From Xanthomonas sp. SI (GTDB lineage Bacteria; Pseudomonadota; Gammaproteobacteria; Xanthomonadales; Xanthomonadaceae): a stretch of DNA of 64,000 bases. The position numbers and the translations under genes were made by a program. A model generated the notes under the pieces. The model worked only from the letters and a program-made list of their open reading frames with translations, was not told the origin of the DNA and ran no database searches. Of the stretch, positions 1-64,000 are shown piece after piece; position 1 is the stretch's first letter, and each line of letters opens with the position of its first letter. The DNA lies in NCBI RefSeq assembly GCF_014236855.1, contig NZ_CP051261.1, positions 3,844,001-3,908,000 of the forward strand, in the 5' to 3' direction.

Positions 1-1392
1 GGTGGCTGCCGGCGCGAGCGGCGCCTTGGTCGCCGCCGGCGGCGTTGCCGGCGCAGGTGCCGCGGTTTCCCACAGCGGGTCGAGCACGGCGGGCGCGGCG
101 ACCGGTGCGGGCGCCGGTGTCGGCTTGTCTGCGACCGCAGCCGCTGCCGGCGCTGGCGCCATCATCGGTGCGGCGGGCGCGGGCATCGCGGCGACGGGCG
201 GCGCGGCGACGCTGGCCGCAGCGGCAGCAGGTGCCGCAGCCACGGGCGCTGCAGGCGCACGGCCTTCCGTCGTCGTACCCGATCCGGACGCGGCCGGCAA
301 CGGCGCCGCGCCCGCCGGACGGAACGCCAGCATGCGCAGCACCGCCATCTCGAACCCGGCGCGCGGACTCGGCGCCAGGTACAGGTCGCGGCGGCCGTTC
401 AAGGCCATCTGGTACCACAGCTGCACGATTTCCGGGCGCAGGCGCTCGGCGAATGGCGCCGGGTCCAGCCCGTCCAGGCCGGCCACCGCCGCGCCCGGCA
501 CCAGCTGCCGCACCTGGATCCGGTGCAGCGCCTCGGCCAGCGCCTCCAGCACCCCGCCCCAGTCCGGCGAGAACTCGGCCAGCGTGGCGACCACCTGCAG
601 CAGCCGCTGCCCGTCGCCATCGGCCAGCGCCTCGAGCATCGCCCCGACCTGGGTGCGGTCGACCGTACCCAGCATCGCCCGCACCACGTCGTCGCGCAGC
701 GCGCCGCCGGCATAGGCGATGGCCTGGTCGAGCAGCGACAGGCCGTCGCGCAGGCTGCCGTCGGCGGCCTTGGCCAGCTGCACGATCGCCGAGGCATCGA
801 CCTCGATCTGCTCGGCGGCCAGGATCCTGGTCATCTGCCCCTGGATCTGCTCCTCGTCCAGGCGCTTGAGGTTGAACTGCAGGCAGCGCGACAGCACCGT
901 CACCGGCAGCTTCTGCGGGTCGGTGGTCGCCAGCAGGAACTTGACGTGCTCCGGCGGCTCTTCCAGCGTCTTCAGCAGCGCGTTGAACGCCGCCTTGGAC
1001 AGCATGTGCACCTCGTCGATCAGGTAGACCTTGTACTTGCCGCGCGAGGGCATGTACTGCGCGTTCTCGATCACCTCGCGCACGTCGTCCACGCCGGTAT
1101 TGGATGCGGCGTCGATCTCCAGCAGGTCGATGTAGCGGCCAGCGTCGATGTCCAGGCACGCCGGGCATTGCCCGCACGGATCGGCGCTGGTGCCCTGCTC
1201 GCAGTTCAGCGACTTGGCGAAGATCCGCGCGATGGTGGTCTTGCCGACGCCGCGGGTGCCGGTGAACAGGAACGCGTGGTGCACGCGCCCGCTGTCCAGC
1301 GCATTGGTGAGCGCGCGGACCACGTGTTCCTGCCCCACCAACTCGGCAAAACGCTTGGGGCGCCACTTGCGGGCGAGAACGAGATAGGACAT
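1..1392 (-). CDS. dnaX: DNA polymerase III subunit gamma/tau (partial, 3' end outside window)
   Basis: Clamp-loader ATPase that loads the beta sliding clamp and, in its tau form, couples polymerase cores to the helicase. The ATG at 1392 opens MSYLVLARKWRPKRF, the usual family start. Visible are the Walker A motif GTRGVGKT (residues 45-52), four zinc-binding cysteines (C64, C73, C76, C79), the DEVH Walker B/DEAD-like motif (126-129) and the sensor region LLATTDPQKLPVTVLSRC. After about residue 370 the chain becomes an Ala/Pro-rich linker, as expected before the tau-specific C-terminal domains. 464 residues lie in the window; the rest continues to the left, so the tau end and any gamma frameshift site cannot be judged. 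Confidence 0.97.
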   Translation of the reverse strand, partial: MSYLVLARKWRPKRFAELVGQEHVVRALTNALDSGRVHHAFLFTGTRGVGKTTIARIFAKSLNCEQGTSADPCGQCPACLDIDAGRYIDLLEIDAASNTGVDDVREVIENAQYMPSRGKYKVYLIDEVHMLSKAAFNALLKTLEEPPEHVKFLLATTDPQKLPVTVLSRCLQFNLKRLDEEQIQGQMTRILAAEQIEVDASAIVQLAKAADGSLRDGLSLLDQAIAYAGGALRDDVVRAMLGTVDRTQVGAMLEALADGDGQRLLQVVATLAEFSPDWGGVLEALAEALHRIQVRQLVPGAAVAGLDGLDPAPFAERLRPEIVQLWYQMALNGRRDLYLAPSPRAGFEMAVLRMLAFRPAGAAPLPAASGSGTTTEGRAPAAPVAAAPAAAAASVAAPPVAAMPAPAAPMMAPAPAAAAVADKPTPAPAPVAAPAVLDPLWETAAPAPATPPAATKAPLAPAAT

Positions 1393-1564
1393 CAGGCAAC
1401 CGTCTTCATCTGAACCGCCATTGTGCCACGCCGCGCCGCGTCGATCGTTCAGCGGCAGTGGCGGCCGGACCGGCGCCACGGGCCTGGACGGCGGCAGGCC
1501 GGCGCTTTTTTTGCTATCGGCGCCGGACCCGGCGGCAGGTCCCGGCCCGCGCAGAGCGTTCTCC

Positions 1565-1593
1565 TTGTTAACGGCGCCCGCGACGGCTAGAAT
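1565..1593 (+). promoter_or_regulatory. Candidate sigma70 promoter for tRNA-Ser(GGA)
   Basis: A TTGTTA -35 box at 1565-1570 and a TAGAAT -10 box at 1588-1593 are separated by exactly 17 bp, 38 bp before the first base of tRNA-Ser(GGA). It lies in the 238-bp gap between the divergently read dnaX and the tRNA; the rest of that gap shows nothing else recognisable. Motif reading only. Confidence 0.6.
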
Positions 1594-1630
1594 CCCGCCC
1601 CTGCCGTCGGCTAGTCGCGCCGGCAGGCAC

Positions 1631-1723
1631 GGAGAGGTGTCCGAGTGGTTGAAGGAGCACGCCTGGAAAGTGTGTAAGCGTCTAAACCGCGCTTCGGGGG
1701 TTCGAATCCCCCTCTCTCCGCCA
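1631..1723 (+). tRNA. tRNA-Ser(GGA)
   Basis: Full class II tRNA with the long variable arm. The acceptor stem GGAGAGG pairs with CCTCTCC, the anticodon loop CTGGAAA gives anticodon GGA, the T-loop is TTCGAAT, and CCA is encoded at 1721-1723. The anticodon region closely resembles the E. coli serine tRNA with this anticodon. Its last 20 bases plus 4 following bases are repeated at 1864-1887. Confidence 0.95.
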
Positions 1724-1887
1724 GATTGAAAGTGTTGAGATAGCCCAGTCGCGTGAGTTTCGCCGGCGCCTGGGAGGGGGTGAGAACCCCCGGGTTCGAC
1801 AGGTGGCATCGCCACCTGCACGGCGAAGCCGCCCGTAGGGCGAGGCATCGAAAGATGCCGAGTGAATCCCCCTCTCTCCGCCAGATT
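1704..1887 (+). repeat. Direct repeat of the tRNA-Ser 3' end enclosing a structured spacer
   Basis: A 24-bp sequence from the T-arm through CCA and AGATT occurs at 1704-1727 and again, unchanged, at 1864-1887, a 160-bp period. The 136 bp between hold three short perfect or near-perfect hairpins: GGGGG/CCCCC near 1777-1791, CAGGTGGC/GCCACCTG at about 1800-1818 and GCATC/GATGC at about 1844-1857. There is no credible ORF. The arrangement resembles attL/attR flanks at a tRNA 3' end but is far too small for an integrase-bearing element. It could be a mini-element remnant or a slippage duplication. Confidence 0.75.
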
Positions 1888-1976
1888 CGAATTGCGCTTC
1901 CCTCGCAGAATTGCCTCGCCGCTGGCGAAAGCGTTCAAAGGGAAAGACCGTGCCACTGGCGCGGTTTCGTCTCTAT

Positions 1977-2087
1977 GGTGGCCCCGTCGGCCCCTCGCGA
2001 CGCTAGGTCGAAAACTCCGCCAGGGCCGGAAGGCAGCAACGGTATCGATCGACGCGGGCGCCGAGGTCAGCCGGCGGGGTCGCCACC
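1977..2087 (+). ncRNA. ffs: 4.5S signal recognition particle RNA (small bacterial type)
   Basis: RNA core of the signal recognition particle, which binds Ffh and targets membrane proteins to FtsY. The diagnostic apical domain CAGGGCCGGAAGGCAGCAAC is at about 2022-2041. The two ends can pair (GGTGGCCCCG at the 5' end with CGGGGTCGCCACC at the 3' end), giving one long hairpin of about 111 nt, close to the length of E. coli 4.5S RNA. CTTTT follows the 3' end. The ends are set from base pairing and could be off by a few bases. The last 45 nt of the gene form the first copy of the downstream tandem array. Confidence 0.9.
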
Positions 2088-2523
2088 CTTTTCCTGAAAA
2101 CACATCCGCCAGGCAAATGCAGTCACTTCGACCGGATGGGTGCTAGCAAGCTGCGGCTGTGTCTCGCGCAGTGCCGCAAGCGTCGATCCTGGCCAGTCGT
2201 TGGCACCGGCCGTGGCGACGGCGCAACCATCCCCGCAACGGCAGCATTCCCACGGCGCGTATCGATCGACGCGGGCGCCGAGGTCAGCCGGCGGGGTCGC
2301 CACCCTTTTCCTGAAAACACATCCGCCAGGCAAATGCGGTCACTTCGACCGGATGGGTGCTGGCAAGCTGCGGCTGTGTCCCGCGCAGTGCTGCAAGCGT
2401 CGATCCTGGCCAGTCGTTGGCACCGGCCGTGGCGACGGCGCAACCATCCCCGCAACGGCAGCATTCCCACGGCGCGTATCGATCGACGCGGGCGCCGAGG
2501 TCAGCCGGCGGGGTCGCCACCCT
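2043..2523 (+). repeat. 217-bp tandem repeat (2.2 copies) starting inside the SRP RNA 3' arm
   Basis: A 47-bp segment containing the SRP RNA 3' arm occurs at 2043-2089, 2260-2306 and 2477-2523, exactly 217 bp apart. The 170-bp spacers between copies 1-2 and 2-3 are the same sequence with only four differences, all transitions. After the third 47-bp copy the sequence diverges. Reading frames through the array (both strands) are repeats of one another and show no protein signature, so I treat this as non-coding. The 2524-2649 stretch after it, up to moaE, shows nothing recognisable. Confidence 0.95.
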
Positions 2524-2649
2524 AATCTCTTGAAGAACGCTACAGCGGCCGATCCGGGTGCCCATCGCACGAGCGTGCCTTGCTGTCCTCACGTCATCGT
2601 CGACGCGACATCGGCGTCCCTGCCGATGGTCTGGCATCCCGGGCCGGCC

Positions 2650-3078
2650 CTACGCCTCCGGATGCAACCAGCCGGCGCCGCCTTCGTGATAGCGCTCGTG
2701 CTTCCAGATCGGCACCCGCGCCTTGACCTCGTCGATGACGTAGCGGCACGCGTCGAACGCCGCGCCGCGGTGCGCCGCGACCACGCCGACCCACACCGCC
2801 AGGTCGCCGATCGCCAGGTCGCCGATGCGGTGCACGCAGCGCAGGTCGAGGATGCCGAAGCGGGCCAGGGCTTCGTCGGCGATGCGCCGGCCTTCGGCCT
2901 CTGCCAGCGCCGCATAGGCCTCGTAGCGCAGGCCATCGACCGCGCGGCCGTCGTTGTGGTCGCGTACCCAGCCTTCGAAACTGGCGTAGGCGCCGGCCTG
3001 CGCATGCGCCAGCGGCGCGCGCAGCGCGGCGATGTCCAGGGCGCTGTCGGCAAGATGGAAGCGGTGCGTGTCGGACAT
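2650..3078 (-). CDS. moaE: Molybdopterin synthase catalytic subunit MoaE
   Basis: Large subunit of molybdopterin synthase: with thiocarboxylated MoaD it inserts two sulfurs into cyclic pyranopterin monophosphate in the cytoplasm. At 142 residues it has the family length. The conserved FEGWVRDHN near residue 34 is present, as are the lysines of the VKARVPIWKHERY block, K119 and K126, the same positions as the catalytic lysines of E. coli MoaE. The ATG is 3 bp after the moaD stop, so it ends the moaC-moaD-moaE run and is probably translationally coupled. Confidence 0.96.
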   Translation of the reverse strand: MSDTHRFHLADSALDIAALRAPLAHAQAGAYASFEGWVRDHNDGRAVDGLRYEAYAALAEAEGRRIADEALARFGILDLRCVHRIGDLAIGDLAVWVGVVAAHRGAAFDACRYVIDEVKARVPIWKHERYHEGGAGWLHPEA

Positions 3079-3081
3079 CGT

Positions 3082-3327
3082 TCAGCCTCCCGAGACCGGC
3101 GGAATGAACACCACTTCGCTGCCCTCGCGCAGCGCGTCGTCCCAGCCCACGAAGGCGCCGTCCACGGCCACGCGCAGGCGCTGCGACGGCCAGCGCAGGC
3201 CGTGCCGCGCGTCGAGTTCGGCGTACAGCGCGCGCAGGTCGGCGGCTGCGGTCTGCACCTGTTCGCGCTCGATCCCCGCCGCCTCGCGCAGGCTGGCGAA
3301 ATACAGCACGGTCACGGTCACGCTCAT
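3082..3327 (-). CDS. moaD: Molybdopterin synthase sulfur carrier subunit MoaD
   Basis: Ubiquitin-fold small subunit (81 residues) that carries sulfur as a C-terminal thiocarboxylate to MoaE. The sequence begins [18 protein letters not shown] and ends [10 protein letters not shown]; the terminal Gly-Gly is the functional hallmark. The ATG overlaps the moaC stop codon (ATGA), which fixes this start over longer in-frame readings. Activation would need a MoeB-like adenylyltransferase, which is not in this window. Confidence 0.95.
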
Positions 3328-3839
3328 GCCGCGCTCCCGACGTCGCGCTTGCCGCCGCGCTTGCCGAGCAGCCGTACCGGGCCGATCGTCATCGCGTGGG
3401 ACAGTGCCTTGCACATGTCGTAGACGGTCAGCGCGGCGATGCTGGCGCCGGTCAGCGCCTCCATCTCCACGCCAGTGCGGTGCACGGTGCGCACCGTACA
3501 CTCGATGCGCAGCACCTGCGGCGAGGCCCAGTCGATCGCGAAGCGGCAGCCGTCGATCGGCAGCGGATGGCAGAACGGGATCAGTTCGTGGGTGCGCTTG
3601 ACCGCCATGGTGCCGGCGATCACCGCCGTGTCGACGATGCCGCCCTTGGCGCTGCGCAGCGCGTCGGCACGCAATTGCGCGGCCACCGCGGCGGGAAAGC
3701 GCACCCGCGACTCGGCCACGGCGACGCGCGCGGTGACGGCCTTGGCCGAGACGTCTACCATCGTCGGCAGCCCCTGCGGGTCCAGATGGGTCAGGGTTTT
3801 GCTCGCCGCGACGGCGTATTTGGCCTTTTCTTCGCTCAT
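3324..3839 (-). CDS. moaC: Cyclic pyranopterin monophosphate synthase MoaC
   Basis: Converts 3',8-cyclo-7,8-dihydro-GTP, made by MoaA, to cyclic pyranopterin monophosphate. The 171-residue protein shows the family blocks [12 protein letters not shown] (27-38), IPFCHPLPI (87-95), [10 protein letters not shown] (122-131) and [11 protein letters not shown] (140-150), with the expected catalytic Asp and Lys in the last one (D141, K144). It starts 31 bp after the NTF2-like gene and overlaps moaD by 4 bp. Confidence 0.96.
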
Positions 3840-3870
3840 AGGCTGCGCTGCCGCTCCCACGGCACCCTGC

Positions 3871-4257
3871 TCAGGCGGCGCCGGGAATCGGCGTGCCCTG
3901 GTGGAACAGCATGCGCCATTCGCCATCGCGGCAGCGCCACAGCGAACTGCGCAGCGCATGCCGCACCGGCGCGCCGTCGCCATCGTGGCGCTCGCTGCGA
4001 TAGCGTAGCTGTGCCAGATCCGGCGCCGGCAACCACGCCTGCAAATCGAACGCGCGATAGCGGACCGCGCCGGCCTCTGCCGGCAGTTCCTGCAGCAGCG
4101 CCTGCCTGTCGATGCAGCGCCCAGACGCACCGAATTCGACGAACGCCTCGTCGAGCAGCGCCGACAACCGCGCCATCGAGGCGCGCGTCGCCGGCTCCAG
4201 CAATTCCAGTTCCAGCGCGAACAACCGCTGCTTCAGCGACGCGTCCATTGTGCTCAT
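3871..4257 (-). CDS. NTF2-like (DUF4440-type) protein in the moa operon
   Basis: A 128-residue protein wedged between moaA and moaC. It looks like the small cone-shaped SnoaL/NTF2-like (DUF4440) fold: an N-terminal helix-rich part ([36 protein letters not shown], in two halves) and a C-terminal strand pattern ending [18 protein letters not shown]. The start ATG overlaps the moaA stop (ATGA). The function is unknown; its place suggests a link to molybdopterin synthesis, but similar proteins elsewhere are diverse and the link may be only transcriptional. Confidence 0.75.
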
Positions 4258-5294
4258 CCGCCGATCAGGAACATCTCGACGTGCTTGCCGCGCGCCGCGC
4301 GTGCATCGCCGCGCAGTTCGCTGTAGCGATCGCCGCGCTGGCCCCACAGCGCCTGCACGCGCGCGGCCAACTCGTCCTCGCCGCCGGCCAGGGCCGGCTT
4401 GAGGTCGGTGCCGGCGGCGGCGAACAGGCAGGTATAGAGCTGGCCGTCGGCCGACACCCGCGCGCGATGGCAATCGCCGCAGAACGGCGCGCTGACCGAA
4501 CTGACGAAGCCGATCTCGCCGCCGCCATCGACGAAGGCATGGCGCGCGGCCACTTCGCCGGCGTAATGCGGGTCCAGCGCGCGCAACGGCCAGCGCGCGG
4601 CGATGCGCGCGTGCAATTCGGCCGAAGGCACCACCCGCTCGCGGCGCCAGGCATTGCAGGTGCCAACGTCCATGTATTCGATGAAGCGCAGCACGTGGCC
4701 GCTGCCGCGGAAGTGCGCCAGCAGCGGCAGCACCTGGTCGTCGTTGATGCCGCGCTGGACCACGCAATTGATCTTCACCGGCCCCAGCCCGGCTGCCACG
4801 GCCGCTTCGATGCCGGCCAATACCTGCGCCACCTCGCCGCGGTCGCCGGACATGCGCCGGAAGGTCGCCGCGTCGATCGCGTCCAGGCTCACCGTGACTC
4901 GGCGCAACCCGGCGTCGCGCAGGGCCTGCGCGTGCCGCGCCAGCAGCGAACCATTGGTGGTCATGGCCAGGTCGTCGAGGCCGGGAATGCGCGCCAGGCG
5001 TCGCACCAGTTCGGACAGGTCGCGGCGCAGCAGCGGCTCGCCGCCGGTCAGGCGCAGCTTGCTGACGCCGTTGCGCACGAAGCCGCGCACCAGCGTCTCG
5101 ATCTGTTCGAACGACAATCGCGAGGCCGCATCGAAGCCGTAGTCGTCGGGCACCTTGTCGGCCGGCATGCAGTAGCCGCAGCGGAAATTGCAGGCCTCGA
5201 TCACCGACAGGCGCAGGTCGCGCAATGGCCGCCCCAACCGATCCAGCGGCGCGATGGGCGCGAGCGGCAGCGGCGGGCGCAACACGGCGCTCAT
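4254..5294 (-). CDS. moaA: GTP 3',8-cyclase MoaA
   Basis: Radical-SAM enzyme that starts molybdenum cofactor synthesis by rearranging GTP. In 346 residues it has the N-terminal [4Fe-4S] motif CNFRCGYC (C35, C39, C42), the SAM-binding TGGEPLLR (83-90), FIEYMD (204-209), a C-terminal cluster site with C272, C275 and C289, and the terminal Gly-Gly (FLIGG) that MoaA needs. I start it at the MSAVLRPP methionine, which overlaps the previous gene's stop by ATGA; a 15-codon longer reading is low-complexity. Confidence 0.96.
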   Translation of the reverse strand: MSAVLRPPLPLAPIAPLDRLGRPLRDLRLSVIEACNFRCGYCMPADKVPDDYGFDAASRLSFEQIETLVRGFVRNGVSKLRLTGGEPLLRRDLSELVRRLARIPGLDDLAMTTNGSLLARHAQALRDAGLRRVTVSLDAIDAATFRRMSGDRGEVAQVLAGIEAAVAAGLGPVKINCVVQRGINDDQVLPLLAHFRGSGHVLRFIEYMDVGTCNAWRRERVVPSAELHARIAARWPLRALDPHYAGEVAARHAFVDGGGEIGFVSSVSAPFCGDCHRARVSADGQLYTCLFAAAGTDLKPALAGGEDELAARVQALWGQRGDRYSELRGDARAARGKHVEMFLIGG

Positions 5295-6046
5295 GGCGCC
5301 GGCACCTGCGGCGCGCGCGGCGTTTCCAGCGCCACGCACTCGCCCGGCCGCGCGACGCGGTGGCCGCGCGCGCGCAGGGCTTCGGCATCCTCGGCGCTGG
5401 CGTAGTGGTACAGCATCATGCGTTGCAGCAACTCGGCGGGATATTCCCGTTCCAGGTCATCGACCCCAGTATGCGACGGGTTGCCGTGAAGACCGCAGTC
5501 ATGCGCCACCAGTTCGCCGTCGCCGGCATAACGGCTCAGCATTTCCGGGATCGGCCGGGTATCGCCGCTCCAGACCAGCGCGCCCTGCAGGCGCAGCCCG
5601 AAGGCGGTGTCCGGCCAGTGGTGGCGGACCGGAAACACCTCCAGCCGCACCCCGTCGTGCCAGAACGCATCGCCCACCGCGATCAGCTGGAACGCGTCCC
5701 AGAAATTGGCGCCGCCCTCGGCCAGCACGTTCGGGTAGTCGCCGATCCGGCGATGCAGCAGCGGCACCAGCGGCGCCGGCACGTACACCCGCACCTTGCC
5801 GCGCCGCGCCGAGAAATAGGCGTCCACGAACAGCCGTTCGAAGCCGGCCACATGGTCCAGATGCACATGGGTCACGAACAGCGCCTGCGGCATCGCCGCG
5901 TAGTGCGCCTGGTAGGCGCTCAGACCCTCGCCGCCGCAATCGATGCTCAGCCATGGCGCAGCGTCGCGCTCGATCGTGGCCATCGGCGAGCCCAGCTCCA
6001 CCGCCGACGCATTGCCGACGCCCTGAAAGCGCAGCGCCCAGGTCAT
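5291..6046 (-). CDS. MBL-fold metallo-hydrolase (RNase Z-like superfamily)
   Basis: A 251-residue metallo-beta-lactamase-fold protein. The metal motif THVHLDHVAG is near residue 60, followed by PVRHHWPDTAFGLRL, WSGDTRP and ELVAHDCGL as later metal ligands, the layout of the RNase Z-like/Lactamase_B_2 branch. An H..Y..A-type C-terminal part (MMLYHYAS) follows. The substrate cannot be told. It begins at TGATG overlapping the kdkA stop and ends overlapping the moaA start, so it sits inside the coupled kdkA-to-moaE operon. Confidence 0.85.
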   Translation of the reverse strand: MTWALRFQGVGNASAVELGSPMATIERDAAPWLSIDCGGEGLSAYQAHYAAMPQALFVTHVHLDHVAGFERLFVDAYFSARRGKVRVYVPAPLVPLLHRRIGDYPNVLAEGGANFWDAFQLIAVGDAFWHDGVRLEVFPVRHHWPDTAFGLRLQGALVWSGDTRPIPEMLSRYAGDGELVAHDCGLHGNPSHTGVDDLEREYPAELLQRMMLYHYASAEDAEALRARGHRVARPGECVALETPRAPQVPAP

Positions 6047-6795
6047 CAGTAGCCCCGGTTCCAGGCCAGGTCGTAGGCGCGGCGCAGGCGCGCGTAGTCC
6101 TTGTTGACCTCGTCCACGCTGCGCTCGCCGCGCAGCTTCAGCAGCGAGCGGTGCAGGCGCTTGAGGTTGCGCTCGCGCCAGCGCGTGGCCGGGATGCGCA
6201 GCACGCCGCGGTCGAAATCGATCATCCAGCCGCGGCCGTTGCCGTCGAACAGGATGTTGTGCGCGTTGAGATCGGCGTGGTCCAGCCCGGCGCGGTGGAA
6301 GCGCGCGACCAGCCGCCCGGTCTCCTCCCACGGCGCGCCGCGGCCGGCGACATGCGCGCGATCGGCCAGCGAGCGCACCCCTTCCAGCCGCTCCATCAGG
6401 ATCGCGGCACGGTAGCGCAGCCCCTGGCGCAGATAGCAGGCGGCCAGCGGCTGCGGCACCGGCAGCTTGCGTGCGATCAACGCGCGCATCAGCCGGAACT
6501 CGGCGAAGCTGCGGGTGCGGTCGGCGCCGGACCACAGGTAGCGATCGCGGCTGAGCTTGGCGACCAGGCCGCCGCGCCGGTACTGGCGCAGCACGCTGGC
6601 GCCGAACGGGGCATCGACGAACCAGGCGCCGCCGCGGCCGCCCTCGTCCACCGGGCGCGCGCGCTCGGCCCAGTACGCGGCCGAGAACAGCGCCGGCTCG
6701 GCTTGCCGCAGCCGTTGGCGGTCGAACAGAATGGCGCCATAGCCGCGGCCCTCGCGGTACGGCGTCAGCGCTTCGGTGGCGTCGAATGCAACCAT
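6046..6795 (-). CDS. kdkA: 3-deoxy-D-manno-octulosonic acid kinase
   Basis: Kinase that phosphorylates Kdo in the inner core of lipopolysaccharide, known in Haemophilus and Xanthomonas. The 249-residue protein keeps the family's eukaryotic-kinase-like core: [14 protein letters not shown] near 75-88, the catalytic loop [12 protein letters not shown] near 172-183 and the metal motif MIDFDRG near 191-197. First gene of the minus-strand operon. The ATG is only 20 bp from the start of the divergent GT9 heptosyltransferase, consistent with both acting on the LPS core. The family also has less-characterised lipopolysaccharide kinases (InaA-like). Confidence 0.9.
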
Positions 6796-6815
6796 TCAGC
6801 GAGTCTAACAACACC

Positions 6816-7865
6816 ATGGCAGCAACGCTCCCTTCGCTGTGCCTGTTGCGCCTGTCGGCGCTGGGGGACGTGACCCATGTGGTGCCGCTGGTACGCACCC
6901 TGCAGCGCGCCTGGCCCGCCGCGCCGCCGCTGCACTGGATCATCGACAAAGGCGGGCACAGGCTGCTCGACGGCCTGCCCGGGGTGATCTTCCACGACTA
7001 CGACAAGCGCAGCGGCCTGGCCGGCATGCGCGCGCTGCGCCGCGAACTGCCGGCGCAGGGCTTCGACGCGCTGCTGCAGATGCAGGTGGCGCTGCGCGCC
7101 AACGTACTGTCCGCGTTCGTACGCGCGCGCCGCCGCATCGGCTACGACCGCAGCCGCTCCAAGGACCTGCACGGCCTGTTCGTCAACGAACGCATCCCCG
7201 ACCGCCCCGGCATCCACGTGCTCGACGCGATCGGCAGCTTCTGCGAACCGCTGGGCCTGCGCCAGACGCAGGTGCGCTGGGACCTGCCGATTCCCGACGA
7301 CGCGCACGCCTGGGCGCAGGCGCAATGGCCCGAGGACGGCCGCCCGGCGCTGCTGATCTCGCCCTGTTCCAGCCACGTGCGCCGCAACTGGTACGCCGAC
7401 CGCTACGCCGCGGTCGCCGACCACGCCGCCGCGCAGGGCTGGCGGGTGGTGCTGTGCGGCGGGCGCAGCGCACTGGAGCGCAGCACGGCCGACGCCATCG
7501 TCGCGGCGATGCGCGCGCCGGCGCTGGACTTGGTCGGCCGCGACACGCTCAAGCAACTGCCGGCGCTGCTGCAGCGCGCCGCGCTGGTGATGACCCCCGA
7601 CTCGGGCCCGATGCACATCGCCAATGCCGTGGGCAGCAAGGTGCTGGGCCTGCACGCGGCCAGCAACCCGCGCCGCAGCGGCCCGTATTCGGACATCCGC
7701 TACTGCGTGGACAAGTACGATGCGGCGGCGCGCAAGTTCCTCGGCAAGCCGGCCGAGCAGCTGAAATGGGGCAGCAAGATCGAATTCGACGCGGTGATGG
7801 CGCTGATCGGCGTGGACGACGCGATCGCCGCGTTCGAGCGCTACCGCGCCGACCAGGGCATGTAA
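6816..7865 (+). CDS. Glycosyltransferase family 9 (ADP-heptose:LPS heptosyltransferase-like)
   Basis: GT9 enzyme predicted to add heptose to the lipid A-Kdo core at the inner membrane. Of 349 residues, the N-terminal LCLLRLSALGDVTHVVPLVR is the classic GT9 opening, and the C-terminal nucleotide-binding part has SPCSSHVRRNW, LCGG and MTPDSGPMHIANAVG. Length and sequence fit the WaaC/WaaF group; which heptose it adds cannot be decided from sequence. The ATG at 6816 is chosen; an in-frame ATG 30 bp earlier would overlap the kdkA start region. Its neighbour kdkA supports an LPS-core role. Confidence 0.9.
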   Translation: MAATLPSLCLLRLSALGDVTHVVPLVRTLQRAWPAAPPLHWIIDKGGHRLLDGLPGVIFHDYDKRSGLAGMRALRRELPAQGFDALLQMQVALRANVLSAFVRARRRIGYDRSRSKDLHGLFVNERIPDRPGIHVLDAIGSFCEPLGLRQTQVRWDLPIPDDAHAWAQAQWPEDGRPALLISPCSSHVRRNWYADRYAAVADHAAAQGWRVVLCGGRSALERSTADAIVAAMRAPALDLVGRDTLKQLPALLQRAALVMTPDSGPMHIANAVGSKVLGLHAASNPRRSGPYSDIRYCVDKYDAAARKFLGKPAEQLKWGSKIEFDAVMALIGVDDAIAAFERYRADQGM

Positions 7866-8090
7866 GCCGGCTTGTGCGCGGGCCGAGCGTGGCCGTACGT
7901 CGTCTCGATGATCAGTGCACGGCGTACGGTCGGTCAGGCGCCGGGCGTGTACTCGCTATGGCTGGGCGCCGGGCGGCGGCGTGGCTGCGCCTTCCCCACC
8001 CTGCTGCTGGCGTTGCCGCTGGTGCGCCGGCTCACCGGAATCCTGGTCGCCCGCGCCTGATCCGCCCATCCCTGGCCTACAGGGGCCACA

Positions 8091-8114
8091 CCGGGAGGCG
8101 GCGACGCCTCCCGG
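8091..8114. terminator. Perfect 10-bp hairpin with GCGA loop, 3' of DUF6165
   Basis: CCGGGAGGCG and CGCCTCCCGG flank a GCGA tetraloop. It lies 9 bp beyond the DUF6165 stop and 226 bp beyond the GT9 stop, between convergent genes, but has no clear T tract on either strand. It may be a terminator or an mRNA 3' stabiliser. The rest of 7866-8123 shows no gene I can support. Confidence 0.55.
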
Positions 8115-8123
8115 ATGCTTCGC

Positions 8124-8528
8124 TCAGGACGCCGCGCCGCGGTAGTCCTGGTAGGACTTCTCTTCGACGTAGCTGGAACCCAGTGCCAGGTTGATCTCCT
8201 TCTTGATCCGCGCGCGCTCGTCGTTCTCGTAGTACACGCTGCGTGCGAGCTTGATGAATTCCTCGTCGAAGGCCTGCGCCTTCTCCTTGATCCGGATCTC
8301 GTCCTCGATCACCCACAGGCGCTCGTTGACCGCCTTCAGCTCCAGGCGCAGGCGGGCGACGTCGCCGCTGGCGGCCGGATGCGCCATCCAGGTCTTTTCC
8401 AGCGCCGACAACTCCGCGCGCACGTTGGCCAGCTTGGCCGCATCGCCGATGCGCTCGGACTTGATCTGCAGGATGGCGATCTTGTCGAGCAGTTCGCCGA
8501 AGGACACGGGGACGAGGATTTCGGACAT
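8124..8528 (-). CDS. DUF6165 family protein
   Basis: A 134-residue soluble protein matching the small family now called DUF6165, found next to LPS or surface-polysaccharide genes in several proteobacteria. It opens MSEILVPVSFGELLDKIAILQIKSERI (in two halves) and is mostly charged helix with coiled-coil-like heptads between residues 30 and 110, including KAVNERLWVIEDEIRIKEK. No signal peptide or membrane segment. The function is unknown. A GTG two codons upstream is an alternative start; no strong ribosome site distinguishes them. Confidence 0.75.
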   Translation of the reverse strand: MSEILVPVSFGELLDKIAILQIKSERIGDAAKLANVRAELSALEKTWMAHPAASGDVARLRLELKAVNERLWVIEDEIRIKEKAQAFDEEFIKLARSVYYENDERARIKKEINLALGSSYVEEKSYQDYRGAAS

Positions 8529-8610
8529 GGGCACACCCAGGCGAGAGTTGAGAGGAAGTGTAACCAGCAGGCCTTAAAGCCATGTCGGCGCAGCGTGGTC
8601 GCGGCCGTCA

Positions 8611-8637
8611 AAAACAAAAGGCCCCTGACGGGGCCTT
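8611..8637 (-). terminator. Rho-independent terminator after tRNA-Ser(CGA)
   Basis: AAGGCCCC and GGGGCCTT flank a TGAC loop; on the minus strand the hairpin is followed by TTTTGTTTTT. It lies 32 bp downstream of tRNA-Ser(CGA) and separates it from DUF6165, which therefore probably has its own promoter. Confidence 0.85.
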
Positions 8638-8668
8638 CTGCACACGGGCGATACTGCTGCCGCGAAAC

Positions 8669-8759
8669 TGGCGGGAAGGGGGGGATTCGAACCCCCGAGG
8701 CGCTATAAACGCCTGCCTGATTTCGAGTCAGGTACATTCAACCGCTCTGCCACCTTCCC
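8669..8759 (-). tRNA. tRNA-Ser(CGA)
   Basis: Class II tRNA with acceptor stem GGGAAGG/CCTTCCC, anticodon stem-loop CTGACTCGAAATCAG (anticodon CGA), a long variable arm and encoded CCA at the 3' end. The gap from 8760 to 8965 before the PP2C gene shows nothing I can name. Confidence 0.95.
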
Positions 8760-8965
8760 GGGTGGTCCCCGGCGGACCGGGGGCGTGCATCATACGGTCC
8801 CCGCCGCGCGCGGACAAGCGCCGCGTCGCACGGCAGCGCGGTCCCCACCCCCGCACTGCCATGAACCCCGCCTGCCCCGCGGCGCGGCCAGCGATTGCCT
8901 GATGTCCGCTTGGCCGCGATGATGCCGTTTGAATGACAGGAAGCCGGGCCGGCCGTGGGCGCGCA

Positions 8966-9670
8966 ATGATCGAATTCGGACATCTCACCCACGTCGGCCT
9001 GCGCCGCGAACTCAACGAGGACACCTATTACGGCGACAACGAGCTCGGCCTGTGGCTGGTCGCCGACGGCATGGGCGGCCATGCCTGCGGCGAGGTGGCC
9101 AGCGCCCTGGCGCGCGAGGCCATCGTCCGCGAGGTGCGCGGCGGCACGCCGCTGGCGCAGGCGATCCGCATCGCCGACGAAGAGATCATCCGCGCCTCGC
9201 GCCGGCGCAACGACACCTTGCCGATGGGCACCACCGTGGTCGCCGCGCGCGTGCAGGGCAACCGCTTCGAAGTGGCCTGGGTCGGCGACAGCCGCGCCTA
9301 CCTGTGGCGCGACGGCAAACTGGCGCAGCTCAGCCAGGACCACAGCTATGTGCAGGAACTGATCGCGCAGGGCGCGCTGACCGCCGAGCAGGCGCGCGCG
9401 CATCCGCACCGCAACGTGGTCACCCAGGCGCTGGGCGTCACCGATCCGCTGCACCTCAACGTGGCCACGATGACTGGCGAACTGCGCCCGGGCATGCAAC
9501 TGCTGCTGTGCAGCGACGGGCTGACCGAAGAAGTGGACGACCCCGGCATCGCCGCCACGCTCGGCCACGACGACTGCAGCGCGCAGGAATGCGTGGATAC
9601 GCTGGTGGCGGCCGCGCTGGACGGCGGCGGCTCGGACAACATCACCGCGATCCTGGTGCGCTGCCACTGA
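8966..9670 (+). CDS. PP2C-family serine/threonine protein phosphatase (Stp1-like)
   Basis: Metal-dependent (PPM) phosphatase of 234 residues that would reverse Ser/Thr phosphorylation by bacterial Hanks-type kinases. The characteristic motifs appear in order: RRELNEDTYY, LVADGMGGHACGEVAS (metal ligands), PMGTTVVAA, WVGDSRAYLWRDG, LLLCSDGLTEEV and GGSDNITAILV. No membrane or sensor domain. No kinase gene lies in the window. Start at the MIEFGHLT methionine; an 11-codon longer reading is weakly supported. Confidence 0.93.
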   Translation: MIEFGHLTHVGLRRELNEDTYYGDNELGLWLVADGMGGHACGEVASALAREAIVREVRGGTPLAQAIRIADEEIIRASRRRNDTLPMGTTVVAARVQGNRFEVAWVGDSRAYLWRDGKLAQLSQDHSYVQELIAQGALTAEQARAHPHRNVVTQALGVTDPLHLNVATMTGELRPGMQLLLCSDGLTEEVDDPGIAATLGHDDCSAQECVDTLVAAALDGGGSDNITAILVRCH

Positions 9671-9952
9671 GCGCAGGCAGGCGCGCGACCGGTGCCGACT
9701 ATGGCGCCGACCGCGAACGCGGCGTTAGCTGGTTGGCAACATCGATGCCGCAGCGTGTGCCGTCACAAGAGACCGCGCTAACGCTGCGCTAGCACGCACG
9801 CCCATACCCGGCCATGCCACCGCTGCTCCGGCGCGTGCCTGGATGGCCGCGCCGCCGCCCGTGCCATTGCCGCGCAGACCGGCTCCGGCACCAGCATGGC
9901 GAATCCCCGCCGACGCACGCCGACAAATGCCAGCGCCCAGCGCCGCGGCGGC
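9671..9952. other. Intergenic 282 bp, nothing recognised
   Basis: Gap between the convergent PP2C and dnaQ genes. GC-rich sequence; I see no gene, RNA or clear terminator. Confidence 0.6.
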
Positions 9953-10690
9953 TCAGCCAGCCACGGCTTCGACCAGCACAGGCTCGTCGGCGTCCCACAG
10001 CGCGCGCCCGGCCTTCTTGCGCAGCTTTTCCAGCCGCGCCTGGTGCGCCTCCAGCTCCGAGGCGGTCGGCAGCACCCGCGGCCGCGGCAGCAGCGTCGCC
10101 ATATCGAACGCCGCGCGTTGACCGTCGGCGTGGTTGCCGCGCTCGTCGGTTAGAGCGAAGCCGATCTCCTCCTGCCCCGAGGTCAGCGCGATGTAGACGT
10201 CGCTGAGGATCTGCGCATCGAGCAGCGCGCCGTGCAACTGACGGTGCGAGTTGTCCACGCCCAGGCGCTTGCACAGCGCGTCCAGCGAATTGCGCTGGCC
10301 CGGGAAGCGCTCGCGCGCCAGCAACAGCGTGTCGATGACCGTGGCACGGTCGAGGATGCGCCCGTAGGACGTGCCCAGACGCGACAGTTCGTTGTCGAGG
10401 AAGCCCAGATCGAACGAGGCGTTGTGGATGATCAGTTCGGCGCCGTCGATGAACGCCAGGAACTCGTCCACTACCTCATGGAATTCCGGCTTGTCGGCGA
10501 GGAATTCCAGGGTCAGCCCGGTGACTTCCTGCGCGCCGGGTTCGAAGTCGCAGTCCGGGCGCAGATAGCGGTGGAAGTTGCGCCCGCTGGGGCGGCGTTC
10601 GAGCAGTTCCACCGCGCCGATTTCGACGACGCGGTTGCCCTTCTTCCATTCCAGGCCGGTGGTTTCGGTATCGAGGATGATCTGACGCAT
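9953..10690 (-). CDS. dnaQ: DNA polymerase III subunit epsilon (proofreading 3'-5' exonuclease)
   Basis: Proofreading subunit of the replicative polymerase, 245 residues. DEDDh exonuclease motifs are visible: ILDTETTGLEW (Exo I, D7/E9), HNASFDLGFLDNEL (Exo II, near 90-103) and HRQLHGALLDAQ (Exo III, near 150-161). The C-terminal part is Arg/Leu-rich, as in the region that binds the alpha subunit. It follows rnhA by 32 bp on the same strand, the rnhA/dnaQ pairing known from many proteobacteria, though here co-directional. Confidence 0.96.
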   Translation of the reverse strand: MRQIILDTETTGLEWKKGNRVVEIGAVELLERRPSGRNFHRYLRPDCDFEPGAQEVTGLTLEFLADKPEFHEVVDEFLAFIDGAELIIHNASFDLGFLDNELSRLGTSYGRILDRATVIDTLLLARERFPGQRNSLDALCKRLGVDNSHRQLHGALLDAQILSDVYIALTSGQEEIGFALTDERGNHADGQRAAFDMATLLPRPRVLPTASELEAHQARLEKLRKKAGRALWDADEPVLVEAVAG

Positions 10691-10722
10691 GTGGCTCGCT
10701 GCAGGATGAGGCGTGGAAAGGA

Positions 10723-11181
10723 TCAGGACGCGACCGCGGCGCCGCCGGCGCGCACCCGCAGCGCCTGGTTGCGCGCCAGCACGTCGACCCGCTCGTTATC
10801 CGGATCGCCGCTGTGGCCCTTGACCCAGCGCCAATCGATGCTGTGCCGCTGCGCGGCAGCATGCAGCCGCTCCCACAGGTCGCGGTTCTTGACTGGATCG
10901 CCGCCGGCGGTCTTCCACTGCCGCCGCACCCAGCCCGGCATCCACTCGGTGATGCCCTGGCGCACGTACTGCGAATCGGTATGCAGCACGATCTGGCACG
11001 GCTCGCTGAGCGTTTCCAGCGCCATGATCGCGGCCATCAGCTCCATGCGGTTGTTGGTGGTGTGCGCCTCGGCGCCGGCGACTTCGCGCTCCAGGCCCTT
11101 GTAGCGCAACAGCGCGGCCCAGCCGCCGGGGCCGGGATTGCCGAGGCAGGCGCCGTCGGTGTGGATATCAACAGTCTTCAT
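10723..11181 (-). CDS. rnhA: Ribonuclease HI
   Basis: Cleaves RNA in RNA-DNA hybrids (primers and R-loops). 152 residues with all catalytic positions: D9 ([14 protein letters not shown]), E47 (NNRMELMAA), D69 (LHTDSQYV), H123 (VKGHSG) and D133 (NERVDVLA). Start at [10 protein letters not shown]. It lies 13 bp after the methyltransferase stop, forming a methyltransferase-rnhA-dnaQ run. Confidence 0.97.
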
Positions 11182-11194
11182 GGTCGTCCAGGAA

Positions 11195-11854
11195 TCAAAT
11201 GGAGGCGGCCGAACCGCGCCAGCGTACCGGCGCGCGCAGCGGAATGGGGCCGATGCCGGCGGCGGTGCGCTTTTCCGCCTGCAGCAGGCACACCGCGCGC
11301 AGCGGCGCGCCGGAGGTTGCCGAGCCGACGCCGCCGCGGGTCGGCCAGACCGGCCCGAGGTAGCGCAGCGGCTCGGTGCATGGCAGCCCGGCCTGCCCCA
11401 GCAGCCCGCGCCAGCTTCCCGGCGGCCGTGCCACCAGGCCCTGCCGGCGCCAGCGCAGCCGGTACGGGCTGACCGCGTTGAGCGCGAACAGCCAGACCCG
11501 GCCGCCCGGCAGCAGCACCCGCTCGCATTCTTCCAGCAGCGCCGCGGCATCGGCGCCAAGCACGTGCTGCAGCACGATCGCGTTGACGCTCTCCGAGGGC
11601 AGCGGCAACGGCAGCGTGCACACCAGGTCGCCGGAGTAGCCGCGCGTGGTGCGGTGCAGGCGCACGCCACGCCCCGGCAGCTCGCGCGCCAGCGGCGCGA
11701 ACGGCACCGGCGCCAGCCACAACCATGGCTGCGCGGGACGTGCGAGCAAGGCGTCCAGGATCAACGGCTGCTCGGCCTGGAGCAGCTGTTGCGCCACAAC
11801 CGTATCAAACCAGGATGAGACGGCGGCTTGACGGGGGAACGGGGTGGCAGGCAT
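11195..11854 (-). CDS. Class I SAM-dependent methyltransferase-like protein
   Basis: 219 residues resembling the Methyltransf_11 fold. The strand-helix pattern around residues 70-125 includes [37 protein letters not shown], read in two halves, with the typical LLPGGR motif IV region. The usual GxGxG SAM loop is degenerate here ([18 protein letters not shown]), so activity is uncertain. In several proteobacteria a methyltransferase-like gene sits between gloB and rnhA in this same arrangement. The start is 12 bp from gloB's ATG on the opposite strand. Confidence 0.75.
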
Positions 11855-11866
11855 GGTGCCAATTCT

Positions 11867-12634
11867 ATGCGACTGATCGCCCTGCCCGCATTCCAGGATA
11901 ATTACATCTGGGCGATCGCCGCCGCGGATGGCCGCGCCGTGCTGGTCGACCCCGGTCAGGCCGAGCCGGTGTTCGAAGCCGCCGCGCAAGGACTGCAACC
12001 GGCCGCGGTGCTGCTGACCCACCATCACGACGACCACATCGGCGGCGTGGCGGCCCTGCGCGAGCGCTGGCCGGACCTGCCTGTGTATGCCCCGGCGGAC
12101 GAGCCGCGGGTCCCGTTCGCCAGCCAGCGCGTCGGCGACGGCGATGCGGTCCAGGTGCTGGGATGGGAGTTCCAGACCCTTTTCGTGCCGGGGCATACCC
12201 GTTCGCACGTGGCCTATGTCGGCGAAGGCCACCTGTTCAGCGGGGATACGCTGTTCAGCCTAGGCTGTGGGCGCATGTTCGAAGGTACGCCCTCCCAGAT
12301 GTTGGGTTCGCTGCAACGGCTGGCTGCCCTCCCGGGCGCCACGCTGCTGTGTTGCGGACACGAATACACCCTGGCCAATGCGGCATTCGCCGTCACGGTC
12401 GATCCCACCAACGCTGCCTTGCGGCAGCGCCATCAGGAAGTCCAGGCCATGCGTCATGCTGCCCGTCCCACTGTTCCCGTCAGTCTCGCCAGCGAAGTGG
12501 CGACCAATCCGTTCCTGCGCACCGCCTCGGCGGCGATCCAGCAGGCGGTCGGCGCCCGGCTCGGCCGCGGCGCACGCGACGAAGTGGAAGTATTCGCCGA
12601 ATTAAGGCGCTGGAAAGACGATTTTCGCGCATGA
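11867..12634 (+). CDS. gloB: Hydroxyacylglutathione hydrolase (glyoxalase II)
   Basis: Hydrolyses S-D-lactoylglutathione in methylglyoxal detoxification. The 255-residue sequence has the metallo-beta-lactamase metal motif [10 protein letters not shown] (51-60), then [21 protein letters not shown] and CGHEYT, plus the C-terminal HAGH domain ending [10 protein letters not shown]. Start ATG at 11867, the [13 protein letters not shown] methionine. It overlaps mltD by 4 bp and is divergent from the methyltransferase gene. Confidence 0.96.
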
Positions 12635-13860
12635 GGTCACTGCTTTTGACGGCGGCGCTGACGCTGGCGATCGCCTCGGCAACCTCCTCCGCGAGCGCGG
12701 CGGCACCCATCGGTGCGGCGCTGGAGCAGACCGTCGCCGGACTGAACGTGTTGCCGATGGACGCCGCGGCGCTGCCGCCGGCGACCACGCGTAACGGCCA
12801 CACCATCCTCGCCAGCTTCCGCGACGGCCTGGCCGACGCGCAATGCGACGGCGGCGCCACCGACGCGCGCTGGAAGCAGCAGTTCGCGCGCGCGCCGGCG
12901 CGGCTGGCCAACGAAGACGAGGACGTGCTGCCGCTGTTCGGCTACGTGGTGGACGAACTGCGCGCTGCTGACCTGCCCACCGAATTCGCGCTGATCCCGT
13001 TCGTGGAGAGCGGCTACCGCCCCGCCGCGCGCAACAGCAGTGGTCCCGCCGGACTGTGGCAGTTCATCGCCGACACCGCCCGCAACCACGACGTGCCGGT
13101 CGAAGGCGGCTACGACGGCCGCCTGTCCGCGGTGGATTCCACCCGCGCCGCGGTGCGTTACCTGAAGACCTTGCACGGCATGTTCGGCGGCGATTGGCGC
13201 CTGGCGATCATGGCCTACAACGCCGGCGAGTACCGCGTGCTGCAGTCGATGCGCCGCGCCGGCATGAACGCGCAGAACGCGCAGCCGGCCAAGTTGCCGG
13301 GGCTGTCGCCGATCACCTATGCCTATGTCGAGAAGCTGCACGCGCTGGCGTGCGTGCTGGAACAGGCGCAGACCCGCGACGAGTGGATGGCCTCGCTGGA
13401 CCGCGAGGTGCCAATCCTGCAGGCGCGCACCCTGCCCGCCGGCATGGCGCTGGACGAATGGGCACGGCAGCAGGCGTTGCAGGGCAACCAGGTCGCACGG
13501 CTGAATCCGGCGCTGGGCAGCGTGCGCAACAAAAAGCGCGCGCTGCCGGTGCTGGCGCCGGTCGGCAACGGCGGCAGCGCCGCCACGGCCGCTGCCGATG
13601 CCATGGCGTTGGCGGCACAACCGCAGCAGGCCGAAGAAGCACCGGCGACGCGCGCCGTCGCCAGCATCGCCGAGCCCACGCCGCCACGCATGCGCCAGCG
13701 CACGCCCGCGGCGCGGCGCACCCACACCGTCCGCGACGGCGACACCGCCTGGACCATCGCCAAGCGCTACGGCATCACCGTGCAGACGCTGCTGGCGAAG
13801 AACGGCCTGTCCGCGCGCAGCGTGCTGCGTCCTGGGATGGTGCTGAGCTACGAGGAATAG
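12631..13860 (+). CDS. mltD: Membrane-bound/periplasmic lytic murein transglycosylase D (LysM)
   Basis: Cleaves the MurNAc-GlcNAc bond of peptidoglycan, forming 1,6-anhydro ends. 409 residues: a signal peptide (1-24, ending ASA-AA), an SLT catalytic domain with the Glu of [13 protein letters not shown] (E126), GPAGLWQFI and MAYNAGEYR, an Ala/Pro-rich linker and one LysM domain at about 363-406 ([17 protein letters not shown]). E. coli MltD carries two LysM repeats, so this form is shorter. The signal peptide lacks a lipobox cysteine. ATGA overlap with gloB decides the start. Confidence 0.92.
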
Positions 13861-14026
13861 GCGAGTTCCGCTGCGGCGGGACCGCAGTACGTCAGCTCTG
13901 GGCAACACAACCTACAGGTATGTAGGCAAGTCCAAGCATGAAGTATGAAATATCGATGGCACTGGCTGTCGCCAATACGCGTTATCTGGCCAACGGAATT
14001 TTTTCTGCTGCCTTTGAAGGCGGCTG

Positions 14027-14551
14027 CTACCGGAAAGATTGAATCTTGACCGCGCAGTATTGCAACACATCGCGCGCGCGCTCAAGAGAAGAAAAGTACC
14101 GGTCATGCGACACTTGAGCGAGCGTCCGACATTGCGAATCCGATTTCATTTGCCTCCACGCGGACTCGAAATTTTCAACCGCGTGCAGCGCGTCGGAGAG
14201 TGGTTCGAGTAACGCGTAGTCAGGCAGTTGATCGAATCGGACAAACTTGAAAGCAGAAACTATGCCTGGGCTAAAACCGCTCAATTCCTCCGCGTATCGA
14301 TTGCCACTCGCATCGTACTTGTTGCGCGAAAGCTCGGCCATGTGCTTTTGGGTTGCAGCACTAGCTATTTCAAGCAATCGCGCGTAATCGGCGCGAGTCT
14401 TTCGATCACGAGCTTTCTGCTGGAAGGCTGGTATGAAACCGACTGCGAAAATTGCCACTCCAGCAAAGACGGCTTGCGCCCATGCAGCCCACACTTCGGG
14501 CTTGAGGCACGGGCCGCCAAATATCCACAGACAGTAATTTGCATCGGCCAT
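14027..14551 (-). CDS. Hypothetical protein with one transmembrane segment, lower-GC islet
   Basis: 174-residue protein I do not recognise. Residues 21-41 (WAAWAQAVFAGVAIFAVGFI) form a single hydrophobic helix, followed by a charged, helix-rich cytoplasmic part (QQKARDRKTRADYARLLEIA and on). The start is the MADANYCLWI methionine, preceded by an AAGGA ribosome site with 7-bp spacing; an ATG 18 bp further up is the alternative. The base composition is visibly poorer in GC than all neighbours, and codons such as AAA, GAA, TTT and TCA are common, suggesting acquisition by transfer. No partner gene is present. Confidence 0.65.
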   Translation of the reverse strand: MADANYCLWIFGGPCLKPEVWAAWAQAVFAGVAIFAVGFIPAFQQKARDRKTRADYARLLEIASAATQKHMAELSRNKYDASGNRYAEELSGFSPGIVSAFKFVRFDQLPDYALLEPLSDALHAVENFESAWRQMKSDSQCRTLAQVSHDRYFSSLERARDVLQYCAVKIQSFR

Positions 14552-14569
14552 AACGATCCTTCGTTTCAC

Positions 14570-14837
14570 GAAGACATAGCCTGCCGGCCTCTCGCGCTAA
14601 GCGCAATGGGGTATCCGAGAAGGGCGCTTCATGGCCCAAGCGCATATGCATCGTCGCAGGGCGGCGAGTGCATCGGCCAAGTGACGCAATGCATGTACCT
14701 TATCGCCGATCTAGCCGGCCGCGCATTTTAGTTACAACGTCTTCCTGGCCGTATCCCGGTGACCGCATGCATCACAGTCATGCGCTCGGGCAGCATGCTG
14801 CTATGTGCCCGAGCGCTCCGATACGTCCAAATCACCC
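14570..14837. other. Intergenic stretch of the lower-GC islet
   Basis: About 270 bp upstream of the orphan gene and downstream of ppiD. It has mixed composition and short open frames, none with a ribosome site or protein signature. It probably carries the promoter of the orphan gene; I see nothing else. The 13861-14026 gap on the other side is likewise empty. Confidence 0.5.
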
Positions 14838-14874
14838 CAAAAACGAACAAGCCCGGCAGGACCGGGCTTGTTCG
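14836..14874 (-). terminator. Rho-independent terminator of ppiD
   Basis: A 13-bp stem (CGAACAAGCCCGG with CCGGGCTTGTTCG) and a 5-base loop, followed on the minus strand by TTTTTGGGG. It lies 24 bp past the ppiD stop. Confidence 0.9.
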
Positions 14875-14898
14875 CATCACTCTCAGCGCAAACAGCGA

Positions 14899-16890
14899 TT
14901 ACAGATTCGCTTCCTGCACGCTGACCTTGTAGCGCTTGCGCATCGCGTCGATGTAGGCCTTCGACGCGGCAGCGCCTTCGATCTGGCCCAACTGCTGCTT
15001 CAGCGTCGCCTGCTGTTCCGCCGGCACCTTGCTCAGGTCGCCCGGGTTCACCTTGTTGAGCACGAACAGCGCGTAGCGCTTGGCACCGCCCGGCACGCCG
15101 TTCGCCGACAGCTCGACCTTGCCCACGGACGGCTTGCCCGCGGCCGGCAGCGGCGCGCTGAAGATCGCGCGGTTGGCTTCCGGACTCGGCATCGGCACGG
15201 TGCGCGGCAGCCCAGGCATCGGGTTGATCTGCAGCTTCTCCGGGCCGGCCAGCGCCTGCAGCGTCTCGCCCTTGCGCAGCTTCTCCAGCAGCGCGTCGGC
15301 CTTCGCCGCGGCCGCCTTGGCCGTGCGATCGGCATGCACCGCGGCCACCACTTGCTCGCGCACCTTGGCCAGCGGCTGGGTCTGCTCGGGCAGGTGCTGG
15401 GTGACGCGAATCAGCACGCTGTGGTTCGGGCCCAGGGTGATCGGATCGCTGACCGTGCCGTCCTGCACCAGCGTGTCGGAGAACGCCGCACGCAGCACCG
15501 CAGGCTGCGCGGCGATGCCGCTGCCGTCGGCGCGCGAGAACGGCCCCAGGGTCTGCACCGGCAAGCCCACTTCCTTGGCCGCCGGCGCCAGCGCGGTCGG
15601 GTTCTTCAGCACCAGGTCGACCAGCTTGCCGCTCAGATCGCTGTAGACCTTCTCGTTGTCGGCCTGCAGCTGCTCGCCGGCCAGCTGGTCGCGCACCTGC
15701 TCGAAGCTCTTGCCCTGGCCGCCTTTGATCTCGCGCAGCTGGATCACGTGGTAGCCGAACTCGCTCTTCACCGGGCCGACGATGTCGCCGGCCTTCATCG
15801 CGAACAAGGCGTCCTCGAAAGGCTTGATCATCACCCCCCGCTCGACCCAACCCAGGTCGCCACCGGCGTTCTTGGAACCCGGGTCCTCGGAATTGGCGCG
15901 GGCCAGCGCGGCGAAATCGGCGCCGGGCTGCTTGGCCTCGGCCGCGAGCTTGGCGGCCTTGGCCTCGGCGGCCTTCTGCGCCGCCGGATCCTTGCCGGCA
16001 CTGATCAGGATGTGCGAGGTCAGGCGCTGGTCGGGCTCGACGAAGCGGGCCTTCTCGTCCTCGTAGCGCTTGCGCAGCGCCGCCTCGTCGGCCGGCTTGG
16101 CCGGCGGCAGCTTGCTCGCGTCCAGCTCGACGTATTCGATCGACACCCGCTCAGGCTGTTTGAAGTCGGCCTGGTGCGCGTCGTACCACTGCTGCACCTG
16201 CGCGTCGCTGACCGGGGTGGTGTCGGCCGGCTGTTCCGGCAACAGCGCCAGGTCGACATCGCGGGTTTCGCCGAGCATCTTCAGCAGACGCTCGGATTCC
16301 TGCTTGGTCGCGAACGCCGATTCCATCAGCGCGGACGGAATCAACGACTGCTGCAAACCATCGCGCACCAACTGGTCGAACATCGCCGGCGTCCGCGGCG
16401 GGGTGCCCGAGGCCAGCGCCAGGCGGTAGCGTTCCGGATCGAACTTGCCGTCTTTCTGGAACGCCGGAATGGTGGCGATGTAGTCGCGGACCGCGGCATC
16501 GCCGACCACCACGTGCGCCTGCTCGGCGGCCAGCTTCACCACCTGCTCGTCGATCAACTGGTCGAGCACCTTGCGCTTGTTGTCGGCGCTCTCGAACTCG
16601 CGCGGATCGAAGTTCTCGCCCTGCTGCTCGCGCGCCTGCATCCGCGCTTCCTCGAAGCGCGCACGGAACTGCTCGGTGCTCACCTCGTGGTGCTGCCACA
16701 GGAACGACACCGGCCACCACGACGGCGCCGACGACCACCACGACGGCGGCGCCTGCACCTTGGCGACGTTGTTGGCACCGACGCCACCGAGGTAGCTGCT
16801 GTCGATGACGAACAGGAACGGAATCATCAACAGGCCGATGATCGCGGTGGCGATCCAGCCCGAGGTCTTTTCGCGGAGTTTCTGCAGCAT
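14899..16890 (-). CDS. ppiD: Periplasmic folding chaperone PpiD (SurA-N/parvulin-type)
   Basis: Inner-membrane-anchored periplasmic chaperone acting on newly exported proteins near SecYEG. 663 residues: a short cytoplasmic N-terminus, one transmembrane helix (about 13-33), a SurA_N_3 chaperone domain, a parvulin-like PPIC domain around 275-375 (LTSHILISAGKD, GGDLGWVERGVMIKPFEDAL and FGYHVIQL) and a helical C-terminal chaperone region. A tryptophan-rich segment (PPSWWSSAPSWWPVSFLW, near 48-65) follows the membrane helix. Monocistronic, with its own terminator. Confidence 0.95.
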   Translation of the reverse strand: MLQKLREKTSGWIATAIIGLLMIPFLFVIDSSYLGGVGANNVAKVQAPPSWWSSAPSWWPVSFLWQHHEVSTEQFRARFEEARMQAREQQGENFDPREFESADNKRKVLDQLIDEQVVKLAAEQAHVVVGDAAVRDYIATIPAFQKDGKFDPERYRLALASGTPPRTPAMFDQLVRDGLQQSLIPSALMESAFATKQESERLLKMLGETRDVDLALLPEQPADTTPVSDAQVQQWYDAHQADFKQPERVSIEYVELDASKLPPAKPADEAALRKRYEDEKARFVEPDQRLTSHILISAGKDPAAQKAAEAKAAKLAAEAKQPGADFAALARANSEDPGSKNAGGDLGWVERGVMIKPFEDALFAMKAGDIVGPVKSEFGYHVIQLREIKGGQGKSFEQVRDQLAGEQLQADNEKVYSDLSGKLVDLVLKNPTALAPAAKEVGLPVQTLGPFSRADGSGIAAQPAVLRAAFSDTLVQDGTVSDPITLGPNHSVLIRVTQHLPEQTQPLAKVREQVVAAVHADRTAKAAAAKADALLEKLRKGETLQALAGPEKLQINPMPGLPRTVPMPSPEANRAIFSAPLPAAGKPSVGKVELSANGVPGGAKRYALFVLNKVNPGDLSKVPAEQQATLKQQLGQIEGAAASKAYIDAMRKRYKVSVQEANL

Positions 16891-17024
16891 TGGTTGGGAA
16901 CCGAGCCTGTTGGCGAGCCGCGCAGTTTAACCCGCTTCACGCCCTGCGGCGGAATGGCGTGCCGCGGCGCGTGCGCCCGCATGAAATCCGCGGCCCGCAT
17001 GGCGGTCGCCGGCAAGGCATTCCG

Positions 17025-17058
17025 GAAAAAAAGAAACCCCCGATCGCTCGGGGGTTTC
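17025..17058 (-). terminator. Rho-independent terminator after tRNA-Asp copy 1
   Basis: GAAACCCCCG and CGGGGGTTTC form a 10-bp stem with a 6-base loop. On the minus strand it is followed by a seven-T run. It lies 12 bp past the tRNA-Asp 3' end and closes the Val-Asp-Asp transcript. Confidence 0.9.
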
Positions 17059-17069
17059 GCGTACAAAAC

Positions 17070-17146
17070 TGGCGGAGTGGACGGGACTCGAACCCGCGAC
17101 CTCCGGCGTGACAGGCCAGCATTCTAACCGACTGAACTACCACTCC
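17070..17146 (-). tRNA. tRNA-Asp(GTC), copy 1
   Basis: 77-nt tRNA with acceptor stem GGAGTGG/CCACTCC, anticodon loop CTGTCAC (GTC) and encoded CCA. Base-for-base identical to the copy at 17263-17339. Confidence 0.96.
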
Positions 17147-17228
17147 GCTTTTTGAACGGAGGCAGGCACGAGGCCCGCAATCTCTAGGTATCTGCGCAGC
17201 GCAAGGCGCGGCGGATGCTTCGAGAAAC

Positions 17229-17254
17229 GAAACCCCCGATTTCTCAGGGGCTTC
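17229..17254 (-). terminator. Imperfect terminator-like hairpin between the two tRNA-Asp genes
   Basis: GAAACCCC pairs with GGGGCTTC with one mismatch, and a T-rich stretch follows on the minus strand. It looks like a decayed copy of the terminator after copy 1, at the same distance from its tRNA, suggesting that tRNA plus terminator were duplicated together. Confidence 0.6.
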
Positions 17255-17262
17255 GGTGCAAC

Positions 17263-17339
17263 TGGCGGAGTGGACGGGACTCGAACCCGCGACCTCCGGC
17301 GTGACAGGCCAGCATTCTAACCGACTGAACTACCACTCC
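17263..17339 (-). tRNA. tRNA-Asp(GTC), copy 2
   Basis: Identical in sequence to copy 1, including the encoded CCA. Start positions of the two copies are 193 bp apart. Confidence 0.96.
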
Positions 17340-17366
17340 GCTTTTGAAACTTGCCGCTCGGTGCTC

Positions 17367-17441
17367 TGGTGGGTGCTGAGGGTTTCGAACCCCCGACCCT
17401 CTCCGTGTAAAGGAGACGCTCTACCGCTGAGCTAAGCACCC
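17367..17441 (-). tRNA. tRNA-Val(TAC)
   Basis: 75-nt tRNA with acceptor stem GGGTGCT/AGCACCC, anticodon TAC and encoded CCA. First tRNA of the Val-Asp-Asp run, directly downstream of hupB (12 bp), so it may be cotranscribed with it. Confidence 0.96.
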
Positions 17442-17452
17442 TAGCGAGTCGA

Positions 17453-17725
17453 TTAGTTTACGGCATCCTTCAGCGCTTTGCCAGCCTTGAAGGTCGGATT
17501 CTTCGACGCGGCGATCTTGATCGAGTCGCCGGTCTTCGGGTTGCGGCCGGTGCGCTCGGCACGGTCGCGCACCTGGAAGGTGCCGAAGCCAACGAGGGTC
17601 ACGCTGTCGCCCTTCTTGAGCGCCTTGGTGACTTCGGACACGAAGGCGTCGACGGCGCGACCGGCTTCGGCCTTGGAGATATCCGCAGCGGCGGCGATAG
17701 CGTCGTTCAGTTCGGCTTTATTCAT
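17453..17725 (-). CDS. hupB: DNA-binding protein HU (beta type)
   Basis: Nucleoid-associated dimeric DNA-bending protein, 90 residues, the exact family length. It shows the HU helix-turn-helix N-terminus [18 protein letters not shown] and the DNA-arm signature [18 protein letters not shown] (47-64), which includes the intercalating-proline region. Position right after lon is the conserved lon-hupB order of proteobacteria. A strong promoter is predicted about 140 bp upstream. Confidence 0.97.
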
Positions 17726-17864
17726 TTCTTGATGACTCCATGTGCGGCAGAAAACCGCGGAATTGAGGATCGGGTGTCGGCGTGGCCTGCCTCGTCAGCG
17801 ACGAGGCCCCGATTGATGTTTTCACTACCAAGCACGCGCGTTGGCAGTGCTCGCAAGTCGTGCA

Positions 17865-17893
17865 TTTATACCAGCGGCCTCCCACCCGCGCAA
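17865..17893 (-). promoter_or_regulatory. Candidate sigma70 promoter of hupB
   Basis: On the minus strand TTGCGC (17893-17888) and TATAAA (17870-17865) are separated by exactly 17 bp, leaving a leader of about 135 nt before the hupB ATG. The rest of the 228-bp lon-hupB gap shows no other feature. Motif reading only. Confidence 0.6.
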
Positions 17894-17953
17894 GCCGAAA
17901 AGCCAGCAACGGCGCGGGTTTGAGCCACTTGGGCGGGCGCGGTTCAGCGCTCT

Positions 17954-20428
17954 TCAGTGCTTGACGCGGGCGTTCGAGGATGCTTTCGGCTTGGGCTTGC
18001 GCCGCACCGGTTCGCCCTCGGCGGCGGCCGCGACCTTCGGCTTCAGCGGCGTCTCCAGCGCCAGGTCGAGCACCTCGTCGATCCACTTGACCGGCACGAT
18101 CTTCAGGTCGCGGGTGACGTTCTCCGGAATGTCGGCCAGATCCTTGCGGTTCTCCTCCGGGATGATCACCGTGTGGATGCCGCCGCGCAGCGCCGCCAGC
18201 AGCTTCTCCTTGAGTCCGCCGATCGCCGAGACGCGACCGCGCAAGGTGATCTCGCCGGTCATCGCCACATCGGCCTTGACCGGCACCTTGGTCAGCATCG
18301 ACACCAGCGAGGTCACCATCGCGATGCCGGCGCTGGGGCCGTCCTTCGGCGTGGCACCATCGGGCACGTGCAGATGCACGTCGTGCTTCTGCAGGAAGTC
18401 GACCTCGATGCCGAGCCGCTCGGCGCGCGAACGCACCACCGACAGCGCCGCCGAGGCCGATTCCTTCATCACGTCGCCGAGCTGGCCGGTCAGGATCACC
18501 GCGCCCTTGCCCGGAACCAGGGTCGATTCGATCTGCAGCAGATCGCCGCCGACTTCGGTCCAGGCCAGGCCGGTGACCAAGCCGACTTCGTTCTGCTCCT
18601 CGGCGCGGCCGAAATCGAAGCGGCGCACGCCCAGGTACTTGTCCAGGTTCTTGGAGCCGACGCTGACCCGCGCCTTGTCCTTGCGGACCGCCGCGCCCTT
18701 CTTCGCCGGCGCCTTCTTGGCTACCGCAGGCTGCGGACCGGCCAGCGCGATTTCCTTGACCACCTTGCGGCAGATCTTGGCGACTTCACGCTCGAGGTTG
18801 CGCACGCCGGATTCGCGCGTGTAGTAGCGCACGATGTCGCGGATCGCGTCGGCGGCGATCTCCAGCTCGTCGCCCTTCAGGCCGTTGGCCTTCAGCTGCT
18901 TGGGCACCAGGTAGCGCATGGCGATGGCCAGCTTCTCGTCCTCGGTGTAGCCGGGGATGCGGATCACCTCCATGCGGTCGAGCAGCGGGCCCGGGATGTT
19001 CAGCGAATTGGAGGTCGCCACGAACATCACTTCGGACAGGTCCAGGTCCACTTCCAGGTAGTGGTCGTTGAAGGCGTTGTTCTGCTCGGGATCGAGCACT
19101 TCCAGCAGCGCCGAGGACGGATCGCCGCGGAAGTCCATCGACATCTTGTCGATCTCGTCGAGCACGAACAGCGGGTTCTTGCTGCTGACCTTGTTGAGGT
19201 TCTGCACGATGCGGCCCGGCATCGAGCCGACGTAGGTACGCCGATGCCCGCGGATCTCCGCCTCGTCGCGCACGCCGCCGAGCGACATGCGCACGAACTT
19301 GCGGTTGGTGGCCTTGGCGATGGACTGGCCGAGCGAGGTCTTGCCGACGCCGGGCGGGCCGACCAGGCACAGGATCGGGCCCTTCATCTGCTTCACCCGC
19401 GACTGCACCGCCAGATATTCGAGGATGCGGTCCTTGACCTTCTCCAGGCCGTAGTGATCGGCGTCCAGCGTTTCCTGCGCAACCTTCAGGTCCTTGCGTA
19501 CCTTGCTGCGCTTCTTCCACGGCACGCCCAGCAGCCAGTCGAGATAGTTGCGCACGACCGCGGCTTCGGCCGACATCGGCGACATCTGCTTGAGCTTGTT
19601 GAGTTCGGCCTTGGCCTTGGTTTCCACCGGCTTGGGCATGCCCGCCTCGGCGATCTTGCGCGCCAGTTCTTCCAGTTCGCCGGGCGCGTCATCCAGGTCG
19701 CCCAGTTCCTTCTGGATCGCCTTCATCTGCTCGTTGAGGTAGTACTCGCGCTGGCTCTTCTCCATCTGCGACTTGACCCGGCCGCGGATGCGCTTCTCCA
19801 GCTGCTGCACGTCGATCTCGCCGTCGACCAGGCCGACCAGCATCTCCAGCCGCTCGCCCACTTCCAGCGTTTCCAGCAGGCGCTGCTTGTCGGCCAGACG
19901 CACGCCGATGTGCGCGGCGATGGTGTCGGCCAGGCGGCCCGGCTCGTCGATGCCCGACAGCGTCTGCAGCAGCTCCGGCGGCAGCTTGCGGTTGGTCTTG
20001 ACGTACTGCTCGAACAGCGACATCAGCGAACGCGCGATCGCCTCGACCTCGCGCTCCTCGCGCGACTCGGCAGCGTCGATCTCGACGCCTTCGCCCTGTA
20101 GCGCGCCGTCGCGTTCGACCACCTTGTCGACGCTGACCCGCGACAGCCCCTCGACCAGCACCTTGATGGTGCCGTCGGGCAGCTTCAGCAATTGCAGCAC
20201 CTGCGCCAGAGTGCCGACGTTGTACAGGTCGGCGGCCACCGGATCGTCGGTCTCGGCGGATTTCTGCGCGACCAGCAGGATGCGCTTGTCGGCCTCCATC
20301 GCGTGCTCGAGCGCGCGCATCGATTTGTCGCGGCCGACGAACAGCGGGATGACCATATGCGGGAAGACCACGACGTCGCGCAACGGCAGGACCGGCAGGT
20401 CGAGGACTTCGGATTTGGACTGGGCCAT
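17954..20428 (-). CDS. lon: ATP-dependent protease Lon
   Basis: Cytosolic AAA+ serine protease degrading misfolded and regulatory proteins. 824 residues: the N-terminal LAN substrate domain starts [20 protein letters not shown], Walker A GPPGVGKT lies near 355, Walker B is FVLDEIDK, and the C-terminal peptidase has the catalytic Ser in [11 protein letters not shown] (about 680) and Lys in [12 protein letters not shown] (about 722). A basic, Lys/Arg/Pro-rich tail of about 30 residues ([18 protein letters not shown] at the end) extends beyond the catalytic core. A terminator separates it from clpX. Confidence 0.98.
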
Positions 20429-20471
20429 GAGGGTTCCGATGTGGGGTGCGGGAATGCGGAAAAGGCGGGCA

Positions 20472-20507
20472 TAAAAATGCCGATGGCCCCGTTATGGGGC
20501 CATCGGC
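20472..20507 (-). terminator. Rho-independent terminator of the tig-clpP-clpX transcript
   Basis: A 12-bp stem (GCCGATGGCCCC with its complement) and a 5-base loop, followed by ATTTTTATG on the minus strand. It lies about 100 bp past the clpX stop and 45 bp before the lon ATG, so lon is transcribed separately. Confidence 0.88.
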
Positions 20508-20604
20508 TGGACGATGCAAGGGCAGCGAAAAAGCCCCTTTTCTTTCAATCGTTTAGCCAGTCGCGAAGGCCGCAGCAGGACAGCGCCGCGGCTTCACCCG
20601 GCAC

Positions 20605-21891
<1,287 letters not shown>

Positions 21892-22019
21892 TGCTTCGCT
21901 TACCCAGTTACCCCACCCGATGAACGGGGGTTCGATTTCGAGAATAACACAGGGCCGGGAGGACGCTAGCCCGGCCCCGGCCCTGCGGAATACGCTGCGT
22001 TTTGCAGTACATGCAAGCC

Positions 22020-22646
22020 TTATGCCGGCTGGATCGACTCTTCCGGACGGCGCTCCAGCACCTGGTCGACCAGCCCGTAAGCCTGCGCGTCGGCGGCGCT
22101 CTTGAAGTTGTCGCGCTCGGTATCGCGGGCGATGGTTTCCAGCGACTGGCCGGTGTGCTTGGCCAGGATTTCGTTCAGCCGCGAACGCAGCGTCAGGATC
22201 TCGCGCGCGTGAATGTCGATGTCGGTGGCCTGGCCCTGGAAGCCGCCCAGCGGCTGGTGGATCATCACCCGCGAATTCGGCAGCGCGTAACGCTTGCCGG
22301 CCGCGCCCGAGGCCAGCAGCAGCGCGCCCATCGAGGCGGCCTGGCCGATGCAGATGGTGCTCACGTCCGGCTTGATGTACTGCATGGTGTCGTAGATCGC
22401 CATGCCGGCGGTGACCACGCCACCCGGCGAGTTGATGTAGATGTTGATGTCCTTTTCCGGGTTGTCCGCTTCCAGGAACAGCATCTGCGCCACGATCACG
22501 TTGGCCATGTGGTCGTCGATCGGGCCGACCAGGAAGATCAGCCGCTCCTTCAGCAGGCGCGAATAGATGTCGTAGGCACGCTCGCCGCGGCTGGTCTGCT
22601 CGACCACCATCGGAACCAGATTCAAGGCCTTGGTCACATTGTCCAC
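22020..22646 (-). CDS. clpP: ATP-dependent Clp protease proteolytic subunit ClpP (GTG start)
   Basis: Barrel-shaped serine peptidase partner of ClpX. I choose the GTG at 22646: it follows a CAGGAG ribosome site by 8 bp and gives 208 residues opening V(M)[25 protein letters not shown] (two pieces), the usual family start. A longer ATG-initiated reading adds 33 unlikely residues. The triad region shows [11 protein letters not shown] (Ser), [10 protein letters not shown] (His) and the later Asp. The order tig-clpP-clpX-lon-hupB is the conserved proteolysis cluster. Confidence 0.96.
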
Positions 22647-22782
22647 GCGGGAACTCCTGCTCTGTGTCGTCCCTGCACGGGGATGTGCAGGGCTTCGCAT
22701 CTTGTCGCGCCCCCACGGCTGCGAGGGCTTGGATTGCGTCTCCAACCCGCATGCAACATGCGGGCCGCCGCGAAGCGTCGCC

Positions 22783-24078
22783 TTACTGGCGGATCGCTTC
22801 CTGGAACGTCATCGCCTGCTCGGTGTGCTTGGCGCGCTCGGCGATCCAGTCGATCACCTGCTCTTCCATCACACGGCTCTGCAGTCCACCCATCAATTGG
22901 GGATCGTTGCGGTACATCTCAATGACCTGTTCCGGCTCTTCGTAGGTCGAGGCGATCAGGCGCAGGGTTTCCGAGACCCGCTTCGGGTCCAGGCGCAGCT
23001 CGTTGCGGCGCGCGACCTCGCCGACCAGCAGGCCGACCAGCACGCGCTTGCGCGCCGCGTCCACGAAGCCCTGGTGCGCGTCGTCCGGCACCTGGCCCGG
23101 ATCGCGGCCGGAGCGGCGCATCTGCTCCACCTGCTGCGCCAGCATCGAACGCGCTTCGTTCTCGACCAGCCGCGGCGGCATTTCCACCGACGCGTAGGCG
23201 GCGATCAGCTGCTCGCCGACCTCGCGGCGCAGCCGGTTCATCAGCGCGCCCTTGAGCTCGCGCTCCAGGTTGATGCGGATGTCCTTGCGGAACTGCTCGG
23301 CATCGCCGCTCTTCACGCCGAAGCTCTTGATGAACTCCTTGTCCACCTCCGGCAGCACCGGCGCGGCGACTTCGACCGCCTTCACGTGCACCTGGACCTG
23401 CTTGCCGGCGAACTGCGGCACGCGCCAGTCGGCCGGGAAATCGACCGTCAGGGTCTTTTCCTCGTCCTTGGACAGGCCGACCAGGCCCTGCTCAATCGCC
23501 GGGAACATGACGCCCGAGCCGATCACGCTGCTGCCCTTCTCCACGCCCTCGGCGGGCAGGCGCTCGTCGCCGGCCTGCGACCAGGTTTCCAGGGTCACCA
23601 GGTCGCCGTCCTGCGCCGGACGCCCGGCGGGCTCCCAGGTGCGGCGCTGCAGGCGCAGGTTCTCGATCATCTGCTCGATGTCGGCGTCGGTGACTTCGGC
23701 GGTGTGGCGGATCACTTCCAGCTTGGCCACGTCGATGTCGCCAAAGTCGGGCACCACTTCGAAGGTGGCCACGAACTGCAGTTCGTTGTCGCCGGCGCGG
23801 TCGATGCGCGGATTGCCGGCCAGGCGCAGTTCGTGCTCGCGCACCGCCGAGTCGAAGGTCTCGCGCAGCAGGCCGTCCAGCGCCTCGGCGCGGATCTGCG
23901 GCCCGAAGCGCTGCTCGATCACCTTCGGCGGGATCTTGCCGGGACGGAAGCCCTTGATCCGCGCGGTGCGCGCGACTTCGCGCAGGCGGCCGCCGATATG
24001 GGTCTCCAGGCGCTCCTCCGGCAGGGTGAAGGTCAGACGCCGTTCCAAGGTACCGGTGGTTTCGATCGAAGCTTGCAT
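22783..24078 (-). CDS. tig: Trigger factor (ribosome-associated chaperone)
   Basis: Binds ribosomal protein L23 at the tunnel exit and shields nascent chains. 431 residues: the ribosome-binding domain includes the signature [17 protein letters not shown] (43-59), a FKBP-like PPIase domain covers roughly 155-245, and a helical C-terminal arm domain follows. The start at [15 protein letters not shown] has GGAGTCC just upstream. First gene of tig-clpP-clpX. Confidence 0.97.
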
Positions 24079-24291
24079 GTGGACTCCTGCCACCGGGAGC
24101 CCACGGCTCTCGGCACGATGTAGAAAGACGGGTTGACGCGGGCACGGGACGGCCGCCGCAGCCGGATAGTTTCGCCTATTCCCGCGGTGCCTGCCAGCGC
24201 ACCCGGTCGGTCGGCGCCGCTGCAGGCCTGGCGCGGCGGGGGTGCGGACGGGGGGCACGGGGTGCGGCGGGCCGCGCGAGCGGTGCCGGGA

Positions 24292-24376
24292 TGGTGCGAA
24301 AGAGGGGACTCGAACCCCTACGCCTTGCGGCACTGGTACCTAAAACCAGGGCGTCTACCAATTCCGCCACTTTCGC
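24292..24376 (-). tRNA. tRNA-Leu(TAG)
   Basis: 85-nt class II tRNA with acceptor stem GCGAAAG/CTTTCGC, anticodon loop TTTAGGT (TAG), a variable arm and encoded CCA. It lies about 210 bp upstream of tig on the same strand, the usual position of a leucine tRNA before tig. Confidence 0.95.
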
Positions 24377-24425
24377 GCTGCGGCGCCTGAGCGCGCGCCT
24401 GTGCATTGTTGCAGGCCTGCCGGCA

Positions 24426-24458
24426 AAGAAAAAGGCGCCCGACGCAATGGAGGGCGCC
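24426..24458 (-). terminator. Rho-independent terminator after the HTH regulator gene
   Basis: GGCGCCC and GGGCGCC form a stem around an 11-base loop; on the minus strand TTTTTCTTT follows. It ends the HTH gene's transcript before tRNA-Leu. The remaining 24459-24641 sequence shows nothing recognisable. Confidence 0.75.
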
Positions 24459-24641
24459 CGGCCCGGCCGGCAGCCGGGGATGCCAGGCGCGCGCCCGTCG
24501 ATTGGGATGCAGTGCCGCAGGGCTTTGCAATCAATGCATTAGGCCGCCTCGCTGCGAAGATCGAGCGTCGGAATGGCGGCGCGGAGCACACATGCCGTTT
24601 CCGCGATCCCGCCGATGGCAAGGTGCCAGGCAGCCTTGTCC

Positions 24642-25247
24642 TCAGCCCTTGGGCACCCGGCGCCGCCCGCGCACTGCGGCCGGCGCCAGCACGAAGGCCA
24701 GCGACATCGGCCGATCGCGCGACGGATCGCGCGGGCGGCTCAGCAACTCGCACAGCCGCTCCAGCAGCGCATTGGCCTCGGCCAGTTCCGCCTCGTTGAG
24801 CCAGCCCTTGTTGCGCGCCGCCCACAGTTGCCGGCCAGGGCCGTCGACCTCGACACCAGGCTGCTTCAGGGCCGCCTGGAAGTCGCGCTCGGCGACCTGC
24901 GCCAGGCCCTTGGCATAGGCGGCCAGGGCCGCGACCGCCTCTGCGTTGGCCAGGTCGTAGGACAGGCGCAGCGGGACGCCGGCGCTGCCCGCGAGCCGGA
25001 ACACCCGCTCTCCCGCCGCGCCCTCGCCTTCGCGCACCAGTTCGCTCTCGGCGAGCAGTTGCAGATGGTAGTAGAGCCCGTCCGCCGGCCGGCCCAACTG
25101 TTCCGACAGCTCCGCGACGCTGGCCTCTCCACCCAGCGAGGCCAGCGTATCGACCAGTTCCTGCCGTACCGGCGAGGCCAGGAGACGGATATGCGCCGGA
25201 TCGCGGATCGCGGCGGTGTCGAGCGGGTGTTGGGCTTTTTTCGTCAT
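24642..25247 (-). CDS. ArsR-like winged-helix transcriptional regulator
   Basis: 201-residue regulator. The N-terminal winged helix has the ArsR-type pattern: DPAHIRLLASPVRQELVDTL (16-35), then GEASVAELSEQLGRPADGLYYHLQLLAE (two segments) as the recognition helix, and a wing near 68-85. The C-terminal half is helical, has no cysteines arranged for metal sensing, and resembles the extended domain of HTH_20-type regulators. Divergent from the S41 peptidase gene, 47 bp apart, so it probably controls that gene. A TATAAT box 6 bp before its ATG suggests a leaderless transcript. Confidence 0.85.
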   Translation of the reverse strand: MTKKAQHPLDTAAIRDPAHIRLLASPVRQELVDTLASLGGEASVAELSEQLGRPADGLYYHLQLLAESELVREGEGAAGERVFRLAGSAGVPLRLSYDLANAEAVAALAAYAKGLAQVAERDFQAALKQPGVEVDGPGRQLWAARNKGWLNEAELAEANALLERLCELLSRPRDPSRDRPMSLAFVLAPAAVRGRRRVPKG

Positions 25248-25294
25248 TTTGAAATTATATGGTATTTTTTCAACACTCTTCCAGAGACACCCTG
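25248..25294. promoter_or_regulatory. Divergent AT-rich promoter/operator region, HTH regulator / S41 peptidase
   Basis: The 47-bp gap is much richer in A and T than its surroundings. On the minus strand TATAAT occupies 25259-25254, six bases before the regulator ATG. The stretch 25251-25271 is an imperfect palindrome (GAAA..TTTC ends, 14 of 21 positions symmetric) that could be the regulator's own operator. On the plus strand no ribosome site of the usual strength precedes the peptidase ATG. Confidence 0.5.
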
Positions 25295-26659
25295 ATGCGA
25301 AGCCCGCAACTGCTCCGAGCATTCCTGTTCCTCCTCGCCGCCACGCCAATCCTGGGCGTAGCGCCCGGCCAGGCGGCCGAACGCTACAGTCCCCAGCAAT
25401 TGCGTGCCGACATCGACGCTCTGCAAGCGGGAATCGCCGCGACCCATCCGCATCCGTCGCATTCGGTCGATCCGGCACAGCTCCAGCTTGCCATTGATGC
25501 CTTGCGGCAACGGGCCTCGACCGGGCTGGACCGCGATGCGGCCTGGCGGGACTTCTCCACGCTCAATCCGCTGCTTGCGGACGGCCACTTCTTCGTCGGC
25601 TACGCCGACTGGCGCGCAGAGACGGAACAGCATCTGCGCGACGGAGGCGCCCTGTTTCCCTTCGAGATCACGGTCGATGCGCAAGGGCGGGTGCGAATCC
25701 TCTCCGAGCTGGGCGGCGCTGCGACGGCGCTTTCCGGCAGCTCGGTCGAGACCATCAATGGCATTCCGGCAGGCGACGTCGCGCGCGCACTGCTCGCGCA
25801 TGTGCACGGCGACAGCGCGCGTTTCCGCGCCGACTTGCTGTCGCGGCGCTGGTGGTTCTTCTACTGGAAAGTGTACGGCGCGCCCGCGTCGTTCGAACTG
25901 ACGCTCGCCGGGCCTGCGCAGGCGCGGCTGCGCAGGCCCGCAAGTCGCGCACACCCTTCGATCCTGGTCGGCGAGGACGATTTCGACAGGCAATTCGCCT
26001 TCGAACTGCGCCCGGGCGCCGCCGCGGTCATGACCATTCGGACCTTTTCGTGGCCTGAGCAGGCGCCATTCGAGGAGTTCACCCGCCGCGCGTTCCAGCA
26101 GATGCAGGCAAGCGGCACGCGCACGCTGATCATCGACGTGCGGCAGAACGGCGGCGGCAACGATGCGATGTGGCTGCAAGGGCTGCTGCCCTACATCGCC
26201 GACCAACCCTATCGATGGGCGTCGCGCTACACCAAGAAAGTGCTCCGCGACGACCCTGCGAAACACGAACGGCAGGGCCAGGTGCTGAGCGGAACCGTGG
26301 ACACCTGGAGCGCTCCGCGCACCGACGATCCGCTGCACTTCGACGGCAAGGTCTACGTGCTGATCGGCCGCGGCACCTATTCCTCGGCGGTGCTGTTCGC
26401 CGACACGATGCAGGACTTCGGCTTCGGAACGCTGCTGGGCGAAGGCGCCAGCGTCAGGAGCACGCAGACCGGCGGCGTGCAGAAGATCGCGCTGCCGCAG
26501 ACGGGACTGGTGCTGTGGGCGCCGCGCCTGCTGCTGGTGCGGCCTTCGGACGCAGCGACGCCACTGTGGCTGACGCCGGACATCGGCATCGACGACGATC
26601 CGTTGCATCCCGACGCGATGGTGGACGCGGCGCTGGCGATCGCGGCGGCGAAACGCTGA
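25295..26659 (+). CDS. Secreted S41-family peptidase
   Basis: 454-residue predicted periplasmic or exported serine peptidase of the C-terminal-processing/tricorn-core family. A signal peptide occupies about 1-27 (RAFLFLLAATPILGVAPGQA). The catalytic S41 domain shows TLIIDVRQNGGGND (near 281) and the nucleophile region YVLIGRGTYSSAVLFADT (near 363-380), followed by GFGTLLGE. No PDZ domain is obvious. It pairs with the divergent ArsR-like regulator, a common arrangement for regulated secreted S41 peptidases in Xanthomonadaceae and Bacteroidota. The substrate is unknown. Confidence 0.88.
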   Translation: MRSPQLLRAFLFLLAATPILGVAPGQAAERYSPQQLRADIDALQAGIAATHPHPSHSVDPAQLQLAIDALRQRASTGLDRDAAWRDFSTLNPLLADGHFFVGYADWRAETEQHLRDGGALFPFEITVDAQGRVRILSELGGAATALSGSSVETINGIPAGDVARALLAHVHGDSARFRADLLSRRWWFFYWKVYGAPASFELTLAGPAQARLRRPASRAHPSILVGEDDFDRQFAFELRPGAAAVMTIRTFSWPEQAPFEEFTRRAFQQMQASGTRTLIIDVRQNGGGNDAMWLQGLLPYIADQPYRWASRYTKKVLRDDPAKHERQGQVLSGTVDTWSAPRTDDPLHFDGKVYVLIGRGTYSSAVLFADTMQDFGFGTLLGEGASVRSTQTGGVQKIALPQTGLVLWAPRLLLVRPSDAATPLWLTPDIGIDDDPLHPDAMVDAALAIAAAKR

Positions 26660-26716
26660 CCGCGTCGCGCGGAAGCGACGCCATGGCCGGCATGCACTTG
26701 CGCACGTTCGACGCAC

Positions 26717-26751
26717 AAAAAAACAGCCACTTGGCTTGCGCTAAGTGGCTG
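26717..26751 (-). terminator. Rho-independent terminator of the Pro-Arg-His-Lys tRNA operon
   Basis: CAGCCACTT and AAGTGGCTG form a 9-bp stem with a 10-base loop, followed on the minus strand by seven Ts. It lies 7 bp beyond the tRNA-Lys CCA. Confidence 0.93.
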
Positions 26752-26758
26752 CTTGATT

Positions 26759-26834
26759 TGGTGGGCCGTCAAGGATTCGAACCTTGGACCTATTGATTAA
26801 GAGTCAACTGCTCTACCAACTGAGCTAACGGCCC
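26759..26834 (-). tRNA. tRNA-Lys(CTT)
   Basis: 76-nt tRNA with acceptor stem GGGCCGT/ACGGCCC, anticodon CTT in the loop CTCTTAA and encoded CCA. Last member of a four-tRNA operon. Confidence 0.96.
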
Positions 26835-26910
26835 TGAAACTGAGTCGCGCATCTTATGCGCTTTTTTGCTTCGTTGCAACACCCCGCGAAGCAGCGGGTC
26901 ACACGATCAA

Positions 26911-26987
26911 TGGGGTGGCTGAGGGGACTCGAACCCCCGACATCTGGAATCACAATCCAGTACTCTAACCAGCTGAGCTACAGCCAC
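26911..26987 (-). tRNA. tRNA-His(GTG)
   Basis: Acceptor stem GTGGCTG/CAGCCAC, discriminator C (typical of tRNA-His), anticodon GTG in the loop ATTGTGATT and encoded CCA. The base before the 5' end is G, as needed for the histidine-specific G-1. Confidence 0.96.
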
Positions 26988-27023
26988 CATTGAACTCTTG
27001 CAACACCCTGTCCGGCACCGGTG

Positions 27024-27100
27024 TGGCGCGCCCGACAGGAATCGAACCTGTAACCGCCGGCTTAGAAGGCCGGTGCTCTATCCGGTTGAGCTACGGGCGC
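27024..27100 (-). tRNA. tRNA-Arg(TCT)
   Basis: 77-nt tRNA with acceptor stem GCGCCCG/CGGGCGC, anticodon TCT in the loop CTTCTAA and encoded CCA. Confidence 0.96.
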
Positions 27101-27145
27101 CCGGGCCGGATTGTCGCATTCCTCTCCGCCGTTTGGACATCGGAT

Positions 27146-27222
27146 TGGTCGGGGTAGAGGGATTCGAACCCCCGACATCCTGCTCCCAAAGCAGGCGCGC
27201 TACCAGACTGCGCTATACCCCG
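27146..27222 (-). tRNA. tRNA-Pro(TGG)
   Basis: 77-nt tRNA with acceptor stem CGGGGTA/TACCCCG, anticodon TGG in the loop TTTGGGA and encoded CCA. First tRNA of the operon; it is divergent from the BI-1 family gene. Confidence 0.96.
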
Positions 27223-27375
27223 GCGGAACACCCTCGCGGCCGAGGCCGGAAAGGTCGGCTATTGTGGGAACCTCGCGGCCCGGTGTCAACGGCACATCGC
27301 ATTCGCACCGCCTGCGCTATCCTCGCCACTTGCGGCCGATACGGGCCAATCGTCTTTTTTACAGGGAGAAACAGC

Positions 27376-28152
27376 ATGATCCGCAGCGGCAACCCCGCCT
27401 TGAAGGAATCCACCTTCCTCGACCTCGGCAGCGGCGCGGTCGTTTCGCGCGACGGCGAGGCGATGACGCTGAACGGCACCATCCACAAGACCGGCGCCTT
27501 GCTGCTGCTGACCGTGCTGACCGCCGTGTTCGCCTGGAGCCAGTCGATCTCGGTCGATGGCGCCGGCAACGAAGTGATCGCGCCGGGCATCATCGGTTAC
27601 GTGCTGGGCGGCGCCATCGGCGGCTTCATCCTGGCCATGATCACTACCTTCAAGAAGACCTGGGCGCCGATCACCGCGCCGCTGTACGCGCTGGTGGAAG
27701 GCTTCTTCCTCGGCTCGATCTCGGCGCTGTACGAACACCGCTTCAACGGCATCGTGCTGCAGGCGGTGCTGCTGACCTTCGGCACCCTGTTCGCACTGCT
27801 GTTCGCCTACCGCAGCGGGATGATCAAGGCCACCGAGAACTTCAAGCTGGGCGTGGTGGCGGCCACCGGCGGCATTGCGCTGGTATACCTGGCGACCATC
27901 GTGCTCGGCCTGTTCAACATCCAGATTCCCTACATCCACGCTTCCGGCACGGTCGGCATCCTGTTCAGCCTGTTCGTGGTGGTGGTGGCGGCGCTGAACC
28001 TGGTACTGGATTTCGACTTCATCGAAACCGGCGTGGAACAGGGCGCACCGAAGTACATGGAGTGGTACGGCGCGTTCGGGCTGATGGTCACCCTGGTGTG
28101 GCTGTACATCGAGTTCCTGCGGTTGCTGTCGAAGTTGCAGTCGCGCAATTAA
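27376..28152 (+). CDS. Bax inhibitor-1/YccA family membrane protein
   Basis: 258-residue polytopic inner-membrane protein. After a polar N-terminus (SGNPALKESTFLDLGSG) there are about seven hydrophobic helices, starting GALLLLTVLTAVFAW near residue 38. The later sequence LDFDFIETGVEQGAPKYMEW has the paired acidic residues conserved in the BI-1-like (Bax1-I) fold that senses pH and leaks calcium in studied homologues. Start at 27376, after AGGGAGA. Its role here is unknown. It is preceded by the tRNA operon's promoter region and followed by a bidirectional terminator. Confidence 0.9.
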   Translation: MIRSGNPALKESTFLDLGSGAVVSRDGEAMTLNGTIHKTGALLLLTVLTAVFAWSQSISVDGAGNEVIAPGIIGYVLGGAIGGFILAMITTFKKTWAPITAPLYALVEGFFLGSISALYEHRFNGIVLQAVLLTFGTLFALLFAYRSGMIKATENFKLGVVAATGGIALVYLATIVLGLFNIQIPYIHASGTVGILFSLFVVVVAALNLVLDFDFIETGVEQGAPKYMEWYGAFGLMVTLVWLYIEFLRLLSKLQSRN

Positions 28153-28190
28153 GCCGGGAGTCGGGAATCGGGATTGGGGATTCGCAAGAG
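28153..28190. repeat. G-rich intergenic repeat (GGGATTGGGGATTC family), copy 1
   Basis: The sequence around GAATCGGGATTGGGGATTCG directly follows the BI-1 stop codon. The same motif follows ppx (37857-37888) and the PAP2 gene (39650-39680, inverted at 39715-39746), always in the first bases after a stop codon. Confidence 0.8.
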
Positions 28191-28240
28191 CGGCTCCCCT
28201 GTGATCGATAGCGGAAGTGGCTTCAGACAAACTTCCGAGC

Positions 28241-28275
28241 AAAAGAAAAGGCGCCGCGAGGCGCCCTTTCTTTTT
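28241..28275. terminator. Bidirectional terminator between BI-1 gene and icd
   Basis: GGCGCC, GCGA loop, GGCGCC, flanked by AAAAGAAAA on the left and CTTTCTTTTT on the right, so it has a T run in either direction. It lies between convergent genes, 20 bp past the icd stop. Confidence 0.88.
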
Positions 28276-28294
28276 GTGCGATCTTCCGGCGCGC

Positions 28295-29302
28295 TCAGAG
28301 GCGGCTGGCGATGGCCTTGGCGAAGCCCATGGTGTTGCCGCTGCCGCCCAGGTCCGGGGTCAGCCCGTCCTTGGCTTCCAGCGTGGCGACGATGGCGCTG
28401 CGCAGGCGTTCGGCGTTCTGCGGCTGGCCGACATGGTCCAGTAGCTGCGCCGCGCCCAGCAGCAGCGCGCACGGATTGGCCTTGCCCTGCCCGGCGATGT
28501 CCGGGGCCGAGCCGTGCACGGCCTCGAAGATCGCCGCGTCGACGCCGATGTTGGCGCCCGGTGCCAGGCCCAGGCCGCCGACCAGGCCGGCGCACAGGTC
28601 CGACAGGATGTCGCCGAACAGGTTGGTGGTGACGATGATGTCGAACTGCTCCGGACGCATCACCAACTGCATGCAGGCGTTGTCGACGATCATTTCCTGG
28701 AACTCGATCTCCGGGTAGTTCGCCGCCACTTCGCGCGCCACCTTCAGGAACAGGCCCGAGGTGGACTTGATGATGTTGGCCTTGTGCACCGCGGTGACCT
28801 TCTTGCGGCCGGTCGCCCGCGCCAGGTCGAAGGCGTAGCGGACGATGCGCTCGGAGCCCTTGCGGGTGACCTTGGCCATCGACACCGCGGTCTCGCCGTC
28901 GGCCGACACTTCCTGGCCTTCGCTCAGGTAGGCGCCTTCGGTGTTCTCGCGCACGGTGATCAGGTCCACACCGGCGCCGAAGCGCGACTTGGTGTTCGGG
29001 AACGACTTGGCCGGACGCACGTTGGCGTACAGGTCGAACTGGCGGCGCATGGCCACGTTGATCGAGCTGAAGCCCTCGCCGACCGGCGTGGTCAGCGGGC
29101 TCTTCAGCGCGATCCTGTTCTTGCGGATCGAGTCCAGGGTGGCGGCCGGCAGCAGATCGCCGTGCTTCTCCAGGGCGACCAGGCCGGCGTCGGCGTATTC
29201 GTAGGTGAGGCCGGCGTTCAGCGCGTCGAGCACGAACAGCGTGGCGTCCATGATCTCGGGGCCGATGCCATCGCCACGAATGACCGTGATTGTCTGCGTC
29301 AT
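28295..29302 (-). CDS. icd: NAD-dependent isocitrate dehydrogenase
   Basis: TCA-cycle enzyme converting isocitrate to 2-oxoglutarate. At 335 residues it is the short NAD-type of the isocitrate/isopropylmalate dehydrogenase family. Visible are VIRGDGIGPEIM (8-19), NVRPAKSFPNTKSRF with the substrate-binding arginine, DLITVRENTEGAYLSEG, KANIIKSTSG with the catalytic lysine, and the metal/cofactor region FGDILSDLCAGLVGGLGLAPGANI (two halves). The tail GSAPDIAGQGKANPCAL includes the NAD-preferring region. Isopropylmalate dehydrogenase is less likely because of the phosphosite-region NTEG pattern. Monocistronic. Confidence 0.9.
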   Translation of the reverse strand: MTQTITVIRGDGIGPEIMDATLFVLDALNAGLTYEYADAGLVALEKHGDLLPAATLDSIRKNRIALKSPLTTPVGEGFSSINVAMRRQFDLYANVRPAKSFPNTKSRFGAGVDLITVRENTEGAYLSEGQEVSADGETAVSMAKVTRKGSERIVRYAFDLARATGRKKVTAVHKANIIKSTSGLFLKVAREVAANYPEIEFQEMIVDNACMQLVMRPEQFDIIVTTNLFGDILSDLCAGLVGGLGLAPGANIGVDAAIFEAVHGSAPDIAGQGKANPCALLLGAAQLLDHVGQPQNAERLRSAIVATLEAKDGLTPDLGGSGNTMGFAKAIASRL

Positions 29303-29477
29303 AGGATTGGGGTTTCCGTACAGAGGGGGAACGCGCCGACCGGAAGCCCGGGCTGCAGGCGCAAGGAGGTTTCACCGGTAATTATGCCCGAAGCCGGTGA
29401 AGGTCCCCAAAACCAGGCAGGCGCAAAACGCAGCGCGCCGCCCGCAGGCGGCGCGTGCCAGGCCGATCCGGCGCTGC

Positions 29478-29891
29478 TCAGCCGTGCGCGTGTTCCGCCG
29501 GCGCAGCGGCGGCGCCTTCCTCGAGCTTGTCGAGGAAATCCACCGCCCGGCGCAGGTGCGGAATCACGATCGAGCCGCCGACCACCAGCCCCACCGAGAA
29601 GGTCTCGAAGAACTCGTCGCGCTGCACGCCGGCCTCCTTGCACTGGGCCACGTGGTAGCTGATGCAGTCGTCGCAGCGCAGTACCAGCGAGGCGACCAGG
29701 CCGAGCAGTTCCTTGGTCTTCACGTCCAGCGCGCCGGCCTGGTAGGTCTGGGTGTCGAGCGCGAAGAAGCGGCGCACCACCTGGTTCGGCTCGGCCAGGA
29801 TGCGCTGGTTCATGCGCTGGCGGAACTCGTTGAACTCGCGCAGCCGGTCCTGGCCGTCGCCGCCCTCGCCGCCCGCCTGCGCAGCGCTCAT
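29478..29891 (-). CDS. Carboxymuconolactone decarboxylase / AhpD-like family protein
   Basis: 137-residue helical protein with the AhpD-like active-site signature CDDCISYHVAQCKEAG (near 73-88): two cysteines spaced CxxC plus the nearby His. AhpD-type proteins act as alkylhydroperoxide-reducing thiol enzymes; others are lactone decarboxylases. It overlaps the upstream glutaredoxin by 4 bp (ATGA), which favours the thiol-redox reading. The start follows directly from that overlap. Confidence 0.88.
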   Translation of the reverse strand: MSAAQAGGEGGDGQDRLREFNEFRQRMNQRILAEPNQVVRRFFALDTQTYQAGALDVKTKELLGLVASLVLRCDDCISYHVAQCKEAGVQRDEFFETFSVGLVVGGSIVIPHLRRAVDFLDKLEEGAAAAPAEHAHG

Positions 29892-30199
29892 GCCTGCGCC
29901 TCGGGCGCCTGGCCGTCGAGCAGCGGCTGCAGCTTGCCGGCGCGGTGCAGCGCCATCATGTCGTCGTAGCCGCCGACATGGGTGTCGCCGACGAAGATCT
30001 GCGGCACGCTGGTACGGCGCGCCAGGGCCACCATCTTCTCGCGCTCGGCCGGGTCCAGGTCGATGCGCACCTCGGTCCAGCTGCGGCCCTTGCTCTTCAG
30101 GAAGTTTTTGGCCGCCACGCAGTACGGGCAGATCGCGGTGGAATACAGGGTGATCGGCGGGCCGCCGGCCTGGCCGTCATCGGTAGCTTGGGTGTCCAC
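29888..30199 (-). CDS. grxC: Glutaredoxin 3-type (GTG start)
   Basis: Dithiol glutaredoxin reducing glutathione-mixed disulfides. I choose the GTG at 30199 (V/M-DTQATDDGQ), 8 bp after a GGAG ribosome site, giving 103 residues; a longer reading adds an implausible N-terminus. It has the active site CPYCVAAKNFLKSKG, the cis-proline segment RTSVPQIFVGDTHVGGYDDM and a Gly-Gly motif, all of GrxC type. Coupled to the AhpD-like gene. Confidence 0.92.
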   Translation of the reverse strand: MDTQATDDGQAGGPPITLYSTAICPYCVAAKNFLKSKGRSWTEVRIDLDPAEREKMVALARRTSVPQIFVGDTHVGGYDDMMALHRAGKLQPLLDGQAPEAQA

Positions 30200-30354
30200 G
30201 GGAAACTCCGGGCGAGAAATGGGGTCCAAGCCACTATGGTAGCGGCCTGGTGGATTTTCGAGTCCGCTGCCGCAACACTGCAGATCACACAGGTTCAACC
30301 ACCCTGGATTCACCCGCCGCCGCCGCGGCACCCCGCCCTGCCCTGGAGCCTCAC

Positions 30355-31998
30355 TTGCGCCCGCTGCCGCTCGCCTTCGCGATCACCCTGGCTACCGCCG
30401 CCGCCATCGCGCCGGCGCAGGAGAACAAGCTGCCGGACATCGGCTCCTCGGCCGGCGAGCTGCTGACCCCGGCGCGCCAGGCCGAGTACGGCAAGATGAT
30501 GCTGGCCGAGCTGCGCAACTACGACTACGTGCTCGAAGATCCGCTGATCGACGACTGGCTGCAGACCATGGGCACCCGGCTCGGCGCCAACAGCGACCAG
30601 CCGCAGCAGAAGTACACGTTCTTCATGCTGCGCGACCGCCAGATCAATGCCTTCGCCACGCTGGGCGGCTATGTCGCGGTCAACGCCGGGCTGGTGCTGA
30701 CCGCCGAGCGCGAGGACGAGGTCGCCGCGGTGCTGTCGCACGAGATCGCGCACATCACCCAGCAGCACGTGCTGCGCGGGGTGGAGCGGGCGCAGCGCGA
30801 CCAGGTACCGATCCTGCTCGGCATGCTCGCCGCGGTAGTCGCCGCGCAGCAGGCCGGCGGCCGCTCCAGCGGCGACGCCACCCAGGCGGCGATCGCCAGC
30901 GGCCTGGGGCTGATGCAGCAGCGCCAGATCGACTACACCCGCTCCAACGAATCGGAGGCCGACCGCCTGGGCATCCGCACCCTGGCGCGCAGCGGCTACG
31001 ACGTGGACGCGATGGCCGGCTTCTTCGAGCGCATGTCGCTGGCGATGCGCGGCAATCAGGGCGGCTACAGCACCCCCGACTACCTGATGACCCACCCGGT
31101 CACCACCACCCGCATCAGCGAGGCGCGGCAGCGCGCCGAACAGATGAAGAAGAACACGGTGACCGTGACCACCAGCGTGCCCGGCGGCACCTTGCGGGAG
31201 CGGGTCGATCCCAACGACGTGTCGCTGAGCCAGCCGCTGGGCGCGCCCAGCAATCCGCTGCTGCCCGGGCGCCTGCAATTGCCGTTCGAGACCTATTCGC
31301 GCGGCGCCAGCGGCCAGTTCGAGTGGGCCCGCGAGCGCCTGCGCGTGCTCAGCGCCAATACCCCGGCCGATGCGGTCCGCGAGTACGAAGGCCTGCGCCA
31401 GGGCAGCAAGCAGGGCCTCAGCGACGCCCAGCGCTACGGCCTGGCACTGGCCCGGCTGCGCGGCGGCGGCAGCCCGCAGGACGGCATGCAGACCCTGGAA
31501 GACCTGCTGAAGGCACATCCGGACAGCTGGTGGCTGAGCCTGGCGGTGGCCGAGGCGGAGTCGCGCAACGGCCACAGCCAGCAGGCCAACCCGCGCTTCG
31601 ACGCCCTGCTCAAGCGCCTGCCGAGCAACCGCGCGGTGGCGCTCACCTATGCCACGGCGCTGAACGAGCAAGGCGGCCGTACCGCCGGGCAGCGCGCGCA
31701 GGCGGTGCTGCGCCCGCTGCTGAGCGCGGCCGCCGACGATCCGGTGTTCCAGCGCACCTTCGCCCGCGCCTGCGAGCTCGCCGGCGACGGCAACCGCGCC
31801 GGCGAAGCCTATGCCGAGGCCGCCTACCTGAACGGCCGCCCCGAGCAGGCGCTGATCCAGTTGAACAATCTGAAGAAGCGCGACGACCTCGATTACGTGG
31901 CGCGCGCGCGCATCGATGCGCGGATTGCCGCGATCACGCCCACGGTGCTGGAACTGCGCCGGCAGGGCGTACAGGATCCGGATGTGAAACAGCGCTGA
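30355..31998 (+). CDS. bepA: Periplasmic M48 metalloprotease/chaperone, BepA-like (TTG start)
   Basis: Assists and degrades misassembled outer-membrane proteins such as LptD. The TTG at 30355, 8 bp after a GGAG, gives a clean signal peptide (LRPLPLAFAITLATAAAIAPAQ), 547 residues in total; upstream in-frame codons give a non-credible Pro/Ala stretch. The M48 zinc motif is LSHEIAHITQQHVL (H129, H133), with the third ligand Glu in NESEADRLGIRTL, and several TPR-like helices follow from about 330. bepA is a recognised name for this architecture. Confidence 0.9.
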   Translation: MRPLPLAFAITLATAAAIAPAQENKLPDIGSSAGELLTPARQAEYGKMMLAELRNYDYVLEDPLIDDWLQTMGTRLGANSDQPQQKYTFFMLRDRQINAFATLGGYVAVNAGLVLTAEREDEVAAVLSHEIAHITQQHVLRGVERAQRDQVPILLGMLAAVVAAQQAGGRSSGDATQAAIASGLGLMQQRQIDYTRSNESEADRLGIRTLARSGYDVDAMAGFFERMSLAMRGNQGGYSTPDYLMTHPVTTTRISEARQRAEQMKKNTVTVTTSVPGGTLRERVDPNDVSLSQPLGAPSNPLLPGRLQLPFETYSRGASGQFEWARERLRVLSANTPADAVREYEGLRQGSKQGLSDAQRYGLALARLRGGGSPQDGMQTLEDLLKAHPDSWWLSLAVAEAESRNGHSQQANPRFDALLKRLPSNRAVALTYATALNEQGGRTAGQRAQAVLRPLLSAAADDPVFQRTFARACELAGDGNRAGEAYAEAAYLNGRPEQALIQLNNLKKRDDLDYVARARIDARIAAITPTVLELRRQGVQDPDVKQR

Positions 31999-32013
31999 AA
32001 CGCACTGTGGCGG

Positions 32014-32046
32014 CGGTCATCGAATAGTAATAAAACCGTAGTCTAC
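32014..32046 (+). promoter_or_regulatory. Candidate PHO box (three 11-bp repeats) upstream of phoB
   Basis: Three consecutive 11-bp units begin CGGTCAT, TAGTAAT and CCGTAGT, with GT at 32016-17, 32027-28 and 32038-39, exactly 11 bp apart. The first 18 bp match the CTGTCATAAAACTGTCAT consensus at 12 positions. It lies 35 bp before the phoB start. PhoB autoregulation through such a box is known in enterobacteria. Motif reading only. Confidence 0.55.
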
Positions 32047-32080
32047 TGGCGACCTCTCCTCCCAGCCCCACGGTGCCGTC

Positions 32081-32770
32081 GTGCAGAAACGCATCCTGAT
32101 CGTCGACGACGAACCCGCCATCCGCGACATGGTGGCGTTCGCCCTGCGCAAGGGCGACTTCGAACCGGTCCATGCCGGCGACGCGCGGGAAGCGCAGACC
32201 TCCATCGCCGACCGCGTCCCCGACCTGATCCTGCTGGACTGGATGCTGCCCGGCACCAGCGGCCTGGAACTGGCCCGGCGCTGGCGCAAGGATGCGATGA
32301 CCCGCGAGGTGCCGATCATCATGCTCACCGCTCGCGGCGAGGAAAACGACCGCGTCGGCGGCCTGGAAGCCGGCGTCGACGACTATGTGGTCAAGCCGTT
32401 CTCCGCCCGCGAACTGCTGGCGCGGATCCGCGCGGTGATGCGGCGTACCCGCGACGACGACGAAGACGGCAGCGTCTCGGTCGGCAGCCTGCGCATCGAT
32501 GGCGCCGCGCACCGCGTGTTCGCAGGCGACGCGCCGGTGCCGATCGGCCCCACCGAATACCGCCTGCTGCACTTCTTCATGACCCATCCCGAGCGCGTCT
32601 ACAGCCGCGCGCAACTGCTCGACCACGTGTGGGGCGGCAGCGTCTACGTCGAGGAGCGCACCATCGACGTGCACATCCGCCGGCTGCGCAAGACCCTGGA
32701 GCCGTTCGCGGTGGAGAACATGGTGCAGACGGTGCGCGGCTCCGGCTACCGCTTCTCCTCGTCCATCTGA
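32081..32770 (+). CDS. phoB: Phosphate regulon response regulator PhoB (GTG start)
   Basis: OmpR/PhoB-type transcription factor activated by PhoR when phosphate is scarce. 229 residues: receiver domain with D9/D10, phospho-acceptor D53 in LILLDWMLP and K105 in DDYVVKPF; C-terminal winged helix from about 130 (LRIDGAAHRVFAGDAP to VRGSGYRFS). The start is GTG, giving MQKRILIVDDEPAIR. It is followed by phoR and then ppk and ppx on the same strand, with gaps of 67, 11 and 59 bp. Confidence 0.96.
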   Translation: MQKRILIVDDEPAIRDMVAFALRKGDFEPVHAGDAREAQTSIADRVPDLILLDWMLPGTSGLELARRWRKDAMTREVPIIMLTARGEENDRVGGLEAGVDDYVVKPFSARELLARIRAVMRRTRDDDEDGSVSVGSLRIDGAAHRVFAGDAPVPIGPTEYRLLHFFMTHPERVYSRAQLLDHVWGGSVYVEERTIDVHIRRLRKTLEPFAVENMVQTVRGSGYRFSSSI

Positions 32771-32837
32771 CTGTCGCCGTCGCCTGCTATAACCGGCGGA
32801 CGACAAATACGATCCATCGCGACAGAGCGCGCTCCCG

Positions 32838-34163
32838 ATGCCCCGCCACATGCGTTACGCCTGGCTCAAGACCCTCGGCACTCTCGCCGCACTGCTGTTG
32901 CTGGCGGTGCTGGCCGGCTGGGTCGGCGGCCACGTGTGGATGGCGCTGACCCTGACTTCGCTGGCGGTGATGGGCTGGCACTACTGGCGCCTGCGCCGCG
33001 TGCTGGGCCGGCTGACCGCGCGCCAGCGCTGGGAACCGCCGGCCGGCACCGGCGTCTGGAACGAGCTGGACCGCCTGCTGTACCGCAGCCAGGCGGAAAT
33101 GCGCACGCGCAAGCGGCGCCTGCTGGACATGCTGCGCGCCTACCGCGCCGCCGCCGCGGCGCTGCCCGACGCGGTGGTGGTGGTGGACCGCAACAGCCAG
33201 CGCATCCAGTGGTTCAACGAAGCCGCCGGCACCCTGCTCGGCCTGCGCCATCCCGGCGACCTCAACGTGCCGGTGGTGGAACGCCTGCAGCCGATGCCGC
33301 TGGCGCACTGGCTGGCCGGCGGCCGCAACGCCGAACCGATGCTGGACACGCCCTCGCCGCTGGACGATCGGCTGCGCCTGAACCTGCGCCTGATCCCCTA
33401 CTCCGACGACTACTGGCTGCTGGTCGCGCGCGACGTCAGCAAGCTATTGCAGCTGGAGCAGGTGCGCCGCGATTTCGTCGCCAACGTCTCGCACGAACTG
33501 CGCACGCCGCTGACCGTGGTGCACGGTTACCTGGACATGCTCGATCCGGAGGATTTCCCCGATTCCGGGCCGATGATCGCCGAGATGCGCAAGCAGTCGC
33601 AGCGCATGACCCAACTGGTCGAAGACCTGCTGACCCTGTCGCGGCTGGAATCGCAGGAACACGCCAACGAAGAGAGCATCGCGATGGCGCCGATGCTGGC
33701 CACGCTGCGCCGCGAGGCCGAAGCGCATAGCCAGGGCCGGCACCGCATCGAGGTGCACGACGAGGCCGATCTGGACCTGGTCGGCTCCAACAAGGAATTG
33801 CACAGCGCGTTCTCCAACCTGGTCACCAACGCCGTGCGCTACACCCCTGCCGGCGGCGCGGTCAGCATCACCTTCGCCCGCGAAGGCGACGGCGCGGTGC
33901 TGTCGGTGCGCGACAGCGGCTACGGCATCCCGTCGCACCACCTGCCGCGCATCACCGAGCGCTTCTACCGCGTGTCCAGCAGCCGTTCGCGCGAAAGCGG
34001 CGGCACCGGGCTGGGGCTGTCGATCGTCAAGCATGTGCTGGGCCTGCACCAGGCGCGGCTGGACATCGAAAGCGAAGTCGGCAAGGGCAGCACGTTTTCC
34101 TGTCACTTCGGCGCCGGACGCGTGCATCCGCGGCACGACCGTGCCACCCTGACCTCCGCCTAA
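32838..34163 (+). CDS. phoR: Phosphate regulon sensor histidine kinase PhoR
   Basis: Inner-membrane kinase that phosphorylates PhoB. 441 residues: two hydrophobic N-terminal helices (about 11-30 and 35-50), a PAS domain about 105-170 (LPDAVVVVDRNSQRIQWFNEAAG), the H-box FVANVSHELRTPLTVVHGYL with H219, then N, G1 and G2 boxes (NLVTNAVRYTP, DSGYGIP, GGTGLGLSIVKHVL). The short periplasmic loop matches the E. coli type, which senses phosphate through PstSCAB-PhoU; none of those is in the window. Confidence 0.96.
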   Translation: MPRHMRYAWLKTLGTLAALLLLAVLAGWVGGHVWMALTLTSLAVMGWHYWRLRRVLGRLTARQRWEPPAGTGVWNELDRLLYRSQAEMRTRKRRLLDMLRAYRAAAAALPDAVVVVDRNSQRIQWFNEAAGTLLGLRHPGDLNVPVVERLQPMPLAHWLAGGRNAEPMLDTPSPLDDRLRLNLRLIPYSDDYWLLVARDVSKLLQLEQVRRDFVANVSHELRTPLTVVHGYLDMLDPEDFPDSGPMIAEMRKQSQRMTQLVEDLLTLSRLESQEHANEESIAMAPMLATLRREAEAHSQGRHRIEVHDEADLDLVGSNKELHSAFSNLVTNAVRYTPAGGAVSITFAREGDGAVLSVRDSGYGIPSHHLPRITERFYRVSSSRSRESGGTGLGLSIVKHVLGLHQARLDIESEVGKGSTFSCHFGAGRVHPRHDRATLTSA

Positions 34164-34174
34164 CGAGTAACGCC

Positions 34175-36271
34175 ATGCCACGCGCCGCCGCTTTGCCGCC
34201 CACGCCACCACCGGAGGTTCCCAGCGACCCGCTGCGCGACCCGTCGCTGTATCTCAACCGCGAACTGTCGCAACTGGATTTCAATTTCCGCGTGCTGGCG
34301 CAGGCGCAGGATCCGAGCGTGCCATTGCTGGAGCGGCTGCGCTTCCTGTGCATCTCCTGCACCAACCTCGACGAGTTCTTCGAGATCCGCGCCGCCACCG
34401 TGCGCCACGCGCTGGAATTCGGCTTGCCGCCGGCGCCGGACGGGCTCAGTTCGAGCGCGGTGCTCAATACCATCCACGACCGTGCCGCGCAGCTGGTCGA
34501 CCACCAGTACCGCTGCTGGAACGAAGTGCTGCGGCCGGCCCTGAAGGACGCCGGCATCGGCGTGCTCGGCCGCAACAGCTGGAACGCGCGGCAGAAGCGC
34601 TGGCTGCGCGCCTATTTCCGCAACGAGATCATGCCGGTGCTGTCGCCGCTGGGCCTGGACCCGGCGCATCCGTTCCCGAAGATCCTCAACAAGTCGCTGA
34701 ACATCGTGGTGGTGCTGAAGGGCACCGACGCGTTCGGCCGCGTCGGCCACCTGGCGATCGTGCGCGCGCCGCGCTCGCTGCCGCGCATCATCCAGCTGCC
34801 GGAAAGTCTGTCCGAAGGCGGGCAGAGTTTCGTGTTCCTGTCCTCGGTGCTGTCCACCTTCGTCGACGAACTGTTCCCGGGCATGGAGGTGATGGGGTCC
34901 TACCAGTTCCGCGTGACCCGCAATTCCGAGCTGGTGGTGGACGAAGAGGAAGTGGAGAACCTGGCGCTGGCGCTGCGTGACGAACTGGTCAATCGCGGCT
35001 ACCGGCCGGCGGTGCGCCTGGAGATCGCCGAGGACTGCCCGAAGCCGATCGTGCGCACCCTGCTGCAGAACTTCGAGTTGCCGGAAAACGCGGTGTACCG
35101 CATCAACGGCCCGGTCAATCTGAGCCGGGTCAACCAGGTCTACGACCTGGTGCAGCGCCCGGAGCTGAAGTATTCGCCGATGAATCCGCGCACGCTGCGC
35201 GACAGCGACGGCATCTTCGCCATCGTCGCCGCCGACGACGTGCTGCTGCACCACCCGTTCGACGCGTTCACCGCGGTGCTGGACCTGATCAAGCAGGCCG
35301 CGGTCGACCCGCAGGTGCTGGCGATCAAGCAGACCCTGTACCGCACCGGCAAGGACTCGGGCATCGTCGATGCGCTGGTGCTGGCCGCGCGCAACGGCAA
35401 GGATGTGACCGTGGTGGTCGAGCTGCGCGCGCGCTTCGACGAGGAAGCCAACCTGGGCCTGGCCGATCGCCTGCAGGAAGCCGGCGTGCAGGTGGTGTAC
35501 GGCGTGGTCGGCTACAAGACCCACGCCAAGATGCTGCTGATCGTGCGCCGCGAAGGCCGCAAGCTGCGCCGCTACGTGCACCTGGGCACCGGCAACTACC
35601 ACAGCGGCACCGCGCGCGCCTACACCGACCTGAGCCTGATCACCGCCGATGCGGACATCTGCAACGACGTGCATCTGCTGTTCCAGCAGCTGTCCGGGCT
35701 GGCGCCGAAGATCCGCCTCAAGCGCCTGCTGCAATCGCCGTTCACCCTGCACCCGGGCGTGCTGCACCGGATCGAGCGCGAGACCAAGCTGGCCCTGGCC
35801 GGGCGCCCGGGCCGCATCATCGCCAAGATGAACGCGCTCAACGAGCCGCAGGTGATCCGCGCGCTGTACGCGGCCTCGCAGGCCGGGGTCAAGATCGACC
35901 TGATCGTGCGCGGCGCGTGCACGCTGCGCCCCGGCGTGCCGGGCGTGTCGGACAACATCCGGGTGCGTTCGATCGTCGGCCGCTTCCTCGAGCACAGCCG
36001 CATCTACTGGTTCGGCAACGACGGCGCGCCGGAACTGTTCTGCGCCAGCGCCGACTGGCTGGAACGCAACCTGCTGCGGCGCGTGGAGACCTGCTTCCCG
36101 ATCCTGGATCCGGACCTGGTCAAGCGCATCCATCGCGAGGTGTTGCAGAACTATCTGGCCGACAATCTCAATGCGTGGGAACTGGACGCCAGCGGCGCCT
36201 ACCGCAAGCTGGCGCCGGGCCAGGACCAGCCGCCGCATTCGGCGCAGCTGACCCTGCTCGACGGACTCTGA
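34175..36271 (+). CDS. ppk1: Polyphosphate kinase 1
   Basis: Synthesises polyphosphate from ATP. 698 residues with the family N domain (LYLNRELSQLDFNFRVLAQA) and the two phospholipase-D-like HKD-type halves. The catalytic His in GYKTHAKMLLIVRR is H450 and the second active-site His in LEHSRIYWF is H607, corresponding to E. coli H435 and H592. It starts 11 bp after phoR, so phosphate sensing and polyphosphate storage are probably cotranscribed. Confidence 0.97.
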   Translation: MPRAAALPPTPPPEVPSDPLRDPSLYLNRELSQLDFNFRVLAQAQDPSVPLLERLRFLCISCTNLDEFFEIRAATVRHALEFGLPPAPDGLSSSAVLNTIHDRAAQLVDHQYRCWNEVLRPALKDAGIGVLGRNSWNARQKRWLRAYFRNEIMPVLSPLGLDPAHPFPKILNKSLNIVVVLKGTDAFGRVGHLAIVRAPRSLPRIIQLPESLSEGGQSFVFLSSVLSTFVDELFPGMEVMGSYQFRVTRNSELVVDEEEVENLALALRDELVNRGYRPAVRLEIAEDCPKPIVRTLLQNFELPENAVYRINGPVNLSRVNQVYDLVQRPELKYSPMNPRTLRDSDGIFAIVAADDVLLHHPFDAFTAVLDLIKQAAVDPQVLAIKQTLYRTGKDSGIVDALVLAARNGKDVTVVVELRARFDEEANLGLADRLQEAGVQVVYGVVGYKTHAKMLLIVRREGRKLRRYVHLGTGNYHSGTARAYTDLSLITADADICNDVHLLFQQLSGLAPKIRLKRLLQSPFTLHPGVLHRIERETKLALAGRPGRIIAKMNALNEPQVIRALYAASQAGVKIDLIVRGACTLRPGVPGVSDNIRVRSIVGRFLEHSRIYWFGNDGAPELFCASADWLERNLLRRVETCFPILDPDLVKRIHREVLQNYLADNLNAWELDASGAYRKLAPGQDQPPHSAQLTLLDGL

Positions 36272-36330
36272 GCCACGCCACCTGCGCGCCGATGGACGGC
36301 ACCTGCCGTGCATCGGCTACCATTCCGCCC

Positions 36331-37854
36331 ATGCCTTCCATCTCCCCGTACACGCCGTTGCGCGATGGCGACCTGCTGGCCGCCATCGACCTGGGTTCCA
36401 ACAGTTTCCACATGGTCGTGGCGCGGTATCAGCTCGGGCAGCTGCGGGTGGTGGACCGCCTGCGCGAGACCGTGCGCATGGCCGACGGCCTGGACAACAA
36501 GGGCGGGCTGTCGGCCGAGGCGCGGCAGCGCGCGTTGGAGTGCCTGGCGCGCTTCGGCCAGCGCATCCGCGACGTGCCGTCGCTGCACGTGCGCGCGCTG
36601 GCCACCAACACCGTGCGCCAGCTGCGCTCGCCGCAAGCCTTCCTGATCCCCGGCGAAACCGCGCTCGGCCATCCGATCGAAGTGGTCAGCGGCCGCGAGG
36701 AAGCGCGCCTGATCTACCTGGGCGTGGCGCATGCGCAACCGCCCAAGCCGGACCAGCGCCGGCTGGTGATCGACATCGGCGGCGGCTCCACCGAATTCAT
36801 CATCGGCCGCGGTTTCCAGACCCTGGAACGCGAAAGCCTGCAGGCCGGCTGCATCGCCAGCACGCGGCGCTTCTTCCCCGGCGGCAAGCTGTCGAAGAAG
36901 AAATGGAAGGACGCGCTGACCGAGATCGGCGCCGAGTTCCAGCAGTTCGCCGGGCTGTACCGCACGCTGGGCTGGGACGAGGCGCTGGGTTCGTCGGGCA
37001 CGCACAAGGCGATCGGCGAGATCTGCGCGGCGATGAAGCTGACCAAGGGCGCGATCACCGCCGAGGCGCTGCCGCAGCTGCGCGAACGCCTGCTGCTGGC
37101 CAAGCGTATCGAGGACATCGACCTGCCCGGCCTGTCCGCCGACCGCCGGCCGATCATCGCCGGCGGCGTGCTGGTACTGGAGGCCGCGTTCCAGGCGCTG
37201 GGCCTGCAGCGCCTGATGGTGAGCAAGGCGGCCATGCGCGAGGGCATCCTGTACGACATGCTCGGCCGCGGCGGCGAGAACGACCCGCGCGAAACCGCCA
37301 TCGCCGCGCTCACCCAGCGCTACGGCATCGACGAGGCGCAGGCCGCGCGCGTGGAAGCCACCGCGATGGCGCTGTTCGCGCAGGTCGCCAGCGATTGGGC
37401 GCTGGATGCCGACGACGAGCGCATGCTCGGCTGGGCCGCGCGCCTGCACGAGCTCGGCCAGGCCATCGCGCACAGCCAGTACCACGTGCATGGCGCCTAC
37501 GTGCTCGAGCACTCCGACATCGCCGGCTTCTCGCGGCAGGAGCAGCAGGTGCTGGCGACGCTGGTGCGCACCCACCGCCGCAACGTGCCCAAGACCGCGT
37601 TCGACGCCCTGCCCGACCGCCTGCTGCTCAGCGCCAAACGCAAGGCCGCGCTGCTGCGGCTGGCGGTGCTGCTGCACCGCGCGCACGAATCCGAGCCGAT
37701 CCCGTCGCTGGACCTGAAGGCCAACGGCGACGACCTGCACCTGATCCTGTCGCAGCCGTGGATCGAATCGCGGCCGCTGCAGCGCGCCGACCTGATCGGC
37801 GAGGTCGAGGGCATGGCGGGATTGGGGATCAATTTCCGGCCTTTTGTGGCTTGA
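36331..37854 (+). CDS. ppx: Exopolyphosphatase (Ppx/GppA family)
   Basis: Hydrolyses polyphosphate, or pppGpp in GppA-type members. 507 residues: actin-like ATPase fold with LAAIDLGSNSFHMVVARY near the N-terminus, VIDIGGGSTEFIIG near 147, LGSSGTHKAIGE, and an HD-like C-terminal domain (LHELGQAIAHSQYHVHG). Length and adjacency to ppk favour exopolyphosphatase. I start at the ATG at 36331 (MPSISPYTPL); an in-frame ATG 39 bp earlier is possible. Confidence 0.93.
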   Translation: MPSISPYTPLRDGDLLAAIDLGSNSFHMVVARYQLGQLRVVDRLRETVRMADGLDNKGGLSAEARQRALECLARFGQRIRDVPSLHVRALATNTVRQLRSPQAFLIPGETALGHPIEVVSGREEARLIYLGVAHAQPPKPDQRRLVIDIGGGSTEFIIGRGFQTLERESLQAGCIASTRRFFPGGKLSKKKWKDALTEIGAEFQQFAGLYRTLGWDEALGSSGTHKAIGEICAAMKLTKGAITAEALPQLRERLLLAKRIEDIDLPGLSADRRPIIAGGVLVLEAAFQALGLQRLMVSKAAMREGILYDMLGRGGENDPRETAIAALTQRYGIDEAQAARVEATAMALFAQVASDWALDADDERMLGWAARLHELGQAIAHSQYHVHGAYVLEHSDIAGFSRQEQQVLATLVRTHRRNVPKTAFDALPDRLLLSAKRKAALLRLAVLLHRAHESEPIPSLDLKANGDDLHLILSQPWIESRPLQRADLIGEVEGMAGLGINFRPFVA

Positions 37855-37856
37855 AG

Positions 37857-37888
37857 GCCGGGATTGGGGATTCGGGATTGGGGAGTCG
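37857..37888. repeat. G-rich intergenic repeat, copy 2
   Basis: GGGATTGGGGATTCGGGATTGGGGA-type sequence (read in overlapping units) immediately after the ppx stop codon. Same family as the copies after the BI-1 and PAP2 genes. The remaining 37889-38007 gap before the GT4 gene shows nothing else. Confidence 0.8.
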
Positions 37889-38007
37889 TAGCGTCCTCTA
37901 ACTGGCGCGCGGCTAAACGTCCTGGGCCGGCGTCATGATTCCTACATGCGGCGGACATGTTCGCTTCACCGCCTCGCGCGATGCTTTGGCAAACCGGAGC
38001 CTGAAGC

Positions 38008-39138
38008 ATGCGCTACGCGATCGTCACCGAGACGTACCCCCCTGAGGTCAACGGCGTCGCGCTGACCGTGCAGGGGTTGGAACTGGGATTGCGTGCGCTC
38101 GGCCATCAGGTCGACGTGGTGCGGCCGCGCCAGGTGGGCGACCACGACGACGATGCGCTGCTGGTGCGCGGTGCGGCGCTGCCGCGCTACCCCGGCCTGA
38201 AGTTCGGCCTGCCCGCGCCGCGGCGCCTGGCCCGGCTATGGCAGGCTGCGCCGCCGGACGCGGTCTACATCGCCACCGAAGGCCCGCTGGGCTGGTCGGC
38301 GCTGCGCACCGCGCGGCGCCTGGGCATCCCGATCGCCACCGGCCTGCACACCCGCTTCGACGAATACCTGCCGCAGTACGGCGCCGCCTGGCTGCAGTCG
38401 ACCGCGCTGCGCTGGATGCGGCGCTTCCACAATCAAGCCGACGCGACCCTGGTGCCGACCCGCGAGCTGCTGGGCTTCCTCGCCGGGCAAGGCTTCGAGC
38501 GCGCACGCCTGCTGGCGCGCGCGGTGGACAACCGCCAGTTCGAACCGCAGCGCCGCGATGCGCAGCTGCGCCGCGAATGGGGCCTGGACGACGATGGCTG
38601 CGCGGCCCTGTACGTCGGCCGCATCGCCTCGGAAAAGAACCTGCCGCTGGCGGTGCGCGCGTTCCGCCAACTGCAGCGGGTGCGGCCGGAGGCGCGCTTC
38701 GTCTGGGTCGGCGACGGCCCGATGCGCGAACGCCTGGCGCAGGAAAACCCCGACTTCATCTTCTGCGGCGTGCAGCGCGGCGATGCGCTGGCGCGGCACT
38801 TCGCCAGCGGCGACCTGTTCCTGTTTCCCAGCCGCAGCGAGACCTTCGGCAACGTGACCCTGGAAGCGATGGCCAGCGGCGTGGCCACGGTCGCCTTCGA
38901 CTACGGCGCGGCGCGCGAATACCTGCGCGACGGCGTCAACGGTGCGGCGGTGGCCGACGACGAGGGCTTCATCGCCGCGGCGGTACGCCTGGCCGGCGAC
39001 GACGCCCTGCGCAGGCAACTGGGCGAGGCCGCCTGCGCGGCGATGCAGCAGCTGCGCCCGGAACAGGTCGTGGCCGATTTTGAGGCCCTTCTCGGCGAAC
39101 TGGCATACAGCAGGAGGTCCCATGTCGACGCGGCTTGA
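38008..39138 (+). CDS. Glycosyltransferase family 4 (GT1/GT4 superfamily)
   Basis: 376-residue GT-B enzyme of the retaining family. The N-terminal acceptor domain starts ETYPPEVNGVALTVQGLE; the C-terminal donor domain has YVGRIASEKNLPLAVRAFR (near 202), VWVGDGPMRERL and the E-x7-E-like SRSETFGNVTLEAMASG. It resembles the MgtA/GtmA-type mannosyl- or glycolipid-synthesising group. The acceptor is not determinable. It overlaps the PAP2 gene by 17 bp, so the two work together. A role in remodelling membrane lipids under phosphate limitation is inferred only from its place after phoBR-ppk-ppx. Confidence 0.88.
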   Translation: MRYAIVTETYPPEVNGVALTVQGLELGLRALGHQVDVVRPRQVGDHDDDALLVRGAALPRYPGLKFGLPAPRRLARLWQAAPPDAVYIATEGPLGWSALRTARRLGIPIATGLHTRFDEYLPQYGAAWLQSTALRWMRRFHNQADATLVPTRELLGFLAGQGFERARLLARAVDNRQFEPQRRDAQLRREWGLDDDGCAALYVGRIASEKNLPLAVRAFRQLQRVRPEARFVWVGDGPMRERLAQENPDFIFCGVQRGDALARHFASGDLFLFPSRSETFGNVTLEAMASGVATVAFDYGAAREYLRDGVNGAAVADDEGFIAAAVRLAGDDALRRQLGEAACAAMQQLRPEQVVADFEALLGELAYSRRSHVDAA

Positions 39139-39649
39139 GATTCTGCGCGGGCACGAAACCCGCTGGTGCCGGCAAGCCAACCACTGGTGCCGGCGGCGCT
39201 CGGTGCGGCGCTTCTTCGCGCTGATCAGCCGCCTCGGCGACGGCGTGTTCTGGTATGCGCTGATGACCTTGCTGGTGGTCTGCGACGGCATGGGCGGCGT
39301 GTTCGCTTCCGCGCACATGGCCGCCACCGGCGTGGTCGCGCTGAGCCTGTACAAGGGCCTCAAGCGCTGGACCCGGCGCCCGCGCCCGTACGCGGCCGAC
39401 CTGCGCATCCGCGCCTGGGTGGCGCCGCTGGACGAGTTCAGCTTCCCGTCCGGGCACACCTTGCACGCGGTGTCGTTCGGCATCGTCGCCCTGGCCTACT
39501 ACCCGTGGCTGGCACCGCTGCTGATCCCCTTCATCGCCTGCGTGGCGCTGTCGCGGGTGGTGCTGGGCCTGCACTATCCCAGCGACGTGCTCGCCGCCAC
39601 CGGCATCGGCGCACTGCTGGCCGGGGTGTCGCTGTGGGTGGTCTTGTAG
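39122..39649 (+). CDS. PAP2-family phosphatase (membrane)
   Basis: 175-residue integral membrane phosphatase with the complete PAP2 triad: KRWTRRPRP (K81, R88, P89), FPSGHTLH (109-116) and SRVVLGLHYPSD (S144, R145, H151, D155). Hydrophobic helices at about 43-58, 62-80, 117-140 and 157-174. Such enzymes dephosphorylate lipid phosphates such as phosphatidic acid or undecaprenyl diphosphate. The start codon lies inside the GT4 gene (17-bp overlap). Confidence 0.9.
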   Translation: MSTRLEILRGHETRWCRQANHWCRRRSVRRFFALISRLGDGVFWYALMTLLVVCDGMGGVFASAHMAATGVVALSLYKGLKRWTRRPRPYAADLRIRAWVAPLDEFSFPSGHTLHAVSFGIVALAYYPWLAPLLIPFIACVALSRVVLGLHYPSDVLAATGIGALLAGVSLWVVL

Positions 39650-39747
39650 CGGGGATTGGGCATTCGGGATTGGGGATTCGTAGAAGCGGGAGCGGACGCA
39701 GCACGCTGGACCTTGCCAATCCCGAATCCCCAATCTCCAATCCCGGC
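39650..39747. repeat. G-rich intergenic repeat, copies 3 and 4 in inverted orientation
   Basis: Two copies of the GGGATTGGGGATTC-type repeat, at 39650-39680 and as its complement at 39715-39746, sit between the PAP2 stop and the lpxH start (98 bp). Together they can form a long imperfect hairpin, perhaps acting as a terminator or mRNA end. Confidence 0.8.
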
Positions 39748-39764
39748 TCCATTACAATGCAGAA

Positions 39765-40502
39765 ATGACCACGCTGTTCATTTCCGACCTGCACCTGGAT
39801 CCGGCCCGGCCGGCGATCACCGAGCTGTTTCTGGACTTCCTGCGCGGCGAAGCGCGCGGTGCCGAGGCGCTGTACATCCTCGGCGACCTGTTCGAAGCCT
39901 GGATCGGCGACGACACGCCGTCGGAGACGGCCGACGCGGTGGCGCTCGAACTGCGCGCGCTGAGCGATGCCGGCGTGCCGGTGTTCTTCATGCACGGCAA
40001 CCGCGATTTCCTGCTCGGCGCCGACTACGCGCGCCGCGCCGGCATGCGCCTGCTGCCGGATCCGTGCGTGATCGATCTGTACGCCGAGCCGACGCTGCTG
40101 CTGCACGGCGACCTGCTGTGCACCGACGACACCGCCTACCAGGCATTCCGCGCGCAGACCCGCGACCCGGCGTTCCAGCAGCAATTCCTGGCGCAGCCGC
40201 TGGCCGCGCGCATCGCCTATGCGCAGCAGGCCCGTGCCGCCAGCCAGGCGCGGCAAGCGGAAATGAAGCAAGGTGATCGCGCGCAGTTCGAAACCGTCAC
40301 CGACGTGGCGCCGGACGAGGTCGCGGCCAGCTTCGCGCGCTACGGCGTGGCGCGGATGATCCACGGCCATACCCACCGCCCCGCGGTGCACACGCTGGAC
40401 GCCAACGGCCGCAGCTGCACCCGCATCGTGCTCGGCGACTGGTACGAACAGGGTTCGGTGCTGCGCGTGGATGCGCAGGGCTGCCGGCTGCAGCAGCTGT
40501 AA
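39765..40502 (+). CDS. lpxH: UDP-2,3-diacylglucosamine diphosphatase
   Basis: Calcineurin-like hydrolase of lipid A synthesis: cleaves UDP-2,3-diacylglucosamine to lipid X. 245 residues with metal motifs in order: ISDLHLDP (6-13), [35 protein letters not shown] and [12 protein letters not shown]. Cytoplasmic face of the inner membrane. Start at [10 protein letters not shown]. The gene is separated from PAP2 by the inverted repeats. Confidence 0.95.
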
Positions 40503-40542
40503 TCGGCAGCGGTCAGAAACGCACGCACAGAACCCGCGAGCG

Positions 40543-41058
40543 TTACAGCATGCCGCCGGCGTTGGCGCGCGCACGCTGCGCATAGCCGACGAAATCGCCC
40601 TCGGCCACGTCGTACCACAGGATCGCGCCGGAGCGTTCGACCCGGTAGCGATCCCTGACCGGTGCGGTCTGCGGATCGCCCGGACAACCGTCGCCGTGCT
40701 TCTCGCGCACCGCGACATCGATCGCGACGGATGATGCGCTGGCGGCGGGTTCGGCGGTCGCCGACGGCGATGCAGCGCTATCAGCGACCGCGGGTTCGGC
40801 GTCGGTCTCGGCAAAGTATTGCAGGCACTGCGCATCGGCATAGACATGGTCGGCCGCCAGACGCGTCTCCAGCATGTCCACCGCGCGGGTTTCGTCGAAC
40901 GCTGCCGCGGGCGCTTGGCCCGTGGCCGGCGCGTTCGCGGGGGCCGACGCGGTCGCCGGCGCTTGCGGCGGTGCGGCCGGTGGATCCGCCGGGCCGCAGC
41001 CCATGCTCAACATCGCCAGCGCCAAGGCCGCCGGCAGGCCAATGCTCTTCAACATCAT
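40543..41058 (-). CDS. Hypothetical lipoprotein-like secreted protein, Ala/Pro-rich linker
   Basis: 171-residue protein I do not recognise. A short hydrophobic N-terminus (LPAALALAMLSMGC) ends at a lone Cys that could be lipid-modified, though the lipobox (SMGC) is poor. An Ala/Pro-rich linker follows to about residue 55, and then a domain with Cys pairs (AQCLQYF, HGDGCPGDP) and the tail GDFVGYAQRARANAGG. Starts M-M-L-K at 41058/41055; a 4-codon longer start exists. Convergent with lpxH. It has no partner gene. Confidence 0.65.
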   Translation of the reverse strand: MMLKSIGLPAALALAMLSMGCGPADPPAAPPQAPATASAPANAPATGQAPAAAFDETRAVDMLETRLAADHVYADAQCLQYFAETDAEPAVADSAASPSATAEPAASASSVAIDVAVREKHGDGCPGDPQTAPVRDRYRVERSGAILWYDVAEGDFVGYAQRARANAGGML

Positions 41059-41232
41059 TGCCGATTCCATGAGTAATGAGCGGTGCGCGCCCGGCGCTGC
41101 CGGACACGTCGTCGCTCAGCATAGCCGAAGCCGGACGCCACGGCGTCCGGCCAGCCTGCAGGATCGGCAAGCGGAGCGCCCCGACACAGGCCTGGCGCGG
41201 CCTGCATCGGAGCGCCCCTTGAACGCGCTGTC

Positions 41233-42477
41233 TCAGCGGAACGCGGCGACCGCCGCCTTGGTATTGACCAGCACGCGCTGGTTGTCCGCAGTACTGGCAT
41301 TGCCCATCGGCACGCCGCCGTAGGAAATGTTCGGGTTGGACCAGTAGTTCAGGCGCGGGCAGCTGACCGTGCAGTTGTAGGCCATGATCGTGCGCCAGTT
41401 GTTGCCGTAGCGGTAGCCATGGCCGTAGGCGTACGGCGAGGTGCTCGAATCGGTGGCGATATCGTGGCGCGCGCTCTGCAGATGGCCGATCTCGTGGGCG
41501 AAACTGTAGTAGCCGGTGGCGCAATCCCAGTACACCGCGGCGAACGCGGTGGCCGCGGTCGAGCCGATGCCCGAGGCCAGCCCGCAATAGCTGCTGTTGT
41601 CGATGATCAGCACGCCGACGTCGGCGGCCACGCTGTTGCGCGTGGTGTGAATGCTGTCCATGTAGCCGTCGCTGGTGCCGCGGAAGCGGCTCAGGTCGGT
41701 GGTGAAGTCGCCGGACTCGGTGTAGCTGGTGGTCTGGTAGCCGGCCAGTTGCATGGTGATGCCGACGTTGCTGTTGGTGTAGCCCTGGTTGGACTCGGCC
41801 ACCGCCAGTTGCACCAGCGACTGCATGTTGCCGCCATAGCTGGTCACCGCCTGGTTGGTGGCCACCACCAGCACGCGGATGGTCGCCGGCGAGCCGGACG
41901 AGGCGGCGGCGGTGGTGGCGCGGTCGTCGACCACGGACTGCGGCATCTGGATGGTCGGCAGCAGCGCGTACTCGGCCGGATGCTCGGCCGGCATGCGGCT
42001 TTCGTCGACCTCGACCAGCACGTGGCCGCCGCCGCTGATCGGGCGCAGGTGGAACAGCGTGCCGTTGCTGCGGATGCTGCCGGTGACGGTGGCGCCGCTG
42101 CGCACCAGGATCGCCGAGTTCAGCGGATCCAGGCCGGAGCGTGCGCGCGCCTTGGCCGCGGCGGCGTTGCCCAGGTTGCCGTACCAGATGCTGTTGCCGC
42201 CTTCCAACCGTTCGGTTTTGGTCTGCGTGGCGGTGACGCGCTGGCCCAGCAGGTCCAGTTCCAGCTGCGCCTGCGTGGCGTCCACCGCGGCGGCGTCCAC
42301 GCGCACGCTCTGCACCGCGCCGGTGGCGGGATTGGCCAGCACCCGGCTCAACGCGGGCTCGCCGGGGATGGCCTTGGAAATGTACTGACTGCTCTGGAAC
42401 AGGGGTTTTCCGGCCGCGGAGGCGGAACCGGCGACACACAGGGCAAGCATCGCGGTAAGGCAGCACATCGACTTCAT
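41233..42477 (-). CDS. Secreted zinc metalloprotease, metzincin (M12-like)
   Basis: 414-residue predicted exported protease. Signal peptide 1-22 (LTAMLALCVAGSASA), pro-like N-domain to about 190, then a catalytic domain with the metzincin zinc motif HEIGHLQSARHD (328-339), three histidines plus the Asp after the third, and a Met-turn at IMAYNC (M365). The pattern fits the reprolysin/astacin-like M12 branch or the related M43/pappalysin group. The substrate is unknown. Start at MKSMCCLTAM, chosen because it begins the signal peptide; a longer reading has no signal. Confidence 0.85.
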   Translation of the reverse strand: MKSMCCLTAMLALCVAGSASAAGKPLFQSSQYISKAIPGEPALSRVLANPATGAVQSVRVDAAAVDATQAQLELDLLGQRVTATQTKTERLEGGNSIWYGNLGNAAAAKARARSGLDPLNSAILVRSGATVTGSIRSNGTLFHLRPISGGGHVLVEVDESRMPAEHPAEYALLPTIQMPQSVVDDRATTAAASSGSPATIRVLVVATNQAVTSYGGNMQSLVQLAVAESNQGYTNSNVGITMQLAGYQTTSYTESGDFTTDLSRFRGTSDGYMDSIHTTRNSVAADVGVLIIDNSSYCGLASGIGSTAATAFAAVYWDCATGYYSFAHEIGHLQSARHDIATDSSTSPYAYGHGYRYGNNWRTIMAYNCTVSCPRLNYWSNPNISYGGVPMGNASTADNQRVLVNTKAAVAAFR

Positions 42478-42781
42478 GTCGTACTCCCAGGGGTGGTGAG
42501 AAGAGACGGAGCGTCGTCCCTCGCGCAGCAGGCGTCGGGCACAGCGCACGGGGGATTCCGATTAGCCGCTCAGCCAATGTTCAGTGCAAGCAACAAAGTC
42601 GATCGCGTTCCCGCTCAGAGATCGCCATTCCAGTAGCACCGTGATCGGCATCCACGCACTGCCCTTTACAGCGCGCGACGCTCTCATGGGGTGTCGACGC
42701 AAGCCAGCGGCGATCGTTCGGAAACCGTCTGCCGGTCCGCCGGGTAACGCAGGCCGCCTCGCCGCGCGGCAGCGCGCCGCC
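42478..42781. other. Intergenic 304 bp between DUF455 and metzincin genes
   Basis: Upstream (minus strand) of the protease gene and downstream of DUF455. Base composition is less GC-rich around 42560-42620, where the protease promoter is likely, but I cannot pick convincing -35/-10 boxes. No gene seen. Confidence 0.5.
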
Positions 42782-43603
42782 TCAGCCGGCCTGGCGCTGC
42801 AAGGCGAGCAACTCGTCCTCGTCGAAACCGGCCAGCAGCCGCGCCGGCAGGTTGAACGGGCCGTGCAGGTAGCCGCCTGCGTATTCGCGCAGCAGCTCGG
42901 CGAAGCGGGCGCGCGGCTCGATGCCGGCACGCGCGCAATACCAGCGGTACCAGCGCGAGCCGGCGGCGACGTGCGCCACTTCTTCGCGCAGGATCAGTTC
43001 CAGGATCTCGACCGTGGCGGCGTCGCCGAGCGCGCGCAGCTTCACGATCATGCCCGGGGTCACGTCCAGCCCGCGCGCCTCCAGCACCCGCGGCACCAAG
43101 GCCATGCGCGCCAGGCCGTCGTGCGCGGTCTTCTCGCACATCTCCCACAGCCCGTTGTGCGCGGCGAAATCGCCGTAATCGTGGCCCAGCGCACGCAGCC
43201 GCTCGCGCAGCAGCGCGAAATGGCGCGATTCGTCGGCGGCCACCGCCACCCAGTCGGCATAGAACGCGTCGGGCAACCCGCGAAAGCGGTACACCGCGTC
43301 CCATGCCAGGTCGATCGCGTTGAGTTCGATGTGCGCGATCGCATGGATGAAGGCGGCACGGCCTTCGGCGCTGCCCAGGCCGCGCCGCGGCAGTTCGCGC
43401 GGATGCACCAGCAGCGGCCGCGGCGGACGCCCCGGCATGCGGATCGGTTCGGGCTCGCCGGCGTCCGCCGGCACGTGCAGATCGCCGGCGGCGAACGCGG
43501 CGGCGTAGCGCTGGGTCAGGGCGACCTTGTCCTCGGGCGCGCTGGCGGCCAGGCACAGCCGCGCCGCGTGCAGCAGATCCCCGCCGGCTTGCGCGTCGTG
43601 CAT
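42782..43603 (-). CDS. DUF455 ferritin-like protein
   Basis: 273 residues with a ferritin-like four-helix di-iron core: E93 (HIELNAIDLAWD), ExxH at 125-128 (ADESRHFALL) and ExxH at 208-211 (EEVAHVAAG). This is the MiaE-like layout of the DUF455 family, whose members may act as oxidoreductases or di-iron hydroxylases; the substrate is unknown. It follows purF by 22 bp on the same strand and is probably cotranscribed. Confidence 0.85.
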   Translation of the reverse strand: MHDAQAGGDLLHAARLCLAASAPEDKVALTQRYAAAFAAGDLHVPADAGEPEPIRMPGRPPRPLLVHPRELPRRGLGSAEGRAAFIHAIAHIELNAIDLAWDAVYRFRGLPDAFYADWVAVAADESRHFALLRERLRALGHDYGDFAAHNGLWEMCEKTAHDGLARMALVPRVLEARGLDVTPGMIVKLRALGDAATVEILELILREEVAHVAAGSRWYRWYCARAGIEPRARFAELLREYAGGYLHGPFNLPARLLAGFDEDELLALQRQAG

Positions 43604-43625
43604 CCGTGCGCCACGCCAGGCCGCG

Positions 43626-45092
43626 TCAGGCGCGGCGCTTCTTCTTCGCTTCGTCCGAACGCAGCTGCATGATGCGCTCGAAGTAGCCCGGCTCGATGCC
43701 GGTGGTGTACTCGCCGTTGAAGCACGAGGAATCGAAGGTCTTCAGTTCCGGGTTGCCCTCGCGCACCGCGGTTTCCAGGTCTTCCAGATCCTGATAGATC
43801 AGCCAGTCGCAGCCGAGGAATTCCTGGATTTCCTGCTCGCTGCGGCCATGCGCGATCAGCTCGTCGGCGGCCGGCATGTCGATGCCGTAGATGTTCGGGT
43901 AGCGCACCGGCGGCGCGGCGCTGGCCAGGTACACCTTGCGCGCCCCGGCCTCGCGCGCCATCTGCACGATCTGCCGGCTGGTGGTGCCGCGCACGATCGA
44001 ATCGTCGACCAGCAGCACCACGCGGTTGCGGAATTCCAGGTGAATCGGATTGAGCTTGCGGCGCACCGACTTCACCCGCTCGACCTGCCCCGGCATGATG
44101 AAGGTGCGGCCGACGTAGCGGTTCTTGACGAAGCCCTCGCGGTACTTCACCCCGAGCACGTTGGACATCTCCAGCGCGGCGTCGCGCGAGGTGTCCGGGA
44201 TCGGGATGATGGTGTCGATGTCGTGGTCCGGGCGCAGGCGCAGGATCTTCTCGCCCAGCTTCATGCCCATGCGCATGCGCGCCTTGTGCACCGAGACGTT
44301 GTCGATCATCGAGTCCGGGCGCGCGAAGTACACGTACTCGAAGATGCACGGGGTGTGGTCGGTGGGCGAGGCGCAGACTTCGGAGAACAGCTCGCCGCGG
44401 CCGGTGATCACCAGCGCTTCGCCGGGGCGCACGTCGCGCAGGCGGGTGAAGCCGAGGATGTCCAGCGCCGAGGACTCGGAAGCGACGATGTATTCGTCGC
44501 CTTCCACGCCCTCGCGCTTGCCCAGCACCAGCGGACGGATGCCGTGCGGGTCGCGGAACGCCACCAGGCCCAGGCCCAGCACCACGCTGACCACCGCGTA
44601 GCCGCCCTTGCAGCGGCGGTGCACGCCGGCCACCGCGCGGATCGCCGCTTCCGGGGTCAGCATGCGCTGCGCGTCCAGCTCGTAGGCGAACACGTTCAGC
44701 AGCACTTCGCTGTCCGAATCGGTGTTGATGTTGCGCCGGTCGGCCTCGAACACCTGCTGGCGCAGCGCCTCGGTGTTGATCAGGTTGCCGTTGTGCGCCA
44801 GCGCGATGCCGTAGGGCGAATTGACGTAGAACGGCTGCGCCTCGTCCATGCCTTCCGAGCCGGCGGTGGGATAGCGGCAATGGGCGATGCCGACCCGGCC
44901 TTCCAGCACCGCCATGCGCTTCTCGTCGAAGACGTCGCGGACCAGGCCGTTGGCCTTCTGCACGCGCAGACGGGTGCCGTCGGCGGTGGCGATGCCTGCG
45001 GCATCCTGCCCGCGATGCTGCAGCACGGCCAGGCCGTCATACAGTTGCGCTGCGACATTCTGATTGCCGACGATTCCGACGATGCCACACAT
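43626..45092 (-). CDS. purF: Amidophosphoribosyltransferase
   Basis: First committed enzyme of purine synthesis: PRPP plus glutamine to phosphoribosylamine. 488 residues starting MCGIVGI, where Cys2 is the glutaminase nucleophile after Met removal. The N-terminal Ntn-hydrolase domain includes HRGQDAAGI and the C-terminal domain the PRPP-binding [14 protein letters not shown]. It follows cvpA by 28 bp, matching the folC-dedD-cvpA-purF order of E. coli. Confidence 0.97.
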
Positions 45093-45120
45093 TTGAACGC
45101 TCTCCGCGGCGACTGCGCCG

Positions 45121-45888
45121 CTATTGGGAAGGTGGCCGTGCCTGGCCGTTGGATTCGACCCGTGCCGGGTCGTTTGCTGCCGGACGCGCCTGCGCCGGAT
45201 CGATGTTCGCAGGCAGGACCTGGTTCGGATCGCCGCCGGGCTGCGCGGATTGGGCCCCCGGACGCCCCAGGGCCTTGGACATCACCTCCTGCAGGCCACT
45301 GGCCGACAGGGCGTTGCCCAGGGCGGCATTATCGCCTGCCAGGGGCAACTTGCCCAAATCCATCTGAGGCATGTTCATCTGTTGCAGGTTCATCTGCGAC
45401 ATGTTCAGTTGCGGCATCTGCGGCATGCGCCAGTCCGGCAGCTGCGCGCGCATCCAGTGCACGCCGGGGCTGAGCACCGGCAGCACCACCGACTGGCGCC
45501 AGGCCGGCTCGCGGGTCAGCGGGGTGAAGCTCATCAGCAGCACCAGCACCGCGGCGAAGAACCCGCCGCGCAGCGTGCCCAGGCCGAAGCCCAGCGCGCG
45601 GTCGGTGCCGGACAGCGCGGTGGCGCGCACCGCGCTGCGGATCACCATGCCGGTGATGCCCACTACCGCCATCGTCACCACGAAGGTCAGCGCGTAGCCG
45701 CCCAGATAGTAGGTCATGCTCGGATGCGCGCCGTCGGCCAGCCAGCGCCCGGCATCGCCGCCGAACTGGAAGGTGGCCCAGCCGGCCAGCAGCCACGACA
45801 GCGTGCCGACCACGATGCCGACGAAGCCGCGCAGCGCGCCCAGCAGCGCCGAGACCAGGATCACCGCCAGCAGCACCATATCGATCAT
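45121..45888 (-). CDS. cvpA: CvpA family protein with Met/Gln-rich tail
   Basis: 255-residue inner-membrane protein named for colicin V production. Four hydrophobic helices (about 4-20, 22-40, 62-80, 103-121) make the CvpA core. It is longer than E. coli CvpA (about 162), with an extension after residue 150: a Met/Gln-rich stretch at 155-177 repeating MPQ-, MSQM-, MNM-type units, then a Pro/Ala-rich end. The start MIDMVLLAV follows GGGAGG. It belongs to the dedD-cvpA-purF operon; the gap to dedD is 94 bp. Confidence 0.92.
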
Positions 45889-45982
45889 GCGCGCCTCCCG
45901 CGGCCGCACCGCGCCATGGCGGCACAACGCCGCGGGTCCCTTCCCTGGTACATGCTTGCGACTCCGTGGGCCGACGCCCGGT

Positions 45983-47023
45983 TCAAGGGTGTGGACGTAC
46001 CATACCGCTGATGCCGACCTTGGATGCGACCTGCGCGCGCAGCTGTTCGGCATCGGCGCGATTGGCGACCGGGCCGACCCGCACCCGGTTCAAGGCGCCC
46101 TTGTCGGTACGCACCTGTTCGACGAAGGCGCTGAACCCGGCGGCGCGGACCTTGTCGCGCAACGCGTTGGCATCCTCGGCCTTGCCGAACGCGCCCAGTT
46201 GCACGGCGAAGCCGGTGCCGGACGCGGCCGGTACGCTCGGCACGCTTGGGGCGGGCTTGGACGCCGCGACCGGAGCCGGCGTCGCCGGCTTGGCCGGCTC
46301 GGGCTTGGCCGGTTCAGGCTTGGGCGCCGCGGCGACCGGCGGCTTGGCCGCGGCCACCGGCTTGGCCGGCTCCGGCGGCAGGGTTTCGGTCTTGGCCGGC
46401 GCCGCGCTCGCGGCCGGGGTCGCGGCGGTGGCCACCGAGGATGCGCTCGGCGCGTCCAGGGTCACCACCTGGGCGTTGACGTCGTTGCGCACCTTCACCG
46501 CCTGCAGCCGCACCGACTCGGCCTGGGCGCGGTCGGCATACGGGCCGATGCGCACGCGCCAGGCCTGGCGCCCGCCGATCGTGGCCGCCTCGCGGAAGCC
46601 CGGCAGCTGCGCCTGCTTGAGCCGCGCGATCACCGCATCGGCGTCGGCCTGGGTGGAATAGGCGCCGAAATTGACCGCGTAGTTGCCGGCGGCCACGGTC
46701 GGCGGCAACGCCTGCGCGGCGCCGCTGGCCGCGGCCGGCGTGGCCAGGTCGGCGGCGTCGGGGTTGTCCTGCACCGGCGCCGGCGTCGCGGCCGGCGCGC
46801 TGGCCATGCCCACCGCGCCGCCGCTGGGCGCGTCGCCCGGCGTCACCAGCGGCAATTCGCGGGTCTGGAACTGGCCGTCGGCCGGAGCGTCCGGAGCCTT
46901 CAGCGGAACATTGGCGACGCCGCTGTCGGGCGCAGGGCCCTTGACCAGCATCGGCAGGAAGATCACGGCGAGCGCCACCAGGACAAGGGCGCCAATCAGT
47001 CGCTGTTTCAGGACGGTATCCAC
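45983..47023 (-). CDS. dedD: DedD-like septal protein with two SPOR domains (GTG start)
   Basis: 346-residue protein in the position of E. coli dedD. The GTG start gives MDTVLKQRLIGALVLVALAV, one membrane helix at about 9-26 with periplasmic C-terminus. Two SPOR peptidoglycan-binding repeats are visible, at about 114-188 (YAVNFGAYSTQADADAVIAR) and 271-343 (FAVQLGAFGKAEDANALRD), joined by a long Ala/Pro/Lys linker with repeated KPEPAKP units. E. coli DedD, a septal-ring protein, has one SPOR. Expected to localise to denuded septal glycan. Confidence 0.9.
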   Translation of the reverse strand: MDTVLKQRLIGALVLVALAVIFLPMLVKGPAPDSGVANVPLKAPDAPADGQFQTRELPLVTPGDAPSGGAVGMASAPAATPAPVQDNPDAADLATPAAASGAAQALPPTVAAGNYAVNFGAYSTQADADAVIARLKQAQLPGFREAATIGGRQAWRVRIGPYADRAQAESVRLQAVKVRNDVNAQVVTLDAPSASSVATAATPAASAAPAKTETLPPEPAKPVAAAKPPVAAAPKPEPAKPEPAKPATPAPVAASKPAPSVPSVPAASGTGFAVQLGAFGKAEDANALRDKVRAAGFSAFVEQVRTDKGALNRVRVGPVANRADAEQLRAQVASKVGISGMVRPHP

Positions 47024-47092
47024 GGAAAGCTTGAGGGGGCGGCATGGCGGAGTGCCGCAGCGATTATAAGGTCGGGCCGGCTGCCGGCGGGG

Positions 47093-48352
47093 TTAGCCGG
47101 CTGAATGCAGCCAGTGCAAGGCGTCGGCCGCGGTGTGGAACGAGCCGAATACCAGCACCCGATCGCCCGGCCGCGCCTGCGCCAGAGCCTGCTGCAGCGC
47201 CTGCGCCACGCTGTCGGCGAGGCTGGCAGCGGCGGCGTCGGTACCGGCCAGGCGCGCCTGCAACTGCGCGCCGCTCTGGCCGCGCGCGCCGGACAGCCCG
47301 GCCAGATGCCAGACAGCGACCTGCCCGGCCAGCGCCTGCACCACGCCGGCCGCGTCCTTGTCGGCCAGGGCGGCGAACACCGCGCGGGTGGCGCCGGTGC
47401 AGGGCTGCGCCTGCAGCGCCGCGGCCAGTTCGCGCGCGGCCTGCGGGTTGTGGCCGACATCGACCAGCACCTCGACGCCGTCGCGCACGAACGGCTGCAG
47501 GCGACCGCGCAACTGCGCGGCGGCGATGCCCTCGGCATAGGCGGTGCGCGGCAAGGCCTTGCGCAGCGCGCGCAAGGCGGCGATGGCGGTGGCGGCATTG
47601 GCGCGCTGCACCGGCGCGCGCAGCTGCGGCGACGGCAACTCCAGCTCGGTGCCGACGTCGCGCCAGCGCCATTGCGCGGCATCGATCGGCTCATGGAAGA
47701 AATCGCTGCCGGCGCGGATCGCGTTGGCGCCGATCGCATAGGCGCGGCGCAGCACGCTCGACGGCGGATCGATCTCGCCCAGCACCAGCGGTTTCCACGG
47801 CCGCGCGATGCCGGCCTTCTCAGCGCCGATCGCCTCGCGGTCCGCGCCCAGCCAGTCGGTGTGGTCGATGTCGACGGTGGTGATCACCGCCACGTCGGCA
47901 TCGACCAGGTTCACCGCGTCCAGGCGCCCGCCCAGGCCCACTTCCAGCACCGCCAGGTCCAGCTCGGCCTGCTGGAACAGCCACAGCGCGGCCAGCGTGC
48001 CGTATTCGAAATAGGTCAGCGGAGTGTCGCCGCGCGCGGCCTCCACCGCCTCAAAGGCGGCCACCAGCTGCGCGTCGCTGGCCTCGTCGCCGCCGATGCG
48101 GACGCGCTCGTTGTAGCGCAGCAGGTGCGGCGAGGTGTAGCTGCCGACGGTCCAGCCGCCGGCGCGCGCGATCGCCTCGACGAAGGCCACGGTCGAGCCC
48201 TTGCCGTTGGTGCCGCCGACGGTGATGACTTTCTTCGCCGGCCGCGCCAGGCGCATGCGCTCGGCCACCGCGCGCACGCGCTCCAGGCCCATCGCGATGT
48301 CCTGCGGGTGCTGCTGCTCGATGTAGGCGAGCCATTCGGGGAGGGTTTTCAT
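47093..48352 (-). CDS. folC: Bifunctional folylpolyglutamate/dihydrofolate synthase
   Basis: Adds glutamate to dihydropteroate and to folates. 419 residues in the Mur-ligase fold: the ATP loop VGGTNGKGSTVAFVEAI near 45-61, SYTSPHLLRYNERVRIGG, LDLAVLEVGLGGRLDAVN, and the C-terminal domain with VDVGHNPQAARELAAAL. It starts at the MKTLPEWLAYIE methionine at 48352; a 54-codon longer reading is part of the upstream repeat region. Same strand as dedD, 69 bp apart. Confidence 0.95.
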   Translation of the reverse strand: MKTLPEWLAYIEQQHPQDIAMGLERVRAVAERMRLARPAKKVITVGGTNGKGSTVAFVEAIARAGGWTVGSYTSPHLLRYNERVRIGGDEASDAQLVAAFEAVEAARGDTPLTYFEYGTLAALWLFQQAELDLAVLEVGLGGRLDAVNLVDADVAVITTVDIDHTDWLGADREAIGAEKAGIARPWKPLVLGEIDPPSSVLRRAYAIGANAIRAGSDFFHEPIDAAQWRWRDVGTELELPSPQLRAPVQRANAATAIAALRALRKALPRTAYAEGIAAAQLRGRLQPFVRDGVEVLVDVGHNPQAARELAAALQAQPCTGATRAVFAALADKDAAGVVQALAGQVAVWHLAGLSGARGQSGAQLQARLAGTDAAAASLADSVAQALQQALAQARPGDRVLVFGSFHTAADALHWLHSAG

Positions 48353-48716
48353 ACGTTCGACTGGACTCGACTGATGCGCCGACAGCGCTTGAATCGCCGG
48401 GGTTGTGCTTTGCATTTGCTTTGGCTGTTCCCGGCCCCGTGAGGCACGGCAAGCCGATCGGACGAAAACCCCGAAGGGGCGGCGCGCACGACACGCGCCG
48501 TTTTTCGACGGCACATGGATGTGCCGCCGAAAAATGTCCGGTCGGCTTGCGCACCCGGAGCGCGCAGCGCGGAGGGCGTGCCGCCCGGGTGTGCTTTCTT
48601 TTGGTTACTTTTCTTTGCACAAGCAAAGAAAAGTGACTCGCGCCAAGCGCGAAAGCATTTGCTCATGTTTTTGCGTCGCGCCAACGAGCCATGATGCGAA
48701 AACTTGAAACAGAGCC
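48353..48716. repeat. 364-bp intergenic region with a dispersed-repeat sequence
   Basis: Between folC and the histidine phosphatase gene. The part at about 48420-48700 carries the CTTTCTTTTGG/TTACTTTTCTTTGC stretch followed by the complementary AAAGAAAAGTGACTCGC, giving an inverted repeat around 48590-48635, and a GCGC-rich flank. I recall sequences of this kind as a recurrent intergenic family in Xanthomonas and relatives, where it gives rise to short spurious ORFs. I report no gene here. Confidence 0.55.
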
Positions 48717-49361
48717 CTACAACGCCCGGTGCTTGGCCTCGCCGAAGAACGGCGTGTGGTGCGCGCAATCGTTCAGCCGCACCACTTCCAGATGTTCCAC
48801 GTCCGGGCCTTCCAGCAGGTTCAGCGTAGTCGGTGCCTGGCGGAAGCTCCACAGCTTGGCGATCGGCAGGCCCAGCACCCGGCACAGGATCACCCGGTTG
48901 ACCGCATCGTGCGCCACCACCAGCAAGGTGTCGTACTCGCCCAGGCCCTCGGCGGCGCGGGTCAGACCGCGCCAGGAACGGTCCAGCACCTGGCGCAGCG
49001 ACTCGCCGCCCGGCATCAGCACCGTGTCCGGCTCCTCGCGCCAGGCGCGCAGCCGCGCCGGATCCTTGTCGTTGATCTCGCTGGCTAGCAGCCCTTCCCA
49101 TTCGCCGTGGGCGATCTCCTGCAAGTCGGGATCGGTCAGCAGCATCGCCTCGCGCTCCGCGCCAAGCGCGTAGCGGGCGGTGCTCTGCGCGCGCGACAGC
49201 GGCGAGGCCACCGCGCGGGTCAGCGGCACCTCGCGCAGGCGCGCGCCGAGCGCCTGTGCCTGCGCCTCGCCGACCGGCGACAACGCGATGTCGATCTGGC
49301 CCTGGTAGCGGCCTTCGGCGTTCCACGGGGTTTCGCCATGACGAGCGAGCAGGATGCGCAT
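48717..49361 (-). CDS. Histidine phosphatase family protein (phosphoglycerate mutase-like)
   Basis: 214 residues of the histidine-phosphatase superfamily. The phospho-His signature LLARHGETPWN is at 4-14 (RHG catalytic), with SPLSRAQSTARYAL near 58 and the late HDAVNRVILCRV (second His). These features fit GpmB/CobC-type phosphatases; the substrate is not predictable. It starts at MRILLARHG at 49361; longer in-frame starts are Gly/Ala-rich and unlikely. Confidence 0.88.
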   Translation of the reverse strand: MRILLARHGETPWNAEGRYQGQIDIALSPVGEAQAQALGARLREVPLTRAVASPLSRAQSTARYALGAEREAMLLTDPDLQEIAHGEWEGLLASEINDKDPARLRAWREEPDTVLMPGGESLRQVLDRSWRGLTRAAEGLGEYDTLLVVAHDAVNRVILCRVLGLPIAKLWSFRQAPTTLNLLEGPDVEHLEVVRLNDCAHHTPFFGEAKHRAL

Positions 49362-49539
49362 GCGGTGGAATTCCGTTGGGGAGAGGTTGCCGTCTCGCGA
49401 ACGAAAACGGAGCGGCATGATACCTGCTCCGTCGCCGGAAACCCCCGAACCGCATCCCGCTCCGCCGCCGCCGCGACGCGCGTTCAACGCCGGGCAGGCT
49501 GCGCGGCGGCGGCGCAGGCCGCCACCGTGCCCGGCGAGG

Positions 49540-51693
<2,154 letters not shown>

Positions 51694-51855
51694 CGAATGG
51701 ATTCCTTCGCGACAGGCATGAAATAGACGTTAGATTGTAACGAATGCAACCGATGCGGCGAGCATGACCAACGGCACCCCGCACGCGCCGCAACATGGCC
51801 GCGCCTGCGGGCGGCTTATACTTCGCGCCCTCTCAACCCCGAGTCTTGCACCGCC

Positions 51856-52887
51856 ATGGCGCAAACAATGAAGGCGCTGGTCAAGCGCGACGCAGCCAAG
51901 GGCATCTGGCTGGAACAGGTGCCGGTGCCGGTGCCCGGCCCCAACGAGGTGCTGATCAAGCTGGAGAAGACCGCGATCTGCGGCACCGACCTGCATATCT
52001 ACCTGTGGGACGAGTGGAGCCAGCGCACGATCAAGCCGGGCCTGACCATCGGCCACGAGTTCGTCGGCCGCATCGCCGAGCTCGGCTCGGCGGTCAGCGG
52101 CTACCAGGTCGGCCAGCGCGTCTCGGCCGAAGGCCACATCGTCTGCGGGCACTGCCGCAACTGCCGCGGCGGGCGTCCGCACCTGTGCCCGAACACGGTC
52201 GGCATCGGCGTCAACGTCAACGGCGCCTTCGCCGAATACATGGTGATGCCGGCCTCCAACCTGTGGCCGATCCCGGACCAGATCCCGTCCGAGCTGGCCG
52301 CGTTCTTCGACCCGTACGGCAACGCCGCGCACTGCGCGCTGGAGTTCGACGTGATCGGCGAGGACGTGCTGATCACCGGCGCCGGCCCGATCGGCATCAT
52401 CGCCGCCGGCATCTGCAAGCACATCGGCGCGCGCAACGTGGTGGTCACCGACGTCAACGACTTCCGCCTCAAGCTCGCCGCCGACATGGGCGCCACCCGC
52501 GTGGTCAACGTCGCCAACACCTCGCTGAAGGAGGTGATGGCCGACCTGCACATGGAAGGCTTCGACGTGGGCCTGGAGATGAGCGGCAACCCGCGCGCGT
52601 TCAACGACATGCTCGACTGCATGTACCACGGCGGCAAGATCGCCATGCTCGGCATCATGCCGCGCGGCGCCGGCTGCGACTGGGACAAGATCATCTTCAA
52701 GGGCCTGACCGTGCAGGGCATCTACGGCCGCAAGATGTACGAGACCTGGTACAAGATGACCCAGCTGGTGCTGTCCGGCTTCCCGCTCGGCAAGGTGCTG
52801 ACCCACCAGCTGACCATCGACGAATTCCAGAAGGGCTTCGACCTGATGGAAGAAGGCAAGGCCGGCAAGGTGGTGTTGAGCTGGTGA
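51856..52887 (+). CDS. tdh: L-threonine 3-dehydrogenase
   Basis: NAD-dependent oxidation of threonine to 2-amino-3-ketobutyrate, the first step of threonine-to-glycine conversion. 343 residues of the medium-chain dehydrogenase family: catalytic zinc ligands C42, H67, E68 ([16 protein letters not shown]), structural zinc cysteines C97, C100, C103, C111, and the Rossmann GAGPIG near 176. Its partner kbl is 5.3 kb away on the same strand, not adjacent as in E. coli. An internal ATG at codon 5 is also possible as start. Confidence 0.96.
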
Positions 52888-52960
52888 TGTCCGGCGCGGC
52901 GGCGATGCCGCGCGCGGCGCGGCCAGGACCGGTGTCATCGGCCTGGCGATCGCACAAATA

Positions 52961-52988
52961 AAGAAGGGCGCCGCAAGGCGCCCTTCTT
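52961..52988. terminator. Bidirectional terminator between tdh and torF
   Basis: AAGAAGGGCGCC and its complement flank a GCAA loop, a perfect 12-bp stem between convergent genes, with short T-rich flanks. Confidence 0.88.
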
Positions 52989-53009
52989 CGTTCACGACGG
53001 TGCCACGGA

Positions 53010-53717
53010 TCAGAACGCGATCGTGCCCGAGACCGCGAAGCGGTGGTCGGCCAGCTTCTCGGTGAAGTTCTGGTTGCCCTTGTCGTCGGTGTCGTAGTAG
53101 CCCACGCTCAGCGCCAGCGGACCGAGCATCTTGCCGACGCTGACGCTGTAGTCGGTGTAGTCCTGGTACTGCGTCAGCGCGCTGGCGTAGGTGGTGCGGC
53201 CGACGTGCGCGCCGATGCTGAAGTCGTTCGGCAGGCTCCAGTTCCCGTCCAGCGCGTAGTAGAAGCTGTCCTCGTCCAGGTTGTAGACGTCGTCGGTATA
53301 CGCAACGGTCAAGGAGTAGGTCTTGAGGAACTTGGTCTTGGTGATCAGTTCGTTGTAGTTCGACTTGCCGGAGCCCGGATAGCCGTAGCGGTTGACCATC
53401 ACGTCGAAGTTCCAGTCCGGGGAGAAATCGACGTTGTAGCCGATGAAGCCGTCCACTTCCCAATCCGGGTCGCCGGCGCCGAAGTCGACGTTGGAGCCCC
53501 AGGTGCCGACGTACAGGCCGAACGGCGAGGTGTAGGTGACGCCGGCCTGGAACGCAGGGCCTTCGTTGGTCTGCGAGACGCCGCGGAACACGTAGTCGCT
53601 GACCACGCCATAGGAGCCGGTAATCGGCGAGGCAGCGGCCTCGTCCTGGGCCAACGCACTCAGCGGGGAGGCGGCCAGCGCCACGGCCAGGGCGACACCA
53701 AGCTTGATCTTGTTCAC
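53010..53717 (-). CDS. TorF family putative porin
   Basis: 235-residue outer-membrane protein with a signal peptide (1-23, to ALA-QDE) and the family opening GSYGVVSDYVFRGVSQTNEGPAF (30-52). Alternating strand pattern with many aromatics and the terminal Phe (FAVSGTIAF) mark a beta barrel. Members are linked with transport or uptake, but the substrate is not established. It ends 21 bp from a bidirectional terminator. Confidence 0.88.
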   Translation of the reverse strand: MNKIKLGVALAVALAASPLSALAQDEAAASPITGSYGVVSDYVFRGVSQTNEGPAFQAGVTYTSPFGLYVGTWGSNVDFGAGDPDWEVDGFIGYNVDFSPDWNFDVMVNRYGYPGSGKSNYNELITKTKFLKTYSLTVAYTDDVYNLDEDSFYYALDGNWSLPNDFSIGAHVGRTTYASALTQYQDYTDYSVSVGKMLGPLALSVGYYDTDDKGNQNFTEKLADHRFAVSGTIAF

Positions 53718-53948
53718 CGGTAATTCTCCTACGAGTTGACGAGGGGGGTGGTTCCAGCGCGCGCTGCAATGCTGGCTTCACACTTTTTTAACCGGTTTTT
53801 TCTTGCAGTGCAACACTTTCAAGACAAACCAAGTCATCGCAGGCCTTGCGGCTGCGCGCTTCGGGTCAGGCTTTGTCTACGTGGTGCGCCCGCGGCCAGC
53901 CCAGCGTCCAGGGCATGGCGGCTTTTCATTTGCTACCGGCAGAAACCT

Positions 53949-54016
53949 TGTGGGAGCGACTTCAGTCGCGACGGGCCTTCCCGGTAACGCCCGTCGCGAC
54001 TGAAGTCGCTCCCATA
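53949..54016. repeat. REP-like inverted repeat (GGGAGCGACTTCAGTCGCGAC type)
   Basis: Arms at 53949-53976 and 53989-54016 are near-perfect inverted copies (27 of 28 bases) around a 12-bp centre; each arm is itself an imperfect palindrome. Found in the 372-bp torF-cysA gap (53718-54089), where I see no gene. The related unit at 61274 supports a mobile REP/REPIN family. Confidence 0.9.
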
Positions 54017-54089
54017 GCAATGCCGCCGACGGCGAAGATTGCGGTCGGAAACGCCGCATCGCCGCTGCGCGTCGTATCCCCGAATACCG

Positions 54090-55136
54090 CTAGCCGCGCT
54101 GCTGCGCGAACAAGCCGAAGCGTCTCGCACTCAGCTGCAGCACCTGGCCGGGCGCATAGCGCGTCGCGCCCTCGCCCGCCGGCAGTTCCACTTCCACTTC
54201 GTCCTGGCCATGCGCCAGCTGCGCGCGCAGGCGCAGGCGCGAGCCGCTGCGCTGCGAGGACAGCACCGTCGCCGCCCAGCCGCTGTCGCTGGGCGCCAGA
54301 TCTTCCGGGCGCACGTACAGATCGACCGGGCCGCTGGACAGCGGCGTGTCCGGCGCCGGCAGCGCCAGTCCGGCGACCTGCAACTGGCCGTCGTGCAGTT
54401 GCGCCGGCAGCCGGTTGACCGCACCGACGAAGCCGTACACGAACGGCGACACCGGGCGGTCGTAGACGTCGGCCGGACTGCCGAGCTGTTCGATGCGCCC
54501 GCGGTTGAGGATCGCCACGCGGTCGGCCAGTTCCAGCGCTTCTTCCTGGTCGTGGGTGACGAACACCGTGGTCAGCCCGGTGCGGTCGTGCAGCTCGCGC
54601 AGCCAGCGCCGCAGGTCGCGCCGCACCTGCGCGTCGAGCGCGCCGAATGGTTCGTCCAGCAGCAGCACGCGCGGCTCGATCGCCAGCGCGCGCGCCAAGG
54701 CCACGCGCTGGCGCTGGCCGCCGGACAGCTGGGTCGGGTAGCGCGACTCCAGTCCGTCCAGTTGCACCAGCGCGAGCAGTTCGCTGACCCGCGCACGGAT
54801 CGCCGCCTCGGCCAGGCGCTCGGCGCCGCGGCGCACGCGCAGGCCGAAGGCGATGTTGTCGCGCACGGTCATGTGCCGGAACAGCGCGTAGTGCTGGAAC
54901 ACGAAGCCGACCCGGCGCGACTGCACCGGCAGGCCGGTCGCGTCCTCGCCGTCGATCAGTACGCGCCCGGCATCGGCATGCTCCAGCCCGGCGATCACCC
55001 GCAGCAGCGTGGTCTTGCCGGAGCCGGACGGCCCCAGCAGCGCCAGCAACTCGCCCTGGCGGATATCCAGGCTGACGTCGTCGAGCGCGACGAATTCGTC
55101 GAAACGCTTGCCCAGGTGCTGTACGCGGATGGTCAT
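54090..55136 (-). CDS. cysA: Sulfate/thiosulfate ABC transporter ATP-binding subunit
   Basis: ATPase of the sulfate importer, 348 residues. ABC domain: Walker A GPSGSGKT (35-42), Q-loop [13 protein letters not shown], signature [15 protein letters not shown], Walker [13 protein letters not shown] and H-loop FVTHD; the C-terminal TOBE-like part (from about 240) contains [14 protein letters not shown]. Last gene of the sbp-cysT-cysW-cysA operon; 7 bp after cysW. Confidence 0.96.
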
Positions 55137-55143
55137 CGCAACC

Positions 55144-56106
55144 TCAGTGTCGGTGATTGGCGGCCAGCGATTCGCCGTGGCGCCATTCCAGATAGGACTT
55201 CAGCGCCAGAGTCAGCAGCGCGGTCAGCGCCAGCAGGCTGGCGCAGGCGAACGCGGCGCTGTAGGCGTACTCGTTGTAGAGGATCTCCACATGCAGCGGC
55301 AGCGTGTTGGTGCGCCCGCGGATGTGCCCGGACACCACCGACACCGCGCCGAACTCGCCCATCGCCCGCGCACTGCACAGCAGCACGCCGTACAGCAGGC
55401 CCCAGCGGATGTTGGGCATGGTCACCCGCCAGAACATCTGCCAACCGTTGGCGCCCAGGCTCAACGCAGCCAGTTCCTCGTCGCTGCCCTGCTGCTCCAT
55501 CAGCGGCATCAGCTCGCGGGCGATGAACGGGAAGGTGACGAAGGTCGTCGCCAGCACGATGCCGGGCAGCGCGAACACGATCCGCGGCAGTTGCAGCAGC
55601 ACCTCGCCGAACACCGGCAAGTGCAGCCGCCAGCCTTCGTCGATCAGCGGCCACACCCAGCCGCTGCGGCCGAAGATCAGGATGAAGACCAGGCCGGCGA
55701 CCACCGGCGACACCGAGAACGGCAGGTCGATCAGGCTTACCAGCAGGCGCTTGCCGGGAAAGCGATGCTTGCTCACCGCCCACGCCGCGGCCACGCCGAA
55801 CACCAGGTTCAACGGCACCACGATCGCGGTCACCAGCAGGGTCAGGCGGATCGCTGCGAGCGCATCGGGATCGGAGATCGCCCGCCAGAACACGCCGATC
55901 CCGCCGCGCAACGCCTCGACGAACACCAGCAGCAGCGGCAGCAACAGGAACGACAGCAGGAAGCCCAGCGCGCCGAGGATCAGCAACACCTGCACCCACC
56001 ACGGCTCGGTGGTGACCGCGGCGGCGCGGCGGCGGGCGACAGGCGGCGATGCGCTCAACGCAGTCTCCGAAAACGGGAGGGTCAGGCTGGACACGGTATC
56101 GTTCAT
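55144..56106 (-). CDS. cysW: Sulfate/thiosulfate ABC transporter permease CysW
   Basis: Inner-membrane permease of 320 residues. Six-helix BPD_transp_1 fold, with the EAA-type loop [22 protein letters not shown] (two halves) that contacts CysA. It follows cysT with a 1-bp gap. The start [18 protein letters not shown] gives a cytoplasmic N-terminus before the first helix. Confidence 0.95.
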
Positions 56107-56107
56107 C

Positions 56108-56968
56108 TCAATGCGCCGCCAGGCCGCGCCGCGCGAAGCGCGCCTGCACGCCGTTGACCACCAGCAGCATCAGCAACGACAGCAGCAGCATCGCCGCGGC
56201 GATCGCGGTCGCGCCGGCGTAGTCGAATTCCTCCAGGCGGATGGTGATCAGCAGCGGCGCGATCTCGGTCGCGTTGGGCAGGTTGCCGGCGATGAAGATC
56301 ACCGAGCCGTATTCGCCGATGCCGCGCGCGAAGGCCAGCGCGAATCCGGTCAGCACCGCCGGCCACAGTGCCGGCAGCACCACCCGGCGGATGGTCTGCC
56401 AGCGGCCGGCGCCGAGCGTGGCGGCGGCCTCTTCCACGTCGCGCTCGGCCTCGGCCAGCACCGGCTGCACGATCCGCACCACGAACGGCAGCCCGACGAA
56501 CACCAGCGCTACCACGATGCCGAGCTGGGTGTAGGCGATCTTCAGCCCCAGCGGTTCCAACCAGCGGCCGACCCAGCCATTGCCGCCGTACAGCGCGGTC
56601 AGCGCGATGCCGGCCACCGCGGTCGGCAGCGCGAACGGCAGGTCGATCATTGCGTCGAACAGGCGCTTGCCGGGGAAGCGGTAGCGCACGAACACCCAGG
56701 CCACCCAGGTGCCCATCACCGCATTGAACGCGGCGGCGACGAAGGCGGTGCCGAAGCTGACCCGCAGCGCCGACAGCACCCGCGGTTCGCTCCACACCTG
56801 CCACACGCCATGCCAGCCCAGGCCGCTGGTCTTGAGCACCACGCCCAGCAGCGGGATCAGCACCACCAATCCCAGCCAGGTCAGGGTGATACCCAGGCTC
56901 AGGCCGAGCCCGGGGATGACCCTGCGCCGCGACGGAGCGCGCGTGGCGGCGACGGCATTCACTCCCAT
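56108..56968 (-). CDS. cysT: Sulfate/thiosulfate ABC transporter permease CysT
   Basis: Second permease, 286 residues, with six hydrophobic segments beginning [20 protein letters not shown]. It carries the conserved [25 protein letters not shown] coupling loop (in two parts) and the [18 protein letters not shown] segment typical of CysT/CysU. It starts 5 bp after the sbp stop. Confidence 0.95.
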
Positions 56969-56972
56969 CGCG

Positions 56973-57995
56973 TCACTTGCTCGCCTGGATCTGGTCGAAC
57001 AGGCCGCCGTCGTTGAAGTGCTCGGCCTGGGCCTTGGCCCAGGACCCGAACTGCTGGTCGATGGTCACCAGTTGCACCTTCGGCAGACGCGCGATGTCGG
57101 CGCGGTCGGCGTACTCGGGATGGCGCGGGCGGTAGTAATGCTTGGCTGCGATCTTCTGCCCTTCCGGCGAATACAGATATTTCAGGTATTCCTCGGCGAC
57201 GTCGCGGGTGCCGTGCTTGTCCACGTTCTTGTCGACCACCGCCACCGACGGCTCGGCCAGGATCGAAAGCTTCGGCACCACGATCTCGAACTTGTCCTTG
57301 CCCAGTTCCTCCTGCGCCAGGAACGCCTCGTTCTCCCAGGCCAGCAGCACGTCGCCGATGCCGCGCTGGACGAAGGTGGTGGTGGCGCCGCGCGCGCCGG
57401 TGTCCAGCACCGGCACGTTGCGGAACAGCGCGCGCATGTAGCCGAGGATGCGCTCGCGGTCGCCCTTGAAGATATGGTCGGCGTAGGCCCAGGCGGCCAG
57501 GTAGTTCCAGCGCGCGCCGCCGGAGGTCTTCGGGTTCGGGGTGATCACCGATACGCCGGTGCGCAGCAGGTCCGGCCAGTCCTTGATCTTCTTCGGGTTG
57601 CCCTTGCGCACCAGGAACACGATGGTGGAGGTGTACGGCGCGCTGTTGTCGGGCAGGCGCTTGGCCCAGCCCGGATCGATCAGCTTGCCCTTGTCGGCGA
57701 TCGCGTCCACGTCGTAGGCCAGCGCCAGCGTCACCACGTCCGCCTCGACCCCGTCGATGACCGAGCGCGCCTGCTTGCCGGAACCGCCGTGCGAGGTCTC
57801 CACGGTGACCTTGTCGCCGCTGTGGGTCTGCTCCCAGTGCTTGGCGAAGGCGGCGTTGTAGTCGCGGTACAGCTCGCGCGTGGGATCGTAGGACACGTTG
57901 AGCAACTGCACGTCGCGCGCGGCGGCGGTGCCGGCGAACGCGCACAGCGCGAGCGCGAGCAGCGGGCTGAATCGGCGCGGCAGGAAGCTGGGCAT
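56973..57995 (-). CDS. sbp: Periplasmic sulfate-binding protein
   Basis: 340-residue periplasmic receptor of the sulfate importer. Signal peptide 1-26 ([15 protein letters not shown]), then [17 protein letters not shown] and the family signature [19 protein letters not shown] (two overlapping parts) that coordinates the anion. First gene of the operon. The 198-bp gap to the divergent kbl contains TTATGCCATTTTTGCAT, an AT-rich, partly symmetric stretch that could bind CysB or a related regulator; this is unproven. Confidence 0.95.
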
Positions 57996-58193
57996 TGACG
58001 GAACTCCGGAAGAGGGTCAGGGGGCACTGGCGGTCCGGCCATGCGACCACGGCCAGCGCGCCATGCTGCGCAGCCGCATTGGTCCGGTGAAATGACTTCG
58101 CCGCCGATGCTTATGCCATTTTTGCATGACGCCGGCCGACCTTCGCACACGCCGCGTTAAAATCTCCGCTTCTCCCGCCTGCGCGTGCCCGTC

Positions 58194-59396
58194 ATGACCG
58201 ATTCCCGCCTCACCCAGCACTACGCCGACGAACTGGACGCGATCCGCGCGCAGGGCCTGTTCAAGTCCGAACGCATCATCGTCGGCCCGCAGGCGGCCGA
58301 GATCGTACTGGCCGACGGCCGCCGCGTGCTGAACTTCTGCGCCAACAACTACCTGGGCCTGGCCGACCACCCGGCGCTGATCGCCGCGGCCAAGGATGCG
58401 CTGGACACCCACGGCTTCGGCATGGCCTCGGTGCGCTTCATCTGCGGCACCCAGGACCTGCACAAGCAACTGGAAGCGCGCATCGCCGAGTTCTTCGGCA
58501 CCGAGGACACCATCCTCTACGCCGCCTGCTTCGACGCCAACGGCGGCCTGTTCGAGCCGCTGCTCGGCGAAGCCGATGCGATCATTTCCGATGCGCTCAA
58601 CCATGCCTCGATCATCGATGGCGTACGCCTGTGCAAGGCCAAGCGCTTCCGCTACGCCAACTGCGACATGGCCGACCTGGAAGCGCAACTGCAGGCCGCC
58701 GACGCCGCCGGCTGCAAGACCAAGCTGATCACCAGCGACGGCGTGTTCTCGATGGACGGCTTCATCGCCCCGCTCGACGAGATCACCGCGCTGGCGAAGA
58801 AGTACGGCGCGCTGGTGCATATCGACGAGTGCCACGCCACCGGCTTCCTCGGCGCGACGGGCCGCGGCTCGGCCGAGGTCAAGGGCGTGATGGATCGAAT
58901 CGACATCTTCACCGGCACCCTTGGCAAGGCCATGGGCGGCGCGCTCGGCGGCTTCACCACCGGCAGGCGCGAGGTGATCGAACTGCTGCGCCAGCGCTCG
59001 CGTCCCTACCTGTTCTCCAACTCGCTGCCGCCGCACGTGGTCGCCGCCGGGATCAAGGCGTTCGCGATGCTGGACGCGGCCGCCGACCTGCGCGCGCAGC
59101 TGGTCGAGAACACCCGCCACTTCCGCGAGCGCATGGCCGCGGCCGGCTTCGACATCAAGCCCGGCACCCATCCGATCTGCCCGGTGATGCTGTACGACGC
59201 GCCGCTGGCGCAGCGCTTCGCCGAACGGCTGCTGGAGGAAGGCATCTACGCGATCGGCTTCTTCTTCCCGGTGGTGCCCAAGGGCCAGGCGCGGATCCGC
59301 ACCCAGATCAGCGCCGCGCATACCCGCGAACAGCTGGACCGGGCGATCGACGCCTTCGTCCGCATCGGCCGCGAGTTGAACGTCATCCCCGCCTGA
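58194..59396 (+). CDS. kbl: 2-amino-3-ketobutyrate CoA ligase (glycine C-acetyltransferase)
   Basis: PLP enzyme that splits 2-amino-3-ketobutyrate with CoA into glycine and acetyl-CoA, the step after Tdh. 400 residues of the alpha-oxoamine synthase family: [14 protein letters not shown] (near 45), the central [12 protein letters not shown] and [13 protein letters not shown], and the PLP lysine in [14 protein letters not shown] (about 248). Starts at the [13 protein letters not shown] at 58194; a GTG nine bases earlier is less likely. Confidence 0.96.
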
Positions 59397-59398
59397 GC

Positions 59399-59791
59399 AT
59401 GCGCACGGTGCTGCGCCAACGGCTGTTGCTGGCGGCGCGGACCGACGCAATCGCGCAAGCCCTGGAGGACGGCTGGGAGACGCGCTGCCTGCATTGCCGC
59501 CGGCGTCTGCGCCTGCGCGGCGATGGCGAACCGCTCGGGCACAGCACGCTGGAACACGTGGTGCCGCAGGCCTGGTTCGGCCGCCGCGCGGCGGCGCCGC
59601 TGTGCGCCTTGGTCGGCGACGATCCGAACGATGCGCGCAATCTCGCGCTGGCCTGTGCCGGCTGCAACCACGGCAAGGGCCGCCGTCACGATGCGCGAGG
59701 CCCGCAGGATGCGCGCGCCTACGAAGTGGTCGCGGCCCTGCTCAGCGCGCGGCTGGCGCGCTGGCAGCCGCCGCCGGCGCCAGCGCACTGA
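59399..59791 (+). CDS. HNH endonuclease-like protein
   Basis: 130-residue protein with a complete small HNH domain: zinc Cys pairs C30/C33 (RCLHCRR) and C86/C89 (CAGCNHGKG), the catalytic-type His in LEHVVPQAW (H53), Asn81 in RNLAL and His91. The layout resembles bacterial HNH proteins of McrA/RecA-independent type; its DNA target is unknown. Starts 2 bp after kbl's stop. Its last 50 bp overlap the convergent pseudouridine synthase gene. Confidence 0.8.
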   Translation: MRTVLRQRLLLAARTDAIAQALEDGWETRCLHCRRRLRLRGDGEPLGHSTLEHVVPQAWFGRRAAAPLCALVGDDPNDARNLALACAGCNHGKGRRHDARGPQDARAYEVVAALLSARLARWQPPPAPAH

Positions 59792-60578
59792 CCTCGGCGG
59801 CACTGAGTTCGCGCCAGGCGCCCTTGCCCAGTTCGCCCAGCGCCAGCCCGCCGATCGCCACCCGCACCAGGCGCAGCACGCCCAGATCGAGTTCGGCCAG
59901 CAGGCGCCGGATCTGCCGGTTGCGGCCCTCGTCCAGCACCACTTCCAGCCAGGCGTGCTTGTCGCCTTGCCGCAACAGCCGCGCCTGCTTGGCGCGCAGC
60001 GGCTCGCCGTCGGCGACGACGCCGGCGCACATGCGCGCCAATAGGGCCGCATCGGGCAGCGCATCGACCTGCACGTGATAGGTCTTGTCCGGGCCGCTGG
60101 CCGGATCGGCGACCCGCGCCGCCCACTGCGGGTCGTTGCAGAACAGCAGCAAGCCCTCGCTGGCCTTGTCCAGGCGCCCGACCGGCGCCAGCCACGGCAA
60201 GCCGGCGCCGTCGAAACAGCGGTAGACGGTGTCGCGGCCGCGCTCGTCCTGCGCGGTGGTGACCAGGCCGCGCGGCTTGTTGAGCATCAGGTACAGGCGC
60301 TGCGTGGCGGCCAGCGGCGCGCCATCCAGCGCCAGCCGGTGGCGGCCGCGCAGGATCGGGAATTCGGGATCGGTGATGGTGTGGCCATCGACCGCGACGC
60401 GGCCGGCGGCGATCCAGCGCGCGGCTTCGGTGCGCGAGCACAGGCCGAGCTTGGACAGCGTGCGCGCCAGGCCGTGGCGGGCCTCGCCGGCCGCAACCGC
60501 GCGCGGCGAGCGCGGGGCGCTGGCCGCCGGCACCGAGGTGCGCGGCGCGGGGCGGCGGGAACGCGAAGGAGGCTTCAC
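59742..60578 (-). CDS. RsuA/RluB/RluE/RluF-family pseudouridine synthase (GTG start)
   Basis: Isomerises a uridine in ribosomal RNA. An S4 RNA-binding domain lies at about 35-80 (LARTLSKLGLCSRTEAARWI and RGRHRLALDG) and the catalytic domain follows, with the Asp motif VGRLDKASEGLLLF and the EGRNRQIRRLLA motif. The catalytic part resembles RluE/RluB, but the site cannot be named. No ATG is usable; the GTG at 60578 (VKPPSRSRRPAP) gives 278 residues with an Arg/Pro-rich N-terminus. Its 3' end overlaps the HNH gene by 50 bp. Confidence 0.85.
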   Translation of the reverse strand: MKPPSRSRRPAPRTSVPAASAPRSPRAVAAGEARHGLARTLSKLGLCSRTEAARWIAAGRVAVDGHTITDPEFPILRGRHRLALDGAPLAATQRLYLMLNKPRGLVTTAQDERGRDTVYRCFDGAGLPWLAPVGRLDKASEGLLLFCNDPQWAARVADPASGPDKTYHVQVDALPDAALLARMCAGVVADGEPLRAKQARLLRQGDKHAWLEVVLDEGRNRQIRRLLAELDLGVLRLVRVAIGGLALGELGKGAWRELSAAEVSALAPAAAASAPAAR

Positions 60579-60624
60579 CGCTCGCGCTTCGTACGCAGGC
60601 GCGGTCGGCGACCGCGCGCAGCGC

Positions 60625-61131
60625 TTACTGCTTGTCGACCGGTGCGGCCGCGGCGGGCGCCGGTGCGGCGGCGGGCACGGCGGCCGGTGCCGGACGCGCC
60701 TTGACCACACGCACGCCGCGCGCCTTCATCCACGCGTCGAACTCTTCGGCGGTCATGCGCTTGCCGTTCTGGCTCATGTCGAAGCGCCATGGGGTGTTGT
60801 CGAACGCAGTGGCCGGCTTGTAGGCGGCCGGATCGTTCGGCTTCACCGCAGCGCCCGCCGGCATCGCGTTGGCCAGGCTCTGGCAACCTTCGGCGCGCAG
60901 CCGCAGCAGCACCCGGTCCAGCGACTGGTCGCTGCTGTAGGACTGCGCCAGCACGCCGCTGGGCATGCCCAGTTGCAGGTTGCGCGTGTACAGCTCCGAG
61001 GCGATCGGCGCACCGACCGTGGCCGGCAGCGGCAACGGCTTGGGCAGCACGTCGCCGGAGCAATCCGGTGCGGCATGGGCGGCAGGAATCAAGGCAAGAC
61101 CAAGCAGGCCGGCCGTAACGATACGCAGCAT
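60625..61131 (-). CDS. Secreted hypothetical protein, Ala/Pro-rich tail
   Basis: 168-residue protein with signal peptide 1-20 (LLGLALIPAAHA-APD). Two cysteines (C24, and C in AEGCQSLANAMP) may form a disulfide. The central part includes NTPWRFDMSQNGKRMTAEEFDAWMKARGV; the last 30 residues are Ala/Pro-rich. I do not recognise a characterised family. It precedes the pseudouridine synthase by 46 bp on the same strand. Starts at MLRIVTAGLL; a longer reading lacks a signal peptide. Confidence 0.7.
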   Translation of the reverse strand: MLRIVTAGLLGLALIPAAHAAPDCSGDVLPKPLPLPATVGAPIASELYTRNLQLGMPSGVLAQSYSSDQSLDRVLLRLRAEGCQSLANAMPAGAAVKPNDPAAYKPATAFDNTPWRFDMSQNGKRMTAEEFDAWMKARGVRVVKARPAPAAVPAAAPAPAAAAPVDKQ

Positions 61132-61273
61132 CGGTTTTTTTCCATTCAGGCGAGACGACGCCGCGAGTGTAGGCAGGGCCAGGCGCAGTTTCAACCGATA
61201 CCGGCACTGCATGCGCTAAATAATTGGGAAGGCTGAAAAAGTTCAGCTTGGCGAAGGGCTTTTTGCTGCCCCC

Positions 61274-61344
61274 TGTAGGAGCGGCTTCAGCCGCGACATT
61301 TGCGTTGCCGGAGAGGACATGTCGCGGCTGAAGCCGCTCCTACA
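61274..61344. repeat. REP-like inverted repeat (TGTAGGAGCGGCTTCAGCCGCGACAT)
   Basis: Perfect 26-bp inverted arms at 61274-61299 and 61319-61344 around a 19-bp centre. Each arm holds the GCGGCTTCAGCCGC palindrome seen in REP elements of Pseudomonas, Xanthomonas and Stenotrophomonas. It lies in the 61132-61428 gap between ompA and the secreted hypothetical. No transposase (RAYT) gene is in the window. Confidence 0.92.
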
Positions 61345-61373
61345 ACGGATGCGCGCGATGTTTTTCCAGGCGC

Positions 61374-61407
61374 ACAAAAACAAAGCCCGGCGCGAGGCCG
61401 GGCTTTG
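61374..61407 (-). terminator. Rho-independent terminator of ompA
   Basis: An 11-bp stem (CAAAGCCCGGC with its complement) and a 5-base loop, followed by TTTTTGTGCG on the minus strand. It lies 21 bp past the ompA stop. Confidence 0.92.
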
Positions 61408-61428
61408 CTTGAAGCATGAAGCGTCCGA

Positions 61429-62523
61429 TTAGTTCTGGACGTTCAGCTCGGTACGACGGTTCTTCGCACGGCCTTCCGGGTTGTCCGAACCATCCGGGTT
61501 GGTGTTCGGCGCAATCGGGCGGCTCTCGCCGTAACCGATCGGACCGACCAGACGCGAAGCGTCCACGCCGTTCTTGGTCAGGTAGTCATACACGGTGGTC
61601 GCACGACGCTCGGACAGCTTCTGGTTGTAAGCGTCGGTACCCTTCGAGTCGGTGTGACCGGCGACCTCGACCTTCAGGTCGGGGTAACGCTTCAGGATCT
61701 CGGTGGCTTCGCTCAGAATCGCGATCGCGTCCGGACGCAGGGTCGACTTGTTGAAGTCGAAGTTGACGCCCTTCAGGTCGATCGACACAGGCACCGGGCA
61801 ACCGTCCGGACCGATGGTCTGGCCAGGCTGCGAAGCCGGGCACTTGTCGTCGCAGTTGTTGACGCCGTCACCGTCGTCGTCCATGTCCGCGCAGCTCGGG
61901 GCAGCGGTCGGAGCAGGAGCGGCAACCGGAGCCGACGGCGGCGGGCCGAGCGGGATCACGACGCCGACCGAAGCCAGCACGTCGCCGAACCAGTTCTCGG
62001 ACGGAGCGGCAACGCTCTGGTCGTCGAAGTCAGCGCGGTAGGCCACTTCGGCACGCACGGCAACGCGCTTGTCGAAGGTGGTCTGCAGACCGACGCCGGC
62101 CTTGGCGGCAAAGTTGCCGTCCTTGCGCTGGCCCGGGGACACGGCGCCGCCGGTGTCGAACTCTTCTTCCGAACGCTGGTAGCCCAGACCGAACAGCAGG
62201 TACGGGTTCCAGCCACGGCCTTCCTGGATGAAGTGGCGACGCAGGTCGAACGAGATGCCGTACTGGCTCCAGTTCAGGTCCTGGTTGGCGTCGAAGTTCG
62301 GGTTCTGATAGTTCAGTTCACCGTCGATCGACCAGTTCGGGCTGACGAACTTGCCCAGACCCAGGGTGACGAACGGGGCGTCGTTGGTCAGACGGTCGTT
62401 GTCCTGGAAGTTGAAACCGGCCGAACCGGTCAGGTACCAGCGGTCGTCGAATTCCTGTGCGGACGCTGCCTGGGCGACGGCCAGACCGCCCAGCAACGCG
62501 GCGGTGAGAATTTTCTTGTTCAT
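61429..62523 (-). CDS. ompA: OmpA-family outer membrane protein
   Basis: 364-residue abundant outer-membrane protein. Signal peptide 1-22 (to ASA-QEF), an N-terminal eight-strand barrel (about 23-195), a Ca-binding thrombospondin-type-3-like repeat with cysteines (DMDDDGDGVNNCDDKCPAS, near 213-231), and a C-terminal peptidoglycan-binding OmpA domain (VNFDFNKSTLRPDA, VEVAGHTDSKGTDAYNQKLSERRA in two parts). It resembles OprF-type OmpA. Codon choice is strongly biased toward preferred GC3 codons less uniformly than neighbours, as in highly expressed genes. Confidence 0.94.
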   Translation of the reverse strand: MNKKILTAALLGGLAVAQAASAQEFDDRWYLTGSAGFNFQDNDRLTNDAPFVTLGLGKFVSPNWSIDGELNYQNPNFDANQDLNWSQYGISFDLRRHFIQEGRGWNPYLLFGLGYQRSEEEFDTGGAVSPGQRKDGNFAAKAGVGLQTTFDKRVAVRAEVAYRADFDDQSVAAPSENWFGDVLASVGVVIPLGPPPSAPVAAPAPTAAPSCADMDDDGDGVNNCDDKCPASQPGQTIGPDGCPVPVSIDLKGVNFDFNKSTLRPDAIAILSEATEILKRYPDLKVEVAGHTDSKGTDAYNQKLSERRATTVYDYLTKNGVDASRLVGPIGYGESRPIAPNTNPDGSDNPEGRAKNRRTELNVQN

Positions 62524-62797
62524 TAATACAGCTCCTTGTTTCGGGGATATAGAAACCGATAGGGCATGGTTCAGTACAGATGTCTCGTCACATCCAGACG
62601 GCCGTTCCGCACGCCATCGCCGCGCACATTATGCTCGGCATGGTGAAGACCGCGTTAACAGGCACGTAACATGTGAAACCCACGACCAGACCCTCGGCGG
62701 TCGTGGATACACCGTATACAGCTTCATGAAATGATGCAATGCGGCGCTTGGGGCCTGTCGGCGCGTGTAGACAGCGTGCCGGTTTTGTACGGCCGTC
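62524..62797. other. Intergenic 274 bp between ompA and the LysR gene
   Basis: Contains ompA's leader: AAGGAG lies 6-11 bp before its ATG, and CTGAAC/TATATC boxes 17 bp apart sit at about 62544-62572 as a weak promoter candidate. Nothing else recognised. Confidence 0.5.
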
Positions 62798-63709
62798 TCA
62801 CTCCAGGCGCTCCCAAGGCGGCGGATCCGCCAGCTGAACCTGCATGAACTCGACGAAGGCGCGCACCCGCGGCGGCACCAGCCGGCGCTGCGGCATCACC
62901 GCGTAGATGCCGGTCTCGGCGATCGTGTACTGCGGCAGCACCTGGCACAGGCGCCCGTGGCGCAGGTCCTCGGCTACATGCCAAACCGAATGCAGGGAAA
63001 TGCCCTGGCCATTGAGTACCGCATCGCGCAGCACTTCGCCGAAGTTGGATTCCAGCGGCCCGCCGACCTTGACCGCGACCTCGCCCTCGGCGCCGTGCAG
63101 GTGCCAGGTGTCCTGGCGGCCTTCGGCGCCGGTCAGCAGCAGGCAGGCGTGCGCGGCCAGGTCCGCCGGGGTGGCCGGTTCGCCGTGGCGGCGCAGGTAG
63201 TCGGGAGCGGCGCACAGCACCCGGCGGTTGCCGGCCAGGCGCCGCGCCACCAGGGTGGAATCGCGCAACGCACCGATCCGGATCGCCAGGTCGAAGCCCT
63301 CGCTGACCAGGTCCACCACGTTGTCGCTCAGGTGCACGCTCAGCCGCATCTGCGGATACAGGGCCATGAACTGCGGCAGCAGCGGCGACACGTACTGGCG
63401 CCCGAACGAGGCCGACATGGTCACCCGCAAGGTGCCGGCGGCGCTGCGGCCGGCTTCGCGCAGGCCGCCGGCCAGCGACTCCAGGTCCTCGACCAGCGCG
63501 CGGCCCTGTTCGGCCAGCTGCAGGCCTTCGGGCGTGGGATGCAGGCGCCGCGTGGTCCGGTGCAGCAGGCGCACGCCGAGATCGCGCTCGAGCCGCTTCA
63601 GCCGCTGGCTGGCAACCGCCACCGACAGGTCAAGGCTGCGCGCCGCGGCGCTGATCGAGCCCAGGTCGAGCACGCGCAGGAACAACGCGATGTCGCCGAT
63701 CCGGTCCAT
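62798..63709 (-). CDS. LysR-family transcriptional regulator
   Basis: 303 residues. The N-terminal LysR winged helix reads MDRIGDIALFLRVLDLGSIS then AAARSLDLSVAVASQRLKRLE and HRTTRRLHPTPEG; the C-terminal substrate-binding domain is of the CrgA-like type (PBP2_CrgA), with FDLAIRIGALRDSTLVARRL. Start at MDRIGD; an 8-codon longer start exists. It is divergent from the MFS gene, 96 bp apart, and probably controls it. Confidence 0.92.
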   Translation of the reverse strand: MDRIGDIALFLRVLDLGSISAAARSLDLSVAVASQRLKRLERDLGVRLLHRTTRRLHPTPEGLQLAEQGRALVEDLESLAGGLREAGRSAAGTLRVTMSASFGRQYVSPLLPQFMALYPQMRLSVHLSDNVVDLVSEGFDLAIRIGALRDSTLVARRLAGNRRVLCAAPDYLRRHGEPATPADLAAHACLLLTGAEGRQDTWHLHGAEGEVAVKVGGPLESNFGEVLRDAVLNGQGISLHSVWHVAEDLRHGRLCQVLPQYTIAETGIYAVMPQRRLVPPRVRAFVEFMQVQLADPPPWERLE

Positions 63710-63805
63710 TTTATGGATTCCATTGAAAGTCACTCAATATCTTGCCAGTTTGTGCTGATAAATCGCGGATCTAGGCTGTGCTCCGTCCCGTCTTCCGGAG
63801 CCGTC

Positions 63806-64000
63806 ATGGCCTCGCTTCCCGCACCTCCGCCAGGCGCCGCGCCGCCGCGGCTACCGCTCGCCCTGTTCGCGCTGACCGCCGGCGCATTCGGCATCGGCAC
63901 AACCGAGTTCGTGATCATGGGCCTGCTGCTGCAGGTCGCTGCCGACCTGCAGGTCAGCGTCCCCGCCGCCGGGCTGCTGATCTCCGGCTATGCGCTGGGC
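63806..64000 (+). CDS. MFS transporter, DHA1/AraJ-like (partial, 3' end outside window)
   Basis: The first 65 residues of a major facilitator: polar N-terminus MASLPAPPPGAAPP, then a first helix LALFALTAGAFGIGTTEFVI and MGLLLQVAADLQVSVPAAG, the opening typical of arabinose-efflux (AraJ/YdhP-type) drug/sugar transporters. The rest lies beyond the window. Divergent LysR gene upstream. Confidence 0.88.
   Translation, partial: MASLPAPPPGAAPPRLPLALFALTAGAFGIGTTEFVIMGLLLQVAADLQVSVPAAGLLISGYALG

Follow-up and report, generated by a model that had tools for sequence, protein, structure and literature searches.

The tandem array that follows ffs, the 4.5S SRP RNA gene, in the window (the whole stretch of 64,000 nt that was analysed) is best explained, with a probability that we put at about 0.55, by insertion of a small non-autonomous element of ∼70 bp, the gene end being rebuilt through a long duplication of the target and the units amplified later by recombination. 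The ffs gene of this Xanthomonas is one of the sites used by a gene-end element family, and the element is not specific to SRP. The preliminary description of this stretch had envisaged an SRP-specific element of 217 bp, which finds no support: the recurring part is ∼70 bp long and is also found at parE, sbcB, tRNA-Lys and pseudopilin genes of other genera.

The array after ffs and its counterparts in Xanthomonas

The features of the array and its surroundings are (window coordinates, strand):
1984–2080, + strand: ffs, 4.5S SRP RNA gene, intact (full-length match to RF00169, model 1–97 of 97, 65.5 bits)
2042–2089, + strand: 48-bp segment copy 1, the working ffs 3′ end plus 9 nt (exact repeat)
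2090–2188, + strand: left arm of unit 1, 99 bp (spacer 1 scores ≤15 against the flanks of 11 element-free species)
2189–2258, + strand: hairpin element copy 1, 70 bp, ending in ..GGCGC (exact match; family consensus)
2197–2222, + strand: conserved box of element 1, with the hairpin GCCGTGGCGACGGC on its 3′ side (pattern match)
2259–2306, + strand: SRP 3′ segment copy 2, directly abutting element 1 (exact repeat)
2307–2405, + strand: left arm of unit 2, with four transitions relative to unit 1 (unit comparison)
2406–2475, + strand: hairpin element copy 2, identical to copy 1 (exact match)
2414–2439, + strand: conserved box of element 2 (exact match)
2476–2523, + strand: segment copy 3, probably the original ffs 3′ end, now 434 bp further downstream (flank similarity to G003, G016 and G019)
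2524–2649, no strand: native intergenic flank between ffs and moaE (flank comparison with element-free species)
2650–3078, − strand: moaE, convergent, downstream of the array (PF02391)

The exact repeat is 48 bp long and is present in three copies at spacings of 217 and 217; each copy consists of the last 39 nt of the 4.5S RNA and 9 nt past ffs. The preliminary description was right about the three copies, the exact period and the intact flanking gene, and also about four transitions between the spacers, but its segment of 47 bp is 48 bp long and its 170-bp spacers measure 169 bp by the boundaries of that repeat. The 217-bp units are 98% identical, with differences at four of 217 sites, all four of them transitions and all in the spacer, and each spacer terminates in one of the 70-bp hairpin elements. 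No Rfam family was found between 2085 and 2650 at E ≤ 1. A search of the whole genome with the unit gave five matches at E ≤ 0.001, of which three are the members of the array and the others short pieces of 29 and 31 bp (E 9.7e-4), so that the window's genome holds no further copy of the 217-bp unit outside the array. We also considered whether the element itself has many copies in its own genome, and rejected this: both matches with 0–1 mismatches fall inside the array at ffs, and beyond these there are two matches with three mismatches, compared with one in the reversed control.

The relatives compared were 20 Xanthomonas genomes, which is everything that the genus search covered; their ffs loci were oriented and the units cut out. 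Units are present in nine of the 20 species and absent from 11, and as their number ranges from one to three, the copy number is not uniform: G017 has three, the genome of the window (G000), G006 and G010 have two, and G002, G009, G007, G014 and G015 have one each (the unit of G015 is decayed and was recognised by eye and with the unit script). Because these separately assembled relatives hold units at the same place, an assembly error, which had been named as an alternative, is an unlikely source of the array. Aligned, the 14 units from the nine species (one unit is degenerate) have in common ∼70 bp beside the SRP copy (CTGGCCAGTCRTTGGCACCGGCCGTGGCGACGGC...GGCGC) and the SRP copy itself, which begins at two different points (∼48 nt or 25 nt of repeat). 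The variant of ffs found in a species, CGCC or TTACC, is also that of its copies in eight of the nine species; the copy of G015 is decayed. On a tree of the flank sequences the presence of units takes six changes, five of them forced by starred branches. The units of G000 and G017 differ at 4–9 per ∼215 sites, compared with 45 of 700 on the moaE side; a recent origin, exchange or homogenisation may account for this.

The flank past copy 3 in the window aligns with the flank of the sole ffs end in three element-free species (G003, score 70.0 over 106 nt, end to end; G016, 42.5; G019, 36.0), the largest score of 200 shuffles being 17.5. The other eight element-free species score 8.5–17.5, within chance, so this agreement holds for only three of the 11. 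The alignment of G000 with G003 contains one 432-bp gap and a 2-nt indel. The third copy is probably the original ffs 3′ end because what lies downstream of it corresponds to the flank of the lone ffs end in G003, G016 and G019. The spacer of the first unit is unlike the native flank (score ≤15 against the 11 element-free species), and the clear duplication is therefore ∼48 bp, with a separate left arm of 99 bp. The earlier proposal that something small entered at the end of the SRP gene, whose 3′ end was recreated, is supported by this agreement of the flanks and by the copy numbers, which vary between species.

A hairpin element with a fixed right end at unrelated genes

A relaxed consensus pattern matched in 65 of 395 genomes of the family, belonging to 13 of 54 genera, with 134 places listed compared with 15 for the reversed-pattern control. 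There are 1–9 places per matching genome, many of them in tandem at 84–220 bp; those read were all except the places of G196, G030, G381, G178, G193 and G069, two of G113 and one of G261. Most of the fetched places are 3′ ends of ffs and parE, a 3′ end of tRNA-Lys, and 5′ ends of sbcB and of pseudopilin genes. A scan of genome contigs gave 25 stretches, including X. bonasiae, Xanthomonas sp. F10, NCPPB 1128 and two Stenotrophomonas records away from ffs; of the 25 we read the two from Stenotrophomonas, three others and those from Xanthomonas.

At parE (TIGR01055), sbcB (NF008746), tRNA-Lys and the ffs genes of other genera, fetched loci show the element and, after it, a second copy of the end of the adjoining gene. 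At sbcB (exodeoxyribonuclease I) it is the 5′ end that is copied, with the gene pointing away, so orientation to the target is not fixed. Occupancy varies within genera. At ffs in genus g16 there is a match in 37 of 38 genomes, and the 30 loci read comprise 14 with the element, two decayed and 14 without; at parE in genus g29 (match in 46 of 46) the 30 loci read comprise three with the element, one apparently decayed and 26 without. The order element, gene-end copy, native flank is seen in G317, beside the empty site of G310. In G313 (parE) and some other arrays the element is joined straight to the flank at the array end, and in some arrays elements and gene ends are equal in number.

The consensus of 109 elements is CCGGCkAT-TCATTGnnnCCnGCCGTkGCGACGGC-about 36 nt-GGCGC, 70 bp in all. 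The right end is fixed: the box is followed by 34–38 nt ending in GCGC in 133 of 175 boxes, compared with 8.0% at shifted positions. Removal of places fetched twice reduced the 175 boxes to 146, of which 109 have the same right end; the 37 without GCGC at 34–38 nt, some of them chance matches in coding sequence, were left out. The left junction is loose: genera g13, g16, g28 and g29 mostly have a few extra nt there, and up to ∼30, and the arms of Xanthomonas and g17 are longer. Unlike the window, with its 99-bp left arm, several other genera have the element almost directly next to the duplication. The consensus structure (105 rows, three of 108 being left out of the fold) has only four nearly invariant pairs, all in the box hairpin, and covariation as support for a structure was uninformative on the aligned elements. 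No transposase was found accompanying the elements. In a tree of 108 elements (one locus left out; 72 columns, poorly resolved) grouping by locus takes 10 changes for five classes and grouping by genus 14 changes for six classes, the locus labels coming from motif rules with some corrected by hand. Locus sorts the elements about as well as genus does, a pattern as compatible with long residence as with mobility.

In 76 of 133 cases a copy of sequence from further upstream starts no more than 3 nt from the right end, compared with two of 665 shuffled right segments. These shuffles serve as the control; pairing of different loci gave 20 of 149 at ≥15, a figure inflated by loci of the same gene. 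Among unique elements 61 of 109 have such a copy, 58 of gene ends and three of element or spacer sequence (two at gsp, one in an ffs array). The gene-end copies are distributed as 32 of 43 at ffs, 20 of 25 at parE, four of nine at sbcB, two of three at tRNA-Lys, none of 11 at other places and none of 18 at gsp, where the genes sit on the right and the test was built for a gene on the left. The first base of the copy is G in 59 of 61 and its length is ∼27–100 bp, and at each of these unrelated genes the copied end is the local gene's own. Copies at ffs have six or more clearly different start points in the SRP gene (GTATCG, GGCAGC, GATGCG, GGTCAG, GGCGCC, GGSYGCC), which argues for several events. 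The right end of an array's last element is without any copy in 41 of 74 cases, among them all 11 at other places; of the 33 last elements with a copy, three bear element sequence instead of a gene end.

In genus g28 (L119, L170, L176, L178, L180, L181, L183, L187, L188 and L189) the element lies just 5′ of type II secretion pseudopilin genes, three of which have matches to GspG and GspJ, and an open frame runs through the element. It is predicted that the right end can provide the leader (..VSRGDGI...RQR before GFxLIE), and at some of the genes a start codon would come from it too. At L190 (G261, C11) an element interrupts an apparent REP palindrome, with TAGGAGCGCGCCATGCGCGC-like arms on both sides as judged by eye.

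Insertion, templated duplication and other origins

In the preferred explanation, a non-autonomous DNA element of ∼70 bp would insert beside gene ends and duplicate its target, at ffs from inside the 3′ arm of the 4.5S RNA. The gene would survive, since its 5′ part would be followed by a newly made copy of the 3′ end, with the old end shifted downstream. The 48-bp direct repeats would then allow tandem units of 217 bp to be gained or lost, by slippage or unequal recombination, consistent with copy numbers that differ between species (e.g. two units in the window and three in G017). We infer that the target is duplicated in the same event that inserts the element, and that the units were amplified by recombination; the insertion and the amplification named in the preliminary description may each have played a part. 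Insertion with target duplication explains arrays of N elements and N+1 gene ends with the native flank past the last copy. Against it stand the 41 of 74 last elements without a copy and the arrays that finish with an element joined to the flank, and precise loss through recombination between repeats would likewise give empty sites.

The same copy-less last elements and element-to-flank ends, together with the grouping by locus, make template switching at a resident hairpin a serious rival, which we hold to be possible but not probable; both processes may act. Here the hairpin would be an old resident that hardly moves: a new strand would stop at ..GGCGC and restart upstream in the gene end, giving tandems of gene end plus element. 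A constant right end combined with a varying copy start is what such local duplication would leave, as are arrays with equal numbers of elements and gene ends, clusters of elements by locus, and the duplications at the right end that reach back into element sequence (L187, L193; three of the 61 listed copies). The order element, gene-end copy, native flank, in the window and in G317, needs a further loss of the last element, and local duplication gives no account of how the element reached ffs, parE, sbcB, tRNA-Lys and gsp. Retroposition in the manner of a SINE, by target-primed reverse transcription of a 70-nt RNA, would also produce an exact right (3′) end, a loose 5′ junction and long, variable target duplications such as those of ∼27–100 bp seen here. 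It is nevertheless improbable: no reverse transcriptase (PF00078, E ≤ 0.001) was found in the window's genome, although one since lost could have acted earlier, the family is found in two of nine element-bearing Xanthomonas compared with seven of 11 element-free ones (one of these below the family cut-off), and the sbcB sites have another orientation to the target gene.

Duplication of a gene end is a classic sign of site-specific integration, and the array could be read as the scar of an integrative element or prophage that used ffs as its attachment site, with the 48 bp as att core; an integrase-like frame, read by eye, lies at the nearby tRNA-Ser of G013. We consider this very unlikely, as one and the same 70-bp element occurs with different gene ends and with varied copy starts at ffs, unlike a fixed att core, and viral contigs hold no exact match to the SRP 3′ end (phages gave three short weak matches, best E 0.02). 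Nothing that we found implicates an integrase. A plasmid origin was rejected as well: of 12 records in the plasmid collection, 11 are weak (E 0.006 or more) and one is the SRP gene itself, not the element. That record, NZ_LR134413.1 (filed as a Legionella adelaidensis plasmid), is SRP RNA-like at 8488–8566 (81% over 80 nt, query 8–87, E 1e-10). The least probable origin, which we hardly credit, is a functional RNA array, comparable to E. coli rttR at tRNA-Tyr or made of SRP decoys. Part of the element can pair with the SRP copy in a predicted fold, but the fold energy is no better than that of shuffles (z about 0), the pairing partner remains GTGGCGAC where ffs became TTACC, Rfam gave no match at E ≤ 1, 11 of 20 species have no array, and only four hairpin pairs are nearly invariant.

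It is a doubtful step further to see in these elements a new class of transposition, in which a 70-bp element with one exact end would insert beside gene termini, copy the neighbour's own end (∼27–100 bp) to its far side and so land harmlessly in essential genes (ffs, parE, tRNA), and in one genus may supply the leader of type II secretion pseudopilins. If the insertion reading is right, a tiny element could land at the ends of essential genes (those for SRP RNA, topoisomerase IV and a tRNA) without harm, because the gene end is rebuilt whenever it inserts. This would be one possible explanation of puzzling arrays at gene ends, e.g. the E. coli tRNA-Tyr repeats, and would indicate a new chemistry of insertion or template switching in which one end is exact and the target duplications are long. 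The simple signature of the element makes this testable in public strain collections.

Comparison with known systems and further observations near ffs

Genomic islands and prophages that integrate into tRNA genes rebuild the 3′ end of the gene and displace the old one, as in the arrays described here. The 70-bp core in a 217-bp unit is, however, too short for an integrase gene, and none was seen; moreover, several target genes and at least six start points at ffs differ from the constant att core of such islands. Bacterial MITEs are small and non-autonomous and make target duplications of 2–10 bp. The element is likewise small, non-autonomous and associated with a target duplication, but at ∼27–100 bp its duplications are neither short nor of fixed length. 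Terminal inverted repeats are not visible by eye in the consensus (left CCGGCkAT, right GGCGC).

The nearest layout is that of the 178-bp repeats (rttR, tpr) at E. coli tyrT/tyrV, which are tandem units 3′ of a structural RNA gene, each with the 3′ end of that gene. Their spacing is 178 and the repeat of 203 nt extends 19 nt into tyrV; no match to the element hairpin was found in them within two mismatches. A single tRNA locus was examined there, whereas several kinds of gene carry the element here.

REP sequences, which are linked to RAYT transposases of the IS200/IS605 type, are also short, hairpin-bearing and dispersed in Xanthomonadaceae. Y1_Tnp (PF01797) is found in 18 of 20 Xanthomonas (nine of nine element bearers and nine of 11 non-bearers), a distribution too even to be informative about a link with the element. 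According to Table 1 of PMC2817692, Xanthomonas REPs begin with GTAG and number from 9 to 223, and a passage of the same paper states that IS200/IS605 members make no larger target duplications. Compared with the REP heads given there, the element has no GT(A/G)G head, and CCGGCkAT-TCATTG precedes its hairpin. With 1–9 places per matching genome it is not a high-copy sequence as REPs are, and it is often joined to gene-end copies. A search of open-licence literature yielded no paper for the letters of the element's hairpin.

A second small insert with a gene-end copy lies at 1631–1894 of the window, where a tRNA-Ser(GGA) carries an insert of 129 bp (1735–1863), after which the tRNA's own 3′ end is repeated; Rfam sX4 spans this tRNA and part of the insert. 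The 129-bp sequence also matches near ffs in G006, G007, G010 and G014, and in G015 it is found at tRNA-Ser(CGA), with the end of that tRNA. Beside ffs, the 3′ end of tRNA-Ser is accompanied by an integrase-like frame in L017 (G013) and by a transposase-like one in L014 (G019), both read by eye. In G019 there are also 21 Y1_Tnp matches that are nearly identical and have a single in-frame TAG apiece: an expanded IS200-like family in which this stop interrupts every copy. G005 has, apart from ffs, a further SRP-like 3′ half that has diverged (L029, C1:185562–185617; 88% identity over 56 nt).
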